Shown: positions 1 through 64,000 of the stretch, piece by piece
Position numbering within the stretch: the first letter of the stretch is position 1
How the letters are laid out: every line of letters starts with the position of its first letter
Source of the DNA: Streptomyces corallincola
GTDB lineage: Bacteria > Actinomycetota > Actinomycetes > Streptomycetales > Streptomycetaceae
Reading direction: 5' to 3'
Assembly (NCBI RefSeq): GCF_019104725.1
Contig: NZ_JAHRXF010000003.1
Span: forward strand, 62,001 to 126,000
Length of the DNA stretch: 64,000 nucleotides
Notes under the pieces: model-generated
The model's database searches: none
What the model was told of the DNA's origin: nothing
Seen by the model: only the letters and a program-made list of their open reading frames with translations
Program-made: the position numbers and the translations under genes

Positions 1-587
1 CCGGCCGCACCCTCTCCACCGGCCAGGCGTCGCTGTTCCAGTACGACGACGACGGCACCGAGGTCGAGCGCATCCGTGTCCTCGCCTCCTACGGCGACCT
101 CGACGCCCTCCCCGACGACGTGCGGACGACCGCGAAGCCGCCGCTGATGCCCCCGCCGGAGAGCTGCGTCGGCACCGGCGATCCGGCCACCCCCAGTCCG
201 GTGCCCGGCAGTTCGGCCATCACCGAGCGGCTCGATCTCAGGCTGGACCCGGCGACCCTCGGCTGGGCCCTCGGCAAGCCCTCCGGGAACGGCGAGATGC
301 GGGCCTGGTTCGGGCTCGCGGACGGCCGCGACGCCGACCCGCTCTCGCTGCTGCTCGCGGTGGACGCCCTGCCGCCGACCGCCTTCGAGATCGGCATCAT
401 GGGCTGGGTGCCCACCGTCGAACTCACCGTGCACGTCCGCTGCCGCCCGGCCCCCGGCCCGCTCCGGGTCTCGATCACCACCCGGAACCTGGCGGGCGGC
501 TTCCTGGAGGAGGACGCCGAGGTCTGGGACAGCGCGGACCGACTGGTGGCGCAGTCACGGCAGTTGGCCCGGGTGCGGCTGGGCTGA
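1..587 (+). CDS. Acyl-CoA thioesterase family protein, 5' end missing
   Basis: The frame is open from base 3 to the TGA at 585-587, so about 194 C-terminal codons are seen and the start lies outside the window. The tail has the hot-dog thioesterase pattern: a strand carrying LRVSITTRNLAGGF, an acidic turn (EEDAEVWD) and the closing LVAQSRQLARV that is common in TesB-like or 4HBT_3 acyl-CoA thioesterases. Family members hydrolyse acyl-CoA to free acid and CoA in the cytoplasm. Specificity cannot be read from this fragment. The next gene, on the opposite strand, is a FabR-like regulator, which would fit a fatty-acid context, but that link is inference. Confidence 0.75.
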   Translation, partial: GRTLSTGQASLFQYDDDGTEVERIRVLASYGDLDALPDDVRTTAKPPLMPPPESCVGTGDPATPSPVPGSSAITERLDLRLDPATLGWALGKPSGNGEMRAWFGLADGRDADPLSLLLAVDALPPTAFEIGIMGWVPTVELTVHVRCRPAPGPLRVSITTRNLAGGFLEEDAEVWDSADRLVAQSRQLARVRLG

Positions 588-636
588 CACGCGGGGCCGC
601 GGGGGCGGGAGTCGGCCCGGCGGGCGCGGGGCGGGG

Positions 637-1269
637 TCAGTCCCGGTCCAGCCAGTGCCTGCGCCCCGCGCTGATCAGCAGCAGTTGCCGGGTGGCCAGA
701 CGGGCAGCCCGGCGCCGCTCCTCCTCGGGGGCGTCCAGCGTCTCCAGGAACAGGGACGCGGTGATCAGCATCTGGTCCACATAGAGGTGGGCCAGCATCA
801 GCAGGTCGTCGTCGCTCCACCCCGCCGCCTGCGGGTCGGCGGCGAGCTCGGCGCGCACCTCCTCGGCGAACCGGGCCAGTTGGGCCTGGATGGCCTCCCG
901 TACCGGCTGCACACCGCCGTGCCGCTCGCGGGCGACGAAGCGGACGTGCGCCGGGAACGCGGCCACGTGCCCGGCGATCAACTCCACGGCGCGGGCGATG
1001 CGTTCGGAGGTGTCACCGGCGGTGGACACCGTCGTGCTCACCATCGGGTGCAGGCTGCCGAGCGCCTCCTCGACCAGGGCCACCCCGAGGTCCGCGACGG
1101 ACGGGAAGTGCCGGTAGAACGCGGTCGGGGCGACGCCCACCGCGCGGGTCACCTCGCGCAGTCCGAGGCTGCTCAGGCTCTGTTCCTCCAGCAGGGAGAG
1201 GGCGGCGTCCAGGAACGCCTGCCGGGTCTTCCGCTTCTGGGCCTGCCGGACGCCGAGGGTGTGACTCAT
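637..1269 (-). CDS. TetR family regulator, FabR-like
   Basis: A 210-residue one-component regulator. The N-terminal helix-turn-helix (about residues 8-55) includes REVTRAVGVAPTAFYRHF, which closely resembles the recognition region of E. coli FabR, and the preceding GVRQAQKRKTRQAF segment also resembles FabR. The remaining ~150 residues form the ligand-binding helical domain, with the ARERHG segment also reminiscent of FabR. FabR controls unsaturated fatty-acid genes in E. coli; the target here is unknown. The gene is transcribed away from two small membrane-protein genes, and the shared upstream region holds palindromes built on ACAACTGTT, the likely operators. The start is ATG at 1267-1269. 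Confidence 0.85.
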   Translation of the reverse strand: MSHTLGVRQAQKRKTRQAFLDAALSLLEEQSLSSLGLREVTRAVGVAPTAFYRHFPSVADLGVALVEEALGSLHPMVSTTVSTAGDTSERIARAVELIAGHVAAFPAHVRFVARERHGGVQPVREAIQAQLARFAEEVRAELAADPQAAGWSDDDLLMLAHLYVDQMLITASLFLETLDAPEEERRRAARLATRQLLLISAGRRHWLDRD

Positions 1270-1275
1270 GTCATC

Positions 1276-1288
1276 CAGTTAACAACTG
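1276..1288. promoter_or_regulatory. Operator-like palindrome 1 upstream of the TetR gene
   Basis: CAGTT-AAC-AACTG is a perfect 5-bp inverted repeat, 7 bp upstream of the TetR start codon. It contains one of three copies of ACAACTGTT in this intergenic region (1282-1290, 1339-1347, 1351-1359). Position and symmetry suit autorepression by the adjacent TetR protein; binding is inferred. Confidence 0.5.
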
Positions 1289-1334
1289 TTCTCCGTAATT
1301 GGAAAGCCGGGCGGCGCGCTAGACTCGGAAATCA

Positions 1335-1362
1335 GTGAACAACTGTTACTACAACTGTTCAC
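1335..1362. promoter_or_regulatory. Operator-like dyad 2 in the divergent promoter region
   Basis: The perfect 7-bp arms GTGAACA (1335-1341) and TGTTCAC (1356-1362) flank a 14-bp centre. The dyad includes two further copies of ACAACTGTT. It lies midway between the TetR gene and the small membrane-protein gene starting at 1414, so it could control both directions. Confidence 0.5.
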
Positions 1363-1413
1363 CCAGACGTCACGGGGACGCAACACCAGCCGTCCCGGAG
1401 GGGGCTCAACGCC

Positions 1414-1575
1414 ATGCTGATCCTGGTCGCCGCACTGATGCTGCTCGGCGTCGTCCTGGGCACCGTCGCCCACGCGCCGCTGACCGTCACCGCCGCCGGA
1501 GCCGCCGTCGTCGCGCTCTGGCTCGCCGTCTTCGCCGTCCGCGAGCGCCACCGCCGCCGCTCCCAGGCCCGCTGA
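1414..1575 (+). CDS. Small two-helix membrane protein (53 aa)
   Basis: An ATG at 1414 preceded by GGAGGGG (1397-1403) opens a 53-codon frame ending with TGA at 1573-1575. The product begins MLILVAALMLLGVVLGTVA, then a second hydrophobic stretch (VTAAGAAVVALWLAVFAV) and a basic tail (RERHRRRSQAR), giving two predicted membrane helices with the C-terminus probably cytoplasmic. I do not recognise a family. It is the first gene downstream of the TetR operator-like dyad and may belong to that regulator's regulon (inference). Confidence 0.6.
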   Translation: MLILVAALMLLGVVLGTVAHAPLTVTAAGAAVVALWLAVFAVRERHRRRSQAR

Positions 1576-1645
1576 CCCCCCGACCGGACCCGCGGACACC
1601 CCTGGTCCGCGCCCGCCGACACCCCATACCCCGGAGCTGAGCAGC

Positions 1646-1945
1646 ATGCGTCTCACCGCACCCGCACCCACGTCCGCGTCCGGCGCCGACGTCCGGTCCG
1701 CCGGGCGCCCCCGGCAGAGTGACGCCGACGGCATGGCCGTGGCCTCCTTCATCCTGGGCCTCCTCGGTCTGCTGGTCCTCAACGTCGTCCTCGGCCCGAT
1801 CGCCCTCGTGCTCGCCGCCGTCGCCCTCTGGCGGGGCACCACCCGCCGGGGCCGCGCCTTCCTCGGCCTGGTCCTCGGCGCCGCCGACCTGGCCGTCCTC
1901 GCGGTCACCATGCAGATGGCGCACACGGTGTCCTGGAGCCTGTGA
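1646..1945 (+). CDS. DUF4190-type small membrane protein
   Basis: A 99-residue protein with a polar N-terminus of about 30 residues followed by two hydrophobic segments (MAVASFILGLLGLLVLNVVL and the region around FLGLVLGAADLAVLAVT). The pattern ADGMAVASFILGLLG plus a short basic loop (WRGTTRRGR) is typical of actinobacterial DUF4190 proteins. Function is unknown for the family. It lies 70 bp after the 53-residue membrane protein on the same strand and could be cotranscribed. Confidence 0.7.
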   Translation: MRLTAPAPTSASGADVRSAGRPRQSDADGMAVASFILGLLGLLVLNVVLGPIALVLAAVALWRGTTRRGRAFLGLVLGAADLAVLAVTMQMAHTVSWSL

Positions 1946-2034
1946 GCACCCTCCCCGAGATCCCGGCGCCGGGGTCCGCGCCGGACGAGGCGGCAGCGAA
2001 GCGGCCACCGGACGCGCCGTAGAATCGGGGAATC

Positions 2035-3204
2035 ATGGCTTACCTCGACCACGCCGCCACGACGCCGATGCTGCCCGAGGCGGCGGAGGCGCTGACCGCC
2101 CGACTGGGCGTCACCGGCAACGCGTCCTCCCTGCACGCCTCCGGCCGCCGGGCCCGCCGCACGGTCGAGGAGTCCCGCGAGAGCTTCGCCGAAGCGCTCG
2201 GCGCCCGCCCCAGCGAGGTCGTGTTCACCTCCGGCGGCACCGAGGCGGACAACCTCGCGGTCAAGGGGCTGTACTGGTCCCGCCGCGCCGCCGACCCCGC
2301 CCGCGTCCGGGTGCTGGCCAGCCCCGTCGAGCACCACGCCGTCCTCGACGCCGTGCACTGGCTCGGTGAGCACGAGGGCGCCACCGTCGAATACCTCCCC
2401 GTGGACGCCCACGGCCGCGTCCACCCCGAAGCGCTGCGCGAGGCGATCGCCCGCGCGCCCGAGGATGTCGCGCTGGCCACCGTGATGTGGGGCAACAACG
2501 AGATCGGCACGCTGATGCCGGTGCGTGAACTCGCCGACGTGGCCGCCGAGTTCGGCATCCCGCTGCACGCCGACGCGGTGCAGGCGCTCGGTCAGGTGCC
2601 GGTCGATTTCGCCGCCTCAGGGCTCGCCGCGATGACCGTCTCCGGGCACAAGGTCGGCGGCCCGTACGGCATCGGCGCGCTGCTGCTGGGCCGCGAGCAC
2701 ACCCCCGTACCCGTCCTGCACGGCGGCGGCCAGGAACGCCATGTGCGCTCCGGCACGCTGGACGTGCCCGCCATCGCCTCGTTCGCCGTGGCCGGGCGCA
2801 TCGCCGCCGAACGGCGCGCCTGGTTCGCGGAGGAGATCGGCGCCCTGCGCGACGAACTCGTGGACGCCGTACGGGAAGCGGTGCCGGACGCGATCCTCGG
2901 CGGCGACCCCGCACCCGGCGGACGCCTGCCCGCCAACGCCCACTTCACCTTCCCCGGCTGCGAGGGCGACTCCCTGCTGCTCCTGCTGGACGCCCAGGGC
3001 ATCGAGTGCTCCACCGGCTCCGCCTGCACCGCCGGGGTCGCCCAGCCCAGCCACGTCCTCCTCGCCACCGGCACCGACCCCGACCTCGCCCGCGGCACCC
3101 TCCGCTTCTCCCTCGGCCACACCTCCACCCGCTCCGACGTGGAAGCGGTCGCCAAGGCGATCGGCCCGGCGGTCGAGCGGGCCCGCGCGGCCGGGCTGGT
3201 CTGA
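2035..3204 (+). CDS. Cysteine desulfurase (NifS/IscS-like)
   Basis: A PLP-dependent enzyme that removes sulfur from L-cysteine and carries it as a persulfide. At 389 residues it has the usual length. The PLP lysine is K206 in SGHKVGGP and the catalytic cysteine is C331 in STGSACTAG; the N-terminal [15 protein letters not shown] is the classic family start. A -10-like TAGAAT (2020-2025) lies only about 10 bp before the ATG, so the transcript may be nearly leaderless. The next same-strand gene is mnmA, which needs this sulfur for tRNA 2-thiouridine, so delivery to MnmA is the best-supported role. No IscU or other Fe-S assembly gene is nearby. Confidence 0.95.
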
Positions 3205-3220
3205 CACGGCACGGCGCCGC

Positions 3221-3886
3221 TCACGCGCGGGCGGCCCGCCGGACCAGCTCCAGATAGCGGTCCCAGTCCCAGTGCGGGCCGGGGTCGGTGTGGTCGGTGC
3301 CGGGCACCTCGACGTGCCCGATGATGTGCTCCCGGTCCACCGGGATGCCGTACCGGGCGCAGACGGTGGCCGTCAGACGGGCCGAGGAGGCGTACATCGC
3401 GGGCGTGAACGAGGACGCCCGCTCCACGAAGCCCACGTGCTCGATGCCCACGCTGCGTTCGTTGAAGGAACGGTTGCCCGCGTGGAACGCCACGTCCAGC
3501 TCGCGGACCAGCTGCGTGACCGCGCCCCCGGCGTCCACCACGTAGTGCGCGGCGGCGCCGTGCGCCGGGTCCTGGAACACCTTCACCGCCGACGCGTACC
3601 CGCCCTGCGTGACATGGACGACCACCCGGTCCACCCGGTAGTCGTCCGGGCGGTCCGCGCGGCGGTAGTTGGCCGGGGACGCGGCCACCCAGCGCGCGCC
3701 CCGGAAGTCCACCGCGCCCGCCACCCGGGGCCGCTCCACACCGGGCAGCCGCCACCACAGCCGCGCCAGCTCCCCGCGCGCCAGCACCGCCGAACCGGCG
3801 GCCGTGGCCAGCCCGCCGACCAGCAGCGCCCGCCGCCCGATCCGCCGGTCCCGGTCGCTCCCGGCACCACCCCGCACGTCCCCCAT
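3221..3886 (-). CDS. Exported PGRP-type N-acetylmuramoyl-L-alanine amidase
   Basis: A 221-residue amidase_2/PGRP-fold protein. The N-terminus has [18 protein letters not shown], a twin-arginine-like signal, so it is probably exported. The domain (about residues 75-215) shows VVVHVTQGG (first zinc histidine), the HYVVDAGG strand, the SVGIEHVG motif and a C-terminal [14 protein letters not shown] carrying the second histidine and the DPG turn of AmpD-like enzymes. Such enzymes cut the bond between muramic acid and L-Ala in peptidoglycan. It sits between cysteine desulfurase and mnmA on the opposite strand with no evident functional link. Confidence 0.88.
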
Positions 3887-3945
3887 GTGATCGTCAACGC
3901 ACGGCAGTCCACCCCGGTTCCCGCGGCCCGTACCCTGGAGGGGCT

Positions 3946-5076
3946 ATGACTGAGACCCCGCCGCGCACCCGCCCCCTCCGCGTCCTCGCCGCCATGTCCG
4001 GCGGCGTGGACTCCGCCGTCGCCGCCGCCCGCGCGGCCGAAGCGGGCCACGACGTCACCGGGGTGCACCTCGCGCTCTCCGCCAACCCCCAGTCCTTCCG
4101 GACCGGCGCGCGCGGCTGCTGCACCATCGAGGACTCCCGCGACGCCCGCCGCGCCGCCGACGTCATCGGCATCCCCTTCTACGTCTGGGATCTCGCCGAC
4201 CGCTTCCGCGAGGACGTGGTCGAGGACTTCGTCGCCGAGTACGAGGCCGGGCGCACCCCCAACCCGTGCCTGCGCTGCAACGAGAAGATCAAGTTCGCCG
4301 CGCTGCTCGACAAGGCCCTCGCCCTCGGCTTCGACGCCGTCTGCACCGGCCACTACGCCCGGGTCGTCACCGGCGCCGACGGCGACCGCGAACTGCACCG
4401 CGCCTCCGACATGGCCAAGGACCAGTCGTACGTCCTCGGTGTGCTGGACGACCGGCAGCTCGCGCACGCCCTGTTCCCGCTCGGGGACACCGTCACCACC
4501 AAGGACGAGATCCGCGCCGAGGCCGAGCGCCGGGGCCTCGCGGTCGCCAAGAAGCCCGACTCGCACGACATCTGCTTCATCGCCGACGGCGACACCCAGG
4601 GCTTCCTCGCCCGTCGGCTCGGCAGGGCCGAGGGCGACATCGTGGACGAGTCCGGCGCCAAGGTCGGCAGCCACGAGGGCGCGTACGGCTTCACCATCGG
4701 CCAGCGCAAGGGGCTGCGCATCGGCACGCCCGCCGCCGACGGCAAGCCGCGCTATGTCCTGGACATCTCCCCGGTCACCAACACCGTCACCGTCGGCCCC
4801 GCCGCCGCCCTCGACGTCACCGCGCTCACCGCGATCAGGCCCCGCTGGTGCGGCACCGCCCCCGAGGACCCCGGCACCTACACCGCCCAGCTCCGCGCCC
4901 ACGGCGACGAGACCCCGGTACGCGCCGAGCTGGTGGAGGGCGAACTCCGCGTCACCTTCACCGAGCCGGTACGCGGCGTCGCCCCCGGCCAGGCGGTCGT
5001 CCTCTACGACGGCACCCGCGTCGTCGGCTCGGCCACCATCGCGTCCACGGTGCGGGCGGAGTCGGCGGCGGTGTGA
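3946..5076 (+). CDS. mnmA: tRNA-specific 2-thiouridylase
   Basis: MnmA adenylates U34 of tRNA-Lys, -Glu and -Gln and replaces its 2-oxygen with sulfur. The 376 residues show the PP-loop SGGVDS (residues 18-23), the first catalytic cysteine in [20 protein letters not shown], and the second cysteine in SHDICFI, followed by the C-terminal beta-barrel ([13 protein letters not shown]). A GGAGGGG ribosome site lies directly before the ATG, and TACCCT (3931-3936) could be the -10. The cysteine desulfurase gene upstream supplies the likely sulfur donor. The TGA stop falls inside the first unit of a 16-bp tandem repeat. Confidence 0.97.
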
Positions 5077-5170
5077 CTCCGCGGGTTCGGGACTCCGGGG
5101 GTCCGGGACTCCGGGGGTTCAGGACTCCGGGGGTTCAGGACTCCGGGGGTCCGGGACTTCGCGGTTCACG
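5075..5170. repeat. Six tandem copies of a 16-bp repeat
   Basis: Units begin at 5075, 5091, 5107, 5123, 5139 and 5155, each close to GACTCCGGGGGTCCGG. The middle copies differ mainly by GGTCCGG versus GGTTCAG. A degenerate seventh unit may follow at 5171. A 16-bp unit is not codon-compatible, and the array fills the space between the mnmA stop and the 3' end of the convergent hydrolase gene. Confidence 0.95.
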
Positions 5171-5198
5171 TTTCCGTGGGTTACAGGGCTCCTCGGGC

Positions 5199-5984
5199 TC
5201 AGGCGCCGCCGGTGAAGTCCGCCAGCACCGGGGCCACCACGTCCGGCTCCACCATGTGCGTCTGGTCGGGCAGTTCGCGGTACGTCCCGTCCGGCACCGC
5301 CTCCGCGACCGCCCGGCCCGCCGCGCGCAGCCAGTCGGGGCTGGCCCCGCCCGTCAGCGCCAGCACCGGTACCGGGACGGCGGCCAGCACCTCGCGCGGC
5401 AGCAGGCCCCCCGCCAGCACCGCGTCGTCGTAGGCCAGGCTCGGCGCGACCGCCTCCATCCCGGCCCACATCGGGGACTGCCGGGCGCGGTCGATCATCT
5501 CCTCCGCGAGCCCGGTCAGCCGCAGGAACAGGGCCACCGCGTCCCCGCCGCGGCCCGCGCCGAGCGCCGCTGACAGCTCCGTGCCGTACCGCGCCATCCG
5601 TTCGGCGCCGCCGTCCAGGAAGTCCGCGTACGGCGGCTCGTACACCGCGACCGAGCGCACCGGAACTCCGGCCGCCGCCGCGCGCAGTGCCAGCGCGCCG
5701 CCCGAGGACACCCCGAACAGCGCCGCGTCGCCGCCCACCGCCGCGACCAGCGCGGCCAGGTCCTCGATCTCGCGCTCCACGGCGTACGGCGCGGTGTCAC
5801 CGCTGGCGCCCCGGCCCCGGCGGTCGTACACCACGGCCGTACAGCGGTCCGCGAGCCGCGCGGCCAGCGGCGCCGTCGTACCACCGGTGGACATGGCGCC
5901 GCTCACCAGGATCACGGTCGGACCCCGGCCGGTCACGTCGTAGGCGAGCGGGGTGCCGTCGGGGGAAGTCGTCGTGCTGTCCAT
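5199..5984 (-). CDS. Alpha/beta hydrolase
   Basis: An alpha/beta-hydrolase-fold protein of 261 residues if it starts at MDSTTTSPDGTPLAYDV; an in-frame ATG at 6017 would add 11 residues, but no clear ribosome site separates the two. Features are the oxyanion region VILVSGAMSTG, the nucleophile elbow GVSSGG, an acidic residue near PVPVLALTGGASPDW, and the late histidine in QTHMVEPD. The substrate is unknown; relatives are annotated as generic esterases or C-C hydrolases. It converges on mnmA across the 16-bp repeat array and lies behind the DUF427 gene on the same strand. Confidence 0.85.
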   Translation of the reverse strand: MDSTTTSPDGTPLAYDVTGRGPTVILVSGAMSTGGTTAPLAARLADRCTAVVYDRRGRGASGDTAPYAVEREIEDLAALVAAVGGDAALFGVSSGGALALRAAAAGVPVRSVAVYEPPYADFLDGGAERMARYGTELSAALGAGRGGDAVALFLRLTGLAEEMIDRARQSPMWAGMEAVAPSLAYDDAVLAGGLLPREVLAAVPVPVLALTGGASPDWLRAAGRAVAEAVPDGTYRELPDQTHMVEPDVVAPVLADFTGGA

Positions 5985-6035
5985 ACGGGGCAGACTGCCG
6001 CAGGGGGCGGGACTCATCGGCGCGACACGGCGCGG

Positions 6036-6359
6036 TCAGAGCACCTCGGTGTCGTAGAAGCAGACGTGGTCCCGGATGGCGGCCACGTCCGGTATCGGGT
6101 CCGGGTAGGCCCAAGCCAGGTCCGGGGCGCCGGGGCGGGACCAGTAGGACGCGGTGCCCTTGAACGGGCAGACGGTGTGCGTGTCGGAGGGGGTCAGCAG
6201 GTCGAACCGTACGTCCTCGGGCGGCAGGTAGTAACGGTCCTGGCAGCCCGTCTCGCGCAGGACGAGGGGGCGGTCCGAGCGCGCCAGCTCCTGCCCGTCG
6301 CGTACGACGCGCACCGGGCGGTCGGCGGCCTCCACCGTGATCGTGTGTCCTCGTGTCAT
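6036..6359 (-). CDS. DUF427 domain protein
   Basis: A 107-residue single-domain protein. The segments ADRPVRVVRDGQELARSDR, YYLPPEDVRFDLL and CPFKGTASYWS are hallmark DUF427 patterns (small beta-tent fold). The biochemical role is unknown. It lies directly upstream of the alpha/beta hydrolase on the same strand, with 51 bp to the preferred hydrolase start, so the two may form an operon. It diverges from the LOG-family gene at 6455. Confidence 0.85.
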   Translation of the reverse strand: MTRGHTITVEAADRPVRVVRDGQELARSDRPLVLRETGCQDRYYLPPEDVRFDLLTPSDTHTVCPFKGTASYWSRPGAPDLAWAYPDPIPDVAAIRDHVCFYDTEVL

Positions 6360-6454
6360 ACCGGTGACAGCGCTCGCGGGGCCGCGCGTCTTCCCGCGTA
6401 CGACGGTCTTCGCCCGCGTACGGCGGTCTTCGCGCCCCGCGTACGGTGGTCGGC

Positions 6455-6994
6455 ATGAACATCTGCGTCTTCCTCTCCTCCGCCGACCTCGACGAGCGGT
6501 ACACGCGCCCCGCGCGGGTGTTCGCGGAACTGCTCGGAGAGCGCGGCCACACCCTGGTCTGGGGCGGCTCGGACACCGGGCTGATGAAGGTCGTGGCCGA
6601 CGGGGTGCACGAGAAGGGCGGACGGCTGGTCGGTGTCTCCGTCGAGTTCCTCGCCCACAAGACGCGGCCCGGCGTGGACGACATGGTGATCGCCGCCGAC
6701 CTGGCCGAACGCAAGCGGCTGCTGCTGGAGAAGGCCGACGCCGTCGTCGTCCTGGTCGGCGGTACGGGCACGCTGGACGAGGCCACCGAGATCCTGGAGC
6801 TGAAGAAGCACGGGCGGACCGAGATGCCCGTGGTGCTGCTCAACTCCGCCGGGTTCTACGACGGTCTGGAGACCCAGTTCCGCCGCATGGACGCCGAGGG
6901 CTTCCTGCCCCGTCCCCTGTCCGAGCTGGTGTTCTTCGCCGCCGAGCCGGAGGACGCGCTGTCCTACCTGGAGGAGTCCCGCCACAGCCGGTGA
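6455..6994 (+). CDS. LOG family (TIGR00730-like) Rossmann protein
   Basis: A 179-residue protein of the LOG/lysine-decarboxylase-like fold; well-studied members release free cytokinin bases from nucleotide precursors by phosphoribohydrolase action. Visible motifs are ICVFLSSADLDERY, WGGSDTGLMKVVADG, AERKRLLLEKAD and VGGTGTLDEATEI. The usual PGGxGTxxE motif has Val instead of Pro. The ATG at 6455 is preferred over an in-frame GTG at 6446; the -10-like TACGGT (6442-6447) would make the mRNA leaderless from that ATG. The natural substrate in Streptomyces is not known. Confidence 0.85.
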   Translation: MNICVFLSSADLDERYTRPARVFAELLGERGHTLVWGGSDTGLMKVVADGVHEKGGRLVGVSVEFLAHKTRPGVDDMVIAADLAERKRLLLEKADAVVVLVGGTGTLDEATEILELKKHGRTEMPVVLLNSAGFYDGLETQFRRMDAEGFLPRPLSELVFFAAEPEDALSYLEESRHSR

Positions 6995-7010
6995 TGCGAG
7001 CATGGCCGTC

Positions 7011-7700
7011 ATGACTACTCATGTGATCACCGGGGCCGGTTCCGGCATCGGCGCGGCCGTCGCCCGGCGGCTGCACGCGCGCGGGGACGACCTCGTGCTG
7101 CACGCGCGGGACGCGGGGCGGGCGAAGGAACTCGCCGCCGAGTTCCCCGGTGCGCGCACGCTCGTCGGCGACCTGGCCGACCCCGAGCGGCTCTCCTGGG
7201 CGCTGTCCCACCAGACCGTGCCGGACCGTATCGACAGCCTGCTGCACATCGCGGGCGTCGTGGACCTCGGGGAGGTGGGGGAGCTGAGCGCCAAGTCCTG
7301 GCGCCACCAGATCGCCGTCAACCTCCTCGCCCCCGCCGAGCTGACCCGGCTGCTCCTGCCGTCCCTGCGGGCCGCCCGCGGGCACGTCCTCTTCGCCAAC
7401 TCCGGCGCCGGGCTCACCGCCCACGCCAACTGGTCGGCGTACAGCGCCTCCAAGCACGGCCTCAAGGCCCTCGCGGACTCGCTGCGGCTGGAGGAGCACG
7501 GGAACGGGGTACGGGTCACCAGCGTCTACCCCGGCCGCACCGCCAGCCGCATGCAGGCCCAGATCCACCAGCAGGAGGGACGTGAGTACGACCCCGCCGC
7601 GTGGATGTCCGCGGAGTCCGTGGCCACGACGATCCTGACGTCCCTGGACCTCCCCCGCGACGCCGAGATCCACGACCTCTCCGTCCGCCCCGGCAAGTAA
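7011..7700 (+). CDS. SDR family oxidoreductase
   Basis: A classical short-chain dehydrogenase/reductase of about 229 residues. It shows the cofactor motif TGAGSGIG near the N-terminus, GDLADPERL (adenine-binding Asp), a shortened NNAG-equivalent (LHIAGVVD), the catalytic Ser in FANSGAG and the YSASK Tyr-Lys pair. Substrate and cofactor are not predictable. An in-frame ATG at 7002 would add MAV and is equally possible; neither has a strong ribosome site. It starts 16 bp after the LOG gene and is probably cotranscribed with it. Confidence 0.9.
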   Translation: MTTHVITGAGSGIGAAVARRLHARGDDLVLHARDAGRAKELAAEFPGARTLVGDLADPERLSWALSHQTVPDRIDSLLHIAGVVDLGEVGELSAKSWRHQIAVNLLAPAELTRLLLPSLRAARGHVLFANSGAGLTAHANWSAYSASKHGLKALADSLRLEEHGNGVRVTSVYPGRTASRMQAQIHQQEGREYDPAAWMSAESVATTILTSLDLPRDAEIHDLSVRPGK

Positions 7701-7798
7701 CCCACCCCACCGCCCCTGGCATGGGCCCCGCCCCCGCACCCCGGCCTGGGCCGGAGCCCCTGGGGTGCCGGGGGCTGTGCGGAGCGCATACTTTCCGG

Positions 7799-8806
7799 GT
7801 GAGTCAGCGCAGCGAGCAGCAGTTGGGTGGGGCCACCGGGGTCGGGTCGATGCCCGGGGTGGACGTCCGGGAGGCCGTCAGGACCGTCACCGGGGTTTTC
7901 GAGGACTTCGTGCATGTGCCGGAGCTGCCCGCCAGGGGCCCCGGCGCGGACATGGTCGGGCGTACCGCCGGGATGCTGGTGGAGATGTACGCGCGGGTGG
8001 AGCCCAGCGGATGGCGGCTGGGGGACCGGCCGGGGCGGGACACCAGGCGGGCCCACGCGTGGCTGGGGGAGGACCTGGACGCGCTGGAGGAGTACACGCA
8101 GGGGTACACCGGGGACCTGAAGGTCCAGGCGGTCGGGGTGTGGACGCTGGCCGCCGCGCTGGAGCTGCGCAACGGGGAGGCCGTGCTGTCCGATCCGGGC
8201 GCCTGCCGGGACCTCGCCGCCTCGCTCGCGGAAGGGCTGCGGCTGCATCTGGCCGAGGTGCGGCGACGGGTGCCCGGCGCCCGCGTCGTCCTCCAGCTCG
8301 ACGAACCCTCGCTGACCTCCGTGCTGCGCGGGCGCATTCGCACCGCCAGCGGCTACCGCACGCACCGCGCGCCGGACCGCCAGGTCGTGGAGTCCGCGCT
8401 GCGCGACCTGATCGCGGTCACCGACGGCGGACCCGCCGTCGTGCACTCCTGCGCGCCCGACGTGCCGTTCGCGCTGCTGCGGCGGGCCGGTGCGGCAGCC
8501 GTCTCCTTCGACGCCTCGCTGCTCACCGAACGTGACGACGATGTGATCGGGGAGGCCGTGGAGGCGGGCACCGGGCTGATCGCCGGTGTCGTACCGGGCA
8601 CGGACGGCCCGTTGTCGGACCCTGCCGGTAGCGTCATGGGTGTCAGGACGCTGTGGCGCAGGCTGGGGCTGCGACCTGGGCTGCTCGCGGAAGCGGTCAC
8701 GGTCGCCCCGGCGTGCGGTCTCGCGGGTGCCTCCCCGGAGTACGCCCGCCGGGCGCTCACCCACTGCGTCCGGGCGGCGAGATCCCTCGCGGACAACCCT
8801 GAGTAA
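7799..8806 (+). CDS. MetE C-terminal-domain protein (methionine synthase-like)
   Basis: A 335-residue protein of the cobalamin-independent methionine synthase fold, corresponding to only the C-terminal catalytic domain of full-length MetE (~750 aa). The segments GATGVGSMPGVD, VVLQLDEPSL, PAVVHSCAPDVPFALLR and VAPACGLAGASPEYARRAL match the zinc-site barrel, with ligands expected at the HSC and PACGL motifs. GTG at 7799 is chosen because translation from there begins directly before the conserved GSMPG motif; the frame stays open much further upstream, without support. The gene sits 15 bp before ligA, a common arrangement in Streptomyces. Whether it makes methionine or transfers methyl groups elsewhere is uncertain. 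Confidence 0.85.
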   Translation: MSQRSEQQLGGATGVGSMPGVDVREAVRTVTGVFEDFVHVPELPARGPGADMVGRTAGMLVEMYARVEPSGWRLGDRPGRDTRRAHAWLGEDLDALEEYTQGYTGDLKVQAVGVWTLAAALELRNGEAVLSDPGACRDLAASLAEGLRLHLAEVRRRVPGARVVLQLDEPSLTSVLRGRIRTASGYRTHRAPDRQVVESALRDLIAVTDGGPAVVHSCAPDVPFALLRRAGAAAVSFDASLLTERDDDVIGEAVEAGTGLIAGVVPGTDGPLSDPAGSVMGVRTLWRRLGLRPGLLAEAVTVAPACGLAGASPEYARRALTHCVRAARSLADNPE

Positions 8807-11017
<2,211 letters not shown>

Positions 11018-11325
11018 GCGGGGCGCGGCGGCCCGTACGGCAGAGGGGACGGCCGCGCTTCCGACCGGTGAGTAGCGGTTGAAGGCGACCCGTTCGGCGC
11101 ATACCAGATGCATACGGGTGGCCCGGTCGTATTCGGGCAACCATCGACGACCGCTGCCCCAGGAAGCCTTCGGCGGCCTACTGTTGGCACCGGCGCCTGC
11201 CGTGTACCGCACGGCCGACGCGACCTCGTCCGCCGGGACGGGGGAGGCCGCCACACGCGGCCGGTGATGGTTGTCCGGCATCGGGCCGCGTGGCGTGGGC
11301 ACCGCCGGCTGTGAGAGGGACGGGA
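11018..11325. other. Intergenic region between ligA and the GGDEF-EAL gene
   Basis: A 308-bp stretch without a convincing gene. I see no strong hairpin with a T-run and no clear promoter pair. It presumably carries the promoter of the downstream c-di-GMP gene. Confidence 0.5.
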
Positions 11326-13551
11326 ATGAAACCGACCGAGAGCGCCGTTCCGGACGCACACCCGCGCCGCCGTACCAGCGCCTGGCGAGCCGCCCGCCGG
11401 ACCGCCGGGGCCGTCGCCCGCTCCGGCCACCGCACCCGCGCCTCCGGCCCCCGGGCCGCCGACCCGCACCCCCCGATACCCCTGGCCCTCGCCCCGGCGC
11501 CGCCCGGCCCCGAACCCCGGCGCCGACTGCCCTGGCCGCCGCTGCCCTCCGCCGTGGTCGCCGTCGCCGCGCTCGCCCTCGCCGCCGGGTTCTACGCCGC
11601 CCGCTCCCACGACCACGCCCTGTTCCCGGACGGCACCCTCGGCTGGTCCCTCGCCCTGCTCGCCGGGATCGTCGTCGGTCACCTCGTGATGCTCGGCCGC
11701 GCCCGCTGGTGGGGCGGCACCGGCTCCGGCGCCGCCCTCACCCTCGCCGTCCTCCTCCTCTACGGCTGGATACCGGCGGGCCTGGTCAGCCTCACCGTCG
11801 TCGTCCTGGTCGGCGCCGCCCGGCGGCAGCGCTGGCGGCAGGGCGTCCTGCACGGCGCGGTGGACATCCTCGGCATCGGCGCCGGGGCGCTGGTGCTGGC
11901 CGCCTTCGGCCGCGTACCCAGCGTCGAACACCCCTGGCGGCCCGACGCCTGGAGCCTCGCCACCGTCCCCGAGGTCGTCCTCGTCACCGCCGCCTACCTC
12001 GCCGCCGGACGCGGACTGCTCTGGTACCTGCACGCTCCGCGCGGCGGCGGACTGCCCACCGCCGTCCGCCAGGCCCTGTTCAGACAGGGCCTGGTCGCCG
12101 TCGCCCTGCTCGGCATCGCCCCCCTGGTGTGTGTCGTCGCCGACGGCAGGCCCGTCCTGCTCCCGCTGTTCGCCGTCCCGCTGATCGCCCTCGACTCCAC
12201 GCTGTGGATGGCCCGCGCCCGCGCCGAGGAACAGCTCCGCGACCCGCTCACCGGACTGCCCAACCGGCAGTGGCTGCTGGAGCGGATCTGGACCGCCCTC
12301 GACGACGCCGAACGCATCGGCGCCCGCTCCGCCCTCATGCTCATCGACCTCGACCGGTTCCGGTCGGTCAACGACACCCTCGGCCATCTCGCGGGCGACC
12401 GGCTGCTCCTCCAGATCGCGGACCGGCTGCGGCTCGCCCTGCCGCGCGGCGCCGAGGCCGCCCGGCTCGGCGGCGACGAGTTCGCCGTACTGCTGCCCGT
12501 CGCGGACTCCATCACCTCCGCCACCCGCGTCGCCCGCGGCCTCGTCGCCGCCCTCGGCTCCCCGCTCGACCTCGACGGCCTCACCCTCGTCCTGGAGGCC
12601 AGCGCCGGGGTCGCCGTCTCGCCCGAGCACGCGATGGACGCCGAAGGGCTGCTCCGCCGCGCCGACGTGGCGATGTACCAGGCCAAGCGCGACCGCACCG
12701 GCGTCGAGGTCTACGAGTCCAAGCGGGACTCCAACACCCCCGACCGGCTCGGCCTGCTGGGCGACCTGCGGCGCGCCCTGGACGCCCACGAAGTGCAGCT
12801 CCACTACCAGCCCAAGGTGCGCTTCGACGGTCAGGTGGCCGGACTGGAGGCACTGGTGCGCTGGGTGCATCCCGAGCGCGGCAAGGTCCCGCCGGACGAG
12901 TTCATCGCCATCGCGGAGACCTCCGGGCTGATGCCGCACCTCACCGAGTACGTCCTGGAGACCGCGCTCGGCCAGGTCGCCCGCTGGCGCGCGCAGGGCC
13001 TGCACGTCCCCGTCGCCGTCAACGTCTCCCCGCGCGACGTGCACACCCCCGGCTTCGCCGGGTCCGTCGCCGCCCGCCTCGCCCGGCACGGTGTCCCGGC
13101 GGGCGCGCTCCAGCTGGAGATCACCGAACACGTCCTGCTGGAGGACCCCCAGCGCGCCGCCGACACCCTGGCCGCGCTCACCGGGCACGGCGTGAAGATG
13201 TCCCTGGACGACTTCGGCACCGGCTACTCCTCCCTCGTCCACCTGCGGCGGCTACCGGTCAGCGAACTCAAGATCGACCGCTCCTTCGTGGCCCGGCTCG
13301 CCGTGGACGCCCAGGACGCCGAGATCGTCCGCTGCACCCTCGACCTCGCCCACTCCCTCGGCCTCCTCGTCGTCGCCGAGGGCGTCGAGGACGACGAGAC
13401 CTGGGAGCGCCTGCGGGACCTCGGCTGCGACGCCGTCCAGGGCTGGCTCGTCGCCGCCGCCATGCCCCCCGAGGAGACCACCGCCTGGCTCCGCGCCCGG
13501 GGCACCAGGGGCTGGCAGCGCCCCCGCGCGGCCCTCCCGGCGGGGGAGTAG
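11326..13551 (+). CDS. rmdB: Membrane GGDEF-EAL c-di-GMP protein, probable RmdB
   Basis: A 741-residue inner-membrane protein. The N-terminal ~290 residues hold several hydrophobic helices. The GGDEF domain (about 300-465) carries intact [11 protein letters not shown] (near residue 381), but the inhibitory RxxD I-site is absent because that position reads PRGA. The EAL domain (about 480-735) has intact GLEALVRW, an asparagine-rich VNVSPRD strand, LQLEITEH and [12 protein letters not shown], so phosphodiesterase activity is expected. The location after ligA matches S. coelicolor RmdB, a c-di-GMP phosphodiesterase affecting colony development (recalled, not checked). The ATG at 11326 follows GAGAGGGACGGGA. 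Confidence 0.88.
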
Positions 13552-13736
13552 CGCCCCCGCCCCGGCCCCCGGTCCGCGCCCTGTGGCGAACCCCCGTACG
13601 CCCCTCCGGCCACCCCCGGCGCACGTACCCCCGCGGGCCCGTGCGCCCGTCCCCCGGCAAACCCCTGCGCGGGCACCCCGCGGTGACCCATAGGATTGGG
13701 CCAAACCACACACACTCACCCCCAGAGGATCGCTGC

Positions 13737-14033
13737 ATGCCTGGCATCACGCGCGAGGAGGTCGCCCACCTCGCCCGGCTGGCGCGTCTGGAGCTGAAGC
13801 CCGAAGAACTCGACCACTTCGCCGGCCAGCTCGACGACATCATCGGCGCGGTCGCCCGCGTCAGCGAGGTCGCCGACCAAGACGTACCGCCGACCTCCCA
13901 CCCGCTGCCGCTGACCAACGTCATGCGCGCGGACGAGGTCCGTCCCTCGCTCACCCCCGAGCAGGCGCTCTCCGGCGCCCCGGCCCAGGAGCAGCAGCGT
14001 TTCAAGGTGCCGCAGATCCTGGGTGAGGAGTAG
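13737..14033 (+). CDS. gatC: Asp/Glu-tRNA amidotransferase subunit C
   Basis: A 98-residue GatC that stabilises GatA and bridges to GatB in the complex converting Glu-tRNA-Gln and Asp-tRNA-Asn to the amidated forms. It shows the family pattern [17 protein letters not shown], a short helix [13 protein letters not shown] and the C-terminal [15 protein letters not shown]. An AGAGGAT ribosome site lies before the ATG, and TAGGAT (13691-13696) is a possible -10. First gene of the gatC-gatA-orf-gatB operon; gatA follows after 6 bp. Confidence 0.97.
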
Positions 14034-14039
14034 AAAGCA

Positions 14040-15535
<1,496 letters not shown>

Positions 15536-15539
<4 letters not shown>

Positions 15540-15775
15540 GCGCACTGAACAAGGCCAAGGGCTTCAAGAAGTCGAAGTCGGGCACGTACCTGTCCATCGC
15601 CGGGACCGCGTTCAGCGCGCTCGGCGTGGCCAAGCAGATCAAGAAGGCGCGGGCCGAGCAGGACACCCTGCGGCTGCTCGACGCCACCGTGTCCGCCGTC
15701 GCCATCGTCACCGGCCTCGCCCTCCTCTACCGCGAGCTGAAGCGGCTGGGCGACGACGACGTCCTGCTGGGCTGA
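15536..15775 (+). CDS. Conserved small protein within the gat operon (79 aa)
   Basis: GTG at 15536 overlaps the gatA TGA in the GTGA arrangement, and the frame ends at 15775, 16 bp before gatB. The 79-residue product begins [16 protein letters not shown], then has one probable membrane helix around [20 protein letters not shown], and a charged end ([10 protein letters not shown]). I do not recognise a family. Its position between gatA and gatB and the stop-start overlap indicate that it is cotranslated with the amidotransferase subunits. A role in tRNA amidation is possible but unproven. Confidence 0.75.
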
Positions 15776-15791
15776 GAGGGAAGTTTTCACC

Positions 15792-17306
15792 GTGACCACC
15801 ACGACCGAACTGGTGTCGTACGAGGACGCGCTGGCGTCGTACGACCCCGTCATGGGCCTTGAGGTCCATGTCGAACTCGGCACCAGGACGAAGATGTTCT
15901 GCGGCTGCTCGACCGAGCTGGGCGCCGAGCCCAACGCGCAGACCTGCCCCGTCTGCCTCGGCATGCCCGGCGCGCTGCCGGTCGTCAACGCGACCGGCGT
16001 CGAGTCCGCGATCCGCATCGGCCTCGCGCTGAACTGCTCCATCGCCGAATGGTGCCGCTTCGCCCGGAAGAACTACTTCTATCCGGACATGCCGAAGAAC
16101 TTCCAGACCTCCCAGTACGACGAGCCGATCGCCTTCGACGGCTACCTCGACGTGCAGCTGGAGGACGGGGAGACCTTCCGGGTGCAGATCGAGCGCGCCC
16201 ACATGGAGGAGGACACCGGCAAGTCCACGCACGTCGGCGGCGCCACCGGCCGTATCCACGGCGCCTCGCACTCGCTGCTGGACTACAACCGGGCCGGTAT
16301 CCCGCTGATCGAGATCGTCACCCGGCCCATCGAGGGCGCCGGCGAGCGGGCCCCCGAGGTCGCGCGGGCCTACGTCCGCGAGCTGCGCGAGGTCATCCGG
16401 GCGCTCGGTGTCTCCGACGCCCGCATGGAGATGGGCCAGATGCGCTGCGACGTCAACCTGTCGCTGCGCCCGAACGGCACCGAGAAGTTCGGCACCCGTT
16501 CGGAGACGAAGAACGTCAACTCGCTGCGCTCGGTGGAGCGTGCCGCGCGCTTCGAGATCATGCGGCACGCGGCCGTGCTCTCCTCCGGCGGCACCATCGT
16601 CCAGGAGACCCGCCACTTCCACGAGGACACCGGGTCCACGACCTCGGGCCGCGTGAAGGAGGAGGCCGAGGACTACCGGTACTTCCCGGAGCCCGACCTC
16701 GTCCCCGTGGCGCCGTCGCGCGAGTGGGTCGAGGAGATCCGCGCCGCGCTGCCGGAGATGCCGCTGGCCCGCCGCACCCGCCTGCTGGCGGACTGGGGCA
16801 TCTCGGCCACCGACATGCAGTCGATCCTGAACGCCGGTGCGCTGGACCCGATCGTCGCCACCATCGACGCCGGTGCCGACGCGGCCTCCGCCCGCAAGTG
16901 GTGGATGGGCGAGCTGGCCCGCAGCGCCAACGAGTCCGGGAAGTCGCTGGACGAGCTGGCCATCACCCCGGCCCAGGTGGCGCGGGTGACGGAGCTGGTC
17001 ACCAAGGGCGACCTGAACGACAAGCTGGCCCGCCAGGTCATCGAGGGCGTTCTCGCGGGCGAGGGCACCCCGGACGAGGTCGTGGACAAGCGCGGTCTGA
17101 AGGTCGTCTCCGACGACTCCGCGCTCGGCACGGCCGTGGACGAGGCCATCGCCGCCAACCCCGGTGTCGCGGACAAGATCCGCGGCGGCAAGGTCGCCGC
17201 CGCCGGTGCCCTGGTCGGCGCGGTCATGAAGGCCACCCGCGGCCAGGCCGACGCCGCCCGCGTCAAGGAGCTGATCCTCGACCGCCTCGGCGTCACCGAG
17301 GGCTGA
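15792..17306 (+). CDS. gatB: Asp/Glu-tRNA amidotransferase subunit B
   Basis: A 504-residue GatB that binds the mischarged tRNA, activates its acyl group with ATP and receives ammonia from GatA. The start of the core is [19 protein letters not shown], followed by the zinc-type cysteines in [14 protein letters not shown], the [17 protein letters not shown] block and [14 protein letters not shown]; the C-terminal YqeY-like tail runs from about residue 360. The GTG start follows GAGAGGGAAG. Last gene of the operon; a strong hairpin follows. Confidence 0.98.
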
Positions 17307-17331
17307 CCCGCCCGGCACCACCAGCACCCCG

Positions 17332-17370
17332 AGGCCCCGGCGGCCGTACACCCGTACACCGCCGGGGCCT
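17332..17370 (+). terminator. Terminator after gatB
   Basis: The perfect 12-bp arms AGGCCCCGGCGG (17332-17343) and CCGCCGGGGCCT (17359-17370) enclose a 15-nt loop, 26 bp after the gatB stop. There is almost no T-run, as is usual in Streptomyces. Confidence 0.8.
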
Positions 17371-17513
17371 TCGCCGTACCCGTGCCCGCGCCGTACCCGT
17401 GCCTGGGCGTACCGGGCCGGGGTGGCGCCCGTCGGCGGACGTGAAAGGCTCGGGGGTACGGACCACCGGGGCCGTCGGCCGCCGGGCGTCGGCGGAGGTA
17501 CGGGAGGAGCGCC

Positions 17514-18092
17514 GTGTACGCGGTATCGCTGGGCGACGACGGGGCCGAACTGCGTCCCCTGGAGGTGTGGCACGCGGCCGAGCTGCTCGCCGACATCGAC
17601 CGGGGACGGGAGTTCATCGGCCGCCACGTCGGCCTGCCCGACGTGGTGACCGACCTGGACAGCGCCCGCGCCTATCTGCGGTCCTACGCCGAGAAGCGCG
17701 CCGCCGACACCGGCAGCCTGCACGGCCTGTGGTCCGGCGGGCGGCTCGTCGGCGGACTGCTGTTCCGGGTGTGGGACACCCCGTCCGGTGTCTGCGAGGC
17801 GGGCTGCTGGCTGGAGCCGGACGCGACCGGCCGGGGCCTGGTCACGCGGGGTCTGCGGGTCCTGCTCGACTGGGCGTTCACCGAGCGCGGCATGCACCGG
17901 GTGGAGTGGCACGCCTCCTCCGCCAACGGGCCCAGCCTCGCCACCGCCCGCCGCCTCGGCATGACCCGCGAGGGTGTCCTCCGAGAGAACTACCCGCACC
18001 GGGGCGTGCGGACCAGTACCGAGATCTGGTCGGTGCTGGCACCCGAGTGGCGCACCGGAGGCGCGGACCCCGCGCATCCCGACGATCATTGA
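17514..18092 (+). CDS. GNAT acetyltransferase, RimJ/RimL-like
   Basis: A 192-residue GNAT of the N-terminal/ribosomal-protein acetyltransferase type. It shows LRPLEVWHAAELLADIDRGR (helix 1), the SGGRLVGGLLFRVWD strand, the acetyl-CoA loop in LEPDATGRGLVTRGL (Q/RxxGxG/A variant), VEWHASSANGPSLATARRLG and GVLRENYPHRG, all familiar in RimJ/RimL relatives. The substrate is unknown. The GTG start has two ribosome-like sites upstream (GGAGG and GGGAGGAG). Confidence 0.87.
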   Translation: MYAVSLGDDGAELRPLEVWHAAELLADIDRGREFIGRHVGLPDVVTDLDSARAYLRSYAEKRAADTGSLHGLWSGGRLVGGLLFRVWDTPSGVCEAGCWLEPDATGRGLVTRGLRVLLDWAFTERGMHRVEWHASSANGPSLATARRLGMTREGVLRENYPHRGVRTSTEIWSVLAPEWRTGGADPAHPDDH

Positions 18093-18127
18093 GCGAACTC
18101 TCATACGGCGTCCGTACGGTGCCCCGC

Positions 18128-18886
18128 ATGGCATCGAAAGCAGCGAACATCACCCACGACGACGCCGGGACAGCGGGGGAGCAGGACACGGTGGCGACGG
18201 GAGAGGAAGGCATCACCATGACGGCCGAGAAGGACGAAGCGGCGACGGGCGGGACCGAGCCCACGACGACGGGAGGGGAGGGCATCGGAAGCACCGCCCC
18301 CGCCGGAGGCACCGCCCCCGCCGGAGGCACCGCCCCCGCCGGAAGCACCGCCCCCGCCGGAAGCACGGCGACCGGCGGCACCGGCGGTACGGGCACCCCC
18401 GCCGACGGCGTCACCGACCACGGGGACCACGTCGAGGACGGGGAGTTCACCGAGGACGGCGACGGCCCGCACGGCACGGACGGCCGGACACCGGGGGTCG
18501 GCCAGGGCGCCGCCGCCGTCGTCTCCGCCGCGCTCGGCCTGGTCTCGCTCACCGGCGGCTGGATCGGCACGGTCGCCGCCGCCCGCCAGACCCTGATCGG
18601 CCAGCTCCGCACCTCCTCGTCGGCGGACGTCGCCACCCAGATCAAGGAGGTCTACGGCAACGCCTGGCACGCCACCGCCCTCTGCGCGGGCGCGTTCGCG
18701 CTGGCCGCGCTGATCGTCGGCGCCGTCGTCCTGGTCCGGCCCGCGTTCGGCACCCCCGGCCGCGTCCTCCAGGCGCCCTGGATCAAGTCGGTCGCCTGGG
18801 CGGGCGTCGTGCTCGGCGTCGTGGGACTGCTGCTGGCGGTCCTCAAGTACTCCGACGCGCTGCTCGGGTTGCCGACGGCGGGCTGA
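18128..18886 (+). CDS. Putative membrane protein with Ala/Pro/Gly repeat linker
   Basis: A 252-residue protein. The first ~135 residues are low-complexity and acidic, including four near-identical GGTAPA/GSTAPA hexads, then a His/Asp/Glu-rich patch (DHGDHVEDGEFTEDGD). The rest has three hydrophobic helices: around GAAAVVSAALGLVSLTGGWI, ATALCAGAFALAALIVGAVV, and SVAWAGVVLGVVGLLLAVL. No family was recognised; the topology suggests a long disordered cytoplasmic tail on a small membrane core. ATG at 18128 is the first plausible start, 36 bp after the GNAT gene. Confidence 0.7.
   Translation: MASKAANITHDDAGTAGEQDTVATGEEGITMTAEKDEAATGGTEPTTTGGEGIGSTAPAGGTAPAGGTAPAGSTAPAGSTATGGTGGTGTPADGVTDHGDHVEDGEFTEDGDGPHGTDGRTPGVGQGAAAVVSAALGLVSLTGGWIGTVAAARQTLIGQLRTSSSADVATQIKEVYGNAWHATALCAGAFALAALIVGAVVLVRPAFGTPGRVLQAPWIKSVAWAGVVLGVVGLLLAVLKYSDALLGLPTAG
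18287..18366 (+). repeat. In-frame 18-bp tandem repeat
   Basis: Copies of GGAAGCACCGCCCCCGCC start at 18287, 18305, 18323 and 18341, with a partial fifth at 18359. Copies 2 and 3 differ by one base (GGAGGC). The repeat encodes hexads of Gly/Ser-Thr-Ala-Pro-Ala-Gly type, so copy number could change without a frameshift. Confidence 0.9.
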
Positions 18887-18918
18887 CAAGGCCGCCGCCC
18901 CGGCCGGTGTGGGTGCGG

Positions 18919-20064
18919 TCAGCGCACCCGCACCTCCAGCACCCGGTCGTCGCCCCGCTTCGGCGTGCCCCGGCCGTCGGTGTTGCTGGTGACCAGCCAC
19001 AGCCGGTCACCGCCCGCCGCCACGACCGTACGCAGCCGCCCGTACTCACCCTTCAGGAACGCCTGGGGTTCGGCCGCCGCCGAGGTGCCCTTCAGCGGGA
19101 CGCGCCACAGCCGCTCGCCCTTGAGCCCGGCCATCCACACGACCCCGCCGACGTAGGCGATGCCGCTCGGGGAGACGTCGTCGGTGTGCCACTGGGCGAT
19201 CGGGTTCACGAAGCGGGAGTTCCCCGCCTTCCCCTCCGCGTCCGGCCAGCCGTAGTCACCGCCCGGCCGGACCGCGTTCAGCTCGTCCCAGGTGTCCTGC
19301 CCGAACTCCGAGGCGAACAGACGCTGCCGGGAGTCCCAGGCCAGCCCCTGCACATTGCGGTGCCCGTACGAGTAGACGGGCGAGCGCGGGAACGGGTTGC
19401 CCGGCGCAGGGTCGCCCTCCGGGGTGAGCCGCAGGATCTTGCCGCCCAGCGAGTCCCGGTCCTGTGCCAGGCCCCGCTGTCCGCTCTCGCCGGTTCCCGC
19501 GTACAGCATCCCGTCCGGCCCGAACGCGATCCGGCCCCCGTTGTGGACGAACCCCTTGGGGATGCCCTTGAACACCGTGTCGGGAGCGCCCAGTTGCTCC
19601 CCGGGCGGCTTCTCCTCGGCGTAGCGCATCCGTACGATCCGGTTGTCCGACGCCGAGGTGAAGTACGCGTACACCATGTGGTCGTCGGCGTACTCCGGTG
19701 ACAGCGCGATGCCCAGCAGGCCGCCCTCCCCGTTCGCCGCCACCCCGGACACCGAGCCGACCTCCGTCGTCGCCCCGCTCTTCGCATCGACCCGGCTCAG
19801 CGTCCCGTCGTCCCGCGAGGACACCAGCAGATCCCCGCCGGGCAGCACCGCGAGCCCCCACGGCGTCTTCAGTCCCTCGGCGACGGTACGCACCACGGTG
19901 GCCGACCCCTCGGCGGGCGCCGCACTCTCCCCGGGGGCGCGCACGGAAGCGGTGACCGTGGGAGAGGGGGAGACCCCGGCCTCCCCTCCGGAGGAGCACC
20001 CCGCCAGAGCGACCAGCGCGGTGACGGCCACCGAAGCAGTCACTGAACGTCCCCGCACACCCAT
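18919..20064 (-). CDS. PQQ-dependent sugar dehydrogenase-like lipoprotein
   Basis: A 381-residue exported lipoprotein with the lipobox LVALAGC after a hydrophobic signal (about residues 8-23), then a Ser/Thr/Pro/Ala-rich linker. The domain is a six-bladed propeller of the soluble glucose dehydrogenase/Yli1 family: LKTPWGLAVLPGGDLLVSSR, GEGGLLGIALSPEYADDHMV, NGGRIAFGPDGMLYAGTGE, YSYGHRNVQGLAWDS and FASEFGQDTWDELN. Relatives oxidise aldoses with PQQ; a PQQ biosynthesis cluster is not in this window, so cofactor and substrate are open. It is anchored outside the membrane. Confidence 0.88.
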   Translation of the reverse strand: MGVRGRSVTASVAVTALVALAGCSSGGEAGVSPSPTVTASVRAPGESAAPAEGSATVVRTVAEGLKTPWGLAVLPGGDLLVSSRDDGTLSRVDAKSGATTEVGSVSGVAANGEGGLLGIALSPEYADDHMVYAYFTSASDNRIVRMRYAEEKPPGEQLGAPDTVFKGIPKGFVHNGGRIAFGPDGMLYAGTGESGQRGLAQDRDSLGGKILRLTPEGDPAPGNPFPRSPVYSYGHRNVQGLAWDSRQRLFASEFGQDTWDELNAVRPGGDYGWPDAEGKAGNSRFVNPIAQWHTDDVSPSGIAYVGGVVWMAGLKGERLWRVPLKGTSAAAEPQAFLKGEYGRLRTVVAAGGDRLWLVTSNTDGRGTPKRGDDRVLEVRVR

Positions 20065-20379
20065 GCTCCCTCCACCTCACCTCCCACCCACGTACCCCGA
20101 TCCGCCCCCGGCCACAGCGATCCGGGCCGAGTTTCCCGAACCCGCGCGTTCCCTCCCGAGGGCGGAAGCCGGGGCGCGCGCCGGAGCTCCGCCCCGCGCG
20201 TTCGTCCACGGCGCACACGCCCGGCGCATACACCTTCCCGGCGTGCGCCCGCGTCCGTCGGCTCCCTCTCCGGGCGGCCCCCGCGCCGACCGTCCCGCGC
20301 TCCGCCCGCCCGCGCGCCTCCCCCTCCGGAGTTCCGGCCGGCCCCTCCACACGACGGGCCGCTGACATAGCCTCCTGCC
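20065..20379. other. Divergent promoter region
   Basis: A 315-bp gap between the divergently transcribed sugar dehydrogenase lipoprotein and 2-hydroxyacid dehydrogenase genes. It is very GC-rich, and I see no convincing -35/-10 pair, riboswitch or repeat. CTCCTGCC just before the ATG at 20380 is only a weak ribosome-site candidate. Confidence 0.45.
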
Positions 20380-21333
20380 ATGAGCACTGACGTATGGCTT
20401 CCCATCCCGCCGCAGGAGATCGAGGGGCTGCCCGCCGGACCCCGCTACCTCTTCTGGGACGGCGGTGACAGCGGTGACCAGGATTTCCCCGGCGACCCCG
20501 CCGACTGCGCGATGTACGTGGTGCCGTATCTGAAGCGGCAGCCCGTCAAGGTCCGCCCGCTGGAGCACCTCAGGCGCGTCCAGGTCGTGCAGACGCTCTC
20601 CGCCGGGGTGGACGACATCACCGCCCGCCTCGACTCGATCGTCCCCGGCGTACGGCTCTGCAACGCGCGCGGTGTGCACGAGGCGAGCACCGCCGAACTC
20701 GCGCTGACCCTCACTCTGGCCAGCCTGCGCGGCCTCCCCGGCTTCGTGCGCGCCCAGGACGCCGAGCACTGGCAGAGCGGTTTCCACCCGTCCCTCGCCG
20801 ACCGGACCGTCCTGATCGTCGGCTACGGCTCGATCGGCGCCGCGATCGAGGACCGGCTCGTGGGCTTTGAGGTCGCGCGGGTCGAGCGCGTCGCGCGCTC
20901 CGGGCGCACCACCGAGCGCGGACCGGTGCACCCGCTCACCGAACTGCCCACCCTGCTCCCGCACGCCGATGTCGTGATCCTCTCCACGCCCCTGACGGAC
21001 TCCACCCGCGGCCTGGTGGACGCCGACTTCTTGGCCCTGATGAAGGACGGGGCGCTGCTGGTGAACGTGGCACGCGGCCCGGTCGTGGACACCAAGGCGC
21101 TGCTGGCGGAGACGCAGAGCGGACGGATCTCCGCCGCCCTGGACGTCACCGACCCCGAACCCCTGCCGCCGGGGCACCCGTTGTGGACGACCCCCGGTGT
21201 GCTGATCACCCCGCACGTCGGCGGTCCCACGTCCGCGTTCCTGCCCCGCGCGAAGCGGCTCCTCGTGGACCAGTTGCACCGTTTCGTGAACCACGAGCCG
21301 CTCCGCAACGTGGTCCTGACCACCGGGGCGTAA
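20380..21333 (+). CDS. D-isomer-specific 2-hydroxyacid dehydrogenase
   Basis: A 317-residue NAD(P)-dependent dehydrogenase of the D-2-hydroxyacid family. The Rossmann motif is VGYGSIGAAIEDRL; the catalytic Arg lies in the segment NARGVHEASTAELAL or the later NVARGPVVDTKALL, the Glu is expected near VTDPEPLP, and the His is in ITPHVGG. The N-terminal part (PPQEIEGLPAGPRYLFWDGG) is typical of actinobacterial members. The substrate is not predictable; glyoxylate or hydroxypyruvate reduction is the usual guess. Confidence 0.9.
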   Translation: MSTDVWLPIPPQEIEGLPAGPRYLFWDGGDSGDQDFPGDPADCAMYVVPYLKRQPVKVRPLEHLRRVQVVQTLSAGVDDITARLDSIVPGVRLCNARGVHEASTAELALTLTLASLRGLPGFVRAQDAEHWQSGFHPSLADRTVLIVGYGSIGAAIEDRLVGFEVARVERVARSGRTTERGPVHPLTELPTLLPHADVVILSTPLTDSTRGLVDADFLALMKDGALLVNVARGPVVDTKALLAETQSGRISAALDVTDPEPLPPGHPLWTTPGVLITPHVGGPTSAFLPRAKRLLVDQLHRFVNHEPLRNVVLTTGA

Positions 21334-21533
21334 CCCGCTTCCGGCACCCTCCGCAACCCTCCGGATGCGGCCCGTACCCGCATATGCCCAGGTCGTCACG
21401 GAGCGTAGAGAAGCTATGTCCCTGAGTGACATTCCTGGTGTATCGTCCCGACAGGGGCTGCGCCGGGCTCAACTCCGGCGCCGGGGACGGACATGTCAGA
21501 TTGGTGAGGGGGGCGACGGACGATGCACGGCCT

Positions 21534-24500
21534 ATGGACGAACGATCCGACGCGGCGGAGCCGCCGCCGACGACCCTGGGGAACGACGGCGCGCAGGCGC
21601 GGTCACCGCACCGACCTCCCGGCCCGGCCCCGCAGGACGGCGGGCCGGGGACGGCAGGCGCTGAGGCCCGAGCCCGGAGCGGGACGGACCGGGAGGCCCC
21701 GGTGAACGCCCCGGCCCCCGCCACCGCCTCCCTGGACGCACCCCGCGCGCATCCCCCGGGGGCGCCGCTGCCGCCCCGACCGCCGGTCTCCGGCGACGGC
21801 GCGCGGCTGGTCCAGCAGCTCCTGCTCGCCCTGATCTGCGCCGGATACGTGGTGGGGTCCCTGCTCGACTGGGGGTCCAGCCGTGTCGCGCTCGTCATGG
21901 GCGACTTCGGACTGAGCGCGGCGGCCGGTACCGCCGCCGTCTCCTGCTTCCTCTACGCCCGCAGCACCCGCGTCCGCTTCCGGCCCGCCTGGCTGCTGTT
22001 CTCCCTCTCCTCCGCGATGGCCGCCCTGGGCAACGGCATCTGGGGCTGGTACGAAGTCGTCCTCCAGGAGCGGGTGCCGAGTCCCAGCTGCGCGGACCTG
22101 TTCTTCCTGTGCTTCGCGCCGCCCGCCATCGTCGGCCTGCTGGTCCTCGCCAAACGGCCGCTCACCCGCGCCGGGTGGATCTGCCTCGGGCTCGACGCCT
22201 GGCTGATCGGGGGCTCGCTGCTCACCCTGTCCTGGTCGCTGGCGCTCGCCCAGGCCGCCCGCTTCGACGGGCCGAGCGTCGCGCACACCGCGCTGTCGCT
22301 GGCGTACCCGCTGCTGGACATCGTGCTGGTCAGCATGGTGCTCGCGCTGCACTTCCGCCGCTCGCCGGGCAACCGCACCGCCGTCAACACCGCGATCGGC
22401 GCGCTCGCCCTCACGGTGATGTGCGACGCGCTGTTCACCTCCCCGCTGCTGCACAGCAGTTACCGCTCCGGGCAGCTGCTGGACGCGGGCTGGTTCGCCG
22501 GTTCGCTGCTGCTCGCCTACGCCCCCTGGGCGGCCCCCCGGCGGGTGCCCGCGGCGGACGGCGCCGGGCGGACGCCGGACGCGCACGGCCGCGTGGTCCA
22601 CGAGCACGTGCCGGGACAGCGGCCCGCCGCGCACCCCGGCCGGTCCGCCGCCGCCCCCGCGTCGCCGGGCGACCAGCCGCGCTACCCGGCCGGGCGGCCC
22701 ATCACCGGATCGCTCGCCGCGCTCACGCCGTACCTCGCGGCGGCCGTCTGCACCCTCGGCATCCTGTACAACGTGCTCAACGGCCGCCGTCCCGACCACG
22801 TCGTGCTGATCACCGCGGGTGCCGTCGTCCTGGCCCTGGTCATCCGCCAGGGCATCATGCTGATCGACAACATCACCCTCACCCAGGAACTGGCGCAGAA
22901 GGAGAACCACTTCCGCTCCCTGGTGCAGGGCTCCAGCGACGTCATCATGATCGCCGCCCCGGACGGCGTGCTGCTCTACGTCTCCCCGGCCGCCGCCAAG
23001 GTCTACGGCCGGGGCGCCGAGGAACTCGTCGGCACCGAACTGGCCGCGCTGATCCACGGCGACGACCTGGGCTGTGTCATCCACGAGGTGCGCCGCTTCC
23101 TCGCCGCCAGCCCGGCCGAGGAGCCCACCACCCGCATCGAGTGCCGCTTCCGCTCCGGCGAGGGCGGCTGGCTGAACGTCGAGTCCACGGTCAACCGGCA
23201 CCACGGCGGGCTGATCTTCAACAGCCGGGACGTCACCGAACGGGTGCGCCTCCAGGCCCAGTTGCAGCACAACGCCGAGCACGACCCGCTCACCGACCTG
23301 CCCAACCGCGCCCTGTTCACCCGGCGGGTGCAGCAGGCGCTGTCCGGGCGCCGGGTCACCGACCGGGGCGGCTCGCTGCGCGGCACGGCCGTCCTCTTCA
23401 TCGACCTGGACGGCTTCAAGGGCGTCAACGACACCATCGGCCACCAGGCGGGCGACGAACTCCTGGTGCAGGCCGCCCGCCGCCTCCAGGACGCCGTACG
23501 CCAGGGCGACACCGCCTCCAGGCTCGGCGGTGACGAGTTCGCCGCGCTCATCGTCGGGGACGGCACCCGTGACCTCGCCGACCGCGAACGCGACATCCTG
23601 GACCTCGCGGACCGGCTGCGCACCACCCTCTCCCAGCCGTACGCCATCGACGGCAACGATGTCCGGATCAACGCCTCCATCGGCGTCGCCTTCGCCGAAC
23701 CCGGCCTCGGCGCGGGTGAGTTGCTGCGCAACGCCGACCTCGCCATGTACCGGGCGAAGGCGGCGGGCAAGGGCCGGGTGGAGCTGTACCGGCCGCAGAT
23801 GCAGCAGGACGTGGTCCGCAAGGCCGAGCTGGCCGGGCGGCTGCGGGCCGCGCTGCACGACGGGGAGTTCGCGCTGCTCCACCAGCCGGTGGTCCGGCTG
23901 GACACCGGCCGGGTCGCCGGGGTCTCCGCGCAGGCCCGCTGGCGCTCCTCGCAGGGCGTGCTGTTCACCCCGGCCGAGTTCCTGCGGGTGGCCGAGGACG
24001 CCGACAAGACCGCCGAGCTGGACCGCTGGGTGCTCCAGGAGGCCGTGCAGCAGGCCGCCGAACGCGCCGTCACCGGGGTCGTCGTCCCGGTGACGGTCCG
24101 GATGAGCGCCCGCCGCCTCCTCGACCGCACCGTGCCGTTCGGCTCCGTCGAGGCGCTCCTCACCCGATACGGCCTGCCCCCCGGCGCGCTGGTGGTCGAG
24201 CTGTCCGACAGCGACCCGAGGACCCCGCTGGACGAACTGGAGCGGCGCCTGACCGCGCTCAGCCGACTCGGGGTGCGGATCGCGCTGGACGGCTTCGGCG
24301 GCGGCTGCGCGGCCATCACCGCGCTGCGGCGGCTCCCGGTGGACATCCTCAAGCTCGACCGGAGCCTCGTCGAAGGTGTGGTGGAGTCCGCCCGGCTGCA
24401 CAAGATCACCAGCGGGCTGCTGCGGATCGCCGGGGATCTCGGCCTCCAGTCGGTGGCCGAGGGGGTCGATCTGCCCGAACAGGTGGTGGCGCTGCGCGCG

Positions 24501-24722
24501 ATGGGCTGTACTCACGGACAGGGCATGGCGTTCGCCGGGCCGCTGGACGAGTACCGGCTGCGCCGGGCGCTCGGCGCGGGCCGCTACCCGGTCCCGCACG
24601 CCCCCGCCGAACCCGCTTTCGCGGGTGGGGGAGCGGGGATGTACCGGCAGGGTGTGTCCGCCGTCCTCGGTGGTGGAAGCGGCCTCCGCTCACATGATGA
24701 GACGGCCGTCCCACCCACTTGA
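21534..24722 (+). CDS. cdgF: Membrane PAS-GGDEF-degenerate-EAL protein
   Basis: A 1062-residue inner-membrane signalling protein. After a disordered Pro/Ala-rich N-terminus (~85 aa) come about eight hydrophobic helices, a PAS domain (about 460-560: HFRSLVQGSSDVIMIAAPDG), a GGDEF domain with intact [11 protein letters not shown] (near 664) and an intact RxxD I-site (RQGD), then an EAL-like domain. In the latter EAL is replaced (GVSAQARW), ITE by LSD, and DDFGTG by DGFGGG. It is therefore predicted to synthesise c-di-GMP but not degrade it. The place just before ilvB matches S. coelicolor CdgF as I recall it. ATG 21534 is chosen; GTG 21504 is an alternative. Confidence 0.85.
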   Translation: MDERSDAAEPPPTTLGNDGAQARSPHRPPGPAPQDGGPGTAGAEARARSGTDREAPVNAPAPATASLDAPRAHPPGAPLPPRPPVSGDGARLVQQLLLALICAGYVVGSLLDWGSSRVALVMGDFGLSAAAGTAAVSCFLYARSTRVRFRPAWLLFSLSSAMAALGNGIWGWYEVVLQERVPSPSCADLFFLCFAPPAIVGLLVLAKRPLTRAGWICLGLDAWLIGGSLLTLSWSLALAQAARFDGPSVAHTALSLAYPLLDIVLVSMVLALHFRRSPGNRTAVNTAIGALALTVMCDALFTSPLLHSSYRSGQLLDAGWFAGSLLLAYAPWAAPRRVPAADGAGRTPDAHGRVVHEHVPGQRPAAHPGRSAAAPASPGDQPRYPAGRPITGSLAALTPYLAAAVCTLGILYNVLNGRRPDHVVLITAGAVVLALVIRQGIMLIDNITLTQELAQKENHFRSLVQGSSDVIMIAAPDGVLLYVSPAAAKVYGRGAEELVGTELAALIHGDDLGCVIHEVRRFLAASPAEEPTTRIECRFRSGEGGWLNVESTVNRHHGGLIFNSRDVTERVRLQAQLQHNAEHDPLTDLPNRALFTRRVQQALSGRRVTDRGGSLRGTAVLFIDLDGFKGVNDTIGHQAGDELLVQAARRLQDAVRQGDTASRLGGDEFAALIVGDGTRDLADRERDILDLADRLRTTLSQPYAIDGNDVRINASIGVAFAEPGLGAGELLRNADLAMYRAKAAGKGRVELYRPQMQQDVVRKAELAGRLRAALHDGEFALLHQPVVRLDTGRVAGVSAQARWRSSQGVLFTPAEFLRVAEDADKTAELDRWVLQEAVQQAAERAVTGVVVPVTVRMSARRLLDRTVPFGSVEALLTRYGLPPGALVVELSDSDPRTPLDELERRLTALSRLGVRIALDGFGGGCAAITALRRLPVDILKLDRSLVEGVVESARLHKITSGLLRIAGDLGLQSVAEGVDLPEQVVALRAMGCTHGQGMAFAGPLDEYRLRRALGAGRYPVPHAPAEPAFAGGGAGMYRQGVSAVLGGGSGLRSHDETAVPPT

Positions 24723-24748
24723 CACGTCAGGCGTGCCGGGGGGAGGGT
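24719..24748 (+). promoter_or_regulatory. Candidate promoter of the ilvB leader
   Basis: A consensus -35 TTGACA (24719-24724) overlaps the stop codon of the preceding gene. An 18-bp spacer leads to the poor -10 GAGGGT (24743-24748), which would start transcription at the leader-peptide ATG. The same bases form a good ribosome site (GGAGG, 24742-24746), so the real promoter could instead lie further upstream. Confidence 0.4.
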
Positions 24749-24755
24749 CAGTTCC

Positions 24756-24797
24756 ATGCGCACCCGAATTCTCGTACTTGGACAGCGCGTCGGCTGA
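24756..24797 (+). CDS. ilvB attenuator leader peptide
   Basis: A 13-residue ORF, MRTRILVLGQRVG. The core Ile-Leu-Val-Leu plus a later Val places all three branched-chain amino acids in a four-residue run, encoded by ATT CTC GTA CTT; several of these codons are rare in this GC-rich genome. GGAGG lies 9 bp upstream. Stalling here when branched-chain aminoacyl-tRNAs are scarce would control the downstream terminator. Similar ilvB leaders have been described in actinobacteria. Confidence 0.85.
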   Translation: MRTRILVLGQRVG

Positions 24798-24833
24798 GCT
24801 GGGACGCACCGGAGACGATCCGGAACTCCCAGC
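24798..24833 (+). promoter_or_regulatory. Leader stem-loop before the ilvB terminator
   Basis: GCTGGGA (24798-24804) pairs with TCCCAGC (24827-24833), and an inner CCGGA/TCCGG helix extends the stem. It begins just after the leader stop codon and is a candidate pause or regulatory hairpin. Bases 24784-24803 can also pair with 24828-24851, giving an alternative fold; which one is the antiterminator is unresolved. Confidence 0.55.
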
Positions 24834-24851
24834 GACCCTCACCGGCGCGCT

Positions 24852-24885
24852 CCCCTCGCTTGCCTCACGGCACGAGGGGTTTTTT
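24852..24885 (+). terminator. ilvB attenuator terminator
   Basis: CCCCTCG (24852-24858) pairs with CGAGGGG (24873-24879), with an inner TGCC/GGCA helix, followed by six T residues (24880-24885). A genuine T-run is rare in this window and marks a rho-independent terminator about 100 bp before ilvB. Confidence 0.85.
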
Positions 24886-24983
24886 GTTGCACAGGCAGCC
24901 CCCACAGCACGGCACGCACCGTCACCACACGGCCCACACCGTCCGAAACCTCGCAAAAACCTCAGCATCGAGAAGAGAAGCCG

Positions 24984-26834
24984 ATGACCGAGCAGGCCAC
25001 CGGGGCGCATCCGCAGCCCCGGCCCCGATCCGGAGGACCGCAGTCCGCCCCCGTCGAGCACGTCACGGGCGCGCAGTCCCTCATCCGCTCGCTTGAAGAG
25101 GTCGGCGCTGACACGGTGTTCGGCATCCCCGGCGGCGCGATCCTGCCCGCCTACGACCCGCTGATGGACTCCACCCGCGTCCGCCACGTGCTGGTCCGCC
25201 ACGAGCAGGGCGCCGGACACGCGGCCACCGGGTACGCGCAGGCCACCGGCAAGGTCGGCGTGTGCATGGCCACCTCGGGGCCCGGTGCCACCAACCTCGT
25301 CACCCCCATCGCCGACGCCCACATGGACTCGGTGCCGCTGGTGGCGATCACTGGCCAGGTCGCCGCCAAGGCGATCGGCACGGACGCCTTCCAGGAGGCG
25401 GACATCGTCGGCATCACGATGCCGGTCACCAAGCACAACTTCCTGGTCACCAAGGCCGAGGACATCCCCCGGATCATCGCGCAGGCGTTCCACATCGCCT
25501 CCACCGGCCGCCCCGGCCCGGTCCTGGTGGACATCGCCAAGGACGCCCTCCAGGCGCGGACCACCTTCAGCTGGCCGCCCGTCATGGACCTGCCCGGCTA
25601 CCGCCCGGTGACCAAGCCGCACGCCAAGCAGATCCGCGAGGCCGCCAAGCTGATCACCACCGCCAAGCGGCCCGTCCTCTACGTCGGCGGCGGGGTCCTC
25701 AAGGCGCACGCCACCGCCGAGCTGAAGGTCCTCGCCGAACTCACCGGCGCGCCCGTCACCACGACCCTGATGGCGCTCGGCGCGTTCCCCGACAGCCACC
25801 CGCTGCACGTCGGCATGCCCGGCATGCACGGCGCCGTCACCGCCGTCACCGCACTCCAGAAGGCCGACCTCATCGTCGCCCTCGGTGCCCGCTTCGACGA
25901 CCGCGTCACCGGGAAGCTCGACAGCTTCGCGCCGTACGCCAAGATCGTGCACGCCGACATCGACCCGGCCGAGATCGGCAAGAACCGCACCGCCGACGTG
26001 CCGATCGTCGGGGACGCCCGCGAGGTCATCGCCGATCTGGTGCAGGCCGTGCAGAAGGAGCACAGCGAGGGCGGCCAGGGCGACTACACCGCCTGGTGGA
26101 GCGACCTCAACCGCTGGCGCGAGACCTACCCGCTCGGCTACGACCAGCCCGCCGACGGCTCCCTCTCCCCGCAGGCCGTCATCGAGCGCATCGGCCAACT
26201 CGCCCCCGAGGGCACGGTGTTCGCGGCCGGTGTCGGCCAGCACCAGATGTGGGCGGCGCACTTCGTGCAGTACGAGCGCCCCGCGAGCTGGCTCAACTCC
26301 GGCGGCGCCGGGACGATGGGCTACGCGGTCCCGGCCGCGATGGGCGCCAAGGCGGGCGTCCCCGACCGCACCGTCTGGGCGATCGACGGCGACGGCTGCT
26401 TCCAGATGACCAACCAGGAACTCACCACCTGCGCGCTGAACAACATCCCGATCAAGGTCGCCATCATCAACAACGGCGCCCTCGGCATGGTCCGCCAGTG
26501 GCAGACCCTCTTCTACAACCAGCGCTACTCCAACACCGTGCTGCACAGCGGCCCCGGCGCCGACGGCAAGCAGCCGAGCGCCGGTACCCGCGTCCCGGAC
26601 TTCGTGAAGCTGTCCGAGGCGATGGGCTGCCACGCCATCCGCTGCGAACGCCCCGAGGACCTCGACAAGGTCATCGAGGAGGCCAACGCGATCAACGACC
26701 GCCCGGTCGTCGTGGACTTCATCGTCCACGAGGACGCGATGGTCTGGCCGATGGTCGCCGCCGGTACCTCCAACGACGAGATCATGGCCGCCCGCGACGT
26801 CCGCCCCGACTTCGGCGACGGCGAAGACGACTGA
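24984..26834 (+). CDS. ilvB: Acetolactate synthase large subunit
   Basis: The ThDP enzyme that joins two pyruvates, or pyruvate and 2-oxobutyrate, in valine/leucine and isoleucine synthesis. 616 residues: PYR domain with [15 protein letters not shown] and catalytic E74 in [15 protein letters not shown], central FAD-binding domain, PP domain with the ThDP motif [22 protein letters not shown] at 24984 follows GAGAAGAGAAG. First structural gene of ilvB-ilvN-ilvC behind a leader-peptide attenuator; ilvN starts 26 bp later. Confidence 0.98.
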
Positions 26835-26860
26835 CGAGAAGGCAAGGAAGCGCAACCGAC

Positions 26861-27385
26861 ATGTCCAAGCACACGCTCTCCGTCCTGGTGGAGAACACGC
26901 CGGGCATCCTCGCCCGCATCGCCGCCCTCTTCTCCCGCCGCGGCTTCAACATCGACTCCCTCGCGGTGGGCGTCACCGAGCACCCCGACATCTCCCGCAT
27001 CACCATCGTGGTCGGCGTCGAGGACCTCCCGCTGGAGCAGGTCACCAAGCAGCTCAACAAGCTCGTCAACGTGCTGAAGATCGTCGAGCTGGAACCCGGC
27101 CAGGCCGTGCAGCGCGAACTCGTCCTGGTGAAGGTCCGCGCCGACAACGAGACCCGCTCCCAGATCGTGGAGATCGTCCAGCTCTTCCGCGCCAAGACGG
27201 TGGACGTCTCCCCGGAGGCCGTGACCATCGAGGCCACCGGCTCCGGCGAGAAGCTGTCCGCGATGCTGAAGATGCTGGAGCCGTTCGGCATCAAGGAACT
27301 CGTCCAGTCCGGCACCATCGCCATCGGCCGCGGCGCCCGCTCCATCACCGACCGCTCGCTGCGCGCCCTCGACCGCTCCGCCTGA
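26861..27385 (+). CDS. ilvN: Acetolactate synthase regulatory subunit
   Basis: A 174-residue small subunit that activates IlvB and confers valine feedback inhibition. An N-terminal ACT domain (HTLSVLVENTPGILARIAAL, FNIDSLAVGVTE) is followed by the C-terminal activation domain (VQRELVLVKVRAD, LFRAKTVDVSPEAVTIEATG). Also called ilvH. Length is normal. It is translated from an ATG with AAGGAAG upstream, in the same operon as ilvB. Confidence 0.97.
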   Translation: MSKHTLSVLVENTPGILARIAALFSRRGFNIDSLAVGVTEHPDISRITIVVGVEDLPLEQVTKQLNKLVNVLKIVELEPGQAVQRELVLVKVRADNETRSQIVEIVQLFRAKTVDVSPEAVTIEATGSGEKLSAMLKMLEPFGIKELVQSGTIAIGRGARSITDRSLRALDRSA

Positions 27386-28495
<1,110 letters not shown>

Positions 28496-28506
28496 GCCTC
28501 CCGTCA

Positions 28507-28535
28507 GGGGGCCGGGGCACACTGCTCCGGCCCCC
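28507..28535 (+). terminator. Terminator after ilvC
   Basis: GGGGGCCGG (28507-28515) and CCGGCCCCC (28527-28535) form a perfect 9-bp stem, followed by TT, 11 bp after the ilvC stop. It closes the ilvBNC operon. Confidence 0.8.
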
Positions 28536-28605
28536 TTGCCCACACCGCCGCCACCCGGTCGTCAACCCGCCCCCGCCACGGACGGGTGACCCCTCGGCAG
28601 CCGCC

Positions 28606-28633
28606 TGGCACGAAGACCCCGGCGCACTAGACT
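28606..28633 (+). promoter_or_regulatory. Candidate serA promoter
   Basis: -35-like TGGCAC (28606-28611), a 16-bp spacer and TAGACT (28628-28633) as -10. This would give a 5' leader of about 110 nt, which contains a GGCCGTC/GACGGCC hairpin but no T-run or recognisable leader peptide. Confidence 0.4.
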
Positions 28634-28749
28634 GCACAACCACATACGCGTCAGGCCCACAGCGTCGTGCGTCTTCCACGCGGCTAGCACCCCTCCACCG
28701 CCTGCGGCCGTCGGGACGGCCGTCCGCACTGGGACTTGTGAGGACTCAC

Positions 28750-30339
28750 GTGAGCTCGAAACCCGTCGTACTCATCGCTGAAGAACTGTCGCCCGCCACC
28801 GTGGACGCCCTCGGGCCGGACTTCGAGATCCGCCACTGCAACGGAGCCGACCGAGCCGAACTGCTCCCCGCCATCGCCGACGTGGACGCCATCCTGGTCC
28901 GTTCCGCCACCAAGGTGGACGCCGAGGCCGTGGCCGCCGCGAAGAAGCTCCGGGTCGTCGCGCGCGCCGGGGTGGGCCTGGACAACGTGGACGTCCCCGC
29001 CGCCACCAAGGCCGGGGTGATGGTCGTCAACGCCCCCACCTCCAACATCGTCACCGCCGCCGAACTCGCCTGCGGCCTGATCCTCGCCACCGCGCGCAAC
29101 ATCCCGCAGGCCAACTCCGCGCTGAAGAACGGCGAGTGGAAGCGCAGCAAGTACACCGGCGTGGAACTGGCGGAGAAGACCCTCGGCGTCGTCGGCCTCG
29201 GCCGCATCGGCGCGCTGGTCGCGCAGCGCATGTCCGCGTTCGGCATGAAGGTCGTCGCCTACGACCCGTACGTGCAGCCCGCGCGCGCCGCCCAGATGGG
29301 CGTCAAGGTGCTCTCCCTGGACGAGCTGCTGGAGGTCTCCGACTTCATCACCGTCCACCTGCCCAAGACCCCCGAGACCGTCGGCCTCATCGGTGACGAG
29401 GCGCTGCGCCGGGTCAAGCCGACGGTGCGGATCGTCAACGCGGCGCGCGGCGGGATCGTGGACGAGGCCGCGCTGTACTCCGCGCTCAAGGAGGGCCGGG
29501 TCGCGGGCGCCGGGCTCGACGTGTACGCCAAGGAGCCCTGCACCGACTCCCCGCTGTTCGAGTTCGACCAGGTCGTGGCCACCCCGCACCTCGGCGCCTC
29601 CACCGACGAGGCCCAGGAGAAGGCGGGCGTCGCCGTCGCCCGCTCGGTCCGGCTCGCCCTCGCGGGCGAACTCGTCCCCGACGCGGTCAACGTCCAGGGC
29701 GGGGTCATCGCGGAGGACGTCAAGCCCGGTCTGCCGCTCGCGGAGCGCCTCGGCCGCATCTTCACCGCGCTCGCCGGTGAGGTCGCGGTCCGGCTCGACG
29801 TCGAGGTCTACGGCGAGATCACCCAGCACGACGTCAAGGTGCTCGAACTCTCCGCGCTCAAGGGCGTGTTCGAGGACGTGGTGGACGAGACCGTCTCCTA
29901 CGTCAACGCCCCGCTGTTCGCCCAGGAGCGTGGCGTCGAGGTCCGCCTCACCACCAGCTCCGAGTCGCCCGAGCACCGCAACGTCGTCACCGTGCGCGGC
30001 ACCCTCGGCGGTGGCGAGGAGGTCTCCGTCTCCGGCACCCTCGCCGGTCCCAAGCACCTCCAGAAGATCGTCGCCGTCGGTGCGTACGACGTCGATCTCG
30101 CCCTCGCCGACCACATGGTCGTCCTTCGCTACGAGGACCGCCCCGGCGTCGTCGGCACCGTCGGCCGCGTGCTCGGCGAGGCCGGTGTCAACATCGCCGG
30201 GATGCAGGTCGCCCGCGCGGCCGTCGGCGGCGAGGCCCTCGCCGTCCTCACCGTGGACGACACCGTCTCCCCGACGGTCCTGGCGGAACTCGCCGAGGAG
30301 ATCGGCGCGACGTCGTCCCGCTCGGTGAACCTGGTCTGA
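28750..30339 (+). CDS. serA: D-3-phosphoglycerate dehydrogenase
   Basis: First step of serine synthesis, oxidising 3-phosphoglycerate with NAD+. The 529-residue form is the long actinobacterial type: catalytic and Rossmann domains (VVGLGRIGALVAQRM; catalytic Arg in NAARGGIVDEAAL, His in ATPHLGASTDEAQ), then an allosteric substrate-binding domain (about 320-450) and a C-terminal ACT domain (LRYEDRPGVVGTVGRVLGEA) that binds serine for feedback control. Translation starts at GTG 28750 with GAGGA upstream. Monocistronic between two terminators. Confidence 0.97.
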   Translation: MSSKPVVLIAEELSPATVDALGPDFEIRHCNGADRAELLPAIADVDAILVRSATKVDAEAVAAAKKLRVVARAGVGLDNVDVPAATKAGVMVVNAPTSNIVTAAELACGLILATARNIPQANSALKNGEWKRSKYTGVELAEKTLGVVGLGRIGALVAQRMSAFGMKVVAYDPYVQPARAAQMGVKVLSLDELLEVSDFITVHLPKTPETVGLIGDEALRRVKPTVRIVNAARGGIVDEAALYSALKEGRVAGAGLDVYAKEPCTDSPLFEFDQVVATPHLGASTDEAQEKAGVAVARSVRLALAGELVPDAVNVQGGVIAEDVKPGLPLAERLGRIFTALAGEVAVRLDVEVYGEITQHDVKVLELSALKGVFEDVVDETVSYVNAPLFAQERGVEVRLTTSSESPEHRNVVTVRGTLGGGEEVSVSGTLAGPKHLQKIVAVGAYDVDLALADHMVVLRYEDRPGVVGTVGRVLGEAGVNIAGMQVARAAVGGEALAVLTVDDTVSPTVLAELAEEIGATSSRSVNLV

Positions 30340-30344
30340 CCCGC

Positions 30345-30385
30345 TCGCCCGCGGCTGGGCCGCACCCGCACCCAGCCGTGGGCGA
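30345..30385. terminator. Bidirectional terminator between serA and the PucR gene
   Basis: TCGCCCGCGGCTGGG (30345-30359) pairs with CCCAGCCGTGGGCGA (30371-30385), a 15-bp stem with one G-U or A-C type mismatch, placed between convergent genes. Confidence 0.75.
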
Positions 30386-30414
30386 CCACGCGATCGGCCC
30401 CGCGGAAGCACGCC

Positions 30415-31593
30415 CTAGGGGAAAAGGCGCGCCCGCTTCAGGGTCATGTGCAGGAGCAGCCGCGCTTCCCCCTCGTCCAGATCCAGTCCCGTCAGCTGTT
30501 CCACGCGGGACAGCCGGTAGTACAGGGTCTGCCGATGGATACCCAGCTCCGCCGCCGTGCGCCCCGCCTGCCCCGCGTGATCGAGGAACACCTCGGCGGT
30601 GCGGGCGAGTTCACGGTGGGCGGGGGAGAGGAGGGCCCCGGCGACGGGGTCCTCGGGCGCGTCCGGGGGGAGGGCGGTGAGCAGACGGTAGGGACCGATG
30701 TCCCGCCACTGCGCGACCGGCCCGAACCGGGGTTCCGCGAGAGCGGCCCGCGCGGCGGCGGACGCCTGCGACCACGCCGTACCCAGCTCACCGAGCCCGA
30801 GCAGCGGCTCACCCACCCCGGCAGCCCGCCCGGCGCCGGGGGCCTCCCGCAGCAGACGCGCCGCCGCGGCCAGCGCGGGCGTCGCCGCGTCCGGGGTGCG
30901 CAGCCGGACCAGGGCGGCGAGACTCTGCCCGGCCGCCCCCCACGGCACCAGGCACAGCGCCGTGGCGTGCGGAACCGTACGCGCCGAAGGGGCCTCGTCC
31001 GGGTCCGGCGACGGCCAGGGCGCCACGCAGACCAGGGTGTGCGGGGCCTCGGCGCGCGGCCCGAGCGCGGCGCGCAGCTCGGCCAGCGCCGCGTCCCGGC
31101 GCCAGCCGCGCTCGGCGGTGAGCACCGCCCGCAGCTCCCGGCTGAGCCCCGCCCCGGCCTGCGCCTCGTCGGCGAGCAGCGCGCCGACGCGCGCCGTCAC
31201 CTGCATGGCGGCGGCCAGCTGGGCGTCGGTGGGTCCGGGTTCGTCGGCGAGCAGCCACACATAGCCGAGGACGACGCCCCGGTGCCGTACCGGAAGGCAG
31301 ACCCGGCCCCGGTGCACGCCCGCCTCCGGGGTGGGCGGGATGCGGACCGGGCCGGTCGCGCGGGTGATGCCGAACCCCTCGAACCAGGCGCGGACGGCGG
31401 CGGTGGAGCGCCGGGTGAGGATCGAGCGGGTGCGGACCGGGTCCAGCGCCGCCGGGTCCAGCTCGCCCTCGCTGTCGTACGCGCCGAAGGCGATCAGCTC
31501 GAAGTCGCGGTTCTCCAGGGTCGCGGGCGCGCCCAGCAGCTCGGAGATCTCGTCCACCAGCTCCTGGAAGTCACCCTTGTAGTCCGTCGCCAC
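30415..31593 (-). CDS. PucR/CdaR-type regulator next to proline catabolism genes
   Basis: About 392 residues. The C-terminal helix-turn-helix is typical of PucR/CdaR activators: [41 protein letters not shown]-like N-terminal sensor ([40 protein letters not shown]) precedes a GGDEF-like middle domain. GTG at 31593 is chosen because GGGAGA sits 8 bp upstream; an ATG six codons earlier (31611) overlaps that ribosome site. It is divergent from the proline dehydrogenase-pruA pair, so it is the likely proline-responsive regulator; this is inferred from position only. Confidence 0.85.
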
Positions 31594-31789
31594 CGGGGCA
31601 TTCTCCCGCATTCCGGCCCGCTTTCATACATCTGTCTGAGATACCGGGCGCGGATGCGTGACGTCTGTCGATGGTCCACGATCCGACTGATCCCTAAGTT
31701 TCACGGTGGTTCTCCGTGCCGTCCCCGTCCTGTCGGACGGCGGCCGTTTCCGCTGCTCCCGCTCTGTTCTTCGCCTGTGGAGGTGCCCC

Positions 31790-32716
31790 GTGCTGGGTCC
31801 CGTGATTCTCGCCGCCTCGCGCAGCGACCGGATGCGACGCCTGATCTCGGCGGCACCGGTGACCAAGCAGGTCGTGGACCGCTTCATCCCCGGCGAGACC
31901 GTCACCGACATCGTGCCGATCGTCCGCGAGCTGACGGACCGGGGCCTGGAGCTGACGATGGACGTCGTCGGCGAGGACATCACCAACCCGGAGCAGGCCG
32001 CCGCCGCCCGCGACGCCTACCTCGCGCTGATCGCCCACCTCAAGGACCTGGAGCTCGGCGAGCGCGTCGAGATGAGCGTCAAGCTCTCCATGTTCGGCCA
32101 GGCGCTGATCAACGGCCACGAGCTGGCCCTCGCCAACGTCCGCCCGGTCGTCGAGGCCGCCGCCGCGATCGGCACCACGGTCACCCTGGACGCCGAGGAC
32201 CACACCACGCTGGACTCGATGTTCGCCATCCACGAGGAGCTGCGGAAGGACTTCCCGCAGACCGGCTGTGTCATCCAGGCCTACCTGTTCCGCACCGAGG
32301 CCGACGCCCGCCGCCTCGCCGCCGCGGGCAGCCGGGTGCGGATCGTGAAGGGCGCGTACAAGGAGCCCGCCGAGGTCGCGTACCAGCAGAAGCACGAGAT
32401 CGACAAGGCGTACGTGCGCGTCCTGCGGACGCTGATGGACGGCGAGGGGTACCCGATGGTCGGGTCCCACGACCCGCGCCTGATCGCCATCGCCCAGGAA
32501 CTCGCGCACCGCGCGGGCCGCAAGGCCGACGAGTACGAGTTCCAGATGCTGTACGGCATCCGCGGCGACGAGCACCTGCGGCTGGCCGCCGAGGGCCACC
32601 GGATGCGCGTCTACACCGCGTACGGCACCGACTGGTACGGATACTTCATGCGCCGTCTCGCGGAGAAGCCGGCCAACCTGCGCTTCTTCCTCCGCTCGAT
32701 GGTCAGCAAGGGCTGA
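31790..32716 (+). CDS. Proline dehydrogenase (monofunctional)
   Basis: A 308-residue FAD enzyme that oxidises L-proline to pyrroline-5-carboxylate, feeding electrons to the respiratory chain at the membrane. Barrel motifs visible are VEMSVKLSMFGQAL, TLDAEDHTTLDSMF, GCVIQAYLFRTEADA, VRIVKGAYKEP, and the end RRLAEKPANLRFFLRS with the two conserved arginines that bind proline. GTG at 31790 follows GGAGG (31779-31783) at 6 bp. pruA follows after 130 bp; together they degrade proline to glutamate. Confidence 0.95.
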   Translation: MLGPVILAASRSDRMRRLISAAPVTKQVVDRFIPGETVTDIVPIVRELTDRGLELTMDVVGEDITNPEQAAAARDAYLALIAHLKDLELGERVEMSVKLSMFGQALINGHELALANVRPVVEAAAAIGTTVTLDAEDHTTLDSMFAIHEELRKDFPQTGCVIQAYLFRTEADARRLAAAGSRVRIVKGAYKEPAEVAYQQKHEIDKAYVRVLRTLMDGEGYPMVGSHDPRLIAIAQELAHRAGRKADEYEFQMLYGIRGDEHLRLAAEGHRMRVYTAYGTDWYGYFMRRLAEKPANLRFFLRSMVSKG

Positions 32717-32846
32717 GCCCACCCGCCGGGGGCCGAGCCCCCTCGACCCGGCAGGGGCCGACCCGCCCCACCACCGGCACGGGCAGACCGCCCCCACCCG
32801 CTCGCGTGGCCCAACCACCCGCTCACGTATAGGAGTTACGGATCTC

Positions 32847-34478
32847 ATGGACGCTGTGACCCAGGTCCCCACCCCCGTCAACGAGCCGGTGCACGGCTAT
32901 GCCCCCGGCTCGCCCGAGCGCGCCCGCCTGGAGGCGAAGCTCAAGGAACTGGCCGAGAACCCGGCCGACCTGCCGATGACCATCGGCGGCGAGAAGCGGA
33001 TGGGCGGCGGCGAGCCGTTCCAGGTCGTGCAGCCGCACAACCACAAGGCCGTCCTCGGCACCCTGCGCAACGCCACCACCCAGGACGCGCAGGACGCCAT
33101 CGACGCGGCCCTCGCCGCCGCGCCCGCCTGGCGCGCGATGGCCTTCGACGACCGCGCCGCGATCATCCTGCGCGCCGCCGAACTGCTCTCCGGCCCCTGG
33201 CGCGAGACCATCGCCGCCTCCACCATGCTGGGCCAGTCCAAGACCGCCCAGCAGGCCGAGATCGACTCGCCCTGCGAGCTGGTGGACTTCTGGCGCTTCA
33301 ACGTCCACTACGCCCGGCAGATCCTCGCCGAGCAGCCCCCGGCCAACTCGCCGGGCGTGTGGAACCGCCTGGACCACCGCCCGCTGGAGGGCTTCGTCTA
33401 CGCGATCACCCCGTTCAACTTCTCGGCCATCGCGGCGAACCTGCCCACCGCCCCCGCCCTGATGGGCAACGTCGTGGTGTGGAAGCCGTCCCCGACGCAG
33501 ACGCACGCCGCCGTGCTGCTGATGGCGCTGCTGGAGGAGGCCGGGCTGCCCAAGGGCGTCATCAACCTGGTCACCGGCGACGGCATCGCCGTCTCCGAGG
33601 TCGCCCTCGCCCACCGGGACCTGGCCGGTATCCACTTCACCGGCTCCACGAAGACCTTCCAGTACCTGTGGAAGACGGTCGGCAACAACATCGAGAACTA
33701 CCGGTCCTACCCGCGTCTGGTCGGCGAGACCGGCGGCAAGGACTTCCTGGTCGCCCACCCGAGCGCCGACCGCGCCGCGCTGAAGACCGCGCTGACCCGC
33801 GGTTCCTTCGAGTACCAGGGCCAGAAGTGCAGCGCCACCTCCCGCGCCTACGTCCCCGCCTCGATCTGGAACTCCGGCTTCAAGGAGGAGTTCGCGGCCG
33901 AGGTGGACGGGCTGAGCATGGGTGACGTCACCGACCTGTCGCACTTCATCGGCGCCGTCATCGACGAGCGGGCCTTCGCCAAGAACAAGGCCGCCATCGA
34001 CCGCGCCGAGTCCGACCCGGCCTGCACCATCGTCGCCGGTGGCAGCTACGACGACTCGGTCGGCTACTTCGTCCGCCCGACCGTCATCGAGTGCTCCGAC
34101 CCGGAGAACGAGGTCTTCCGCACCGAGTACTTCGGCCCGATCCTCGCCGTGCACGTCTACGAGGACGACCAGTACGACGCGATGCTCGACCAGATGGAGT
34201 CCGTCTCGGACTACGCCCTCACCGGTGCCGTCGTCGCCAACGACCGTGCCGCGGCGGCCCACACGATGGAGAAGCTCCGCTACGCGGCGGGCAACTTCTA
34301 CATCAACGACAAGTCCACCGGCGCCGTCGTCGGCCAGCAGCCCTTCGGTGGCGGCCGTGCCTCCGGCACCAACGACAAGGCCGGTGCCCCGCAGAACCTC
34401 CTCCGCTGGACGCTGACCCGCGCCATCAAGGAGTCCCTGGTGCCGCCGACCGAGTACGGCTACCCGCACATGGGCTGA
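32847..34478 (+). CDS. pruA: L-glutamate gamma-semialdehyde dehydrogenase
   Basis: Oxidises glutamate semialdehyde (from P5C) to glutamate with NAD+. The 543-residue length and the segments VYAITPFNFSAIAANLPTAP, VVWKPSPTQTHAAVLLM, GIHFTGSTKTFQYLWK, RLVGETGGKDFLVAHPSAD (general-base Glu) and YQGQKCSATSRAYVP (catalytic Cys in GQKC) identify the P5C dehydrogenase branch of ALDHs. The C-terminal NDKSTGAVVGQQPFGGGRAS is also diagnostic. TAGGAGT lies upstream of the ATG. Partner of the preceding proline dehydrogenase. Confidence 0.97.
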   Translation: MDAVTQVPTPVNEPVHGYAPGSPERARLEAKLKELAENPADLPMTIGGEKRMGGGEPFQVVQPHNHKAVLGTLRNATTQDAQDAIDAALAAAPAWRAMAFDDRAAIILRAAELLSGPWRETIAASTMLGQSKTAQQAEIDSPCELVDFWRFNVHYARQILAEQPPANSPGVWNRLDHRPLEGFVYAITPFNFSAIAANLPTAPALMGNVVVWKPSPTQTHAAVLLMALLEEAGLPKGVINLVTGDGIAVSEVALAHRDLAGIHFTGSTKTFQYLWKTVGNNIENYRSYPRLVGETGGKDFLVAHPSADRAALKTALTRGSFEYQGQKCSATSRAYVPASIWNSGFKEEFAAEVDGLSMGDVTDLSHFIGAVIDERAFAKNKAAIDRAESDPACTIVAGGSYDDSVGYFVRPTVIECSDPENEVFRTEYFGPILAVHVYEDDQYDAMLDQMESVSDYALTGAVVANDRAAAAHTMEKLRYAAGNFYINDKSTGAVVGQQPFGGGRASGTNDKAGAPQNLLRWTLTRAIKESLVPPTEYGYPHMG

Positions 34479-34502
34479 CCCCGACCGGCGGGCCCACGAA
34501 CG

Positions 34503-34546
34503 ACGGGCCGGAACCCCGACGCACGAGCGGGGTTCCGGCCCGTTTT
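34503..34546 (+). terminator. Strong terminator after pruA
   Basis: Perfect 15-bp stem: ACGGGCCGGAACCCC (34503-34517) with GGGGTTCCGGCCCGT (34529-34543), then TTT (34544-34546). It ends the proline operon 24 bp after pruA. Confidence 0.9.
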
Positions 34547-34858
34547 CCATGCCCGGACGCCGGACGGGCGCACGGTGCCCGAACGCGTGTCGCACGGGCC
34601 GGTGGAGCGGCGGTGGAGAGGGCGTCTCAGATAGTAGGACGTCCGAGTAATGATGCAGACAGGCCGGGAAGGCTCCCTTAACGTGAAAGCAGCCGAGCGT
34701 CTCGCGGAATCCCGCGAGTGGCGGTCGTGAGCCGTGCCCTCTGACAGGCAACCCCTGTCGCGCCGGCCCGCCCGCCCCGGCCCCCAGGGGAGACCTCGTC
34801 CCCCTTTTTCCTCACACCTCACCGCCGTGCTCCGGTCTGCCGAAGGAGTCGAATTCTC
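34547..34858. other. Untranslated region upstream of the 43-aa microprotein
   Basis: 312 bp with base composition less GC-rich than its surroundings around 34625-34690. It holds a CTCGCGG/CCGCGAG hairpin (about 34710-34727), a weak GGGGA/TCCCC hairpin with a T-run near 34785-34813, and a 26-codon frame at 34650-34730 (MMQTGREGSLNV...) without a clear ribosome site. This may be a regulated 5' leader; I cannot assign it. Confidence 0.4.
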
Positions 34859-34990
34859 ATGGCCGAGACGACCGTCCGACGCCGCGCCCGCCACGCCTCC
34901 CGCGTGAGCGAGTCCGACCGCAAGAACGCCGCCGCCGCCCTCCAGCGAGCCCTCGACCGCCGCGACAACGGCGGCGAGACCGGCCACTGA
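34859..34990 (+). CDS. 43-residue basic microprotein
   Basis: ATG at 34859 with a perfect AAGGAG (34843-34848) opens 43 codons ending at TGA 34988-34990. The product starts MAETTVRRRARHASRVSES, strongly basic in its first half, then an amphipathic helix-like stretch (RKNAAAALQRALDRRD) and a GGETGH tail. No membrane helix and no cysteines. I do not recognise the family; the ribosome site and codon pattern make it a credible gene. It lies 171 bp before leuB, which appears to have its own promoter. Confidence 0.6.
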   Translation: MAETTVRRRARHASRVSESDRKNAAAALQRALDRRDNGGETGH

Positions 34991-35125
34991 GCCACTGCCG
35001 TCCGGCACATCCCGGCCCGCCGCACCCCCGCGCTCCGCGCCTCGGGTCCGGCGGGCCGCCGTGCCACCCGGGCCCGACCCGGCCGGGTTCCGCGGACGAC
35101 GGGTGGTCCGCATCGTGGACATGTG

Positions 35126-35154
35126 GTGTCAGCCAATGGGACGCGGAGTAGGGT
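35126..35154 (+). promoter_or_regulatory. Candidate leuB promoter (leaderless)
   Basis: GTGTCA (35126-35131), a 17-bp spacer and the -10-like TAGGGT (35149-35154), 7 bp before the leuB ATG. That distance would place the transcription start at or next to the start codon, which fits the absence of a ribosome site. Confidence 0.4.
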
Positions 35155-35161
35155 GCCGGGC

Positions 35162-36205
35162 ATGGCTCGCAGCATCAATCTCGCAGTGATTCCCGGTGAC
35201 GGCATCGGCCGAGAGGTCGTGGCCGAGGGGCTCAAGGTTCTCTCGGCCGTCCTGCCGCAGGACGTGAAGCTGGAGACCAGGGAGTACGACTTCGGGGCCC
35301 GGCGCTACCACGCGACCGGTGACACCCTCACCGACGCGGACCTGGACGCGCTCAAGCGGCACGACGCGATCCTGCTCGGTGCCATCGGGGACCCGTCGGT
35401 GCCGTCCGGGGTGCTGGAGCGCGGGTTCCTGCTGAAGCTCCGGTTCGCCTTCGACCACCACGTCAACCTGCGGCCCTCCAAGCTGCTCCCCGGTGTCGCC
35501 AGCCCGCTGGCCGGGCAGCCGGAGATCGACTTCGTCGTGGTCCGCGAGGGCACCGAGGGGCCGTACACCGGCAACGGCGGCACCATCCGCAAGGGCACCG
35601 AGCACGAGGTCGCCACCGAGGTCTCGGTGAACACGGCGTACGGCGTCGAGCGTGTCGTCCGCGACGCCTTCGCCCGTGCCCAGGCCCGGCCCCGGAAGAA
35701 GCTCACGCTGGTCCACAAGAACAACGTGCTGACCTTCGCCGGACACCTGTGGACGGACATCTTCCAGAAGGTCGCCGCCGAGTACCCGGACGTCACCACG
35801 GACTACCTGCACGTGGACGCGGCGACCATCTTCCTGGTCACCCAGCCCGAGCGGTTCGACGTGATCGTCACCGACAACCTGTTCGGCGACATCATCACCG
35901 ACCTCGCCGCGGCCGTCTCCGGCGGCATCGGCGTCGCGGCCTCCGGGAACATCAACCCCGCCCGCGACTACCCGTCCATGTTCGAGCCGGTGCACGGCTC
36001 CGCCCCGGACATCGCGGGCCAGGGCAAGGCCGACCCCACCGCCACGGTGCTCTCGGTCGCCCTGCTGCTGCGCCACCTCGGCCACGAGGCCGAGGCCGAC
36101 CGCATCGACGCGGCCGTCGCCGCCGACCTCGCCGCCCGCGGCGACGGCCCGGTCCGCGGTACCGCCGAGATCGGCGACGCGCTCGCGGTACGCGTAGCCG
36201 GCTGA
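35162..36205 (+). CDS. leuB: 3-isopropylmalate dehydrogenase
   Basis: A 347-residue NAD-dependent beta-decarboxylating dehydrogenase for leucine synthesis, and for the methylmalate step of the citramalate route. Motifs: [18 protein letters not shown], the [13 protein letters not shown] substrate loop, [14 protein letters not shown], the metal aspartates in [20 protein letters not shown], and [20 protein letters not shown]. The ATG at 35162 gives the usual actinobacterial length; an in-frame start at 35123 has no support. Regulators are unknown. ilvE follows on the same strand after 243 bp and a terminator. Confidence 0.96.
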
Positions 36206-36219
36206 CCCGCCGCCACACC

Positions 36220-36248
36220 GCCGCCGGGTCGCCACCGCGCCCGGCGGC
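36220..36248 (+). terminator. Terminator after leuB
   Basis: Perfect 9-bp stem GCCGCCGGG (36220-36228) with CCCGGCGGC (36240-36248), followed by TTT, 14 bp after the leuB stop. Confidence 0.7.
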
Positions 36249-36448
36249 TTTCCCATGCCGTCGCCGGGTGTCACCATCAGACCTCGGGCCGCATTCACCC
36301 CGATTCCTACCGGTCGCCTGCCGCGCGCGATAATCGAACGCGGAGCCGCGCCGAGGGAACGCCCGGACGTCCACGCACCGCACCGGCGGAGCCGGACCCG
36401 CCGGACGTGAGCGCGGCCCGTCACTACAACCGGTGAAGGAACACACCC

Positions 36449-37558
36449 ATGACGACGACGCCGACGACGCCGACGACGCCCACGATCGAGCTCAAGCCCT
36501 CCGCCCACCCGCTCGCCGCCGCCGAGCGCGAGGCGATCCTGGCGAGCCCCGGCTTCGGCCGCCACTTCACCGACCACATGGTGACCATCAAGTGGACCGA
36601 GGGCCGCGGCTGGCACGACGGACAGCTCGTCCCGTACGCGCCGATCCCGCTCGACCCGGCCACGCAGGTCCTGCACTACGCGCAGGAGATCTTCGAGGGC
36701 CTCAAGGCGTACCGCGGGCCCGACGGCTCGGTCGCCACCTTCCGCCCGGACCGCAACGCCCTGCGCTTCCAGCGCTCCGCCAAGCGGCTCGCCATGCCCG
36801 AGCTGCCGGTGGAGACGTTCATCGAGGCGTGCGACGCGCTCGTCCGGCAGGACCGGGACTGGGTGCCCGCGCACGGCGGCGAGGAGTCGCTCTACCTGCG
36901 CCCCTTCATGATCGCCACCGAGGTCGGCCTCGGTGTCCGGCCCGCCAACGAGTACCTGTTCCTGGTCATCGCCTCCCCGGCCGGGGCGTACTTCCCCGGC
37001 GGGGTCAAGCCGGTCTCCATCTGGGTCTCCGAGGACCGGGTCCGCGCCGTCCCCGGCGGCATGGGCGACGCCAAGACCGGCGGCAACTACGCGGCCTCCC
37101 TGCTCGCGCAGGCCGAGGCCGCCGCCAAGGGCTGCGACCAGGTCTGCTACCTCGACGCGGTCGAGCACCGCTGGGTCGAGGAACTCGGCGGCATGAACCT
37201 GTACTTCGTGTACGGCGACCGGATCGTCACCCCCACCCTCACCGGCTCCATCCTGGAGGGCGTCACCCGCGACTCCCTGCTCACCGTCGCCCGTGACCTC
37301 GGCTACACCTCCGAGGAGGGCCGGGTCTCCGTGGACCAGTGGCAGCGCGACGCGGAGAACGGCACCCTCACCGAGGTCTTCGCCTGCGGCACCGCCGCCG
37401 TCATCACCCCGGTCGGCACGGTCAAGCGTTCCGGCGCCGCGTGGCAGTTCGGCGGCGGCGAACCCGGCGAGGTCACCCTCCGGCTCCGCCAGGCCCTCCT
37501 GGACATCCAGCGCGGCACCGCCGAGGACACCCACGGCTGGATGCACGAGCTGGCCTGA
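36449..37558 (+). CDS. ilvE: Branched-chain amino acid aminotransferase
   Basis: A fold-type IV PLP aminotransferase of 369 residues that makes Leu, Ile and Val from their 2-oxo acids and glutamate. The PLP lysine is K209 in [29 protein letters not shown] and [14 protein letters not shown] are substrate-side motifs, and [17 protein letters not shown] is the conserved PLP-phosphate region. An N-terminal [12 protein letters not shown] run comes from a short ACGCCGACG-type repeat. ATG follows GAAGGA. A perfect hairpin follows the gene. Confidence 0.97.
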
Positions 37559-37603
37559 CCCCCCGGCCGCACCGGCCCTCCCCTCCGGCTGAAGCACCCC
37601 CGA

Positions 37604-37634
37604 GCCGCCCCGGACCTCCCTCGTCCGGGGCGGC
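37604..37634 (+). terminator. Terminator after ilvE
   Basis: Perfect 11-bp stem GCCGCCCCGGA (37604-37614) with TCCGGGGCGGC (37624-37634), 45 bp after the stop. No T-run. Confidence 0.75.
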
Positions 37635-37719
37635 CCCCGCGCGCCGCTCGCCGGTGGTCCCGGCACCGCCGAGCGGACCGCATCCTGAGACAAACGGTCC
37701 ACCGCCGCTCCCGCTGTGC

Positions 37720-37725
37720 CAGACT
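37720..37725 (+). promoter_or_regulatory. -10-like element of the cimA leader
   Basis: CAGACT, preceded by TGTGC, ends 6 bp before the GTG at 37732. This spacing would make the leader transcript start at that GTG (leaderless). No good -35 is visible, so confidence is low. Confidence 0.35.
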
Positions 37726-37731
37726 GGCCAC

Positions 37732-37782
37732 GTGCCCTCGTTCGCCATGATTATCGGCAGCAGGCGCGCCGGTCCGCAGTGA
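37732..37782 (+). CDS. cimA attenuator leader peptide with tandem Ile codons
   Basis: Sixteen codons from GTG 37732: MPSFAMIIGSRRAGPQ, or eleven from ATG 37747. Two adjacent isoleucine codons (ATT ATC, 37750-37755) are the only branched-chain codons. The stop is followed within 6 bp by a set of mutually exclusive hairpins ending in a T-run. This is the arrangement expected for isoleucine-controlled attenuation of the downstream citramalate synthase. Confidence 0.8.
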   Translation: MPSFAMIIGSRRAGPQ

Positions 37783-37788
37783 CCATCC

Positions 37789-37863
37789 CGCACGACCAGG
37801 TGCGAGTGGACACCGTCGTCCTCGACCCGCGCGCAGACCTCTCGCACCCGCGAGGGGTTTTTT
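37789..37863 (+). terminator. cimA attenuator: antiterminator and T-run terminator
   Basis: Terminator: CCTCTCGC (37838-37845) with GCGAGGGG (37850-37857), one G-U pair, then six T (37858-37863). Antiterminator: GGTGCGAG (37799-37806) is a perfect 8-base complement of CTCGCACC (37841-37848), which overlaps the terminator's 5' arm. A local hairpin CGCAC/GTGCG (37789-37804) would sequester the antiterminator strand. The three structures exclude one another in the classic attenuation order. Confidence 0.8.
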
Positions 37864-37973
37864 CGTTTTCCGGCCCACCCACACCCGGGAACGGCGGCGC
37901 GACGGAGGCCAGGGGACGGTGGAGCCGGTCCATCCGGTATGACCGAAGCAGTGACCATCAGGAGCCTTGAGAC

Positions 37974-39584
37974 ATGACCGAGACGGCAACCAACGAGCTG
38001 GACGACTCGTTCCACGTCTTCGACACCACGCTGCGCGACGGGGCGCAGCGCGAGGGCATCAACCTCACCGTCGCGGACAAGCTCGCCATCGCACGGCACC
38101 TGGACGACTTCGGCGTCGGCTTCATCGAGGGCGGCTGGCCGGGCGCCAACCCGCGGGACACCGAGTTCTTCGCCCGCGCCCGCCAGGAGATCCGCTTCAC
38201 CCACGCCCAGCTCGTCGCGTTCGGCGCCACCCGCCGCGCCGGCGCCCGCGCCGCCGAGGACCCGCAGGTCAAGGCGCTGCTCGACTCCGGCGCCGAGGTG
38301 ATCACCCTGGTCGCCAAGTCGCACGACCGGCATGTGGAGCTCGCCCTGCGCACCACCCTGGACGAGAACCTGGAGATGGTCCGCGACACCGTCTCCCACC
38401 TGCGGGAACAGGGCCGCCGGGTGTTCGTGGACTGCGAGCACTTCTTCGACGGCTACCGCGCCAACCCCGCGTACGCGAAGTCCGTCGTCCGGACCGCCGC
38501 CGAGGCGGGCGCCGACGTCGTCATCCTCTGCGACACCAACGGCGGGATGCTCCCCGCCCAGATCCACGCCGTCGTCGCCACCGTCCTCGCCGACACCGGC
38601 GCCCGGCTCGGCATCCACGCCCAGGACGACACCGGCTGCGCGGTCGCCAACACCCTCGCCGCCGTGGACGCGGGCGCCACGCACGTGCAGTGCACCGCCA
38701 ACGGCTACGGCGAGCGGGTCGGCAACGCCAACCTGTTCCCGGTGGTCGCCGCGCTGGAGCTGAAGTACGGCAAGAAGGTGCTGCCCGACGGGCGGCTGCG
38801 CGAGATGACCCGTACGTCGCACGCCATCGCCGAGGTCGTCAACCTGACGCCCTCCACCCATCAGCCGTACGTGGGTGTCTCCGCGTTCGCCCACAAGGCG
38901 GGGCTGCACGCCTCCGCGATCAAGGTGGACCCCGACCTCTACCAGCACATCGACCCCGAGCGGGTCGGCAACACCATGCGGATGCTCGTCTCCGACATGG
39001 CCGGACGCGCCTCGATCGAGCTGAAGGGCAAGGAACTCGGCATTGACCTCGGCGGCGACCGGGAACTGGTCGGCCGGGTGGTCGAGCGGGTCAAGGAACG
39101 CGAGCTGAAGGGCTACACCTACGAGGCCGCCGACGCCTCCTTCGAGCTGCTGCTGCGCGCCGAGGCGGAGGGGCGCCCGCTGAAGTACTTCGACGTGGAG
39201 TCCTGGCGGGCCATCGTGGAGGACCGGCCCGACGGGACCCACGCCAACGAGGCCACGGTCAAGCTGTGGGCCAAGAGCGAGCGGATCGTCGCCACCGCCG
39301 AGGGCAACGGGCCGGTCAACGCGCTGGACCGGGCGCTGCGGGTGGCCCTGGAGAAGATCTACCCGCAGCTCGCCAAGCTCGGCCTCGTCGATTACAAGGT
39401 GCGCATCCTGGAGGGCGTCCACGGCACCTCGTCCACCACACGGGTACTGATCTCCACCTCCGACGGGTCGGGGGAGTGGGCCACCGTCGGCGTCGCCGAG
39501 AACGTCATCGCCGCGTCCTGGCAGGCGCTGGAGGACGCGTACACCTACGGGCTGCTGCGGGCCGGGGTGGACCCCGCCGCGTAG
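37974..39584 (+). CDS. cimA: (R)-citramalate synthase
   Basis: A 536-residue enzyme of the LeuA/CimA family that condenses pyruvate with acetyl-CoA to citramalate, an entry to 2-oxobutyrate and isoleucine that bypasses threonine deaminase. It shows HVFDTTLRDGAQREGINLTV (metal Asp, catalytic Arg), IEGGWPGANPRDTEFF, CDTNGGMLPAQIHAV, the metal HAQDDTGCAVANTLA region, and the C-terminal LeuA dimer regulatory domain (about 420-530). The GINLTVADKLAIARHLDDFG pattern and length favour the CimA branch over 2-isopropylmalate synthase. The Ile-Ile leader peptide independently supports an isoleucine role. Many databases call such proteins 2-isopropylmalate synthase. Confidence 0.92.
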   Translation: MTETATNELDDSFHVFDTTLRDGAQREGINLTVADKLAIARHLDDFGVGFIEGGWPGANPRDTEFFARARQEIRFTHAQLVAFGATRRAGARAAEDPQVKALLDSGAEVITLVAKSHDRHVELALRTTLDENLEMVRDTVSHLREQGRRVFVDCEHFFDGYRANPAYAKSVVRTAAEAGADVVILCDTNGGMLPAQIHAVVATVLADTGARLGIHAQDDTGCAVANTLAAVDAGATHVQCTANGYGERVGNANLFPVVAALELKYGKKVLPDGRLREMTRTSHAIAEVVNLTPSTHQPYVGVSAFAHKAGLHASAIKVDPDLYQHIDPERVGNTMRMLVSDMAGRASIELKGKELGIDLGGDRELVGRVVERVKERELKGYTYEAADASFELLLRAEAEGRPLKYFDVESWRAIVEDRPDGTHANEATVKLWAKSERIVATAEGNGPVNALDRALRVALEKIYPQLAKLGLVDYKVRILEGVHGTSSTTRVLISTSDGSGEWATVGVAENVIAASWQALEDAYTYGLLRAGVDPAA

Positions 39585-39609
39585 GCGTGCGCGCCGGGCG
39601 CCCGGCCGC

Positions 39610-40242
39610 TCAGGGCGCCCGCCACACGTTGTCGTACGCGTCCTGCTCGATCTGGCGGCGCTGGCGGACCGCCTCCAGCTCGGTCAGCGCGTCGCCCACC
39701 GACGCGAGGACGGTCTCCACCGCGTCCGTGTCCTCACCCGCGGGCGGGTCGGTGCGCTCGGACGGGGGCGCGTCCTCGATGCCGAGCGCCCCCGCGAGGG
39801 CGACCAGCACCGGGTCGTGCGCGTTCCAGCGCTCCGTGGCGTGCAGCCGGGCGGGGGTACGGGGCGTCTCCGGGCGGGCGTCCGGGTCGCCGCGGTGGAA
39901 CAGGCGGCGGAACGACAGGGGCGCGGGGCGGTCCTCCTGCGCGGCGAGCGCCCCCGCGTAGACGGCGGCCAGGCCGCTGCCCCTGCGCCACAGCCACTCC
40001 TCGACGTTCTCGTACGGGGGCTCCGTGCGCAGCTCGGCGGCGGCCTTGTCCAGCAGTTCGTCCCCCGTGGAGGGTCTCAGGGGGGCCGGTACGATCAGTT
40101 CGGCGTCCAGGGTGAGGGTGCGTGCCTCCAACAGGTCGATCAGTTCCGCACCGGCCAGCGCGAGGGACAGGTCCCCCTGCTGCACGGGGTGCGTGGACGG
40201 TATTTCCAGGGCGACGATCAGCAGATCCTGTGCGGTGCTCAT
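39610..40242 (-). CDS. GPP34/GOLPH3-like protein
   Basis: A 210-residue protein resembling bacterial GPP34 (GOLPH3/VPS74 fold) proteins: MSTAQDLLIVALEIPSTH, QGDLSLALAGAELIDLLEA, LTLDAELIVP and a helical C-terminal half. Eukaryotic members bind phosphatidylinositol-4-phosphate on the Golgi; the bacterial role is unknown, and Streptomyces genomes carry several copies. ATG at 40242 follows a GGGGGG tract; an upstream in-frame ATG at 40368 is rejected because the added residues are low-complexity. It lies 176 bp downstream of the GH30 gene on the same strand, beyond a hairpin. Confidence 0.8.
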   Translation of the reverse strand: MSTAQDLLIVALEIPSTHPVQQGDLSLALAGAELIDLLEARTLTLDAELIVPAPLRPSTGDELLDKAAAELRTEPPYENVEEWLWRRGSGLAAVYAGALAAQEDRPAPLSFRRLFHRGDPDARPETPRTPARLHATERWNAHDPVLVALAGALGIEDAPPSERTDPPAGEDTDAVETVLASVGDALTELEAVRQRRQIEQDAYDNVWRAP

Positions 40243-40363
40243 CCCCCCACGATGAGGCGTCCGGCGTTCCCGCGCCCTGTTTTCCACCCACTCGCCCGAA
40301 ACTTTCGGCCACATCCGCCCCGCCCGGACGCTCCGCCCCCCTCGCCCCCACAGCCCGAGGAGA

Positions 40364-40398
40364 CCCACCGCCCCCCCCCGGTCGGGGAGGGCGGTGGG
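40364..40398 (-). terminator. Terminator after the GH30 gene
   Basis: Perfect 10-bp stem CCCACCGCCC (40364-40373) with GGGCGGTGGG (40389-40398), 20 bp beyond the GH30 stop in the direction of minus-strand transcription. Confidence 0.65.
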
Positions 40399-40418
40399 CC
40401 GCCGGGGTCAGCGCGGGG

Positions 40419-42302
40419 TCACTGGAGACGCCAGCTCTGATTCCCCGCACCGGTGCACGACCAGATCTGTGTCTTCGTACCGTTGGCGGACGTGTTGCCC
40501 GTGACATCCAGGCACTTGCCCGAGCCGGAGTTCACCAGCGTGCCCGCGCCGGAGTTGTAGGTCCACTGCTGGGCTCCGGTGCCGTTGCAGTCGTACATCT
40601 GGACCTTCGCCCCGTCGGCGGTGGAGGCGCCGGTGACGTCGAGGCACTTGCCGAGGGCCTGGACGGAGCCGTCGGCCTGGACGGTCCACTTCTGGGCCGT
40701 ACCGCCGGTGCAGTCCCAGATCTGCACCGGCGTGCTGTTGGCGCTGGACCCGTCGGTGACGTCGAGGCACTTCCCGGCGAGCCCGACGAAGGAACCGGTC
40801 TTCGCGGTGCCGCCGCCCCCGCCGCCTCCGCCGGACTGCGTACCGCCCCAGGTGAAGGTCGCGGAGGTCTTGCCGGGCAGGGTGTACGTGGCGTGCTGGC
40901 CGCCCCAGTTGATGGTCATCGTCTTCGCGCCGGAGGAGTCGTTGTACGCGATCAGCGCCTTGCTGCCGTCCGGGTTGCGCCAGGCGACGTTCGGCACCTG
41001 GCCGGACGCGGTGGAGGCGATGCGCTGGGCGCCGGGCCGGACGAACTTGGTGAGCTGGCCCATCGTGTAGTACTCGACGGTGTAGTCCACCTGACCGCTC
41101 GCGCCGTCACCGTTGTGAACGGTGATGAGGCCGGTGCAGTTGCCGCAGCCGCCGCTGTGCGGGCCGTTGTTCTGGTCCACGGCGAGCGACCACTTGACCA
41201 CCGACTTACCCCAGTTGCGGGTGTAGTCGATGATGTTGTTCATGTCCTCGCGCTGCTGGTTGACGATCCAGCCGCCCCCCGAGTGCTCGGTGTCGAACGC
41301 GTCCATCGTCGGGTACCGGTTGTGGATGTCGGTCTGGGTGCCGACGTTGCCGAGGTAGCCGTGCCAGGCGATGCCGCCGAAGTTGGGGTGGTTGCGCACG
41401 GCCGCGTCGTCCACGGTCTGGGCGGCGTACGCGTCGTAGCTGTCGGGGTTCCAGTCCAGTGCCAGGACCTTGGTGGACAGCCCGGCCGCCTGGAGCTTGG
41501 GCAGCAGCTCGGACTTGGTGAAGTAGGCCAGCCCGTTGCCGTTCCAGTTCATCGACTCGTAGCCGCCGCAGCAGGTCGGCTCGTTCTGCACGCTGACGTA
41601 CTGGACGTTGACGCCCTGCGCCTTCCACCCCTGGAGGTACTTCACGAAGTACGAGGCGTAGGTGCCGTAGTTCTCGGACTTCAGCCAGCCCTGGTTCAGG
41701 CTGCCGTTGTCCTTCATCCAGGCGGGCGCCGACCAGGGCGAGGCCATCACCGTGATCGCCGGGTTCAGCTGGAGCGCCTGCTTGGTGAGCGGGAGGACGT
41801 CCCGGTCGTTGTCGAGGGAGAACCGGGTCAGCGAGGGGTCGGTCTGTCCCGCGGGCACGTCGTCGTAGGTGTAGCCGTACCGGGCGAGGTCGGAGCCGCC
41901 CATCGGGTTGCGCAGGAACGACAGCCCGATGCCGTCGGTGGGGGAGAACAGCTTGCGCATCGTGGCGTCACGGGTGGACTGCGACAGCGCGCCGCTGCCG
42001 TTCATCAGCCAGGCCGCGGTGTCGGTGAAGGACGCGCCGCCGCCGGTGAAGGTCTGGTAGCGGGTGTTCTCGTCCACGGTGATGTTCTCGCCGCCACCGC
42101 CCGCTCCGGCCTGGAACGCGAACGGGGTCTGTGCCTGGAGACCGCGTACGACATGCCGTCCGGCGTCGTCGTCGGTGGTGGTGAGGTAGGCGGTGACCTG
42201 CTCACCGGCCGCGTGCGCGGCCGGGGCGCCGAGCGTGGCGAGCCCGGCGGTGGTGAGCAGCCCGGCGACCAGCAGCCGGGCCGCGCGGAGGCGTCCTGTC
42301 AT
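40419..42302 (-). CDS. Secreted GH30 glycosidase with ricin-type lectin domain
   Basis: A 627-residue exported enzyme. Signal peptide about residues 1-32 (LLVAGLLTTAGLATLGAPAAHA). GH30 barrel about 45-400 with the acid/base Glu in VQNEPTC (near residue 242) and the nucleophile Glu in DTEHSGGGW (near 338), then the family's beta-domain, a poly-Gly linker, and a CBM13/ricin-B trefoil (about 505-627) with three KCLDVT...QxW units. Family members include endo-beta-1,6-glucanases and glucosylceramidases; fungal beta-glucan is the likely substrate. It diverges from a GH3 gene with a matching promoter, suggesting joint control. Confidence 0.93.
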   Translation of the reverse strand: MTGRLRAARLLVAGLLTTAGLATLGAPAAHAAGEQVTAYLTTTDDDAGRHVVRGLQAQTPFAFQAGAGGGGENITVDENTRYQTFTGGGASFTDTAAWLMNGSGALSQSTRDATMRKLFSPTDGIGLSFLRNPMGGSDLARYGYTYDDVPAGQTDPSLTRFSLDNDRDVLPLTKQALQLNPAITVMASPWSAPAWMKDNGSLNQGWLKSENYGTYASYFVKYLQGWKAQGVNVQYVSVQNEPTCCGGYESMNWNGNGLAYFTKSELLPKLQAAGLSTKVLALDWNPDSYDAYAAQTVDDAAVRNHPNFGGIAWHGYLGNVGTQTDIHNRYPTMDAFDTEHSGGGWIVNQQREDMNNIIDYTRNWGKSVVKWSLAVDQNNGPHSGGCGNCTGLITVHNGDGASGQVDYTVEYYTMGQLTKFVRPGAQRIASTASGQVPNVAWRNPDGSKALIAYNDSSGAKTMTINWGGQHATYTLPGKTSATFTWGGTQSGGGGGGGGTAKTGSFVGLAGKCLDVTDGSSANSTPVQIWDCTGGTAQKWTVQADGSVQALGKCLDVTGASTADGAKVQMYDCNGTGAQQWTYNSGAGTLVNSGSGKCLDVTGNTSANGTKTQIWSCTGAGNQSWRLQ

Positions 42303-42349
42303 GGAGCGCCGCCCTTCTTGGGGTGGGGGTATGGGGCGTGCGAGCCGTG

Positions 42350-42381
42350 AGTAAATGACTGCTTCACCAGCGCGTCAAGAG
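42350..42381 (-). promoter_or_regulatory. Promoter of the GH30 gene, one of a twin pair
   Basis: On the minus strand: CTCTTGACG (42381-42373) containing -35 TTGACG, a 17-bp spacer and -10 TTTACT (42355-42350), directly followed by CACGG. These elements match the divergent promoter at 42469-42500. Confidence 0.7.
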
Positions 42382-42468
42382 GTCGCGCATTCACTTTTCG
42401 AAGACACAACTCCCGTGATCCAGCCGCCCGTTGATCCCTTGGACCCCGCGCACCACTTCTGACGTGAA

Positions 42469-42500
42469 CTCTTGACGGTCCCGTGGCGGCCCAGTTAACT
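42469..42500 (+). promoter_or_regulatory. Promoter of the GH3 gene, one of a twin pair
   Basis: CTCTTGACG (42469-42477) containing -35 TTGACG, a 17-bp spacer and -10 TTAACT (42495-42500), followed by CACGG. It is 48 bp upstream of the GH3 start codon. The -35 block and the ACTCACGG end repeat in the divergent GH30 promoter. Confidence 0.75.
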
Positions 42501-42548
42501 CACGGCGTGATCTAAGTCCTGAGTGAAATCTGAGCCGAGGGAAGGTAC

Positions 42549-45500
42549 ATGCGAAGAACCGCCCTGCTCCTCACCGCCGCGCTGCTGACCGCGACGCTGC
42601 CGATGGCCGCGGCGACCGCCGCGGCGGGTGCGGAGGGCGATCCCGCCCCCGTGCCCGTGGACCGCTTCGAGGGCGAGGTGCCGTTCGCCGCCCAGCCCGC
42701 CGAGGGGATCTTCACCTGGGGAGGCGACGCCGACGACCCGCCCACCCTCAGGCTGGACGCCCGCCCCGACGCCCCCGAGGGCGCCAAGGTGCTGTCCGGC
42801 AGCTACGACATCAGCGGCTACGGCGGCTTCACCCACGACTACGCGGCCACCGCGCCCGCCCACGACTGGTCCGCCCGCAAGGGCATCCGGTTCTGGTGGG
42901 AGGGCCGGAACAACGGGAAGAAGTTCGCGTTCGAGATCAAGGACGGCGGTGCCAACGGCGAGGCGTCCGAGCTGTGGACCACCTCGTTCACGGACGACTT
43001 CACCGGCTGGAAACAGGTCGAGATCCCGTTCTCCGACTTCACCTATCGAACCGACTACCAGCCGGTCGGCGGCATCGACCACATCCTCGGCCTGACCCAG
43101 ATGTGGGGCTACGCCGTCACCCTCCCGCCCGGCACCAAGGGCGACTTCGCGATGGACGGCGTCGAACTGTACGGCCGCGCCGACCAGTCGCTGAGCGTCG
43201 GCGTCACCACCGACGCCGCCGTCTACCCGGTCAAGGAGGGCGGCACCGCCACCGTCCGGGTCACCGTCGGCGCCACCGGCTCCGGCGCGCTCACCGAGCC
43301 CGTCACCGTCGCCTGGGCCACCGGCGAGGGCACCGCCGAGCCGGGCAAGGACTACCGGCCCGCCTCCGGCACCCTGACCTTCCCGACCGGTACCGCCTCC
43401 GGCACCGCGCGGACCCTGACGGTGCCCACCCTCAAGGACTCCGCCGCCGAGAACGCCGAGACCATCCCGGTGAAGCTGACCGTCACCGGCGCCAAGGCAC
43501 CCGCCGAGAACCCGCAGGTCGTCATCGACGCCCACGGGCTGCCGTACCTCGACTCCCGGCTGCCGGTGAAGAAGCGCGTCGCGGACCTGCTCGGCCGGAT
43601 GACCCTCGCCGAGAAGGCCGGGCAGATGACCCAGGCCGAACGCGGCGCCATGACCGCCCCCGGCGACATCGCCGTGTACGGCCTCGGCTCCCTGCTCTCC
43701 GGCGGCGGCTCCACACCCACCCCGAACACCGCGCAGGCGTGGGCGAAGATGATCGACGGCTTCCAACTGCGCGCCCAGGCCAGCCGGTTCCAGATTCCGC
43801 TGATCTACGGCGTGGACGCCGTGCACGGCCACAACAACCTCACCGGCGCCACCGTCCTGCCGCACAACATCGGCCTCGGCGCCACCCGCGACCCCCAACT
43901 CGCGGAGAGGACGGGCGCGGTGGCCGCCGCCGAGGTCCGCGCCACCGGCGTCCCCTGGGACTTCGCCCCCTGCCTCTGCGTCACCCGTGACGAACGCTGG
44001 GGCCGCTCCTACGAGTCCTTCGGTGAGGACCCCGCGCTGGTCCAGTCGATGGAGACCGTGATCCAGGGCCTCCAGGGCCGCGCCGACGGCAGCGACCTCG
44101 CCCGCCGCGACAAGGTCCTCGCCACCGCCAAGCACTTCGTCGGCGACGGCGGCACCTCCTACGAGCCCAAGCCGGGCGGCGGCTACCCCATCGACCAGGG
44201 CGTCACCCGCGTCACCCGGCAGGAACTGGAGGCCGTCCACCTGGCGCCGTTCCAGACCGCCGTGGACCGGGGCGTCGGCTCGGTCATGCCGTCCTACTCC
44301 TCGCTGGACATCACCGGCGACGGACAGGGCCCGGTGAAGATGCACGCTCGCGCCGACATGATCAACGGCGTGCTCAAGGACCGCATGGGCTTCGACGGCT
44401 TCGTCATCAGCGACTGGAACGCCATCGACCAGCTCCCCGGCGACTACGCCTCGCACGTCCGGCTCTCGGTCAACGCCGGGCTGGACATGATGATGGTGCC
44501 CTACACCTACAGGGAGTTCTCCGGCACGCTCATCGACGAGGTCAAAGCCGGACGGATCAGCCAGGCCCGCATCGACGACGCCGTGAGCCGCATCCTCACC
44601 CAGAAGTTCCGCCTCGGCCTCTTCGAGCACCCCTACGCGGACACCAGCGGCGCCGCCGACATCGGCTCCCCGGCCCACCGCGCCGTCGCCCGGCAGGCCG
44701 CCGCCGAGTCCCAGGTGCTGCTGAAGAACGCGGGCGGTCTGCTCCCGCTGAAGAAGTCCCAGAAGGTGTACGTCGCCGGGTCCAACGCCGACGACATCGG
44801 CAACCAGTCCGGCGGCTGGACCATCACCTGGCAGGGCGGCTCGGGCGACATCACCCCCGGCACCACCATCCTGAAGGGCATGCGCGAGGCCGGCGGGAAC
44901 GTCACCTACTCCAAGGACGCCTCCGCGCCCACCTCCGGCTACGACGTCGGTGTGGTCGTCGTCGGGGAGACCCCGTACGCCGAGGGCATGGGCGACGTCG
45001 GCAACGGGCACAGCATGAACCTGTCGGCCACCGACCGGGCAGCCGTGGACAAGGTGTGCGCCGCGATGAAGTGCGCCGTGCTGATCGTCTCCGGGCGCCC
45101 CCAGCTCGTCGGGGACCGGCTCGGCTCCATCGACGCCCTGGTGGCCTCCTGGCTGCCGGGCACCGAGGGCGCGGGCGTGGCCGACGTGCTCTACGGCAGG
45201 CGGGCGTTCACCGGGCAGCTCCCGGTGACCTGGCCCAGGTCCGAGGCCCAGCTCCCGATCAACGTGGGCGACACCTCCTACGACCCGCAGTTCCCGTACG
45301 GCTGGGGCCTGACCACGCTCGGCTCCGTACCGCGCGGCGGTGCGGTCACGCTGGCCGCGCTGAAGATCGCGGCCACGGCGGCGACGCGGGTGCACGCGGA
45401 CCGGCTCGGGCGTGAACTGGTCGCCCAGGCGCGGCTGATCGTCCAGCAGAAGGCCGACGGGCACCTCACCGCCGCGGTGTCCAAGCCCTTCGCGGACGCC

Positions 45501-45572
45501 GATCACCTGCTGCTCACCGGCGACTACGCGAAGGCGGTGCAGAAGCTGACCGAGGCGTACCGGGCCGCGTAG
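42549..45572 (+). CDS. Secreted multidomain GH3 beta-glucosidase
   Basis: A 1007-residue exported exo-glycosidase. Signal peptide about 1-26; a CBM11-like jelly-roll (about 36-205: SGSYDISGYGGFTHDYA, WKQVEIPFSDF); a Calx-beta-like domain (about 210-320: VTVAWATGEGTAEPGKDYRP); the GH3 barrel (about 335-680) with nucleophile D622 in GFVISDWNAID; the GH3 sandwich domain (about 695-920); and a C-terminal ~70-residue helical tail (FIVAR-like). Expected to release glucose from beta-glucan oligosaccharides, complementing the divergent GH30 enzyme. The ATG follows GAGGGAAGG. Confidence 0.93.
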   Translation: MRRTALLLTAALLTATLPMAAATAAAGAEGDPAPVPVDRFEGEVPFAAQPAEGIFTWGGDADDPPTLRLDARPDAPEGAKVLSGSYDISGYGGFTHDYAATAPAHDWSARKGIRFWWEGRNNGKKFAFEIKDGGANGEASELWTTSFTDDFTGWKQVEIPFSDFTYRTDYQPVGGIDHILGLTQMWGYAVTLPPGTKGDFAMDGVELYGRADQSLSVGVTTDAAVYPVKEGGTATVRVTVGATGSGALTEPVTVAWATGEGTAEPGKDYRPASGTLTFPTGTASGTARTLTVPTLKDSAAENAETIPVKLTVTGAKAPAENPQVVIDAHGLPYLDSRLPVKKRVADLLGRMTLAEKAGQMTQAERGAMTAPGDIAVYGLGSLLSGGGSTPTPNTAQAWAKMIDGFQLRAQASRFQIPLIYGVDAVHGHNNLTGATVLPHNIGLGATRDPQLAERTGAVAAAEVRATGVPWDFAPCLCVTRDERWGRSYESFGEDPALVQSMETVIQGLQGRADGSDLARRDKVLATAKHFVGDGGTSYEPKPGGGYPIDQGVTRVTRQELEAVHLAPFQTAVDRGVGSVMPSYSSLDITGDGQGPVKMHARADMINGVLKDRMGFDGFVISDWNAIDQLPGDYASHVRLSVNAGLDMMMVPYTYREFSGTLIDEVKAGRISQARIDDAVSRILTQKFRLGLFEHPYADTSGAADIGSPAHRAVARQAAAESQVLLKNAGGLLPLKKSQKVYVAGSNADDIGNQSGGWTITWQGGSGDITPGTTILKGMREAGGNVTYSKDASAPTSGYDVGVVVVGETPYAEGMGDVGNGHSMNLSATDRAAVDKVCAAMKCAVLIVSGRPQLVGDRLGSIDALVASWLPGTEGAGVADVLYGRRAFTGQLPVTWPRSEAQLPINVGDTSYDPQFPYGWGLTTLGSVPRGGAVTLAALKIAATAATRVHADRLGRELVAQARLIVQQKADGHLTAAVSKPFADADHLLLTGDYAKAVQKLTEAYRAA

Positions 45573-45622
45573 CGCCGGTCCGCGTGTCCCGTGCGGGGAG
45601 GCTTCGGGGTACCGTCGAACAC

Positions 45623-47026
45623 ATGACCTGTGTCCAGCGGTCCCGGAGTCTTCCCGCACTGCTGCTGGCGGTGCTGGCGCTGGTCCTGCTGACCGCCGCC
45701 GCACCGGCGGCGGGCGCCGCGAGCGGCTCGGCCGGCGTCTCCCGGGCGACGCCCAGTGTGTCCACCGTCGCGGACGCCCTGCGCGAGAACCCCGTCTACG
45801 TCGATCCCGCCGCCGCCTCCCAGCTGTCCGCCGCCGACGCCGACCGCCTCGCGGACCGGATCAGGGCCGCGGACAAACCGCTGTTCGTCGCGGTGCTCCC
45901 GGCGGACTACCCCACCGAGAACCTCTTCGCCGACCTGCGCACCGCCACCGGCATCACCGGTCTGTACGCGATACGCCTCGGGGACCGCTTCGACGCCCGC
46001 GCCGACGCCTCGGTGCTCGCCCCGACCGCACGGGAGAACCTCGTCTCCAGCGTGCGCGGCGAATCGGCGTCCGCGCAGCTGGCGGACTTCACCGACCGCG
46101 CCCTGACCAGCATGGGCGGGCACGCGCCCGCGTCCTGGGGCGGCGGCTCCGGCGGCGGGAGCTCCCCGGCCGCGCTGATCGGCGTGGCGGCCGTGGTCGT
46201 CGTCGGCGGCGCGGGTGCCTACGCCCTGGTCCGCCGCAACCGGCGCCGCCGGGCCGAGGAGCAGCGCGTGGCGCTGGAGCGGCTGCGCGTGGTCGTGGAC
46301 GAGGACATCACCGCGTTCGGCGAGGAACTCGACCGGCTCGACTTCCACCCGGCCGAGGCCGGCGCCGACGACGCGATGCGCGGCGACTACGAACGGGCGC
46401 TGGACGCCTACGAGAAGGCCAAGCAGTACATGGCCGACGCCCGGAAGCCCGAGGACGTGCGCGGTGTCACCGGCGCGCTGGAGGACGGCCGGTTCTCGCT
46501 CGCGCTGCTCGCCGCCCGGCGCGAGGGACGCCCGCTGCCCGAGCGGCGCCCGCCCTGCTTCTTCGACCCCCGGCACGGCCCGTCCGTCACCGACGCGGCC
46601 TGGACACCGGCGGGCGGCGCGGCCCGCGAGGTGCCGGTCTGCGCGGCGGACGCCGCCCGGCTCGCGGACGGCCGCGACCCGGCGGTCCGCGAGGTCGAGA
46701 CCGAGTACGGCCGCCGCCCCTACTGGGACGCCGGTCCCGCGTACGGCCCGTGGGCGGGCGGCTACTTCGGCGGCGGCCTGCTGCCCGGTCTGCTCGTCGG
46801 CACCATGCTCGGCGGCCTGATGTCCGCCCCCGCCTACGCGGCCGACTACGGCAGCGGGTACGGCGACTTCGGGGGCGGCTTCGACGGCTACCAGGGCGGT
46901 GACGTGTCCGGCGCGAACTTCGACCCCGGCGACTTCAGCGGCGGGTTCGGGGACGGCGGCGGCTTCGACGGGGGCGGCGGTTTCGACGGCGGAGGCGGGG
47001 GAGGGGACTTCGGCGGGGGCTTCTGA
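45623..47026 (+). CDS. TPM-like membrane protein with Gly/Asp-rich tail
   Basis: A 467-residue protein: signal sequence (LPALLLAVLALVLLTAAAPA), an extracytoplasmic TPM-like domain (about 45-165: VYVDPAAASQLSAADADRL, KPLFVAVLPAD), a transmembrane helix (AALIGVAAVVVVGGAGAYAL), a charged coiled-coil-like cytoplasmic part (RRNRRRRAEEQ, YERALDAYEKAKQYM), and a very glycine-rich end (GGGFDGGGG type). TPM-domain proteins include phosphatase-fold members and photosystem II repair factors; the role here is unknown. ATG at 45623 is chosen to start the signal peptide. Confidence 0.7.
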   Translation: MTCVQRSRSLPALLLAVLALVLLTAAAPAAGAASGSAGVSRATPSVSTVADALRENPVYVDPAAASQLSAADADRLADRIRAADKPLFVAVLPADYPTENLFADLRTATGITGLYAIRLGDRFDARADASVLAPTARENLVSSVRGESASAQLADFTDRALTSMGGHAPASWGGGSGGGSSPAALIGVAAVVVVGGAGAYALVRRNRRRRAEEQRVALERLRVVVDEDITAFGEELDRLDFHPAEAGADDAMRGDYERALDAYEKAKQYMADARKPEDVRGVTGALEDGRFSLALLAARREGRPLPERRPPCFFDPRHGPSVTDAAWTPAGGAAREVPVCAADAARLADGRDPAVREVETEYGRRPYWDAGPAYGPWAGGYFGGGLLPGLLVGTMLGGLMSAPAYAADYGSGYGDFGGGFDGYQGGDVSGANFDPGDFSGGFGDGGGFDGGGGFDGGGGGGDFGGGF

Positions 47027-47119
47027 GCCCCGGGTGCCCGTGCGCCGCGCCCGCCGAAGTCCTCCGTCACCCGCCCGACAGCACCGCCCGACAGCTCCGC
47101 CCGCCGGAGGCGCGGGGCG

Positions 47120-47731
47120 TCAGGCGTTGCGGATCGCGGAGACGTCGAACTGGAGCTTGATCTTGTCGGAGACCACGACACCGCCCGTCTCCAGCGCCGC
47201 GTTCCAGGTCAGCCCCCACTCCGAGCGCAGGATCTCCGCCTTGCCCTCGAACCCGGCGCGGTCGTTGCCGAACGGGTCCTTGGCGGCGCCGTTGAACTCC
47301 AGGTCGATGGTGACCGGCTTGGTGACACCGAGCAGCGAGAGGTCACCGGTGATCCGGTAGTCGTCGCCGCCCAGCGACTCCGCCTTGGTGGAGCGGAACG
47401 TCATGGTCGGGAACTCGTCCGTGCGGAAGAAGTCGGCGGTCTTGAGGTGGCCGTCGCGGTCCGGGTTGCCGGTGTCGATGCTGTCCATGCGGACGTCCAG
47501 CGTCGCGGTGGACCGGGACGGGTCGGCGCCGTCCAGGTGCAGCGTGCCGGTGAAGTCGGTGAACCGGCCCCGGACGTTGGTGACCATCGCGTGCCGCGCG
47601 ACGAAGCCGACCGTGGTGTGCGCGGGGTCGATGGTCCAGTCACCGGTCAGCGAGGCCAGACCGGCGTCGGCGGCGGCCGGTGCGTCGGTGGTGGTCTCGG
47701 GGGTGCTGTCCTTGCGGCCGAAGATTCCCAT
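47120..47731 (-). CDS. YceI family protein
   Basis: A 203-residue lipocalin-like protein that binds isoprenoid-type lipids in characterised relatives. Family motifs: GDWTIDPAHTTVGFVARHAM, VRGRFTDFTGTLHLDG, DRDGHLKTADFFRTDEFPTM and EWGLTWNAALETGGVVVSDK. There is no signal peptide (start MGIFGRKDSTPE), so it is probably cytoplasmic, unlike periplasmic E. coli YceI. ATG at 47731 follows AAGGAG. A sigma-R-type promoter lies about 100 bp upstream, suggesting induction by thiol-oxidative stress. Confidence 0.93.
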   Translation of the reverse strand: MGIFGRKDSTPETTTDAPAAADAGLASLTGDWTIDPAHTTVGFVARHAMVTNVRGRFTDFTGTLHLDGADPSRSTATLDVRMDSIDTGNPDRDGHLKTADFFRTDEFPTMTFRSTKAESLGGDDYRITGDLSLLGVTKPVTIDLEFNGAAKDPFGNDRAGFEGKAEILRSEWGLTWNAALETGGVVVSDKIKLQFDVSAIRNA

Positions 47732-47828
47732 GACCTGACTCCTTGAGGGACGGGCGCGGCCTTCGGGTAAGGCGCCGCGCCGACTGTGCGGGTGAGCGTT
47801 CTGTGGGGCTGCGCGTTCCATGAGGTTG

Positions 47829-47855
47829 AACGTTGTACGAAACCTGTCGATTCCC
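47829..47855 (-). promoter_or_regulatory. Sigma-R-type promoter upstream of the YceI gene
   Basis: On the minus strand: GGGAAT (47855-47850), exactly 18 bp, then GTT (47831-47829). This is the consensus of the Streptomyces thiol-stress sigma factor SigR (GGGAAT-N18-GTT). The expected start near 47822 leaves a 5' UTR of about 90 nt before the YceI ATG. Confidence 0.7.
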
Positions 47856-48030
47856 GACGTTAGCCCCATTCCGTTGAGGCTTCAACGTCATCCGGTGTGT
47901 GTCTCCATCATCGCGCGGAGTGATTCCGTACGCCCTCTGGCGGACGCGCGTAGATGTCGGGCACCATCTCCCTGCACCACCTGCACTGCCGCCCCACTCC
48001 CCCCAACGGCCCCCAGCAGGAAGGCACTTC

Positions 48031-48555
48031 ATGAAGTTCCGCAGGAACGGAAAGGTCTCCGCGGTCCGCTCCGCCGTGACCGCGCTCGCCCTGGTCGTCG
48101 CCCCCGGCGCCGCGGTCGTCGGCACCTCCACCGACGCCTTCGCGGTCAGCAAGATCAGCCACGCCACCGCCATCGGGATGTTCAGCAACGTCGGCATCAC
48201 CTGGTCGTCCTCCGGCGGCTGCTCCAACCGGAACGTCTCCACCTGTACGTCGTTCGACCAGCTCAACCTGCCCACGGCCCAGGGCGCCCAGACCCTGAAG
48301 CGGTCCAGCGGCTGCGCCCTGAACATCACCGGCGGCACCGAGACCGGCCACGCCTCCGGCACGTACTCGCACTGGAACGGCTACAAGCTCGACTTCGGCA
48401 AGGCCACCTGCCTGACGTCGTACATCAAGAACAACTTCGGCTACATCGGGCTGCGCGGCGACGGCGCGCCGCAGTACCAGTCCGGCTCGGGCAACATCTA
48501 CGCCGACGAGGGCAACCACTGGGACGTCCTCTACTACAACTGCGGCGGCTGCTGA
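48031..48555 (+). CDS. Small secreted protein with a zinc-peptidase-like motif
   Basis: A 174-residue exported protein with a signal peptide of about 38 residues (AVTALALVVAPGAAVVGTS). The mature part has six cysteines (GGCSNRNVSTC, SGC, ATC, YNCGGC), probably in disulfides. SHWNGYKLDF gives H-x2-G-x3-D, the spacing of the metal motif SxHxxGxAxD in Hedgehog/M15 peptidases, and EGNHWD near the C-terminus gives the E-x2-H expected as catalytic Glu and third ligand. A zinc D,D-peptidase-like fold is therefore plausible (inference). The ATG follows AGGAAGG. Confidence 0.7.
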   Translation: MKFRRNGKVSAVRSAVTALALVVAPGAAVVGTSTDAFAVSKISHATAIGMFSNVGITWSSSGGCSNRNVSTCTSFDQLNLPTAQGAQTLKRSSGCALNITGGTETGHASGTYSHWNGYKLDFGKATCLTSYIKNNFGYIGLRGDGAPQYQSGSGNIYADEGNHWDVLYYNCGGC

Positions 48556-48617
48556 CCCGGGCACCGACCCCGCGCACCGCGACCGCCCCGGCCCCGACCG
48601 GCGGCGGGTCCGCGCCC

Positions 48618-48665
48618 CGGACCCCCGGACGTCCTCCCGACGGAGTATCGTCCGGGGGTCCGTTT
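48618..48665 (+). terminator. Terminator after the secreted protein gene
   Basis: Perfect 14-bp stem CGGACCCCCGGACG (48618-48631) with CGTCCGGGGGTCCG (48649-48662), then TTT (48663-48665). Confidence 0.85.
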
Positions 48666-48689
48666 CACTCCGGCGATGGCATGTGCCGA

Positions 48690-48702
48690 CCCTGAATCAG
48701 GG
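48690..48702. promoter_or_regulatory. Palindrome in the accB upstream region
   Basis: CCCTGA-A-TCAGGG, perfect 6-bp arms around one base, 170 bp before accB. A possible promoter follows (CGTGAC, 16 bp, TACAAC, about 48712-48739). It could be an operator for a fatty-acid or acyl-CoA regulator; untested. The rest of the gap to accB shows nothing clear. Confidence 0.35.
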
Positions 48703-48871
48703 GTGACCGCACCGTGACGGGTTTGTGGCATCCCTACAACGCCGGAGCCCTCTGAGCAGTCGGAACGGCTGCATCGCCGCCGGGTTCTGTTCAGTGGCAC
48801 CAGGAAAACGGGCCGGAGACTGTACGGAACCGACGGCTCGCAATCCCCCTCGCTCTTCGTAAGGTCGCTAC

Positions 48872-50455
48872 ATGACCGTTTTGGAAGAGACGACGGGTGA
48901 GCCCACGGACGCGCGCGGGCGGGTGGCCGAGCTGCACGACATCCGGGCGAAGGCCGTGGCCGGACCGGGTGAGAAGGCGACCGCGGCGCAGCACGCCAAG
49001 GGCAAGCTGACCGCACGGGAACGCATCGAGCTGCTCCTCGACGCGGGGTCCTTCCAGGAGGTCGAGCAGCTCCGGCGGCACCGCGCCACGGGCTTCGGCC
49101 TGGAGGCGAAGAAGCCGTACACCGACGGTGTCGTCACCGGCTGGGGCACGGTCGAGGGCCGCACGGTCTTCGTCTACGCCCACGACTTCCGCATCTTCGG
49201 CGGCGCCCTCGGCGAGGCCCACGCCGCCAAGATCCACAAGATCATGGACATGGCCATCGCGGCCGGTGCCCCGCTGGTCTCCCTCAACGACGGCGCCGGT
49301 GCCCGCATCCAGGAGGGTGTCTCCGCCCTCGCCGGGTACGGCGGCATCTTCCAGCGCAACACCCGCGCCTCCGGTGTCATCCCGCAGATCAGCGTGATGC
49401 TCGGCCCGTGCGCGGGCGGCGCGGCCTACAGCCCCGCCCTCACCGACTTCGTGTTCATGGTCCGCGAGACCTCGCAGATGTTCATCACCGGACCCGACGT
49501 CGTCAAGGCGGTCACCGGCGAGGAGATCAGCCAGAACGGCCTGGGCGGCGCCGACGTGCACGCCGAGACCTCCGGCGTCTGCCACTTCGCCTACGACGAC
49601 GAGGAGACCTGCATCGCGGAGGTGCGGTACCTCCTCTCGCTGCTCCCGCAGAACAACCGGGAGAACCCGCCGCGCACCGACTCCTCCGACCCCGTGGACC
49701 GGCGCGGCGAGTCCCTGCTCGACCTCGTCCCGGCCGACGGCAACCGCCCCTACGACATGGCCAAGGTCATCGAGGAGCTGGTGGACGACGGGGAGTACCT
49801 GGAGGTCCACGAGCGCTGGGCGCGGAACATCATCTGCGCGCTGGCCCGCCTGGACGGCCAGGTCGTCGGCATCGTCGCCAACCAGCCCCAGGTGCTGGCC
49901 GGTGTCCTCGACATCGAGGCCTCCGAGAAGGCGGCTCGCTTCGTCCAGATGTGCGACGCCTTCAACATCCCGATCGTCACCCTGCTCGACGTCCCCGGCT
50001 TCCTCCCCGGCGTGGACCAGGAGCACGGCGGCATCATCCGGCACGGCGCCAAGCTGCTCTACGCCTACTGCAACGCCACCGTGCCGCGCATCTCCCTGAT
50101 CCTGCGCAAGGCCTACGGCGGCGCCTACATCGTCATGGACTCCCAGTCCATCGGCGCCGACCTCACCTACGCCTGGCCCACCAACGAGATCGCCGTCATG
50201 GGCGCCGAGGGCGCGGCCAACGTCATCTTCCGCCGCCAGATCGCGGACGCCGAGGACCCCGAGGCGATGCGCCAGAAGATGGTCAAGGAGTACAAGGCCG
50301 AGCTGATGCACCCGTACTACGCGGCCGAACGCGGCCTCGTGGACGACGTCATCGACCCCGCCGAGACCCGCGAGGTGCTCGTCAAGTCCCTCGCCATGCT
50401 CCAGTCCAAGCACGCCGACCTGCCGTCCCGCAAGCACGGCAACCCCCCGCAGTAA
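48872..50455 (+). CDS. accB: Acyl-CoA carboxylase beta subunit (carboxyltransferase)
   Basis: A 527-residue carboxyltransferase that moves CO2 from biotin to acyl-CoA. It has the PccB/AccB two-crotonase-domain layout: GKLTARERIELLLDAGSF, GASLGE-type region HDFRIFGGALGEAHAAKI, LNDGAGARIQEGVSALAGYG, VPGFLPGVDQEHGGII and YGGAYIVMDSQSIGADL. Residue 420 is Ile in GAYIVMD; published S. coelicolor work has Ile420 in AccB and Asp at the matching site of propionyl-specific PccB. So this subunit should accept acetyl- as well as propionyl-CoA, supplying malonyl-CoA. The next gene encodes the epsilon partner; the biotinylated alpha subunit is elsewhere. Confidence 0.96.
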   Translation: MTVLEETTGEPTDARGRVAELHDIRAKAVAGPGEKATAAQHAKGKLTARERIELLLDAGSFQEVEQLRRHRATGFGLEAKKPYTDGVVTGWGTVEGRTVFVYAHDFRIFGGALGEAHAAKIHKIMDMAIAAGAPLVSLNDGAGARIQEGVSALAGYGGIFQRNTRASGVIPQISVMLGPCAGGAAYSPALTDFVFMVRETSQMFITGPDVVKAVTGEEISQNGLGGADVHAETSGVCHFAYDDEETCIAEVRYLLSLLPQNNRENPPRTDSSDPVDRRGESLLDLVPADGNRPYDMAKVIEELVDDGEYLEVHERWARNIICALARLDGQVVGIVANQPQVLAGVLDIEASEKAARFVQMCDAFNIPIVTLLDVPGFLPGVDQEHGGIIRHGAKLLYAYCNATVPRISLILRKAYGGAYIVMDSQSIGADLTYAWPTNEIAVMGAEGAANVIFRRQIADAEDPEAMRQKMVKEYKAELMHPYYAAERGLVDDVIDPAETREVLVKSLAMLQSKHADLPSRKHGNPPQ

Positions 50456-50478
50456 CCTCACCAGGAGACCGAAGCGCC

Positions 50479-50676
50479 ATGAGCACTCCCGACATCCGCG
50501 TCGAGAAGGGGCACGCCGCCCCGGAGGACATCGCCGCCATCACGGCCATCCTCCTGGCCCGCGCCGCCCACCGCCCCGCCGAGATCCCCCCCGGCCACCA
50601 CACCCGCCCGAAGGCGCGCTGGCGCCGACTGGAGCGCGAGCCGGGCTTCCGGGCCCCGCACAGCTGGCACGGCTGA
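50479..50676 (+). CDS. accE: Acyl-CoA carboxylase epsilon subunit
   Basis: A 65-residue small subunit unique to actinobacteria that stimulates the beta subunit's complex with the biotinylated alpha subunit. Typical features: IRVEKGHAAPEDIAAITAIL helix near the N-terminus, a middle of variable length and the basic/aromatic end ARWRRLEREPGFRAPHSWHG. AGGAGA precedes the ATG, 24 bp after accB, so the two are cotranscribed. Confidence 0.94.
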   Translation: MSTPDIRVEKGHAAPEDIAAITAILLARAAHRPAEIPPGHHTRPKARWRRLEREPGFRAPHSWHG

Positions 50677-50702
50677 GGGTTCGCTTCGCTGGATTCGGCT
50701 TG

Positions 50703-53585
50703 CTAGTCCGTGATGCGCACGTTGACGCCGGGGAATTGGAGCATCTGATGATCGTCGGGCAGTAGACAGCCCATGAGATGCAGATGCTTCACCGGTGGAG
50801 GCCTGAAATCGGGGGTCTGCAACCAGGCCACGATGTCGATGCCTTGCAGATCCAGCCATTCCGTCCGAGGCAGAGTGTTCAGGCCGAGCGGCAGAACATA
50901 CTGGTCAGCCCACAGCACCACCTGGTTGATTCCCTCGCGGAGACGCAGTTCTTTGAGGTCGGTGGTCTCGGTAACTCTGAGGACGAGCGCCTCCAGCTGA
51001 GGCAGCCGTTCCAGCGTGTCCAGCCCGATGAGTCCGTTCCACCACGCCAGGGACAGGACCGTCAGGGAGGGCAGCTCCGGCAACGCCTTGAGGTCGATCA
51101 TGGGGTAAGCGATGATGACGCGTTTCGCGGCGAACCGATGGAGCGCGGATAGCTGACCGGAGTGGCTCACTAGGATGTCGAGCTCCCCGAGCTGGACTCC
51201 TGAGAGGACCGTGTCGGCATACGCGTCCGCCGGGAAGTAGCGCCAGCTTGAAATGAGCTGAGCTATTACCGACTCCCGCTCGTCGCCCGCATACCCCGAC
51301 AGCACCTCCAGCGCCTCACGCCCCCCGATCATCGCCACCGTTTCCACGGTCCGCACTGCGGCCTTCTCCGAAAGCTCCCCGAGCGACCTCGGCATCTTGC
51401 GCAGCAGACTGGTTCCCACTGCCGCCAACCCCACCGGATCAGTGGCCCGCTGCGGCGGCAGTAGCGCGTCCACCGCCGAGTCCACCCGTTCCGCGAGCTC
51501 CCCCGACAACTCCGGCACCGTCTCCTGGCAGGAAGCCGCCAGCAGCCGCAGCTTGCGCGCATGGCGGGGCTCGCTCGACGCCCGGTCCAGAATGCCGCCC
51601 AGCAGCTCCTCCCGCTGAGGCCGGTTGACGTGACCGGCGGTCATGATGATCGTCTCGCGCCACAGGTCCAGATGCGCCCGCTCGACCAGATTCCCGATCC
51701 GGTCCTCAGCAGCCGCCTCCTCGGCCGCCAGGTACTCCTGAATGCTCCGGTGGACGAAGTCCAGCCGCCCCAGAGTGGGGGAGCGCAACACCCCGGAGCG
51801 CGCCCGGAGCTGCTCCAGCACCGCGGCCCCGTCGCCCTCCTCCAGGTGCCGCATCCCCGCCAGCTTGCGTCCGACGAAGCCCGCCGCCTGCTCCAGCGGG
51901 ATCTCACTGCGGTTGTTGTCGGAGAGCCGCCAGGCCAGGTCCCGCAGCAGCACCAGCTTGTCGCCGAGGCTGAGGCCGCTGCGCACCGCGCTGGGGACAT
52001 TGCGGTCGGCGTCCCGTTCGTGGACCAGGGTGTGCAGGGCGTTGCGGTACAACTCCATGCGGTCGCGCGGGAGTTGGCTGCCCCGGTTGAGGTGCATCGC
52101 GCAGAGCATCGCCGCCAGCAGCGGGGTGCCCGCCAGGGACTGGAGATGCGGCCGGTCCTTGAGGCTGGTCAGCAACGACTGTTCGTAGCGCGGGAGTTCC
52201 TCCACCGGGCAGGGCAGTTCCTCGCCCAGTTCGCGCACCGCCCGATGCCACTGGCGGACGAAGGCCGCCAGGTCGGGCGGGGTCATCCGGTCCAGGTGCA
52301 GCGCGGTGAACTCCTCGCGGCGCAGCCAGTCGGGACCGGCCGCCGCCGGACGCGAGGTCACCACCATGCGCACGTCCGGATACGCGGCCAGCAGCCCGCG
52401 CAGCCACTCGCGGACGCCCCGCCGCTCGGAATCGAGGAGTTCGTCCACGCCGTCGATCAGCAACAGCGCGTTGCCCTCGGCGAGTTGACGCTCCACCCAC
52501 GCCTTCGGCATGACCCCGGTGATCTGCCCGGCCACCGAGTCGAGCATCGCCTCCGGCTTTGGCATCCGGGCCCCGCTGTACTCCCGGAGCTTCACCAAGA
52601 GCGGGGTCAGGCCGTTCCACCCGGCCAGGTCACCGCTGAACGCGCCACGCGCGGCCGTCACCGCGAGCCAGCGCAGCAGGGTCGTCTTGCCGGACCCGGC
52701 CTCGCCGCGCAGCAGCACCCGCGAGGCACCGCCGAGCGCGGTCTCCACCCGCATCCCGGCGCCGTCGCCCCCGGCCGGTTCCCAGTCGCTCATCTCCGGG
52801 CGCGGTGACGGCAGCGGCGCCCGCCGGGCGGTGCCCCGGCGCGGGCGGCCGTCCCCGCCGGTCGCGCGGAGGCTGACGTACGCCACCGACAGGCGTATCT
52901 GCGCCGTCGCCCGGTCGGAGGTGCTGCGGAACAGCTCCAGCTCGTCCAGGCTGTCGCTGAGCAGTTCCAGATAGCGGCGCCGGAACTCGCCGTCCCGGTC
53001 GGCACCCTCCGGGGCGAACAGCGAGCGGTCCGGGAGCCGTTCGAGGACGCGGGCGATCTCCGCGCCGAGCGAGGTGGTCCGGGCGAGGAGTTCGGTGAGG
53101 GCCCGCTCCTCGAAGACGGGCAGACCCTGCACGATCCGTACGTAATACTCCACGCACTCCGCGAGCAGCATCTCGTGGAGACGGCTCTCCGCCTCGCCCA
53201 GCCCCACCGGCGGGCGGGTGGTCGCGGAGATCCGCCGGACCAGCTCCGCCGGGCGCACGTCCGCCCCGAGGAGTGCCGCGTCCGACAGGTCCGCCGCCGC
53301 GAACGTGTCGCACACCGCGTCGATCACGCTCAGCCGCCCGGACTCCTCCAGCCGGGCGAACTCCCGCTCCAGGAACGGCGCGAGCCGGTCGAGGACCGCG
53401 TCCGCGATCTCCTCGAACTGCCGCCGCACCCCCCGCTGGAAGCGGAGACCGGGGATACGCACCCCGATCAGCTCCGCCATGTCCATCCGGCGTTCCTGCT
53501 CCCGCCGTTTCCCCCCGAGCCACGTCTGCGCGGCGGCCTTCGCCACCGTCGTCCCCAGCCGCAGCGCCGCCACCTCGGCACTCAT
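50703..53585 (-). CDS. NACHT-LRR NTPase (bacterial NLR-like)
   Basis: A 960-residue STAND NTPase. The N-terminal ~280 residues form an actinobacterial helical region (GTTVAKAAAQTWLGGKRREQ start), followed by a NACHT domain with Walker A GEAGSGKTTLLRWLA (near 292), Walker B ALLLIDGVDELLD (near 372), the RMVVTSRPAA sensor region, and VHRSIQEYLAAEEA of the winged-helix part. A helical middle leads to LRR-like repeats (about 790-900: LPELPSLTVLSLAWWNG, LERLPQLEALVLRV). Bacterial NACHT proteins include anti-phage defence factors that sense phage molecules through the C-terminus. No separate effector gene is adjacent. The C-terminal ~200 codons are clearly lower in GC than the rest. Confidence 0.88.
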   Translation of the reverse strand: MSAEVAALRLGTTVAKAAAQTWLGGKRREQERRMDMAELIGVRIPGLRFQRGVRRQFEEIADAVLDRLAPFLEREFARLEESGRLSVIDAVCDTFAAADLSDAALLGADVRPAELVRRISATTRPPVGLGEAESRLHEMLLAECVEYYVRIVQGLPVFEERALTELLARTTSLGAEIARVLERLPDRSLFAPEGADRDGEFRRRYLELLSDSLDELELFRSTSDRATAQIRLSVAYVSLRATGGDGRPRRGTARRAPLPSPRPEMSDWEPAGGDGAGMRVETALGGASRVLLRGEAGSGKTTLLRWLAVTAARGAFSGDLAGWNGLTPLLVKLREYSGARMPKPEAMLDSVAGQITGVMPKAWVERQLAEGNALLLIDGVDELLDSERRGVREWLRGLLAAYPDVRMVVTSRPAAAGPDWLRREEFTALHLDRMTPPDLAAFVRQWHRAVRELGEELPCPVEELPRYEQSLLTSLKDRPHLQSLAGTPLLAAMLCAMHLNRGSQLPRDRMELYRNALHTLVHERDADRNVPSAVRSGLSLGDKLVLLRDLAWRLSDNNRSEIPLEQAAGFVGRKLAGMRHLEEGDGAAVLEQLRARSGVLRSPTLGRLDFVHRSIQEYLAAEEAAAEDRIGNLVERAHLDLWRETIIMTAGHVNRPQREELLGGILDRASSEPRHARKLRLLAASCQETVPELSGELAERVDSAVDALLPPQRATDPVGLAAVGTSLLRKMPRSLGELSEKAAVRTVETVAMIGGREALEVLSGYAGDERESVIAQLISSWRYFPADAYADTVLSGVQLGELDILVSHSGQLSALHRFAAKRVIIAYPMIDLKALPELPSLTVLSLAWWNGLIGLDTLERLPQLEALVLRVTETTDLKELRLREGINQVVLWADQYVLPLGLNTLPRTEWLDLQGIDIVAWLQTPDFRPPPVKHLHLMGCLLPDDHQMLQFPGVNVRITD

Positions 53586-53652
53586 CGCATCCCCCGCATC
53601 CCCCGCGCCCCTCGAAGCCGTGCCCGTCCAGTGTGGCAGGGGGGTACGACAA

Positions 53653-53683
53653 AGGGGCCCCCTCCGATGAGGAAAGGGCCCCT
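53653..53683 (-). terminator. Terminator after conservon cvn2
   Basis: AGGGGCCC (53653-53660) with GGGCCCCT (53676-53683). On the minus strand the stem is followed by TTTG, so it suits termination of the cvn2 operon before the NACHT gene. Confidence 0.7.
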
Positions 53684-53751
53684 CGTCACGTGAAACGCGG
53701 AATCAGCCGAACCGCGGACTCAGCCGGAACGGACTCGACAACCGGCCACCG

Positions 53752-54342
53752 CTAGCGCAGGCGGGCCATCAGCGCGTGCTCGACCAGCGTGATCAGCGCG
53801 GACTTGGCGTCCGCGCGGTGCCGGGCGTCCGTGGTGATGATCGGGGTGTCCGGGCCGATCTGGAGCGCCTCGCGCACCTCGTCGGGCTGGTAGGGCTGGT
53901 TGCCGTCGAAGCCGTTGAGGGCGATGACGAACGGCAGGCCGCTGTTCTCGAAGTAGTCCACGGCCGGGAAGCAGTCGGCCAGGCGGCGGGTGTCCACCAG
54001 GACGATCGCGCCGATCGCACCGCGCACGAGGTCGTCCCACATGAACCAGAAGCGGTCCTGGCCCGGCGTACCGAACAGGTACAGGATCAGGTCCTGGTCC
54101 AGCGTGATGCGGCCGAAGTCCATCGCCACCGTGGTGGTGGTCTTGTCACCGGTGTGGGTGAGGTCGTCGATGCCCGCGGACGCGGACGTCATGACGGCCT
54201 CGGTGCGCAGCGGGTTGATCTCCGAGACGGCGCCGACGAACGTGGTCTTGCCCACGCCGAAGCCACCCGCCACCACGATCTTCGCCGAGGTGGTGGAGCG
54301 ACTCTGAGAAACCGGCCCTCCGCTAGAGCTTGCGAAGTCCAC
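53752..54342 (-). CDS. cvnD2: Conservon GTPase CvnD (cvn2)
   Basis: A 196-residue small Ras/MglA-like GTPase. P-loop GGFGVGKTTFVGA, switch region TTTTVAMDFGRI, DxxG-equivalent LFGTPGQDRFWFMWDDLV, and base-recognition-like NGFDGNQ. It differs from the cvn1 copy by only a few residues plus a 5-residue N-terminal insertion. In S. coelicolor conservons CvnD associates with CvnA-CvnB-CvnC at the membrane, as in the cvn9 complex that affects differentiation. The GTG start lies inside the end of cvnC with a 20-bp overlap. Confidence 0.95.
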   Translation of the reverse strand: MDFASSSGGPVSQSRSTTSAKIVVAGGFGVGKTTFVGAVSEINPLRTEAVMTSASAGIDDLTHTGDKTTTTVAMDFGRITLDQDLILYLFGTPGQDRFWFMWDDLVRGAIGAIVLVDTRRLADCFPAVDYFENSGLPFVIALNGFDGNQPYQPDEVREALQIGPDTPIITTDARHRADAKSALITLVEHALMARLR

Positions 54343-54892
54343 TGAGCACCCTTTCGAGCAGTGTCACGTCTGGCTGGCCACCGGCGTTCTCGTCGCCGCC
54401 GGGCTGATGGATGGCGACCAGGCCCGCCTCCGCCAAGTCGGCGACGAGAATCCTGGCCACGCCGAGGGGGATCGTGAGCAGGGCCGAGATCTCGGCCACC
54501 GACTTGATCTCCCGGCACAGATTGCAGATCCGCTGATGCTCGGGCAACTGGCCCTGCATCTGGTGCGGAGCGGCGGTGGTGTGCACCAGCGCCTCGATGG
54601 CGAGCTGGTAGCGGGGGCGCGTCCGGCCGCCGGTCATGGCGTACGGACGCACCAGGGGGTTGTTCGCCGACGCGGCCGGCGCCGGTTCGGGTCGGCGCTG
54701 CGGCTGCACCGGCTGGATGCGCGGGGCAGGCGGCTGGTCGTACGGCGACGGGCCGGGGCCCTGCGGCGCGTACGGCTGCCGGTGGCTCGGTGCGGAGGGG
54801 AAGTTGTACCGGTTCGCCGAACCGTCGTGCGAGCCCTGCGCGGGTCCGTACGACCAGTCACCCGACGACGGACCGCCTGGGGGTGTTGCCAC
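54323..54892 (-). CDS. cvnC2: Conservon DUF742 protein CvnC (cvn2)
   Basis: 189 residues: a Pro/Gln-rich disordered N-terminal half and a C-terminal DUF742 domain (about 85-189) with LVRPYAMTGGRTRPRYQLAI, LCREIKSVAEISALL, LGVARILVADLAEAGLV and the ending LLERVLSGLRKL. It has a winged-helix-like pattern, but its biochemical role within the conservon complex is unknown. GTG at 54892 follows GGAGGAGGAGAGA, so the ATG further upstream (54961) is rejected. Overlaps cvnD. Confidence 0.94.
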   Translation of the reverse strand: MATPPGGPSSGDWSYGPAQGSHDGSANRYNFPSAPSHRQPYAPQGPGPSPYDQPPAPRIQPVQPQRRPEPAPAASANNPLVRPYAMTGGRTRPRYQLAIEALVHTTAAPHQMQGQLPEHQRICNLCREIKSVAEISALLTIPLGVARILVADLAEAGLVAIHQPGGDENAGGQPDVTLLERVLSGLRKL

Positions 54893-54988
54893 TCTCTCTC
54901 CTCCTCCGACTGCGCCGGGCACCCGTTCGTGTGGAGCCGCGTCCCGAAACCTTACGGCCACGGGACGCCAATTCGCACCGTTCGTCTG

Positions 54989-55411
54989 TCAGTTGAGAAG
55001 GCTGCCCTGGAGCTCCGCACGGAGATCCGGGGTCAGGACCGTACCGGCGCGGTCCACCAGAAGTGCCATCTCGTACCCGATGAGGCCGATGTCCGCCTCC
55101 GGGTGGGCCAGGACCGCGAGGGACGAGCCGTCGGAGATGGACATCAGGAAGAGGAATCCCCGCTCCATCTCCACAACGGTCTGGTTCACGCTGCCGCCCT
55201 CGAAGATGCGCGAGGCACCCGCGGTCAGGGACGTCAGACCGGACGCGACAGCGGCGAGCTGGTCGGCGCGGTCGCGCGGGAACCCCTCGGACATCGCCAG
55301 AAGGAGTCCGTCGGCGGAGACCACCACCGTGTGCGACACACCCGGTGTGTTGTCCACGAAGTTGGTGATCAACCAGTTCAGGTTCTGTGCCGCCTGGCTC
55401 ATCGGGCTCAC
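54989..55411 (-). CDS. cvnB2: Conservon roadblock/LC7 protein CvnB (cvn2)
   Basis: A 140-residue roadblock/LC7 protein, the family that includes the MglB GTPase-activating protein, so it probably tunes CvnD. Core: NLNWLITNFVDNTPGVSHTV, VVSADGLLLAMSEGFPRDRA, LTAGASRIFEGG and MERGFLFLMSISDGSSL. GTG at 55411 is preferred because AGGAG lies 7 bp upstream and the corresponding codon in cvn1 is TTG at almost the same spacing; the ATG three codons later (55402) is the alternative. Begins one base after the cvnA stop. Confidence 0.94.
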   Translation of the reverse strand: MSPMSQAAQNLNWLITNFVDNTPGVSHTVVVSADGLLLAMSEGFPRDRADQLAAVASGLTSLTAGASRIFEGGSVNQTVVEMERGFLFLMSISDGSSLAVLAHPEADIGLIGYEMALLVDRAGTVLTPDLRAELQGSLLN

Positions 55412-55412
55412 A

Positions 55413-58400
55413 CTAACGCTCCTGGTTGTAGGTGCTGTCAGACCCACCGGGGTGATTGCCGGTGGCCTGGCCGTTCGTTTCACTGCCCGCGCTGCGTCCG
55501 CGCTGGACGCCCTTGCGCAGGTTGCTCAGCCTGCCCCGCACGTCCTCCGGGGCACGGGAGATCTGCGGGCCTCCCTGCGGGGTGCTCTCGGCGGTCCCCT
55601 CGACCAGGTTGGCCTTGGGCACCCGCCTCGGCAGGCCGGAGGAGGTGACCCCGCCCGCCTTGGGCTTGCGCAGCGCCGACGCCTGCTGCCAGCGCTCGTC
55701 GTTCGCCGAACGCCAGCCGTTCTCGCCGTTCGCCGCCGGGGGGTTCCCCGGCTCCGGGGCCGTCGGCTCCGGCTGCGCGGGCGCCTCGGTGGCCGGAGCC
55801 TCCGTACCGCCCGGCGCACCGCCGCGGCGCGGAAGTCCGGCGCCGGTCAGCCCGTGCCCGGTGCGGGACGGACCCCCCGGACGCTCGAAGCCTACGCCGT
55901 TCGCCTCATCGGTGGCCGCGGGCTGCTGCCGCTGCGCCTGCTGGGGCTGCTGCGGCACCTGGGGCTCCGGCTGGGCCGTGTACGGCGCCTGGTAGCCGTT
56001 GTCCTGGTAGCCGTTCTGCGGCCAGTCGTCCTGGTAGCCGCCGCGGCTCTCGTACGAGCCGAAGGCGTCGGAGGCGGTGCCGTTGGCGGCGAAGCCGTCG
56101 TGCGCCGCCGCACCCGTGTGCTGGGAGCCGTCGCCCTCGCGCGGGTAGAACCCCGCGTCGTACCCGGCGGTCCCGAAACCGGTGTGCTGCTCGTCGTACG
56201 ACGGCTGCTGCCGGGGTTCCGCGTAGCCGCTTCGGGGCTGCTCCTGGAACTGCTGCTGCTCGGTGTATCCGGTGCCCGCGTCGAAGCCGGGGGCGGCCGT
56301 CTCGAAGCCGTCCTGGAACGCGGGCCGCTCCGCCGCGTCCTGCGGGCGGGGCCGGTCACCGGTCTCCAGGGCCGCCCGGCGCTCCTCGCGCATCAGGGAG
56401 CGGCCGACCGGGTCCAGGTCGCGCGCGTCGTCCGGCACCTCGTACTGCGAGTCGTCGAAGCCCAGCTCGGCCGCGGTGCGCAGCGGCGGCGGCTGGTGCG
56501 GCGTGAAGCTCTCACCCTGGAACTGCTGCTCCGGGATGATCTGCGAGACGGTGAACTCCTCGCGGTCCAGCGGCGTCGCGCCGCCACCGCCGTGCGTGAT
56601 CGCGTCGGGGAGCATGACCAGCGAGGTGGTGCCCGCCTGCTCGCCCGAGGGGCGCAGCTGCACCCGGATGCCGTGCCGGTCGGACAGCCGTCCGACCACG
56701 AACAGGCCCATGCGCTGGGAGATCGCGGCGTCCACGGTCGGCGGGTTGGCCAGCTTGTGGTTGATGTCCGCGAAGTCCTCGGCGGTCAGACCGATGCCCT
56801 TGTCGTGGATCTCGACCATCACCCGGCCGTCCGGCAGCCGGGTCGCGGTGACCTTGACCTTGGTCTGCGGCGACGAGAACGTGGTGGCGTTCTCCAGCAG
56901 CTCGGCCAGCAGGTGCACGAGGTCGGTCACGGCACGGCCGTGGATCTCGGCCTCCGGCACGCCCGACAGCTCGATGCGCTCGTACTGCTCCACCTCGGAG
57001 GAGGCGGCGCGCAGCACGTCCACCAGCGGAACCGGCTGGTCCCAGCGGCGGCCGGGCTCCTCACCGGCGAGGACCAGCAGGTTCTCGCCGTTGCGGCGCA
57101 TACGGGTGGCGAGGTGGTCCAGGCGGAACAGGTTCTCCAGCTGGTCCGGCTCGGCCTCGTTGTTCTCCAGTTCGGTGATCAGGGTCAGCTGGCCCTCGAT
57201 CAGCGACTGGTTGCGGCGCGAGAGGTTGGTGAAGATCGCGTTGATGTTGCCCCGCAGCAGCGCCTGCTCGGAGGCGAGCCGCACGGCCTCGCGGTGCACC
57301 TGGTCGAAGGCGCGGGCGACCTCGCCGATCTCGTCCTTGGTGGTGATCGGGATCGGCGCGACCCGGGTGTCCACCCGGCCGGGATCGGTGCGCGAGAGCT
57401 GATCGACCAGCATCGGCAGCCGCTGCTCGGCGATACCGAAGGCCGCGTTGCGCAGCCTGCGCATCGAGCGGCTCATCTGCCGGGCCACGGCACCGGCCAG
57501 GATGAACGCCAGCAGCAGCGCGACGACGACCGCGACACCGGTGATCAGCGCGGAGGTCCGGGCGTCACCGGCGATACCGGACGCCTCGTTCACCGCCTTG
57601 TCGGCGAGGTTCGACTCCAGCTGCCGGTACGCCTTGTACTTGAGCGTGTTGACCGCCCACCAGTTGTCCGCGCTGGTGCCCCGCGCGGCGAGCTGCTGCC
57701 GGGCGGCGAGGCCGGTGTCGGACAGCTGGGCCAGCTGGGAGATCATCGTGGTCGGGTTCGCGGGCGGCGGGACGTAGTTCGGGTCCTGCTCCTTGGCCTG
57801 CTTGGCCAGCGCGGCGCCCTCGGCCTTGATCCTCCGCTGCGAGTCGGCCAGCTTCCGCGAGTCGGCCTCGGTGCCGCCGCCGATGTACTCCTCCAGCGCG
57901 ATGCGCTCCAGGTAGGCGTACGAGGACAGCGAGACGCGCTGGGTCGCCAGGTTCGGGGCGTCCGGGCCGGGCTTGATCAGCAGGTGCATGCCGATGGAGC
58001 GCTCCAGCGACAGCGCGGCCTTGGTCAGCGAGATCGCGTAGACCGTACGGCCGTAGGAGGTGATGTTGCCGGTGCCCAGACCGAGTTCGTTGGCGAACTC
58101 CATCAGGGGGTGCGAGATCTCGACGTAGCCCTCTTCGGTCTGCACACCCGTGAGCTTCGGGGTGTACGCGGCCTGGCGGAGCTGCGCGAGCTGGGGCTCG
58201 ACGGCGCGGAACAGCTGGAGACGGCGTTTCAGCCCGGCGGTGTCGGGCATGTTCTTCGCGGCCTGGTCGAACGAATCCGCGGCCTGGTCGGTGGTCGCCC
58301 GTGCCTGGGTGACGACGTTCTTGTCCTTGCCGAGGAGGATCGGCGCGGCGGTCACGTCGCGCTCGGTCTCCAGGGCGTCGGCGTAGGTGAGCGCGGCGCG

Positions 58401-58685
58401 CACCAGCCGGGCGGTGCTCTCGGCGTCGCGGGCCTGCTGCCAGGTGTCGATCGAGTTCTTCACCTGGAAGCCGCCCATGACCAGGCCGACCAGCACCGGT
58501 ATGAGCAGGATCGCGTTCAGCCGGGTCGGCACCCGCCAGTTGCGCGGGGAGAGACGACCGCCGCTCGGTGCGGGCGGTCCCGCCGGGTCCGCGCCGGGCA
58601 CTTGTGCGGGGGCCGCCGCAGCGCGCGGCGGCGGGGTGAAGTTGCCCCGTGCCGACGGCTCGGGACCGTTCTTGCTTCGCCTCAC
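55413..58685 (-). CDS. cvnA2: Conservon sensor kinase-like CvnA (cvn2)
   Basis: A 1090-residue membrane protein. Disordered N-terminus (~50 aa), TM1 (LNAILLIPVLVGLVMGGF), an extracellular nitrate/nitrite-sensor-like helical domain (about 80-375), TM2 (about 380-402), HAMP, a dimerisation helix region (NLSRRNQSLIEGQLTL) and a HATPase (about 560-700; N-box LLAELLENATTFSSP, KGIGL, MGLFVVGRLSDRHG). No canonical phosphorylatable H-box is evident. A ~370-residue disordered Gln/Gly/Pro tail ends in GLPRRVPKANLVEGT and SRAPEDVRGRLSNLR, conserved in the cvn1 copy. GTG start. It is the sensor of the conservon. Confidence 0.95.
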   Translation of the reverse strand: MRRSKNGPEPSARGNFTPPPRAAAAPAQVPGADPAGPPAPSGGRLSPRNWRVPTRLNAILLIPVLVGLVMGGFQVKNSIDTWQQARDAESTARLVRAALTYADALETERDVTAAPILLGKDKNVVTQARATTDQAADSFDQAAKNMPDTAGLKRRLQLFRAVEPQLAQLRQAAYTPKLTGVQTEEGYVEISHPLMEFANELGLGTGNITSYGRTVYAISLTKAALSLERSIGMHLLIKPGPDAPNLATQRVSLSSYAYLERIALEEYIGGGTEADSRKLADSQRRIKAEGAALAKQAKEQDPNYVPPPANPTTMISQLAQLSDTGLAARQQLAARGTSADNWWAVNTLKYKAYRQLESNLADKAVNEASGIAGDARTSALITGVAVVVALLLAFILAGAVARQMSRSMRRLRNAAFGIAEQRLPMLVDQLSRTDPGRVDTRVAPIPITTKDEIGEVARAFDQVHREAVRLASEQALLRGNINAIFTNLSRRNQSLIEGQLTLITELENNEAEPDQLENLFRLDHLATRMRRNGENLLVLAGEEPGRRWDQPVPLVDVLRAASSEVEQYERIELSGVPEAEIHGRAVTDLVHLLAELLENATTFSSPQTKVKVTATRLPDGRVMVEIHDKGIGLTAEDFADINHKLANPPTVDAAISQRMGLFVVGRLSDRHGIRVQLRPSGEQAGTTSLVMLPDAITHGGGGATPLDREEFTVSQIIPEQQFQGESFTPHQPPPLRTAAELGFDDSQYEVPDDARDLDPVGRSLMREERRAALETGDRPRPQDAAERPAFQDGFETAAPGFDAGTGYTEQQQFQEQPRSGYAEPRQQPSYDEQHTGFGTAGYDAGFYPREGDGSQHTGAAAHDGFAANGTASDAFGSYESRGGYQDDWPQNGYQDNGYQAPYTAQPEPQVPQQPQQAQRQQPAATDEANGVGFERPGGPSRTGHGLTGAGLPRRGGAPGGTEAPATEAPAQPEPTAPEPGNPPAANGENGWRSANDERWQQASALRKPKAGGVTSSGLPRRVPKANLVEGTAESTPQGGPQISRAPEDVRGRLSNLRKGVQRGRSAGSETNGQATGNHPGGSDSTYNQER

Positions 58686-58848
58686 TCGACCAACAACCTC
58701 TCGGCGGTCGGCACCTGTGTCGTGCCGCAGTCTCTCAGGCCCGGTTCGTCATCGACGGCCGACAGAAGGTACGTCGTCGGCCGATGGGCAGTTCAGGCAT
58801 TCCAGCACGGGGACCAGCGCACTTCCAAACAGTGGCAAGCCGGGATTC

Positions 58849-58878
58849 GACCGTTCGTCAACGACAGATAAAACGGTC
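58849..58878. promoter_or_regulatory. Inverted repeat upstream of cvn2
   Basis: GACCGTT (58849-58855) and AACGGTC (58872-58878) are perfect 7-bp arms around an AT-richer 16-bp centre containing TTGACG on the minus strand (58861-58856). It lies 160 bp upstream of cvnA2 and could be its promoter/operator. The rest of the 416-bp gap between cvn1 and cvn2 shows only the cvn1 terminator. Confidence 0.4.
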
Positions 58879-58989
58879 ATAAAGAGCGAGCCACGCCAAA
58901 AGGCGGACTCCTTGTACGCACAGCGGCATCGGGCGACCGCGTCGCGTGGCGATGCCGGGCCATTCCTCTGCCGAACTGTTACCAACGCC

Positions 58990-59023
58990 GGAGCCGACCG
59001 TGGCCAAGGCCACAGCCGGCTCC
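58990..59023 (-). terminator. Hairpin after conservon cvn1
   Basis: GGAGCCGACCGTGGCC (58990-59005) pairs with GGCCACAGCCGGCTCC (59008-59023) with two mismatches and a 2-nt loop, 79 bp beyond the cvnD1 stop in the direction of minus-strand transcription. No T-run. Confidence 0.65.
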
Positions 59024-59101
59024 GCACGCCCTACGGCAACTGCCTTACGGCGCGTCGTACTTGAGTGCCGTCCCCGGAAGTGCCGCGGTACTGGCGCGGT
59101 A

Positions 59102-59677
59102 CTAGCGGAGCCGGGCCATCAGCGCGTGCTCCACCAGCGTGATCAGCGCGGACTTGGCGTCCGCGCGGTGCCGGGCGTCCGTGGTGATGATCGGCGCGTC
59201 CGGCCCGATCTGCAACGCCTCGCGCACCTCGTCCGGGGTGTACGGCTGGTTGCCGTCGAAGCCGTTGAGGGCGATGACGAACGGCAGGCCGCTGTTCTCG
59301 AAGTAATCGACGGCCGGGAAGCAGTCGGCGAGACGACGGGTGTCCACCAGGACGACCGCGCCGATGGCACCGCGGACCAGGTCGTCCCACATGAACCAGA
59401 AGCGGTCCTGGCCCGGCGTACCGAACAGGTACAGGATCAGGTCCTGGTCCAGCGTGATGCGGCCGAAGTCCATCGCCACGGTCGTCGTGGTCTTGTCCCC
59501 GGTGTGGGTCAGGTCGTCGATGCCCGCCGAGGCGGACGTCATGACGGCCTCGGTGCGCAGCGGGTTGATCTCCGAGACGGCGCCGACGAACGTGGTCTTG
59601 CCCACGCCGAAGCCACCCGCCACCACGATCTTCGCCGAGGTGGTGGCCCGGCCCGTGTCAGAGCTTGCGAAGTCCAC
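59102..59677 (-). CDS. cvnD1: Conservon GTPase CvnD (cvn1)
   Basis: A 191-residue small GTPase with the same motifs as CvnD2 (GGFGVGKTTFVGA; LFGTPGQDRFWFMWDDLV; NGFDGNQ). After the N-terminal tail I count three differences from CvnD2: Val for Ile in GAIGAVVLVD, Thr for Gln in QPYTPDE, Ala for Thr in GPDAPI. The DNA is also nearly identical over about 540 bp, implying recent duplication or gene conversion. GTG start overlapping cvnC1 by 20 bp. Confidence 0.95.
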   Translation of the reverse strand: MDFASSDTGRATTSAKIVVAGGFGVGKTTFVGAVSEINPLRTEAVMTSASAGIDDLTHTGDKTTTTVAMDFGRITLDQDLILYLFGTPGQDRFWFMWDDLVRGAIGAVVLVDTRRLADCFPAVDYFENSGLPFVIALNGFDGNQPYTPDEVREALQIGPDAPIITTDARHRADAKSALITLVEHALMARLR

Positions 59678-60056
59678 TGAGCACCCTTTCGAGCAGCGTC
59701 ACGTCCGGAGCGCCGCCGTTGTTCTCGTCGCCACCAGGCTGGTGGATGGCGACCAGGCCGGCCTCGGCGAGGTCGGCCACCAGAATGCGGGCCACACCGA
59801 GCGGCATGGCGAGCAGCGCCGACACCTCGGCCACCGACTTGACCTCGCGGCACAGGTGGCAGATGCGCTGGTGCTCCGGGAGCAGCCCCATGAGCGCTGC
59901 CGGGTCGGCCGTGGTGCTGATCAGCGCCTCGATGGCGAGCTGGTAGCGCGGCCGGGTCCGGCCACCGGTCATCGCGTACGGACGTACCAGTGGCTGGTCG
60001 CCCTCGTCCCCGTACGGCTCCGCGTACGGATCATGAGTGGCGGGGGGCGGGGTCAT
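59658..60056 (-). CDS. cvnC1: Conservon DUF742 protein CvnC (cvn1)
   Basis: 132 residues: a short N-terminus (MTPPPATHDPYAEPYG) and a DUF742 domain (about 28-132) with LVRPYAMTGGRTRPRYQLAI, LCREVKSVAEVSALLAMPLG and LLERVLSGLRKL. It lacks the long Pro/Gln-rich N-terminal half of the cvn2 homologue. ATG at 60056 follows GGAGG. Part of the cvn1 operon between cvnB1 and cvnD1. Confidence 0.94.
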   Translation of the reverse strand: MTPPPATHDPYAEPYGDEGDQPLVRPYAMTGGRTRPRYQLAIEALISTTADPAALMGLLPEHQRICHLCREVKSVAEVSALLAMPLGVARILVADLAEAGLVAIHQPGGDENNGGAPDVTLLERVLSGLRKL

Positions 60057-60166
60057 GAATCCTCCGGGCGGGACAGCAAGTCGATCGGGCGTGCCGTCTG
60101 ACGGGCCGGTGGGGGGATTGTGGCGGCCGGACGGTGTTTTGGTGAGGTGGGTGGTGCCGGGGCCGT

Positions 60167-60589
60167 TCAGTGAAGCAGACTGCCTTGGAGCTCGGCGCGC
60201 AGGTCCGGGGTGAGGACCGCACCCGCGCGGTCCACGAGAAGCGCCATCTCGTAGCCGACGAGGCCGATGTCGCACTCCGGGTGGGCCAGGACCGCGAGGG
60301 ACGAGCCGTCGGAGACGGACATCAGGAAGAGGAAGCCGCGCTCCATCTCCACGACCGTCTGCGCCACGCTGCCGCCCTCGAAGATCCGGGAAGCCCCGGC
60401 GGTGAGGGACGTCAGGCCGGACGCGACGGCCGCGAGCTGGTCGGCCCGGTCGCGCGGGAAGCCTTCGGACATGGCCAGCAGAAGCCCGTCGGCGGAGACC
60501 ACCACCGTGTGCGACACACCGGGTGTGTTGTCCACGAAGTTGGTGATCAACCAGTTCAGGTTCTGTGCCGCCTGGCTCATCGGACTCAA
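60167..60589 (-). CDS. cvnB1: Conservon roadblock/LC7 protein CvnB (cvn1)
   Basis: 140 residues, differing from CvnB2 at six positions in the shared 137 (for example Ala for Asn in SVAQTVV and Cys for Ala in HPECDIGL). Presumed regulator of CvnD1. Translation is taken from TTG at 60589, adjacent to the cvnA1 stop, with AGGAG 6 bp upstream; the ATG at 60580 is an alternative with poor spacing. The near-identical sequence suggests that the two CvnB proteins could substitute for each other. Confidence 0.93.
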   Translation of the reverse strand: MSPMSQAAQNLNWLITNFVDNTPGVSHTVVVSADGLLLAMSEGFPRDRADQLAAVASGLTSLTAGASRIFEGGSVAQTVVEMERGFLFLMSVSDGSSLAVLAHPECDIGLVGYEMALLVDRAGAVLTPDLRAELQGSLLH

Positions 60590-63500
60590 CTAACGCTCCT
60601 GCTGGTGAGTGGGGCTCGGGACGCTGCCGGTCGGACCGTTGCCGGCCTGACGACCCTGCGCGATACCCCGACGGAGATTGGTCAGCCGACCGCGTACGTC
60701 GTCGGGCGCACGCGAGATCTGCGGACCGCTTTGGTGCTGTTGCTGCTGAGCCGTGCCCGGTACGAGGTTCGCCCGGGGCACCCTGCGCGGCAGGCCGGAG
60801 GTGGTGATCCCGCCCGCCGCGGGCTGCCGTACGCGCTCCGCCTGCCGGACGAGTTCGTCGTTCGGCGAGGTGCGCCAGGAACCAGTGGTGGAGCTGGTGG
60901 GCTCCGAGGCCGCCGCACGCTGCTGCGGGGCCGGTGAACCGGACTGCTGCCTCGGTATGACCGGGGCGTTCTCCGGCCGCTGCTGCTGTTCCTGCTGCTG
61001 GAACCAGTTGGTCTCCAGCCGGTCGAACAGCGGGGTGCGGCCGTCACCGGCGCCGGCCGGGGGCAGGGCCTCCGGCTCGGGACGCGCCGGACGCTGGGGT
61101 GCCTGCGGGCGCTGCTGCCCGTAGCCGTTCTGGCCGCCGGAGCCGCCGGGCTGCTGCGGGCGCTCGAACTGGCCGGTGCCGCCGGGACCGCCCGGGGCAC
61201 GGCCGGGCAGCTCGTGCCGCCCGGTGTCGTAGCCGCCGTCGTACGCCTGCGGGGCCTGGGGCGCCTGCGGGTTCGGTGCCTGCGGGTTCTGCGGCGCCCG
61301 GTAGGAGCCGGTGTCGCCCTGCGGGTTCTGCGGGGCGCCGGTGCCGAAGACGTCGGAGCGGACGAACTGCCCGTCCCCGCCCTGCTGCTGGCCGTACCCG
61401 CCGGTGTTCTGCTGCTGGCCCGGCCAGCCGCCGTCACCCTGCTGCTGCCCGTACGGCGCGTTGCCGTTCTGCTGCTGCGGGGCGTACCCGCCCTGCTGGG
61501 CGTAGCCCCCCTGCTGCTGCTGCTGCGGGGCGGCCGGGCGCTGGTACTGCCCGGTCTGCTGCGGGTCCTGGGCGTTGGGGCGGGCGAACTGCCCGGTGTG
61601 CTGCGGGTTCCCCGTGCCGCCCAGCTCCGGACGCGGGTACTGGCCGGTGGAGCCGTTCACCCCGTTGCCGCCGAAGTCCGGGCGCGGGAACTCGCCGGTG
61701 GCGGCGGGGCCGCCGTACGGGTCGATGCGGGGCATCTCCGCCGTGGCGCCCGGTCCCTGCCGGTCGTCGATCCGGGGCAGCTGCGAGGTCTGCGCCGGGT
61801 CCTGCTCGTCGTGGCCGCGCGGCGCGTCCAGCGAGGCACGCGGGACCGGCGGCCGGGAGGTGTCCCAGTCGGGGGTGCGCTGCTGCGGGCTGCCGCCCGG
61901 CAGTTCGGCACGCGGGCCGCCGCGCGGAGGGAGCTGGGGCTGACGGTTCTGACCGCCGTCGCCCGCGCCACCGCGCTGCGGCGCCGGGCCGCGACCGCCG
62001 AACAGGTCCTGCTGCGGGGCACCGCCGGTACCCGCGGGCTGCTGGCCCTGCGGCCCGGTGGGCACCTGGCCGCTGAAGCCGCCCGCGCCCGCGGGCGTCG
62101 GCCGGCCCTGCTGCGGACCGCCCTGCCCCTGGCCCGGACCCTGCGGACCGCGCGGTCCGCCCTGGCCCGCGCCGGGCAGCGCCGCCCGGGGACCCTGGCC
62201 CGCGCCGACCTGGCCGCGCGGACCGGGACCGGCGGCGAGCCGCCCGCCTCCGGCCGGAGGGCCGCCGAGCGCACCGCCGTTGCCGCCGCCCCGGCGGGCC
62301 GCCGCGGCACCGGCCGCGGCCTGCGCGGCGGCCGGGCCGCCGGTGGGCGCGGGGGCGCCGGACTTGCCGGGCGCGGGCTTGCGCCCGCCCTGGGCGACAT
62401 CGACGGGCAGCATGACCAGCGCGGTGGTGCCGCCGGAGTCGGAGGGCCGCAGCTGGATGCGGATGCCGTGCCGCTGGGAGAGTCGGCCGACCACGAACAG
62501 ACCCATGCGGCGCGAGACCGAGACGTCCACGGTGGGCGGTGCGGCCAGGCGCTCGTTGATCGCGGCGAGGTCCTCGGGGGAGAGGCCGATGCCGGTGTCG
62601 TGGATCTCGATCAGCACCCGGCCGTCGGGCAGGGCGTGACCGGTGACCTTGACCTTGGTCTGCGGGGAGGAGAACGAGGTGGCGTTCTCCAGCAGCTCGG
62701 CGAGGAGGTGCACGAGGTCGTTGACCACCCGTCCGGCCACTTCGGTGGTCGGTACGGAGGCCAGCTCGATGCGCTCGTACTGCTCCACCTCGGACGCGGC
62801 GGCGCGGAGCACGTCCACCAGCGGGACCGGGCGGGTCCAGCGGCGGCCGGGTTCCTCACCGGCGAGGACGAGGAGGTTCTCGCCGTTCCGGCGCATACGG
62901 GTGGCGAGGTGGTCGAGCTTGAACAGCGAGGAGAGCTGGTCCGGGTCGGCCTCGCGGGACTCCAGTTCGGAGATGAGCGACAGCTGACGCTGGATGAGGC
63001 CCTGGGAACGGCGCGAGAGGTTGGTGAACATCGCGTTGACGTTGCCCCGGAGCAGGGCCTGCTCGGCGGCGAGGCGGACGGCCTCGCGGTGCACGTCGTC
63101 GAAGGCCGCGGCCACCTGGCCGATCTCGTCACGGGAGTGCACACCGACCGACTCCACGGAGGTGTCCACGTCCTGCGGGTCGGACTCGGAGAGCTGCTTG
63201 ACCAGCTCGGGCAGCCGGTCCTGGGCGACCTTGGTGGCGGTGTCCTGGAGGCGGCGCAGGGAGCGGATCATGGACCGGGCCACGACGAAGGCGCCGACCA
63301 GCGAGATGCCGAGCACCAGCAGGATCAGCGCACCGGAGATGATCGCGTCGCGCTCGGAGTCGGCGCGCAGCTCGCGGGCCTTCTGCTCCATGTCCTCCAG
63401 CAGGGTGTGCTCGATGAGCTTCATCTGCTGGATCTTGGTGGTGCTGTCGTCCACCCAGTCGCGGTACGACCGCGGGGCTTGGGCCTGGAGGCCGTCGCGG

Positions 63501-64000
63501 GACTCCAGGGTCCGCTTGGCGTAGACGTCGGCCGCCTGGATGTTCGGGTTGCCGCCGTCCTCGATCGGCTTGAGGAGTTCCTCGGGGTTCTCGCTGCTGT
63601 AGATCTTGCGGAAGATCGACAGCTCGGAGCCCTCGCTCTCGTAGGCCGACTCGCCGTAGAGGCGGTCGTTCTCGGAGAGCTTGCCCTTGGTGGTGTTGGA
63701 GGCGGGCAGACCGGCGGCGATGACGGCGCGCTGCACCGACGCGTATTCCTTGGCGGTGGAGAACGCCGCCAGGGCGCGGGTGCGCTGGATCATCTCGGGG
63801 TTGCTGGAGGCCTCGGCCATCGACGACGAGAGGTCGATGAGCTGGGTGATCAGCCGGTGGTACGCCTCGACGGTCTGGGTCGAGTTGTCCTTGGACTGGT
63901 ACGCGGTCTTGCGGATGCGGGTCAGGGTGTCGAGCTGGTTGGCGAGGCTCACCAGGGTGTCGCGGACGCCCTGGAGGTTGCCGTTCTTGCTCGCGGAGTC
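60590..64000 (-). CDS. cvnA1: Conservon sensor kinase-like CvnA (cvn1), N-terminus outside window
   Basis: Open to the window edge, at least 1136 codons. The visible part begins within a nitrate/nitrite-sensor-like helical domain, then a TM helix (AIISGALILLVLGISLVGAF, about 63280-63350), HAMP, a helix region with FTNLSRRSQGLIQRQLSL, and HATPase (LLAELLENATSFSSP; TGIGLSPEDL; MGLFVVGRLSQRHG). A ~500-residue Gln/Gly/Pro-rich disordered tail carries five TG(Q/E)(F/Y)xRP motifs and ends with GLPRRVPRANLVPGT and SRAPDDVRGRLTNLR, shared with CvnA2. The sensor half is clearly different from CvnA2. Heads the cvn1 operon. Confidence 0.94.
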   Translation of the reverse strand, partial: DSASKNGNLQGVRDTLVSLANQLDTLTRIRKTAYQSKDNSTQTVEAYHRLITQLIDLSSSMAEASSNPEMIQRTRALAAFSTAKEYASVQRAVIAAGLPASNTTKGKLSENDRLYGESAYESEGSELSIFRKIYSSENPEELLKPIEDGGNPNIQAADVYAKRTLESRDGLQAQAPRSYRDWVDDSTTKIQQMKLIEHTLLEDMEQKARELRADSERDAIISGALILLVLGISLVGAFVVARSMIRSLRRLQDTATKVAQDRLPELVKQLSESDPQDVDTSVESVGVHSRDEIGQVAAAFDDVHREAVRLAAEQALLRGNVNAMFTNLSRRSQGLIQRQLSLISELESREADPDQLSSLFKLDHLATRMRRNGENLLVLAGEEPGRRWTRPVPLVDVLRAAASEVEQYERIELASVPTTEVAGRVVNDLVHLLAELLENATSFSSPQTKVKVTGHALPDGRVLIEIHDTGIGLSPEDLAAINERLAAPPTVDVSVSRRMGLFVVGRLSQRHGIRIQLRPSDSGGTTALVMLPVDVAQGGRKPAPGKSGAPAPTGGPAAAQAAAGAAAARRGGGNGGALGGPPAGGGRLAAGPGPRGQVGAGQGPRAALPGAGQGGPRGPQGPGQGQGGPQQGRPTPAGAGGFSGQVPTGPQGQQPAGTGGAPQQDLFGGRGPAPQRGGAGDGGQNRQPQLPPRGGPRAELPGGSPQQRTPDWDTSRPPVPRASLDAPRGHDEQDPAQTSQLPRIDDRQGPGATAEMPRIDPYGGPAATGEFPRPDFGGNGVNGSTGQYPRPELGGTGNPQHTGQFARPNAQDPQQTGQYQRPAAPQQQQQGGYAQQGGYAPQQQNGNAPYGQQQGDGGWPGQQQNTGGYGQQQGGDGQFVRSDVFGTGAPQNPQGDTGSYRAPQNPQAPNPQAPQAPQAYDGGYDTGRHELPGRAPGGPGGTGQFERPQQPGGSGGQNGYGQQRPQAPQRPARPEPEALPPAGAGDGRTPLFDRLETNWFQQQEQQQRPENAPVIPRQQSGSPAPQQRAAASEPTSSTTGSWRTSPNDELVRQAERVRQPAAGGITTSGLPRRVPRANLVPGTAQQQQHQSGPQISRAPDDVRGRLTNLRRGIAQGRQAGNGPTGSVPSPTHQQER

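What the first reader, a model, noticed from the sequence alone, without database searches (positions are those of the whole stretch)
37732..37863. cimA attenuator with Ile-Ile leader and explicit mutually exclusive hairpins
The leader carries tandem Ile codons and no Leu or Val. Bases 37799-37806 are perfectly complementary to 37841-37848, which overlap the terminator arm, and a third hairpin can block that pairing. The isoleucine-only control codons predict that the downstream enzyme serves isoleucine, hence citramalate synthase rather than a 2-isopropylmalate synthase.
Basis: partly seen in the sequence, partly recalled or inferred. Interest (0 to 1): 0.65.

Follow-up and report, generated by a model that had tools for sequence, protein, structure and literature searches.

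The report
Isoleucine-sensing attenuator before citramalate synthase
A short RNA leader in front of an isoleucine-making gene in a Streptomyces bacterium very probably lets the cell switch the gene off when isoleucine is plentiful; relatives occur in many actinobacterial families and seem to work with two back-to-back hairpins that share no sequence, unlike the textbook version.

Summary
The attenuator is real. Leader start, an in-frame Ile codon, a stop and an intrinsic terminator are kept in all 149 genus genomes with cimA (150 searched). The enzyme scores as citramalate synthase (TIGR00977, 629.8 bits, cut-off 450); a separate LeuA exists. A covariance model finds the element in 177 of 394 class-sample genomes, 137 of 354 outside the genus; 34 of 40 hand-picked loci outside the genus precede cimA. 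Some ilvB and leuS leaders are related. In 56 far elements only two helices co-evolve: P1 (window 37764-37774/37824-37834) and the terminator. They lie 0-1 nt apart and share no nucleotide; P1 3' arm/terminator pairing is weaker than in arm swaps. A ribosome at the first Ile codon leaves P1 free; at the stop it mostly covers P1. Best reading: P1 is the antiterminator and acts by abutment; its sign and the steric step are inferred. No Rfam 15 match; no cimA attenuator in the paper listings searched.

The parts
37681..37691 (+). conserved upstream box CATCCTGAGAC (CATNNTGAGAC), possible regulator site
   Evidence: TGAGA 148-149 of 149 per base; 6 copies in the whole genome, 3 for the reversed-pattern control; also before the ilvB leader at 24693-24703; a looser form in only 5 of 61 far elements
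37715..37725 (+). extended -10-like TGTGCCAGACT ending 6 nt before the leader start codon (suggests a leaderless leader transcript)
   Evidence: TGTG, both A and the last T kept in 139-149 of 149 per base; in far elements a NANNNT 5-8 nt before the start codon taken by the script in 40 of 61; start site itself not tested
37732..37782 (+). leader ORF MPSFAMIIGSRRAGPQ, GTG start, TGA stop
   Evidence: start 149 of 149, Ile codon in frame 149 of 149, stop 149 of 149 (TGA 148, TAG 1), at this place in 122 and 7-11 nt later in 27 with a shifted C-terminus
37750..37755 (+). control codons Ile-Ile (ATT ATC)
   Evidence: first codon ATT 149 of 149; second Ile in 130 of 149; ATT is 4 of 199 Ile codons in 11 window ORFs
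37764..37774 (+). P1 5' arm (proposed antiterminator hairpin)
   Evidence: pairing invariant in the 45 genus members counted, so untested there; covariation outside the genus
37824..37834 (+). P1 3' arm, directly before the terminator
37776..37816 (+). P2, variable hairpin inside P1 that holds the leader stop codon; not in the short far forms
   Evidence: folds of 116 distinct middles; base pair 37780-37812 with P above 0.5 in 93% of elements without ribosome; 3 of 8 pairs with two-sided changes
37835..37860 (+). intrinsic terminator T (core 37837-37845/37850-37858) with U-run 37858-37863
   Evidence: 9 core pairs formed in 45 of 45, one of them with two-sided changes; covariation in far members
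37974..39584 (+). cimA, citramalate synthase
   Evidence: TIGR00977 629.8 bits, cut-off 450
24756..24887 (+). related leader of ilvB in the same window (MRTRILVLGQRVG), same P1-T layout
   Evidence: matches model R1 (E 1.6e-4 in 253 kb) and weakly R2 (E 0.04 in the whole genome); fold

Best explanation
It is a ribosome-mediated transcription attenuator that senses charged isoleucyl-tRNA and controls cimA. RNA polymerase starts at or near the GTG and a ribosome translates the 16-residue leader. When isoleucine is short the ribosome waits at the Ile codons; its leading edge then lies just before the 5' arm of P1, so P1 folds. P1 ends directly at the first nucleotide of the terminator stem. Because the foot of a terminator stem must close inside the exit channel of RNA polymerase (established knowledge, recalled), a helix joined to it without a linker should hinder its closing, so transcription reads on into cimA. 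When isoleucine is plentiful the ribosome moves on to the stop codon and covers the P1 5' arm; the terminator closes and transcription stops. Shown by sequence comparison: a kept leader ORF and Ile codon, P1 and terminator as the only two co-evolving helices among those tested in far members, 0-1 nt between them, no sign of a shared-strand antiterminator, the position of the codons relative to P1. Inferred: leaderless start, translation and stalling, P1 being the 'on' structure, and the steric way it acts.
For: Leader conservation. Element in 149 of 149 genus genomes with cimA, in 80 of 80 family-sample genomes outside the genus, in 137 of 354 class-sample genomes outside the genus, and at 67 of 80 named cimA loci (30 of 43, 37 of 37; some of these are the same genomes as in the genus sample). 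P1 covariation in 50 distinct far arm pairs: positions 2-6 paired in 94-100% against 49-69% with arms swapped between species, 0 of 1000 swaps as high. The terminator covaries likewise at most positions. P1-terminator gap 0 nt in 49 and 1 nt in 7 of 56 far elements. Own 2:3 duplex -4.32 against -4.95 kcal/mol for swaps (200 of 200 swaps at least as stable), 1:3 (197 of 200) and 2:4 (200 of 200) likewise weaker. Geometry, with a mask reaching 12 nt past the first base of the A-site codon: mean masked nt of the first 10 of P1 are 1.1 (first Ile), 4.4 (last Ile), 9.7 (stop) in 56 far elements and 0.0, 1.9, 7.7 in 149 genus elements; the terminator starts at least 20 nt past the stop in 56 of 56 far elements. 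Of 18 ilvB, leuS, ilvA-like and ACT-like leaders folded, 16 have P1 and terminator 0-1 nt apart. Published analogues give the sign: M. tuberculosis ilvB1 (antiterminator proposed to form on stalling; codon change gives low, unresponsive expression; PMC13236596, passages) and C. glutamicum ilvBNC (antiterminator and terminator with adjacent bases; PMC11857589, passages and section 12).
Against: No expression data. In solution P1 and terminator are compatible: the completed terminator forms with mean P near 1 in every masked state, so exclusion needs the polymerase. Before the terminator is complete, a ribosome at the stop lets its 5' arm pair with upstream bases (mean P 0.51, above 0.5 in 45% of genus elements), which could favour readthrough when isoleucine is plentiful. 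With a mask of 14 nt a ribosome at the last Ile codon covers 6 or more of the 10 P1 nt in 80% of far elements. In 18% of genus elements (later stop) a ribosome at the stop masks fewer than 6 P1 nt. 19 of 149 leaders have a single Ile codon. In S. coelicolor ilvB, changing the control codons is reported to have had no effect (earlier work as described in PMC1262725). A paper argues that hairpin clusters induce termination (PMC8355165, passages). Both search models contain P1 directly before the terminator, which may favour finding abutting forms. Arm-swap tests ignore phylogeny. Two ilvB leaders depart: L339 has a gap of 3 nt and the best fold of L343 shows no P1-T.
Confidence: 0.55

Rival explanations
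1. Same attenuator with the opposite role of P1: P1 is a protector or pause hairpin that stacks on the terminator and helps termination; a ribosome stalled at the last Ile codon blocks P1 and somehow lowers termination.
For: P1 and terminator coexist in the folds; with a longer footprint the stalled ribosome does reach into P1; hairpin clusters are said to induce termination (PMC8355165, passages).
Against: The ribosome at the stop masks P1 more than the stalled one, so P1 would be lost when isoleucine is plentiful; the strand freed from P1 has no co-evolving partner among those tested.
Confidence: 0.2
2. Classical four-region attenuator: the freed P1 3' arm pairs with the terminator 5' arm (2:3), e.g. 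37831-37836 with 37841-37845 in the window.
For: Such a weak hairpin exists in the window (-3.9, extended -7.1 kcal/mol) from nearly invariant bases; with a ribosome at the second Ile codon the terminator 5' arm pairs upstream with mean P 0.35 before the terminator is complete.
Against: In far members own 2:3 pairing is weaker than swapped; terminator arms such as CUCACG/CGUGAG (L199, L202) do not fit it; the completed terminator (-16.8) is far more stable.
Confidence: 0.12
3. The first reader's antiterminator 37799-37806/37841-37848 is the switch.
For: Perfect 8-bp complement in the window; in the window it forms before the terminator is complete when the P2 5' arm is masked (P 0.96).
Against: Exact in 2 of 149 elements; nearly matched by shuffled middles; the short far forms lack P2. 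It forms with the ribosome at the stop, the wrong sign.
Confidence: 0.03
4. The leader RNA is mainly bound by a protein or small molecule and the ORF is incidental.
For: Strong base-level conservation of P1 and terminator in the genus; codon mutants of S. coelicolor ilvB without effect (as described in PMC1262725).
Against: Start, frame, Ile codon and stop are kept through indels; codons differ with the gene (Ile for cimA, Ile-Leu-Val-Leu for the window's ilvB, Leu for leuS, read by eye).
Confidence: 0.08

Closest known systems
C. glutamicum ilvBNC attenuator and the Corynebacterium ilvB-II motif (PMC11857589, PMC10272879; passages, one section of the first)
   Same: leader peptide with branched-chain codons, intrinsic terminator, in C. 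glutamicum an antiterminator hairpin whose base is adjacent to the terminator base
   Different: there antiterminator and terminator are said to overlap at a GCC trinucleotide and an anti-antiterminator is proposed; here no shared nucleotide, Ile codons, cimA
M. tuberculosis ilvB1NC attenuator (PMC13236596, passages)
   Same: stalling at branched-chain codons is proposed to let an antiterminator form, a ribosome at the stop to mask it; intrinsic terminator
   Different: LVVI codons, ilvB; structures described as mutually exclusive; not compared base by base here
Streptomyces ilvB, leuS and trp leaders (PMC1262725 parts 1-2 of 3; PMC8079986 section 14)
   Same: short leader ORFs (often leaderless) with terminators; the window's own ilvB leader and the genome's leuS leader fold with P1 directly before T
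   Different: no cimA leader in the S. lividans table of 8 nor in the parts of the 2005 survey read; figures not seen
E. coli trp attenuator (recalled)
   Same: ribosome position decides between terminator and readthrough
   Different: regions 2:3 and 3:4 share a strand; here the two covarying helices do not

Membership tests
Classical ribosome-mediated attenuator (trp type) | short leader ORF | tested here: met
   start, frame and stop kept in 149 of 149; translation itself not measured
Classical ribosome-mediated attenuator (trp type) | control codons for the pathway end product | tested here: met
   Ile codon 149 of 149, tandem in 130; far: 2 or 3 Ile codons in 52 of 56
Classical ribosome-mediated attenuator (trp type) | intrinsic terminator before the gene | tested here: met
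Classical ribosome-mediated attenuator (trp type) | antiterminator sharing a strand with the terminator | tested here: not met
   no co-evolving 2:3, 1:3 or 2:4 helix in 56 far elements; P1 and T share no nucleotide
Classical ribosome-mediated attenuator (trp type) | expression responds to the amino acid | not testable with these tools
   needs reporter or RNA-seq
C. glutamicum-type adjacent ('fast') attenuator | antiterminator and terminator bases adjacent and overlapping in a few nt | tested here: inconclusive
   adjacent yes (gap 0-1 nt in 56 of 56), no overlap seen
Citramalate synthase (TIGR00977) | score above curated cut-off | tested here: met
   629.8 against 450; LeuA models listed below their cut-offs
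Citramalate synthase (TIGR00977) | pyruvate rather than 2-oxoisovalerate as substrate | not testable with these tools
   enzyme assay needed; separate LeuA present
Known Rfam 15 families | match to a covariance model | tested here: not met
   0 matches in the window at gathering and 0 at E 0.1 in 11 related loci

The most novel reading that the evidence does not exclude
A widespread actinobacterial attenuator design with only two hairpins that share no sequence: the antiterminator works purely by abutting the foot of the terminator so that it cannot close in the RNA exit channel. One scaffold with exchangeable control codons serves cimA (Ile), ilvB (Ile/Leu/Val), leuS (Leu) and perhaps ilvA-like and small ACT-domain genes.
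Probability: 0.4. Interest if true: 0.75.

Novelty: new variant of a known kind. Interest (0 to 1): 0.58.

Why it matters
It gives a regulatory element, without a match in Rfam 15 here, for the citramalate route of isoleucine synthesis in many actinobacterial families, and links it with ilvB and leuS leaders; the mode of action of the Streptomyces ilvB leader has been called unclear (PMC1262725). If abutment is confirmed, mutual exclusion without shared base pairs is something that searches for alternative pairings would miss.

Tried and rejected
Classical 2:3 antiterminator 37831-37836/37841-37845: considered, rejected for the family because far members do not support it. NdgR as owner of the CATNNTGAGAC box: the motif printed in PMC4340878 does not match by eye, and in the passage of its target table the S. 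coelicolor tag SCO5529, which I recall as cimA, is not listed; left open. Equilibrium folding to decide the switch: uninformative, the completed terminator always forms. Own-genome hits of the far model at E 0.23 and 0.26 (L314, L315) are tRNA-Lys genes followed by a terminator, taken as chance; the leuS hit (L316, E 0.28) scores no better and rests on its neighbour and fold. Rows dropped: 5 of 61 far elements whose best fold had an enclosing helix (L195, L284, L275, L230, L211); L134, a second cimA copy of G024, has no element.

Literature: ten searches. None of their listings showed a cimA attenuator in actinobacteria; subscription journals and supplements were not searched. PMC8914203 and PMC8632094 were searched for terms only, PMC10331944 and PMC8222616 likewise.

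Full report
Setting. The window lies in a 6.39-Mb genome. Its genus is taken as Streptomyces: contigs of genus members have the same lengths as named Streptomyces contigs among the cimA loci (e.g. G024:C19 and L243, G123:C20 and L247). The region holds an ilvB gene (24984-26834; 73% identical over 493 aa to L331, which scores 927.6 with the acetolactate synthase model NF005860, cut-off 881), leuB and ilvE, then the finding, then cimA 37974-39584. cimA scores 629.8 bits with TIGR00977 (cut-off 450) and below cut-off with the LeuA models listed. A separate LeuA lies on another contig (827.9 bits, cut-off 697.4).

Observation. To test them, upstream regions were taken for the cimA copies found in 150 genus genomes. 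One genome, G081, has no good cimA match (best E 2e-11). The 150 regions are 149 primary copies, one per remaining genome, and one second copy (L134, genome G024). A profile made from 130 of them found the element in 149 of 150, all but L134.

Leader. In 149 aligned elements the start is GTG (144) or ATG (5), the ATT codon is in frame in 149, its distance from the start is 18 nt (146) or 21 nt (3), and the stop is TGA (148) or TAG (1). In 27 elements the stop lies 7-11 nt later, with a different C-terminus. So the peptide end is free while the frame to the Ile codons and a nearby stop are held. Codon pairs are ATTATT 97, ATTATC 33, ATTATG 18, ATTACG 1. ATT is 4 of 199 Ile codons in 11 window ORFs. 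Against exclusiveness: 113 of 149 leaders contain Leu, and 97 of 149 have it at position 2.

Structure in the genus. The consensus fold has P1 (37764-37769/37829-37834 and 37771-37774/37824-37827) directly followed by the terminator. The middle is variable but folds into a hairpin P2 (116 distinct middles; its base pair 37780-37812 has P above 0.5 in 93% of elements). Counted on 45 divergent members (chosen of 149), the given structure has 97.7% paired cells (shuffles 96.8%) and 10 cells with two-sided changes (shuffles 2.0); P1 does not vary at all there, so it is untested within the genus. Masked folds do not settle the switch: the completed terminator forms in every state, and before completion a ribosome at the stop lets the terminator 5' arm pair upstream with mean P 0.51, a result against a simple reading.

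Beyond the genus. A covariance model R1 from these 45 hits 101 of 101 genomes of the family sample (21 of the genus, 80 outside; 17 of 17 genera) and 177 of 394 of the class sample (40 of the genus; 137 of 354 outside; 71 of 137 genera) at E 0.01; the class search scored only 8 candidates per genome, and its hits need not all be cimA leaders. From the listed matches I picked 40 loci outside the genus by hand for spread. In 34 of 40 a cimA match starts 6-225 nt downstream. The other six: L212 is ilvB (as L331); L223 is threonine-ammonia-lyase-like, below the curated cut-offs; L224, L226, L228 and L230 are followed by small proteins with weak ACT-domain matches below the cut-offs. Of 80 named cimA loci, 67 carry the element at E 0.01: 37 of 37 and 30 of 43. 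Of the 13 misses 12 are MAG records and one is Frankia; one (L305) has only 78 nt upstream. Examples with it: Thermobifida fusca, Nonomuraea, Nocardioides, Kribbella, Kitasatospora, Glycomyces.

Two helices only. Most far elements are short (about 80-105 nt) and lack P2. Folding 61 of them gave separate P1 and terminator in 56; five had an enclosing helix and were left out. The gap is 0 nt in 49 and 1 nt in 7. P1 pairs change in concert (positions 2-6 of 50 distinct arm pairs paired in 94-100%, swapped arms 49-69%, 0 of 1000 swaps as high). Terminator pairs do so at 9 of 11 positions; position 4 never varies and at position 6 130 of 1000 swaps are as high. Duplexes between P1 3' arm and terminator 5' arm are weaker in real combinations (-4.32) than in swapped ones (-4.95, 200 of 200 at least as stable); 1:3 (197 of 200) and 2:4 (200 of 200) likewise. 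So the comparison gives no sign of a strand shared by antiterminator and terminator. These tests do not correct for phylogeny, and the models used for finding contain P1 next to the terminator.

Geometry. P1 starts 8-15 nt, mostly 11-14, after the first Ile codon in far elements and 12-14 in the genus. With a footprint ending 12 nt past the first base of the A-site codon, a ribosome at the first Ile codon leaves P1 nearly free and one at the stop covers 6 or more of its first 10 nt in 98% of 56 far and 82% of 149 genus elements. For the last Ile codon the answer depends on the footprint assumed (far: 12% at 12 nt, 80% at 14 nt). The terminator starts at least 20 nt past the stop in 56 of 56 far elements.

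Relatives in other leaders. A second model R2 built from 46 short forms outside Streptomyces (of the 61) finds the window's cimA leader (64.7 bits, E 6e-12 in the genome) and, weakly, its ilvB leader (25 bits, E 0.04); its leuS leader (L316, E 0.28) scores no better than two tRNA-terminator chance hits. In 16 further genomes R2 finds cimA, ilvB and leuS leaders; in G081, which lacks cimA, only the ilvB one. Four leuS loci score above the leuS_bact cut-off of 548.4; L316, a fragment, has 463.3. Of 18 such leaders folded (8 ilvB, 5 leuS, 1 ilvA-like, 4 ACT-like), 16 have P1 and terminator 0-1 nt apart; ilvB L339 has 3 nt and L343 folds otherwise.

Known work. The S. lividans list of 8 leaders has none before cimA (PMC8079986, section 14 read); the 2005 survey (PMC1262725, parts 1 and 2 of 3 read) has none in those parts, calls the ilvB mode not clear and reports codon substitutions without effect. 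The nearest mechanism papers were seen in passages (PMC13236596, PMC10272879, PMC8355165) or passages and one section (PMC11857589). Rfam 15 gives no match for the window at gathering or for 11 related loci at E 0.1.

Verdict. A true isoleucine attenuator of cimA, widespread, with a structure other than the one proposed. That P1 is the 'on' structure follows from geometry and from the sign proposed for ilvB leaders; that it acts by abutment is my inference and the bold part.

Noticed in passing
window 37681-37691 and 24693-24703; L153: The box CATNNTGAGAC precedes both the cimA and the ilvB leaders and also lies between lysA-like and hom-like genes (named by eye); 6 copies in the genome. A looser form is in only 5 of 61 far elements. 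Possible shared regulator site for isoleucine genes.
   Followed up: partly
window 37884-37935: A further conserved block between terminator and cimA in many genus members, missing in L097 and L109; function unknown.
   Followed up: no
L224, L226, L228, L230: The same Ile leader stands before small stand-alone proteins with weak ACT-domain matches (below Pfam cut-offs), perhaps regulatory subunits of acetolactate synthase.
   Followed up: partly
L223: Same element before a threonine-ammonia-lyase-like gene in one genome (below curated cut-offs).
   Followed up: partly
G024 (L063 and L134): This genome has two cimA copies, only one with the attenuator.
   Followed up: no
G081: A genus member without a good cimA match; the far model finds only its ilvB leader.
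   Followed up: partly
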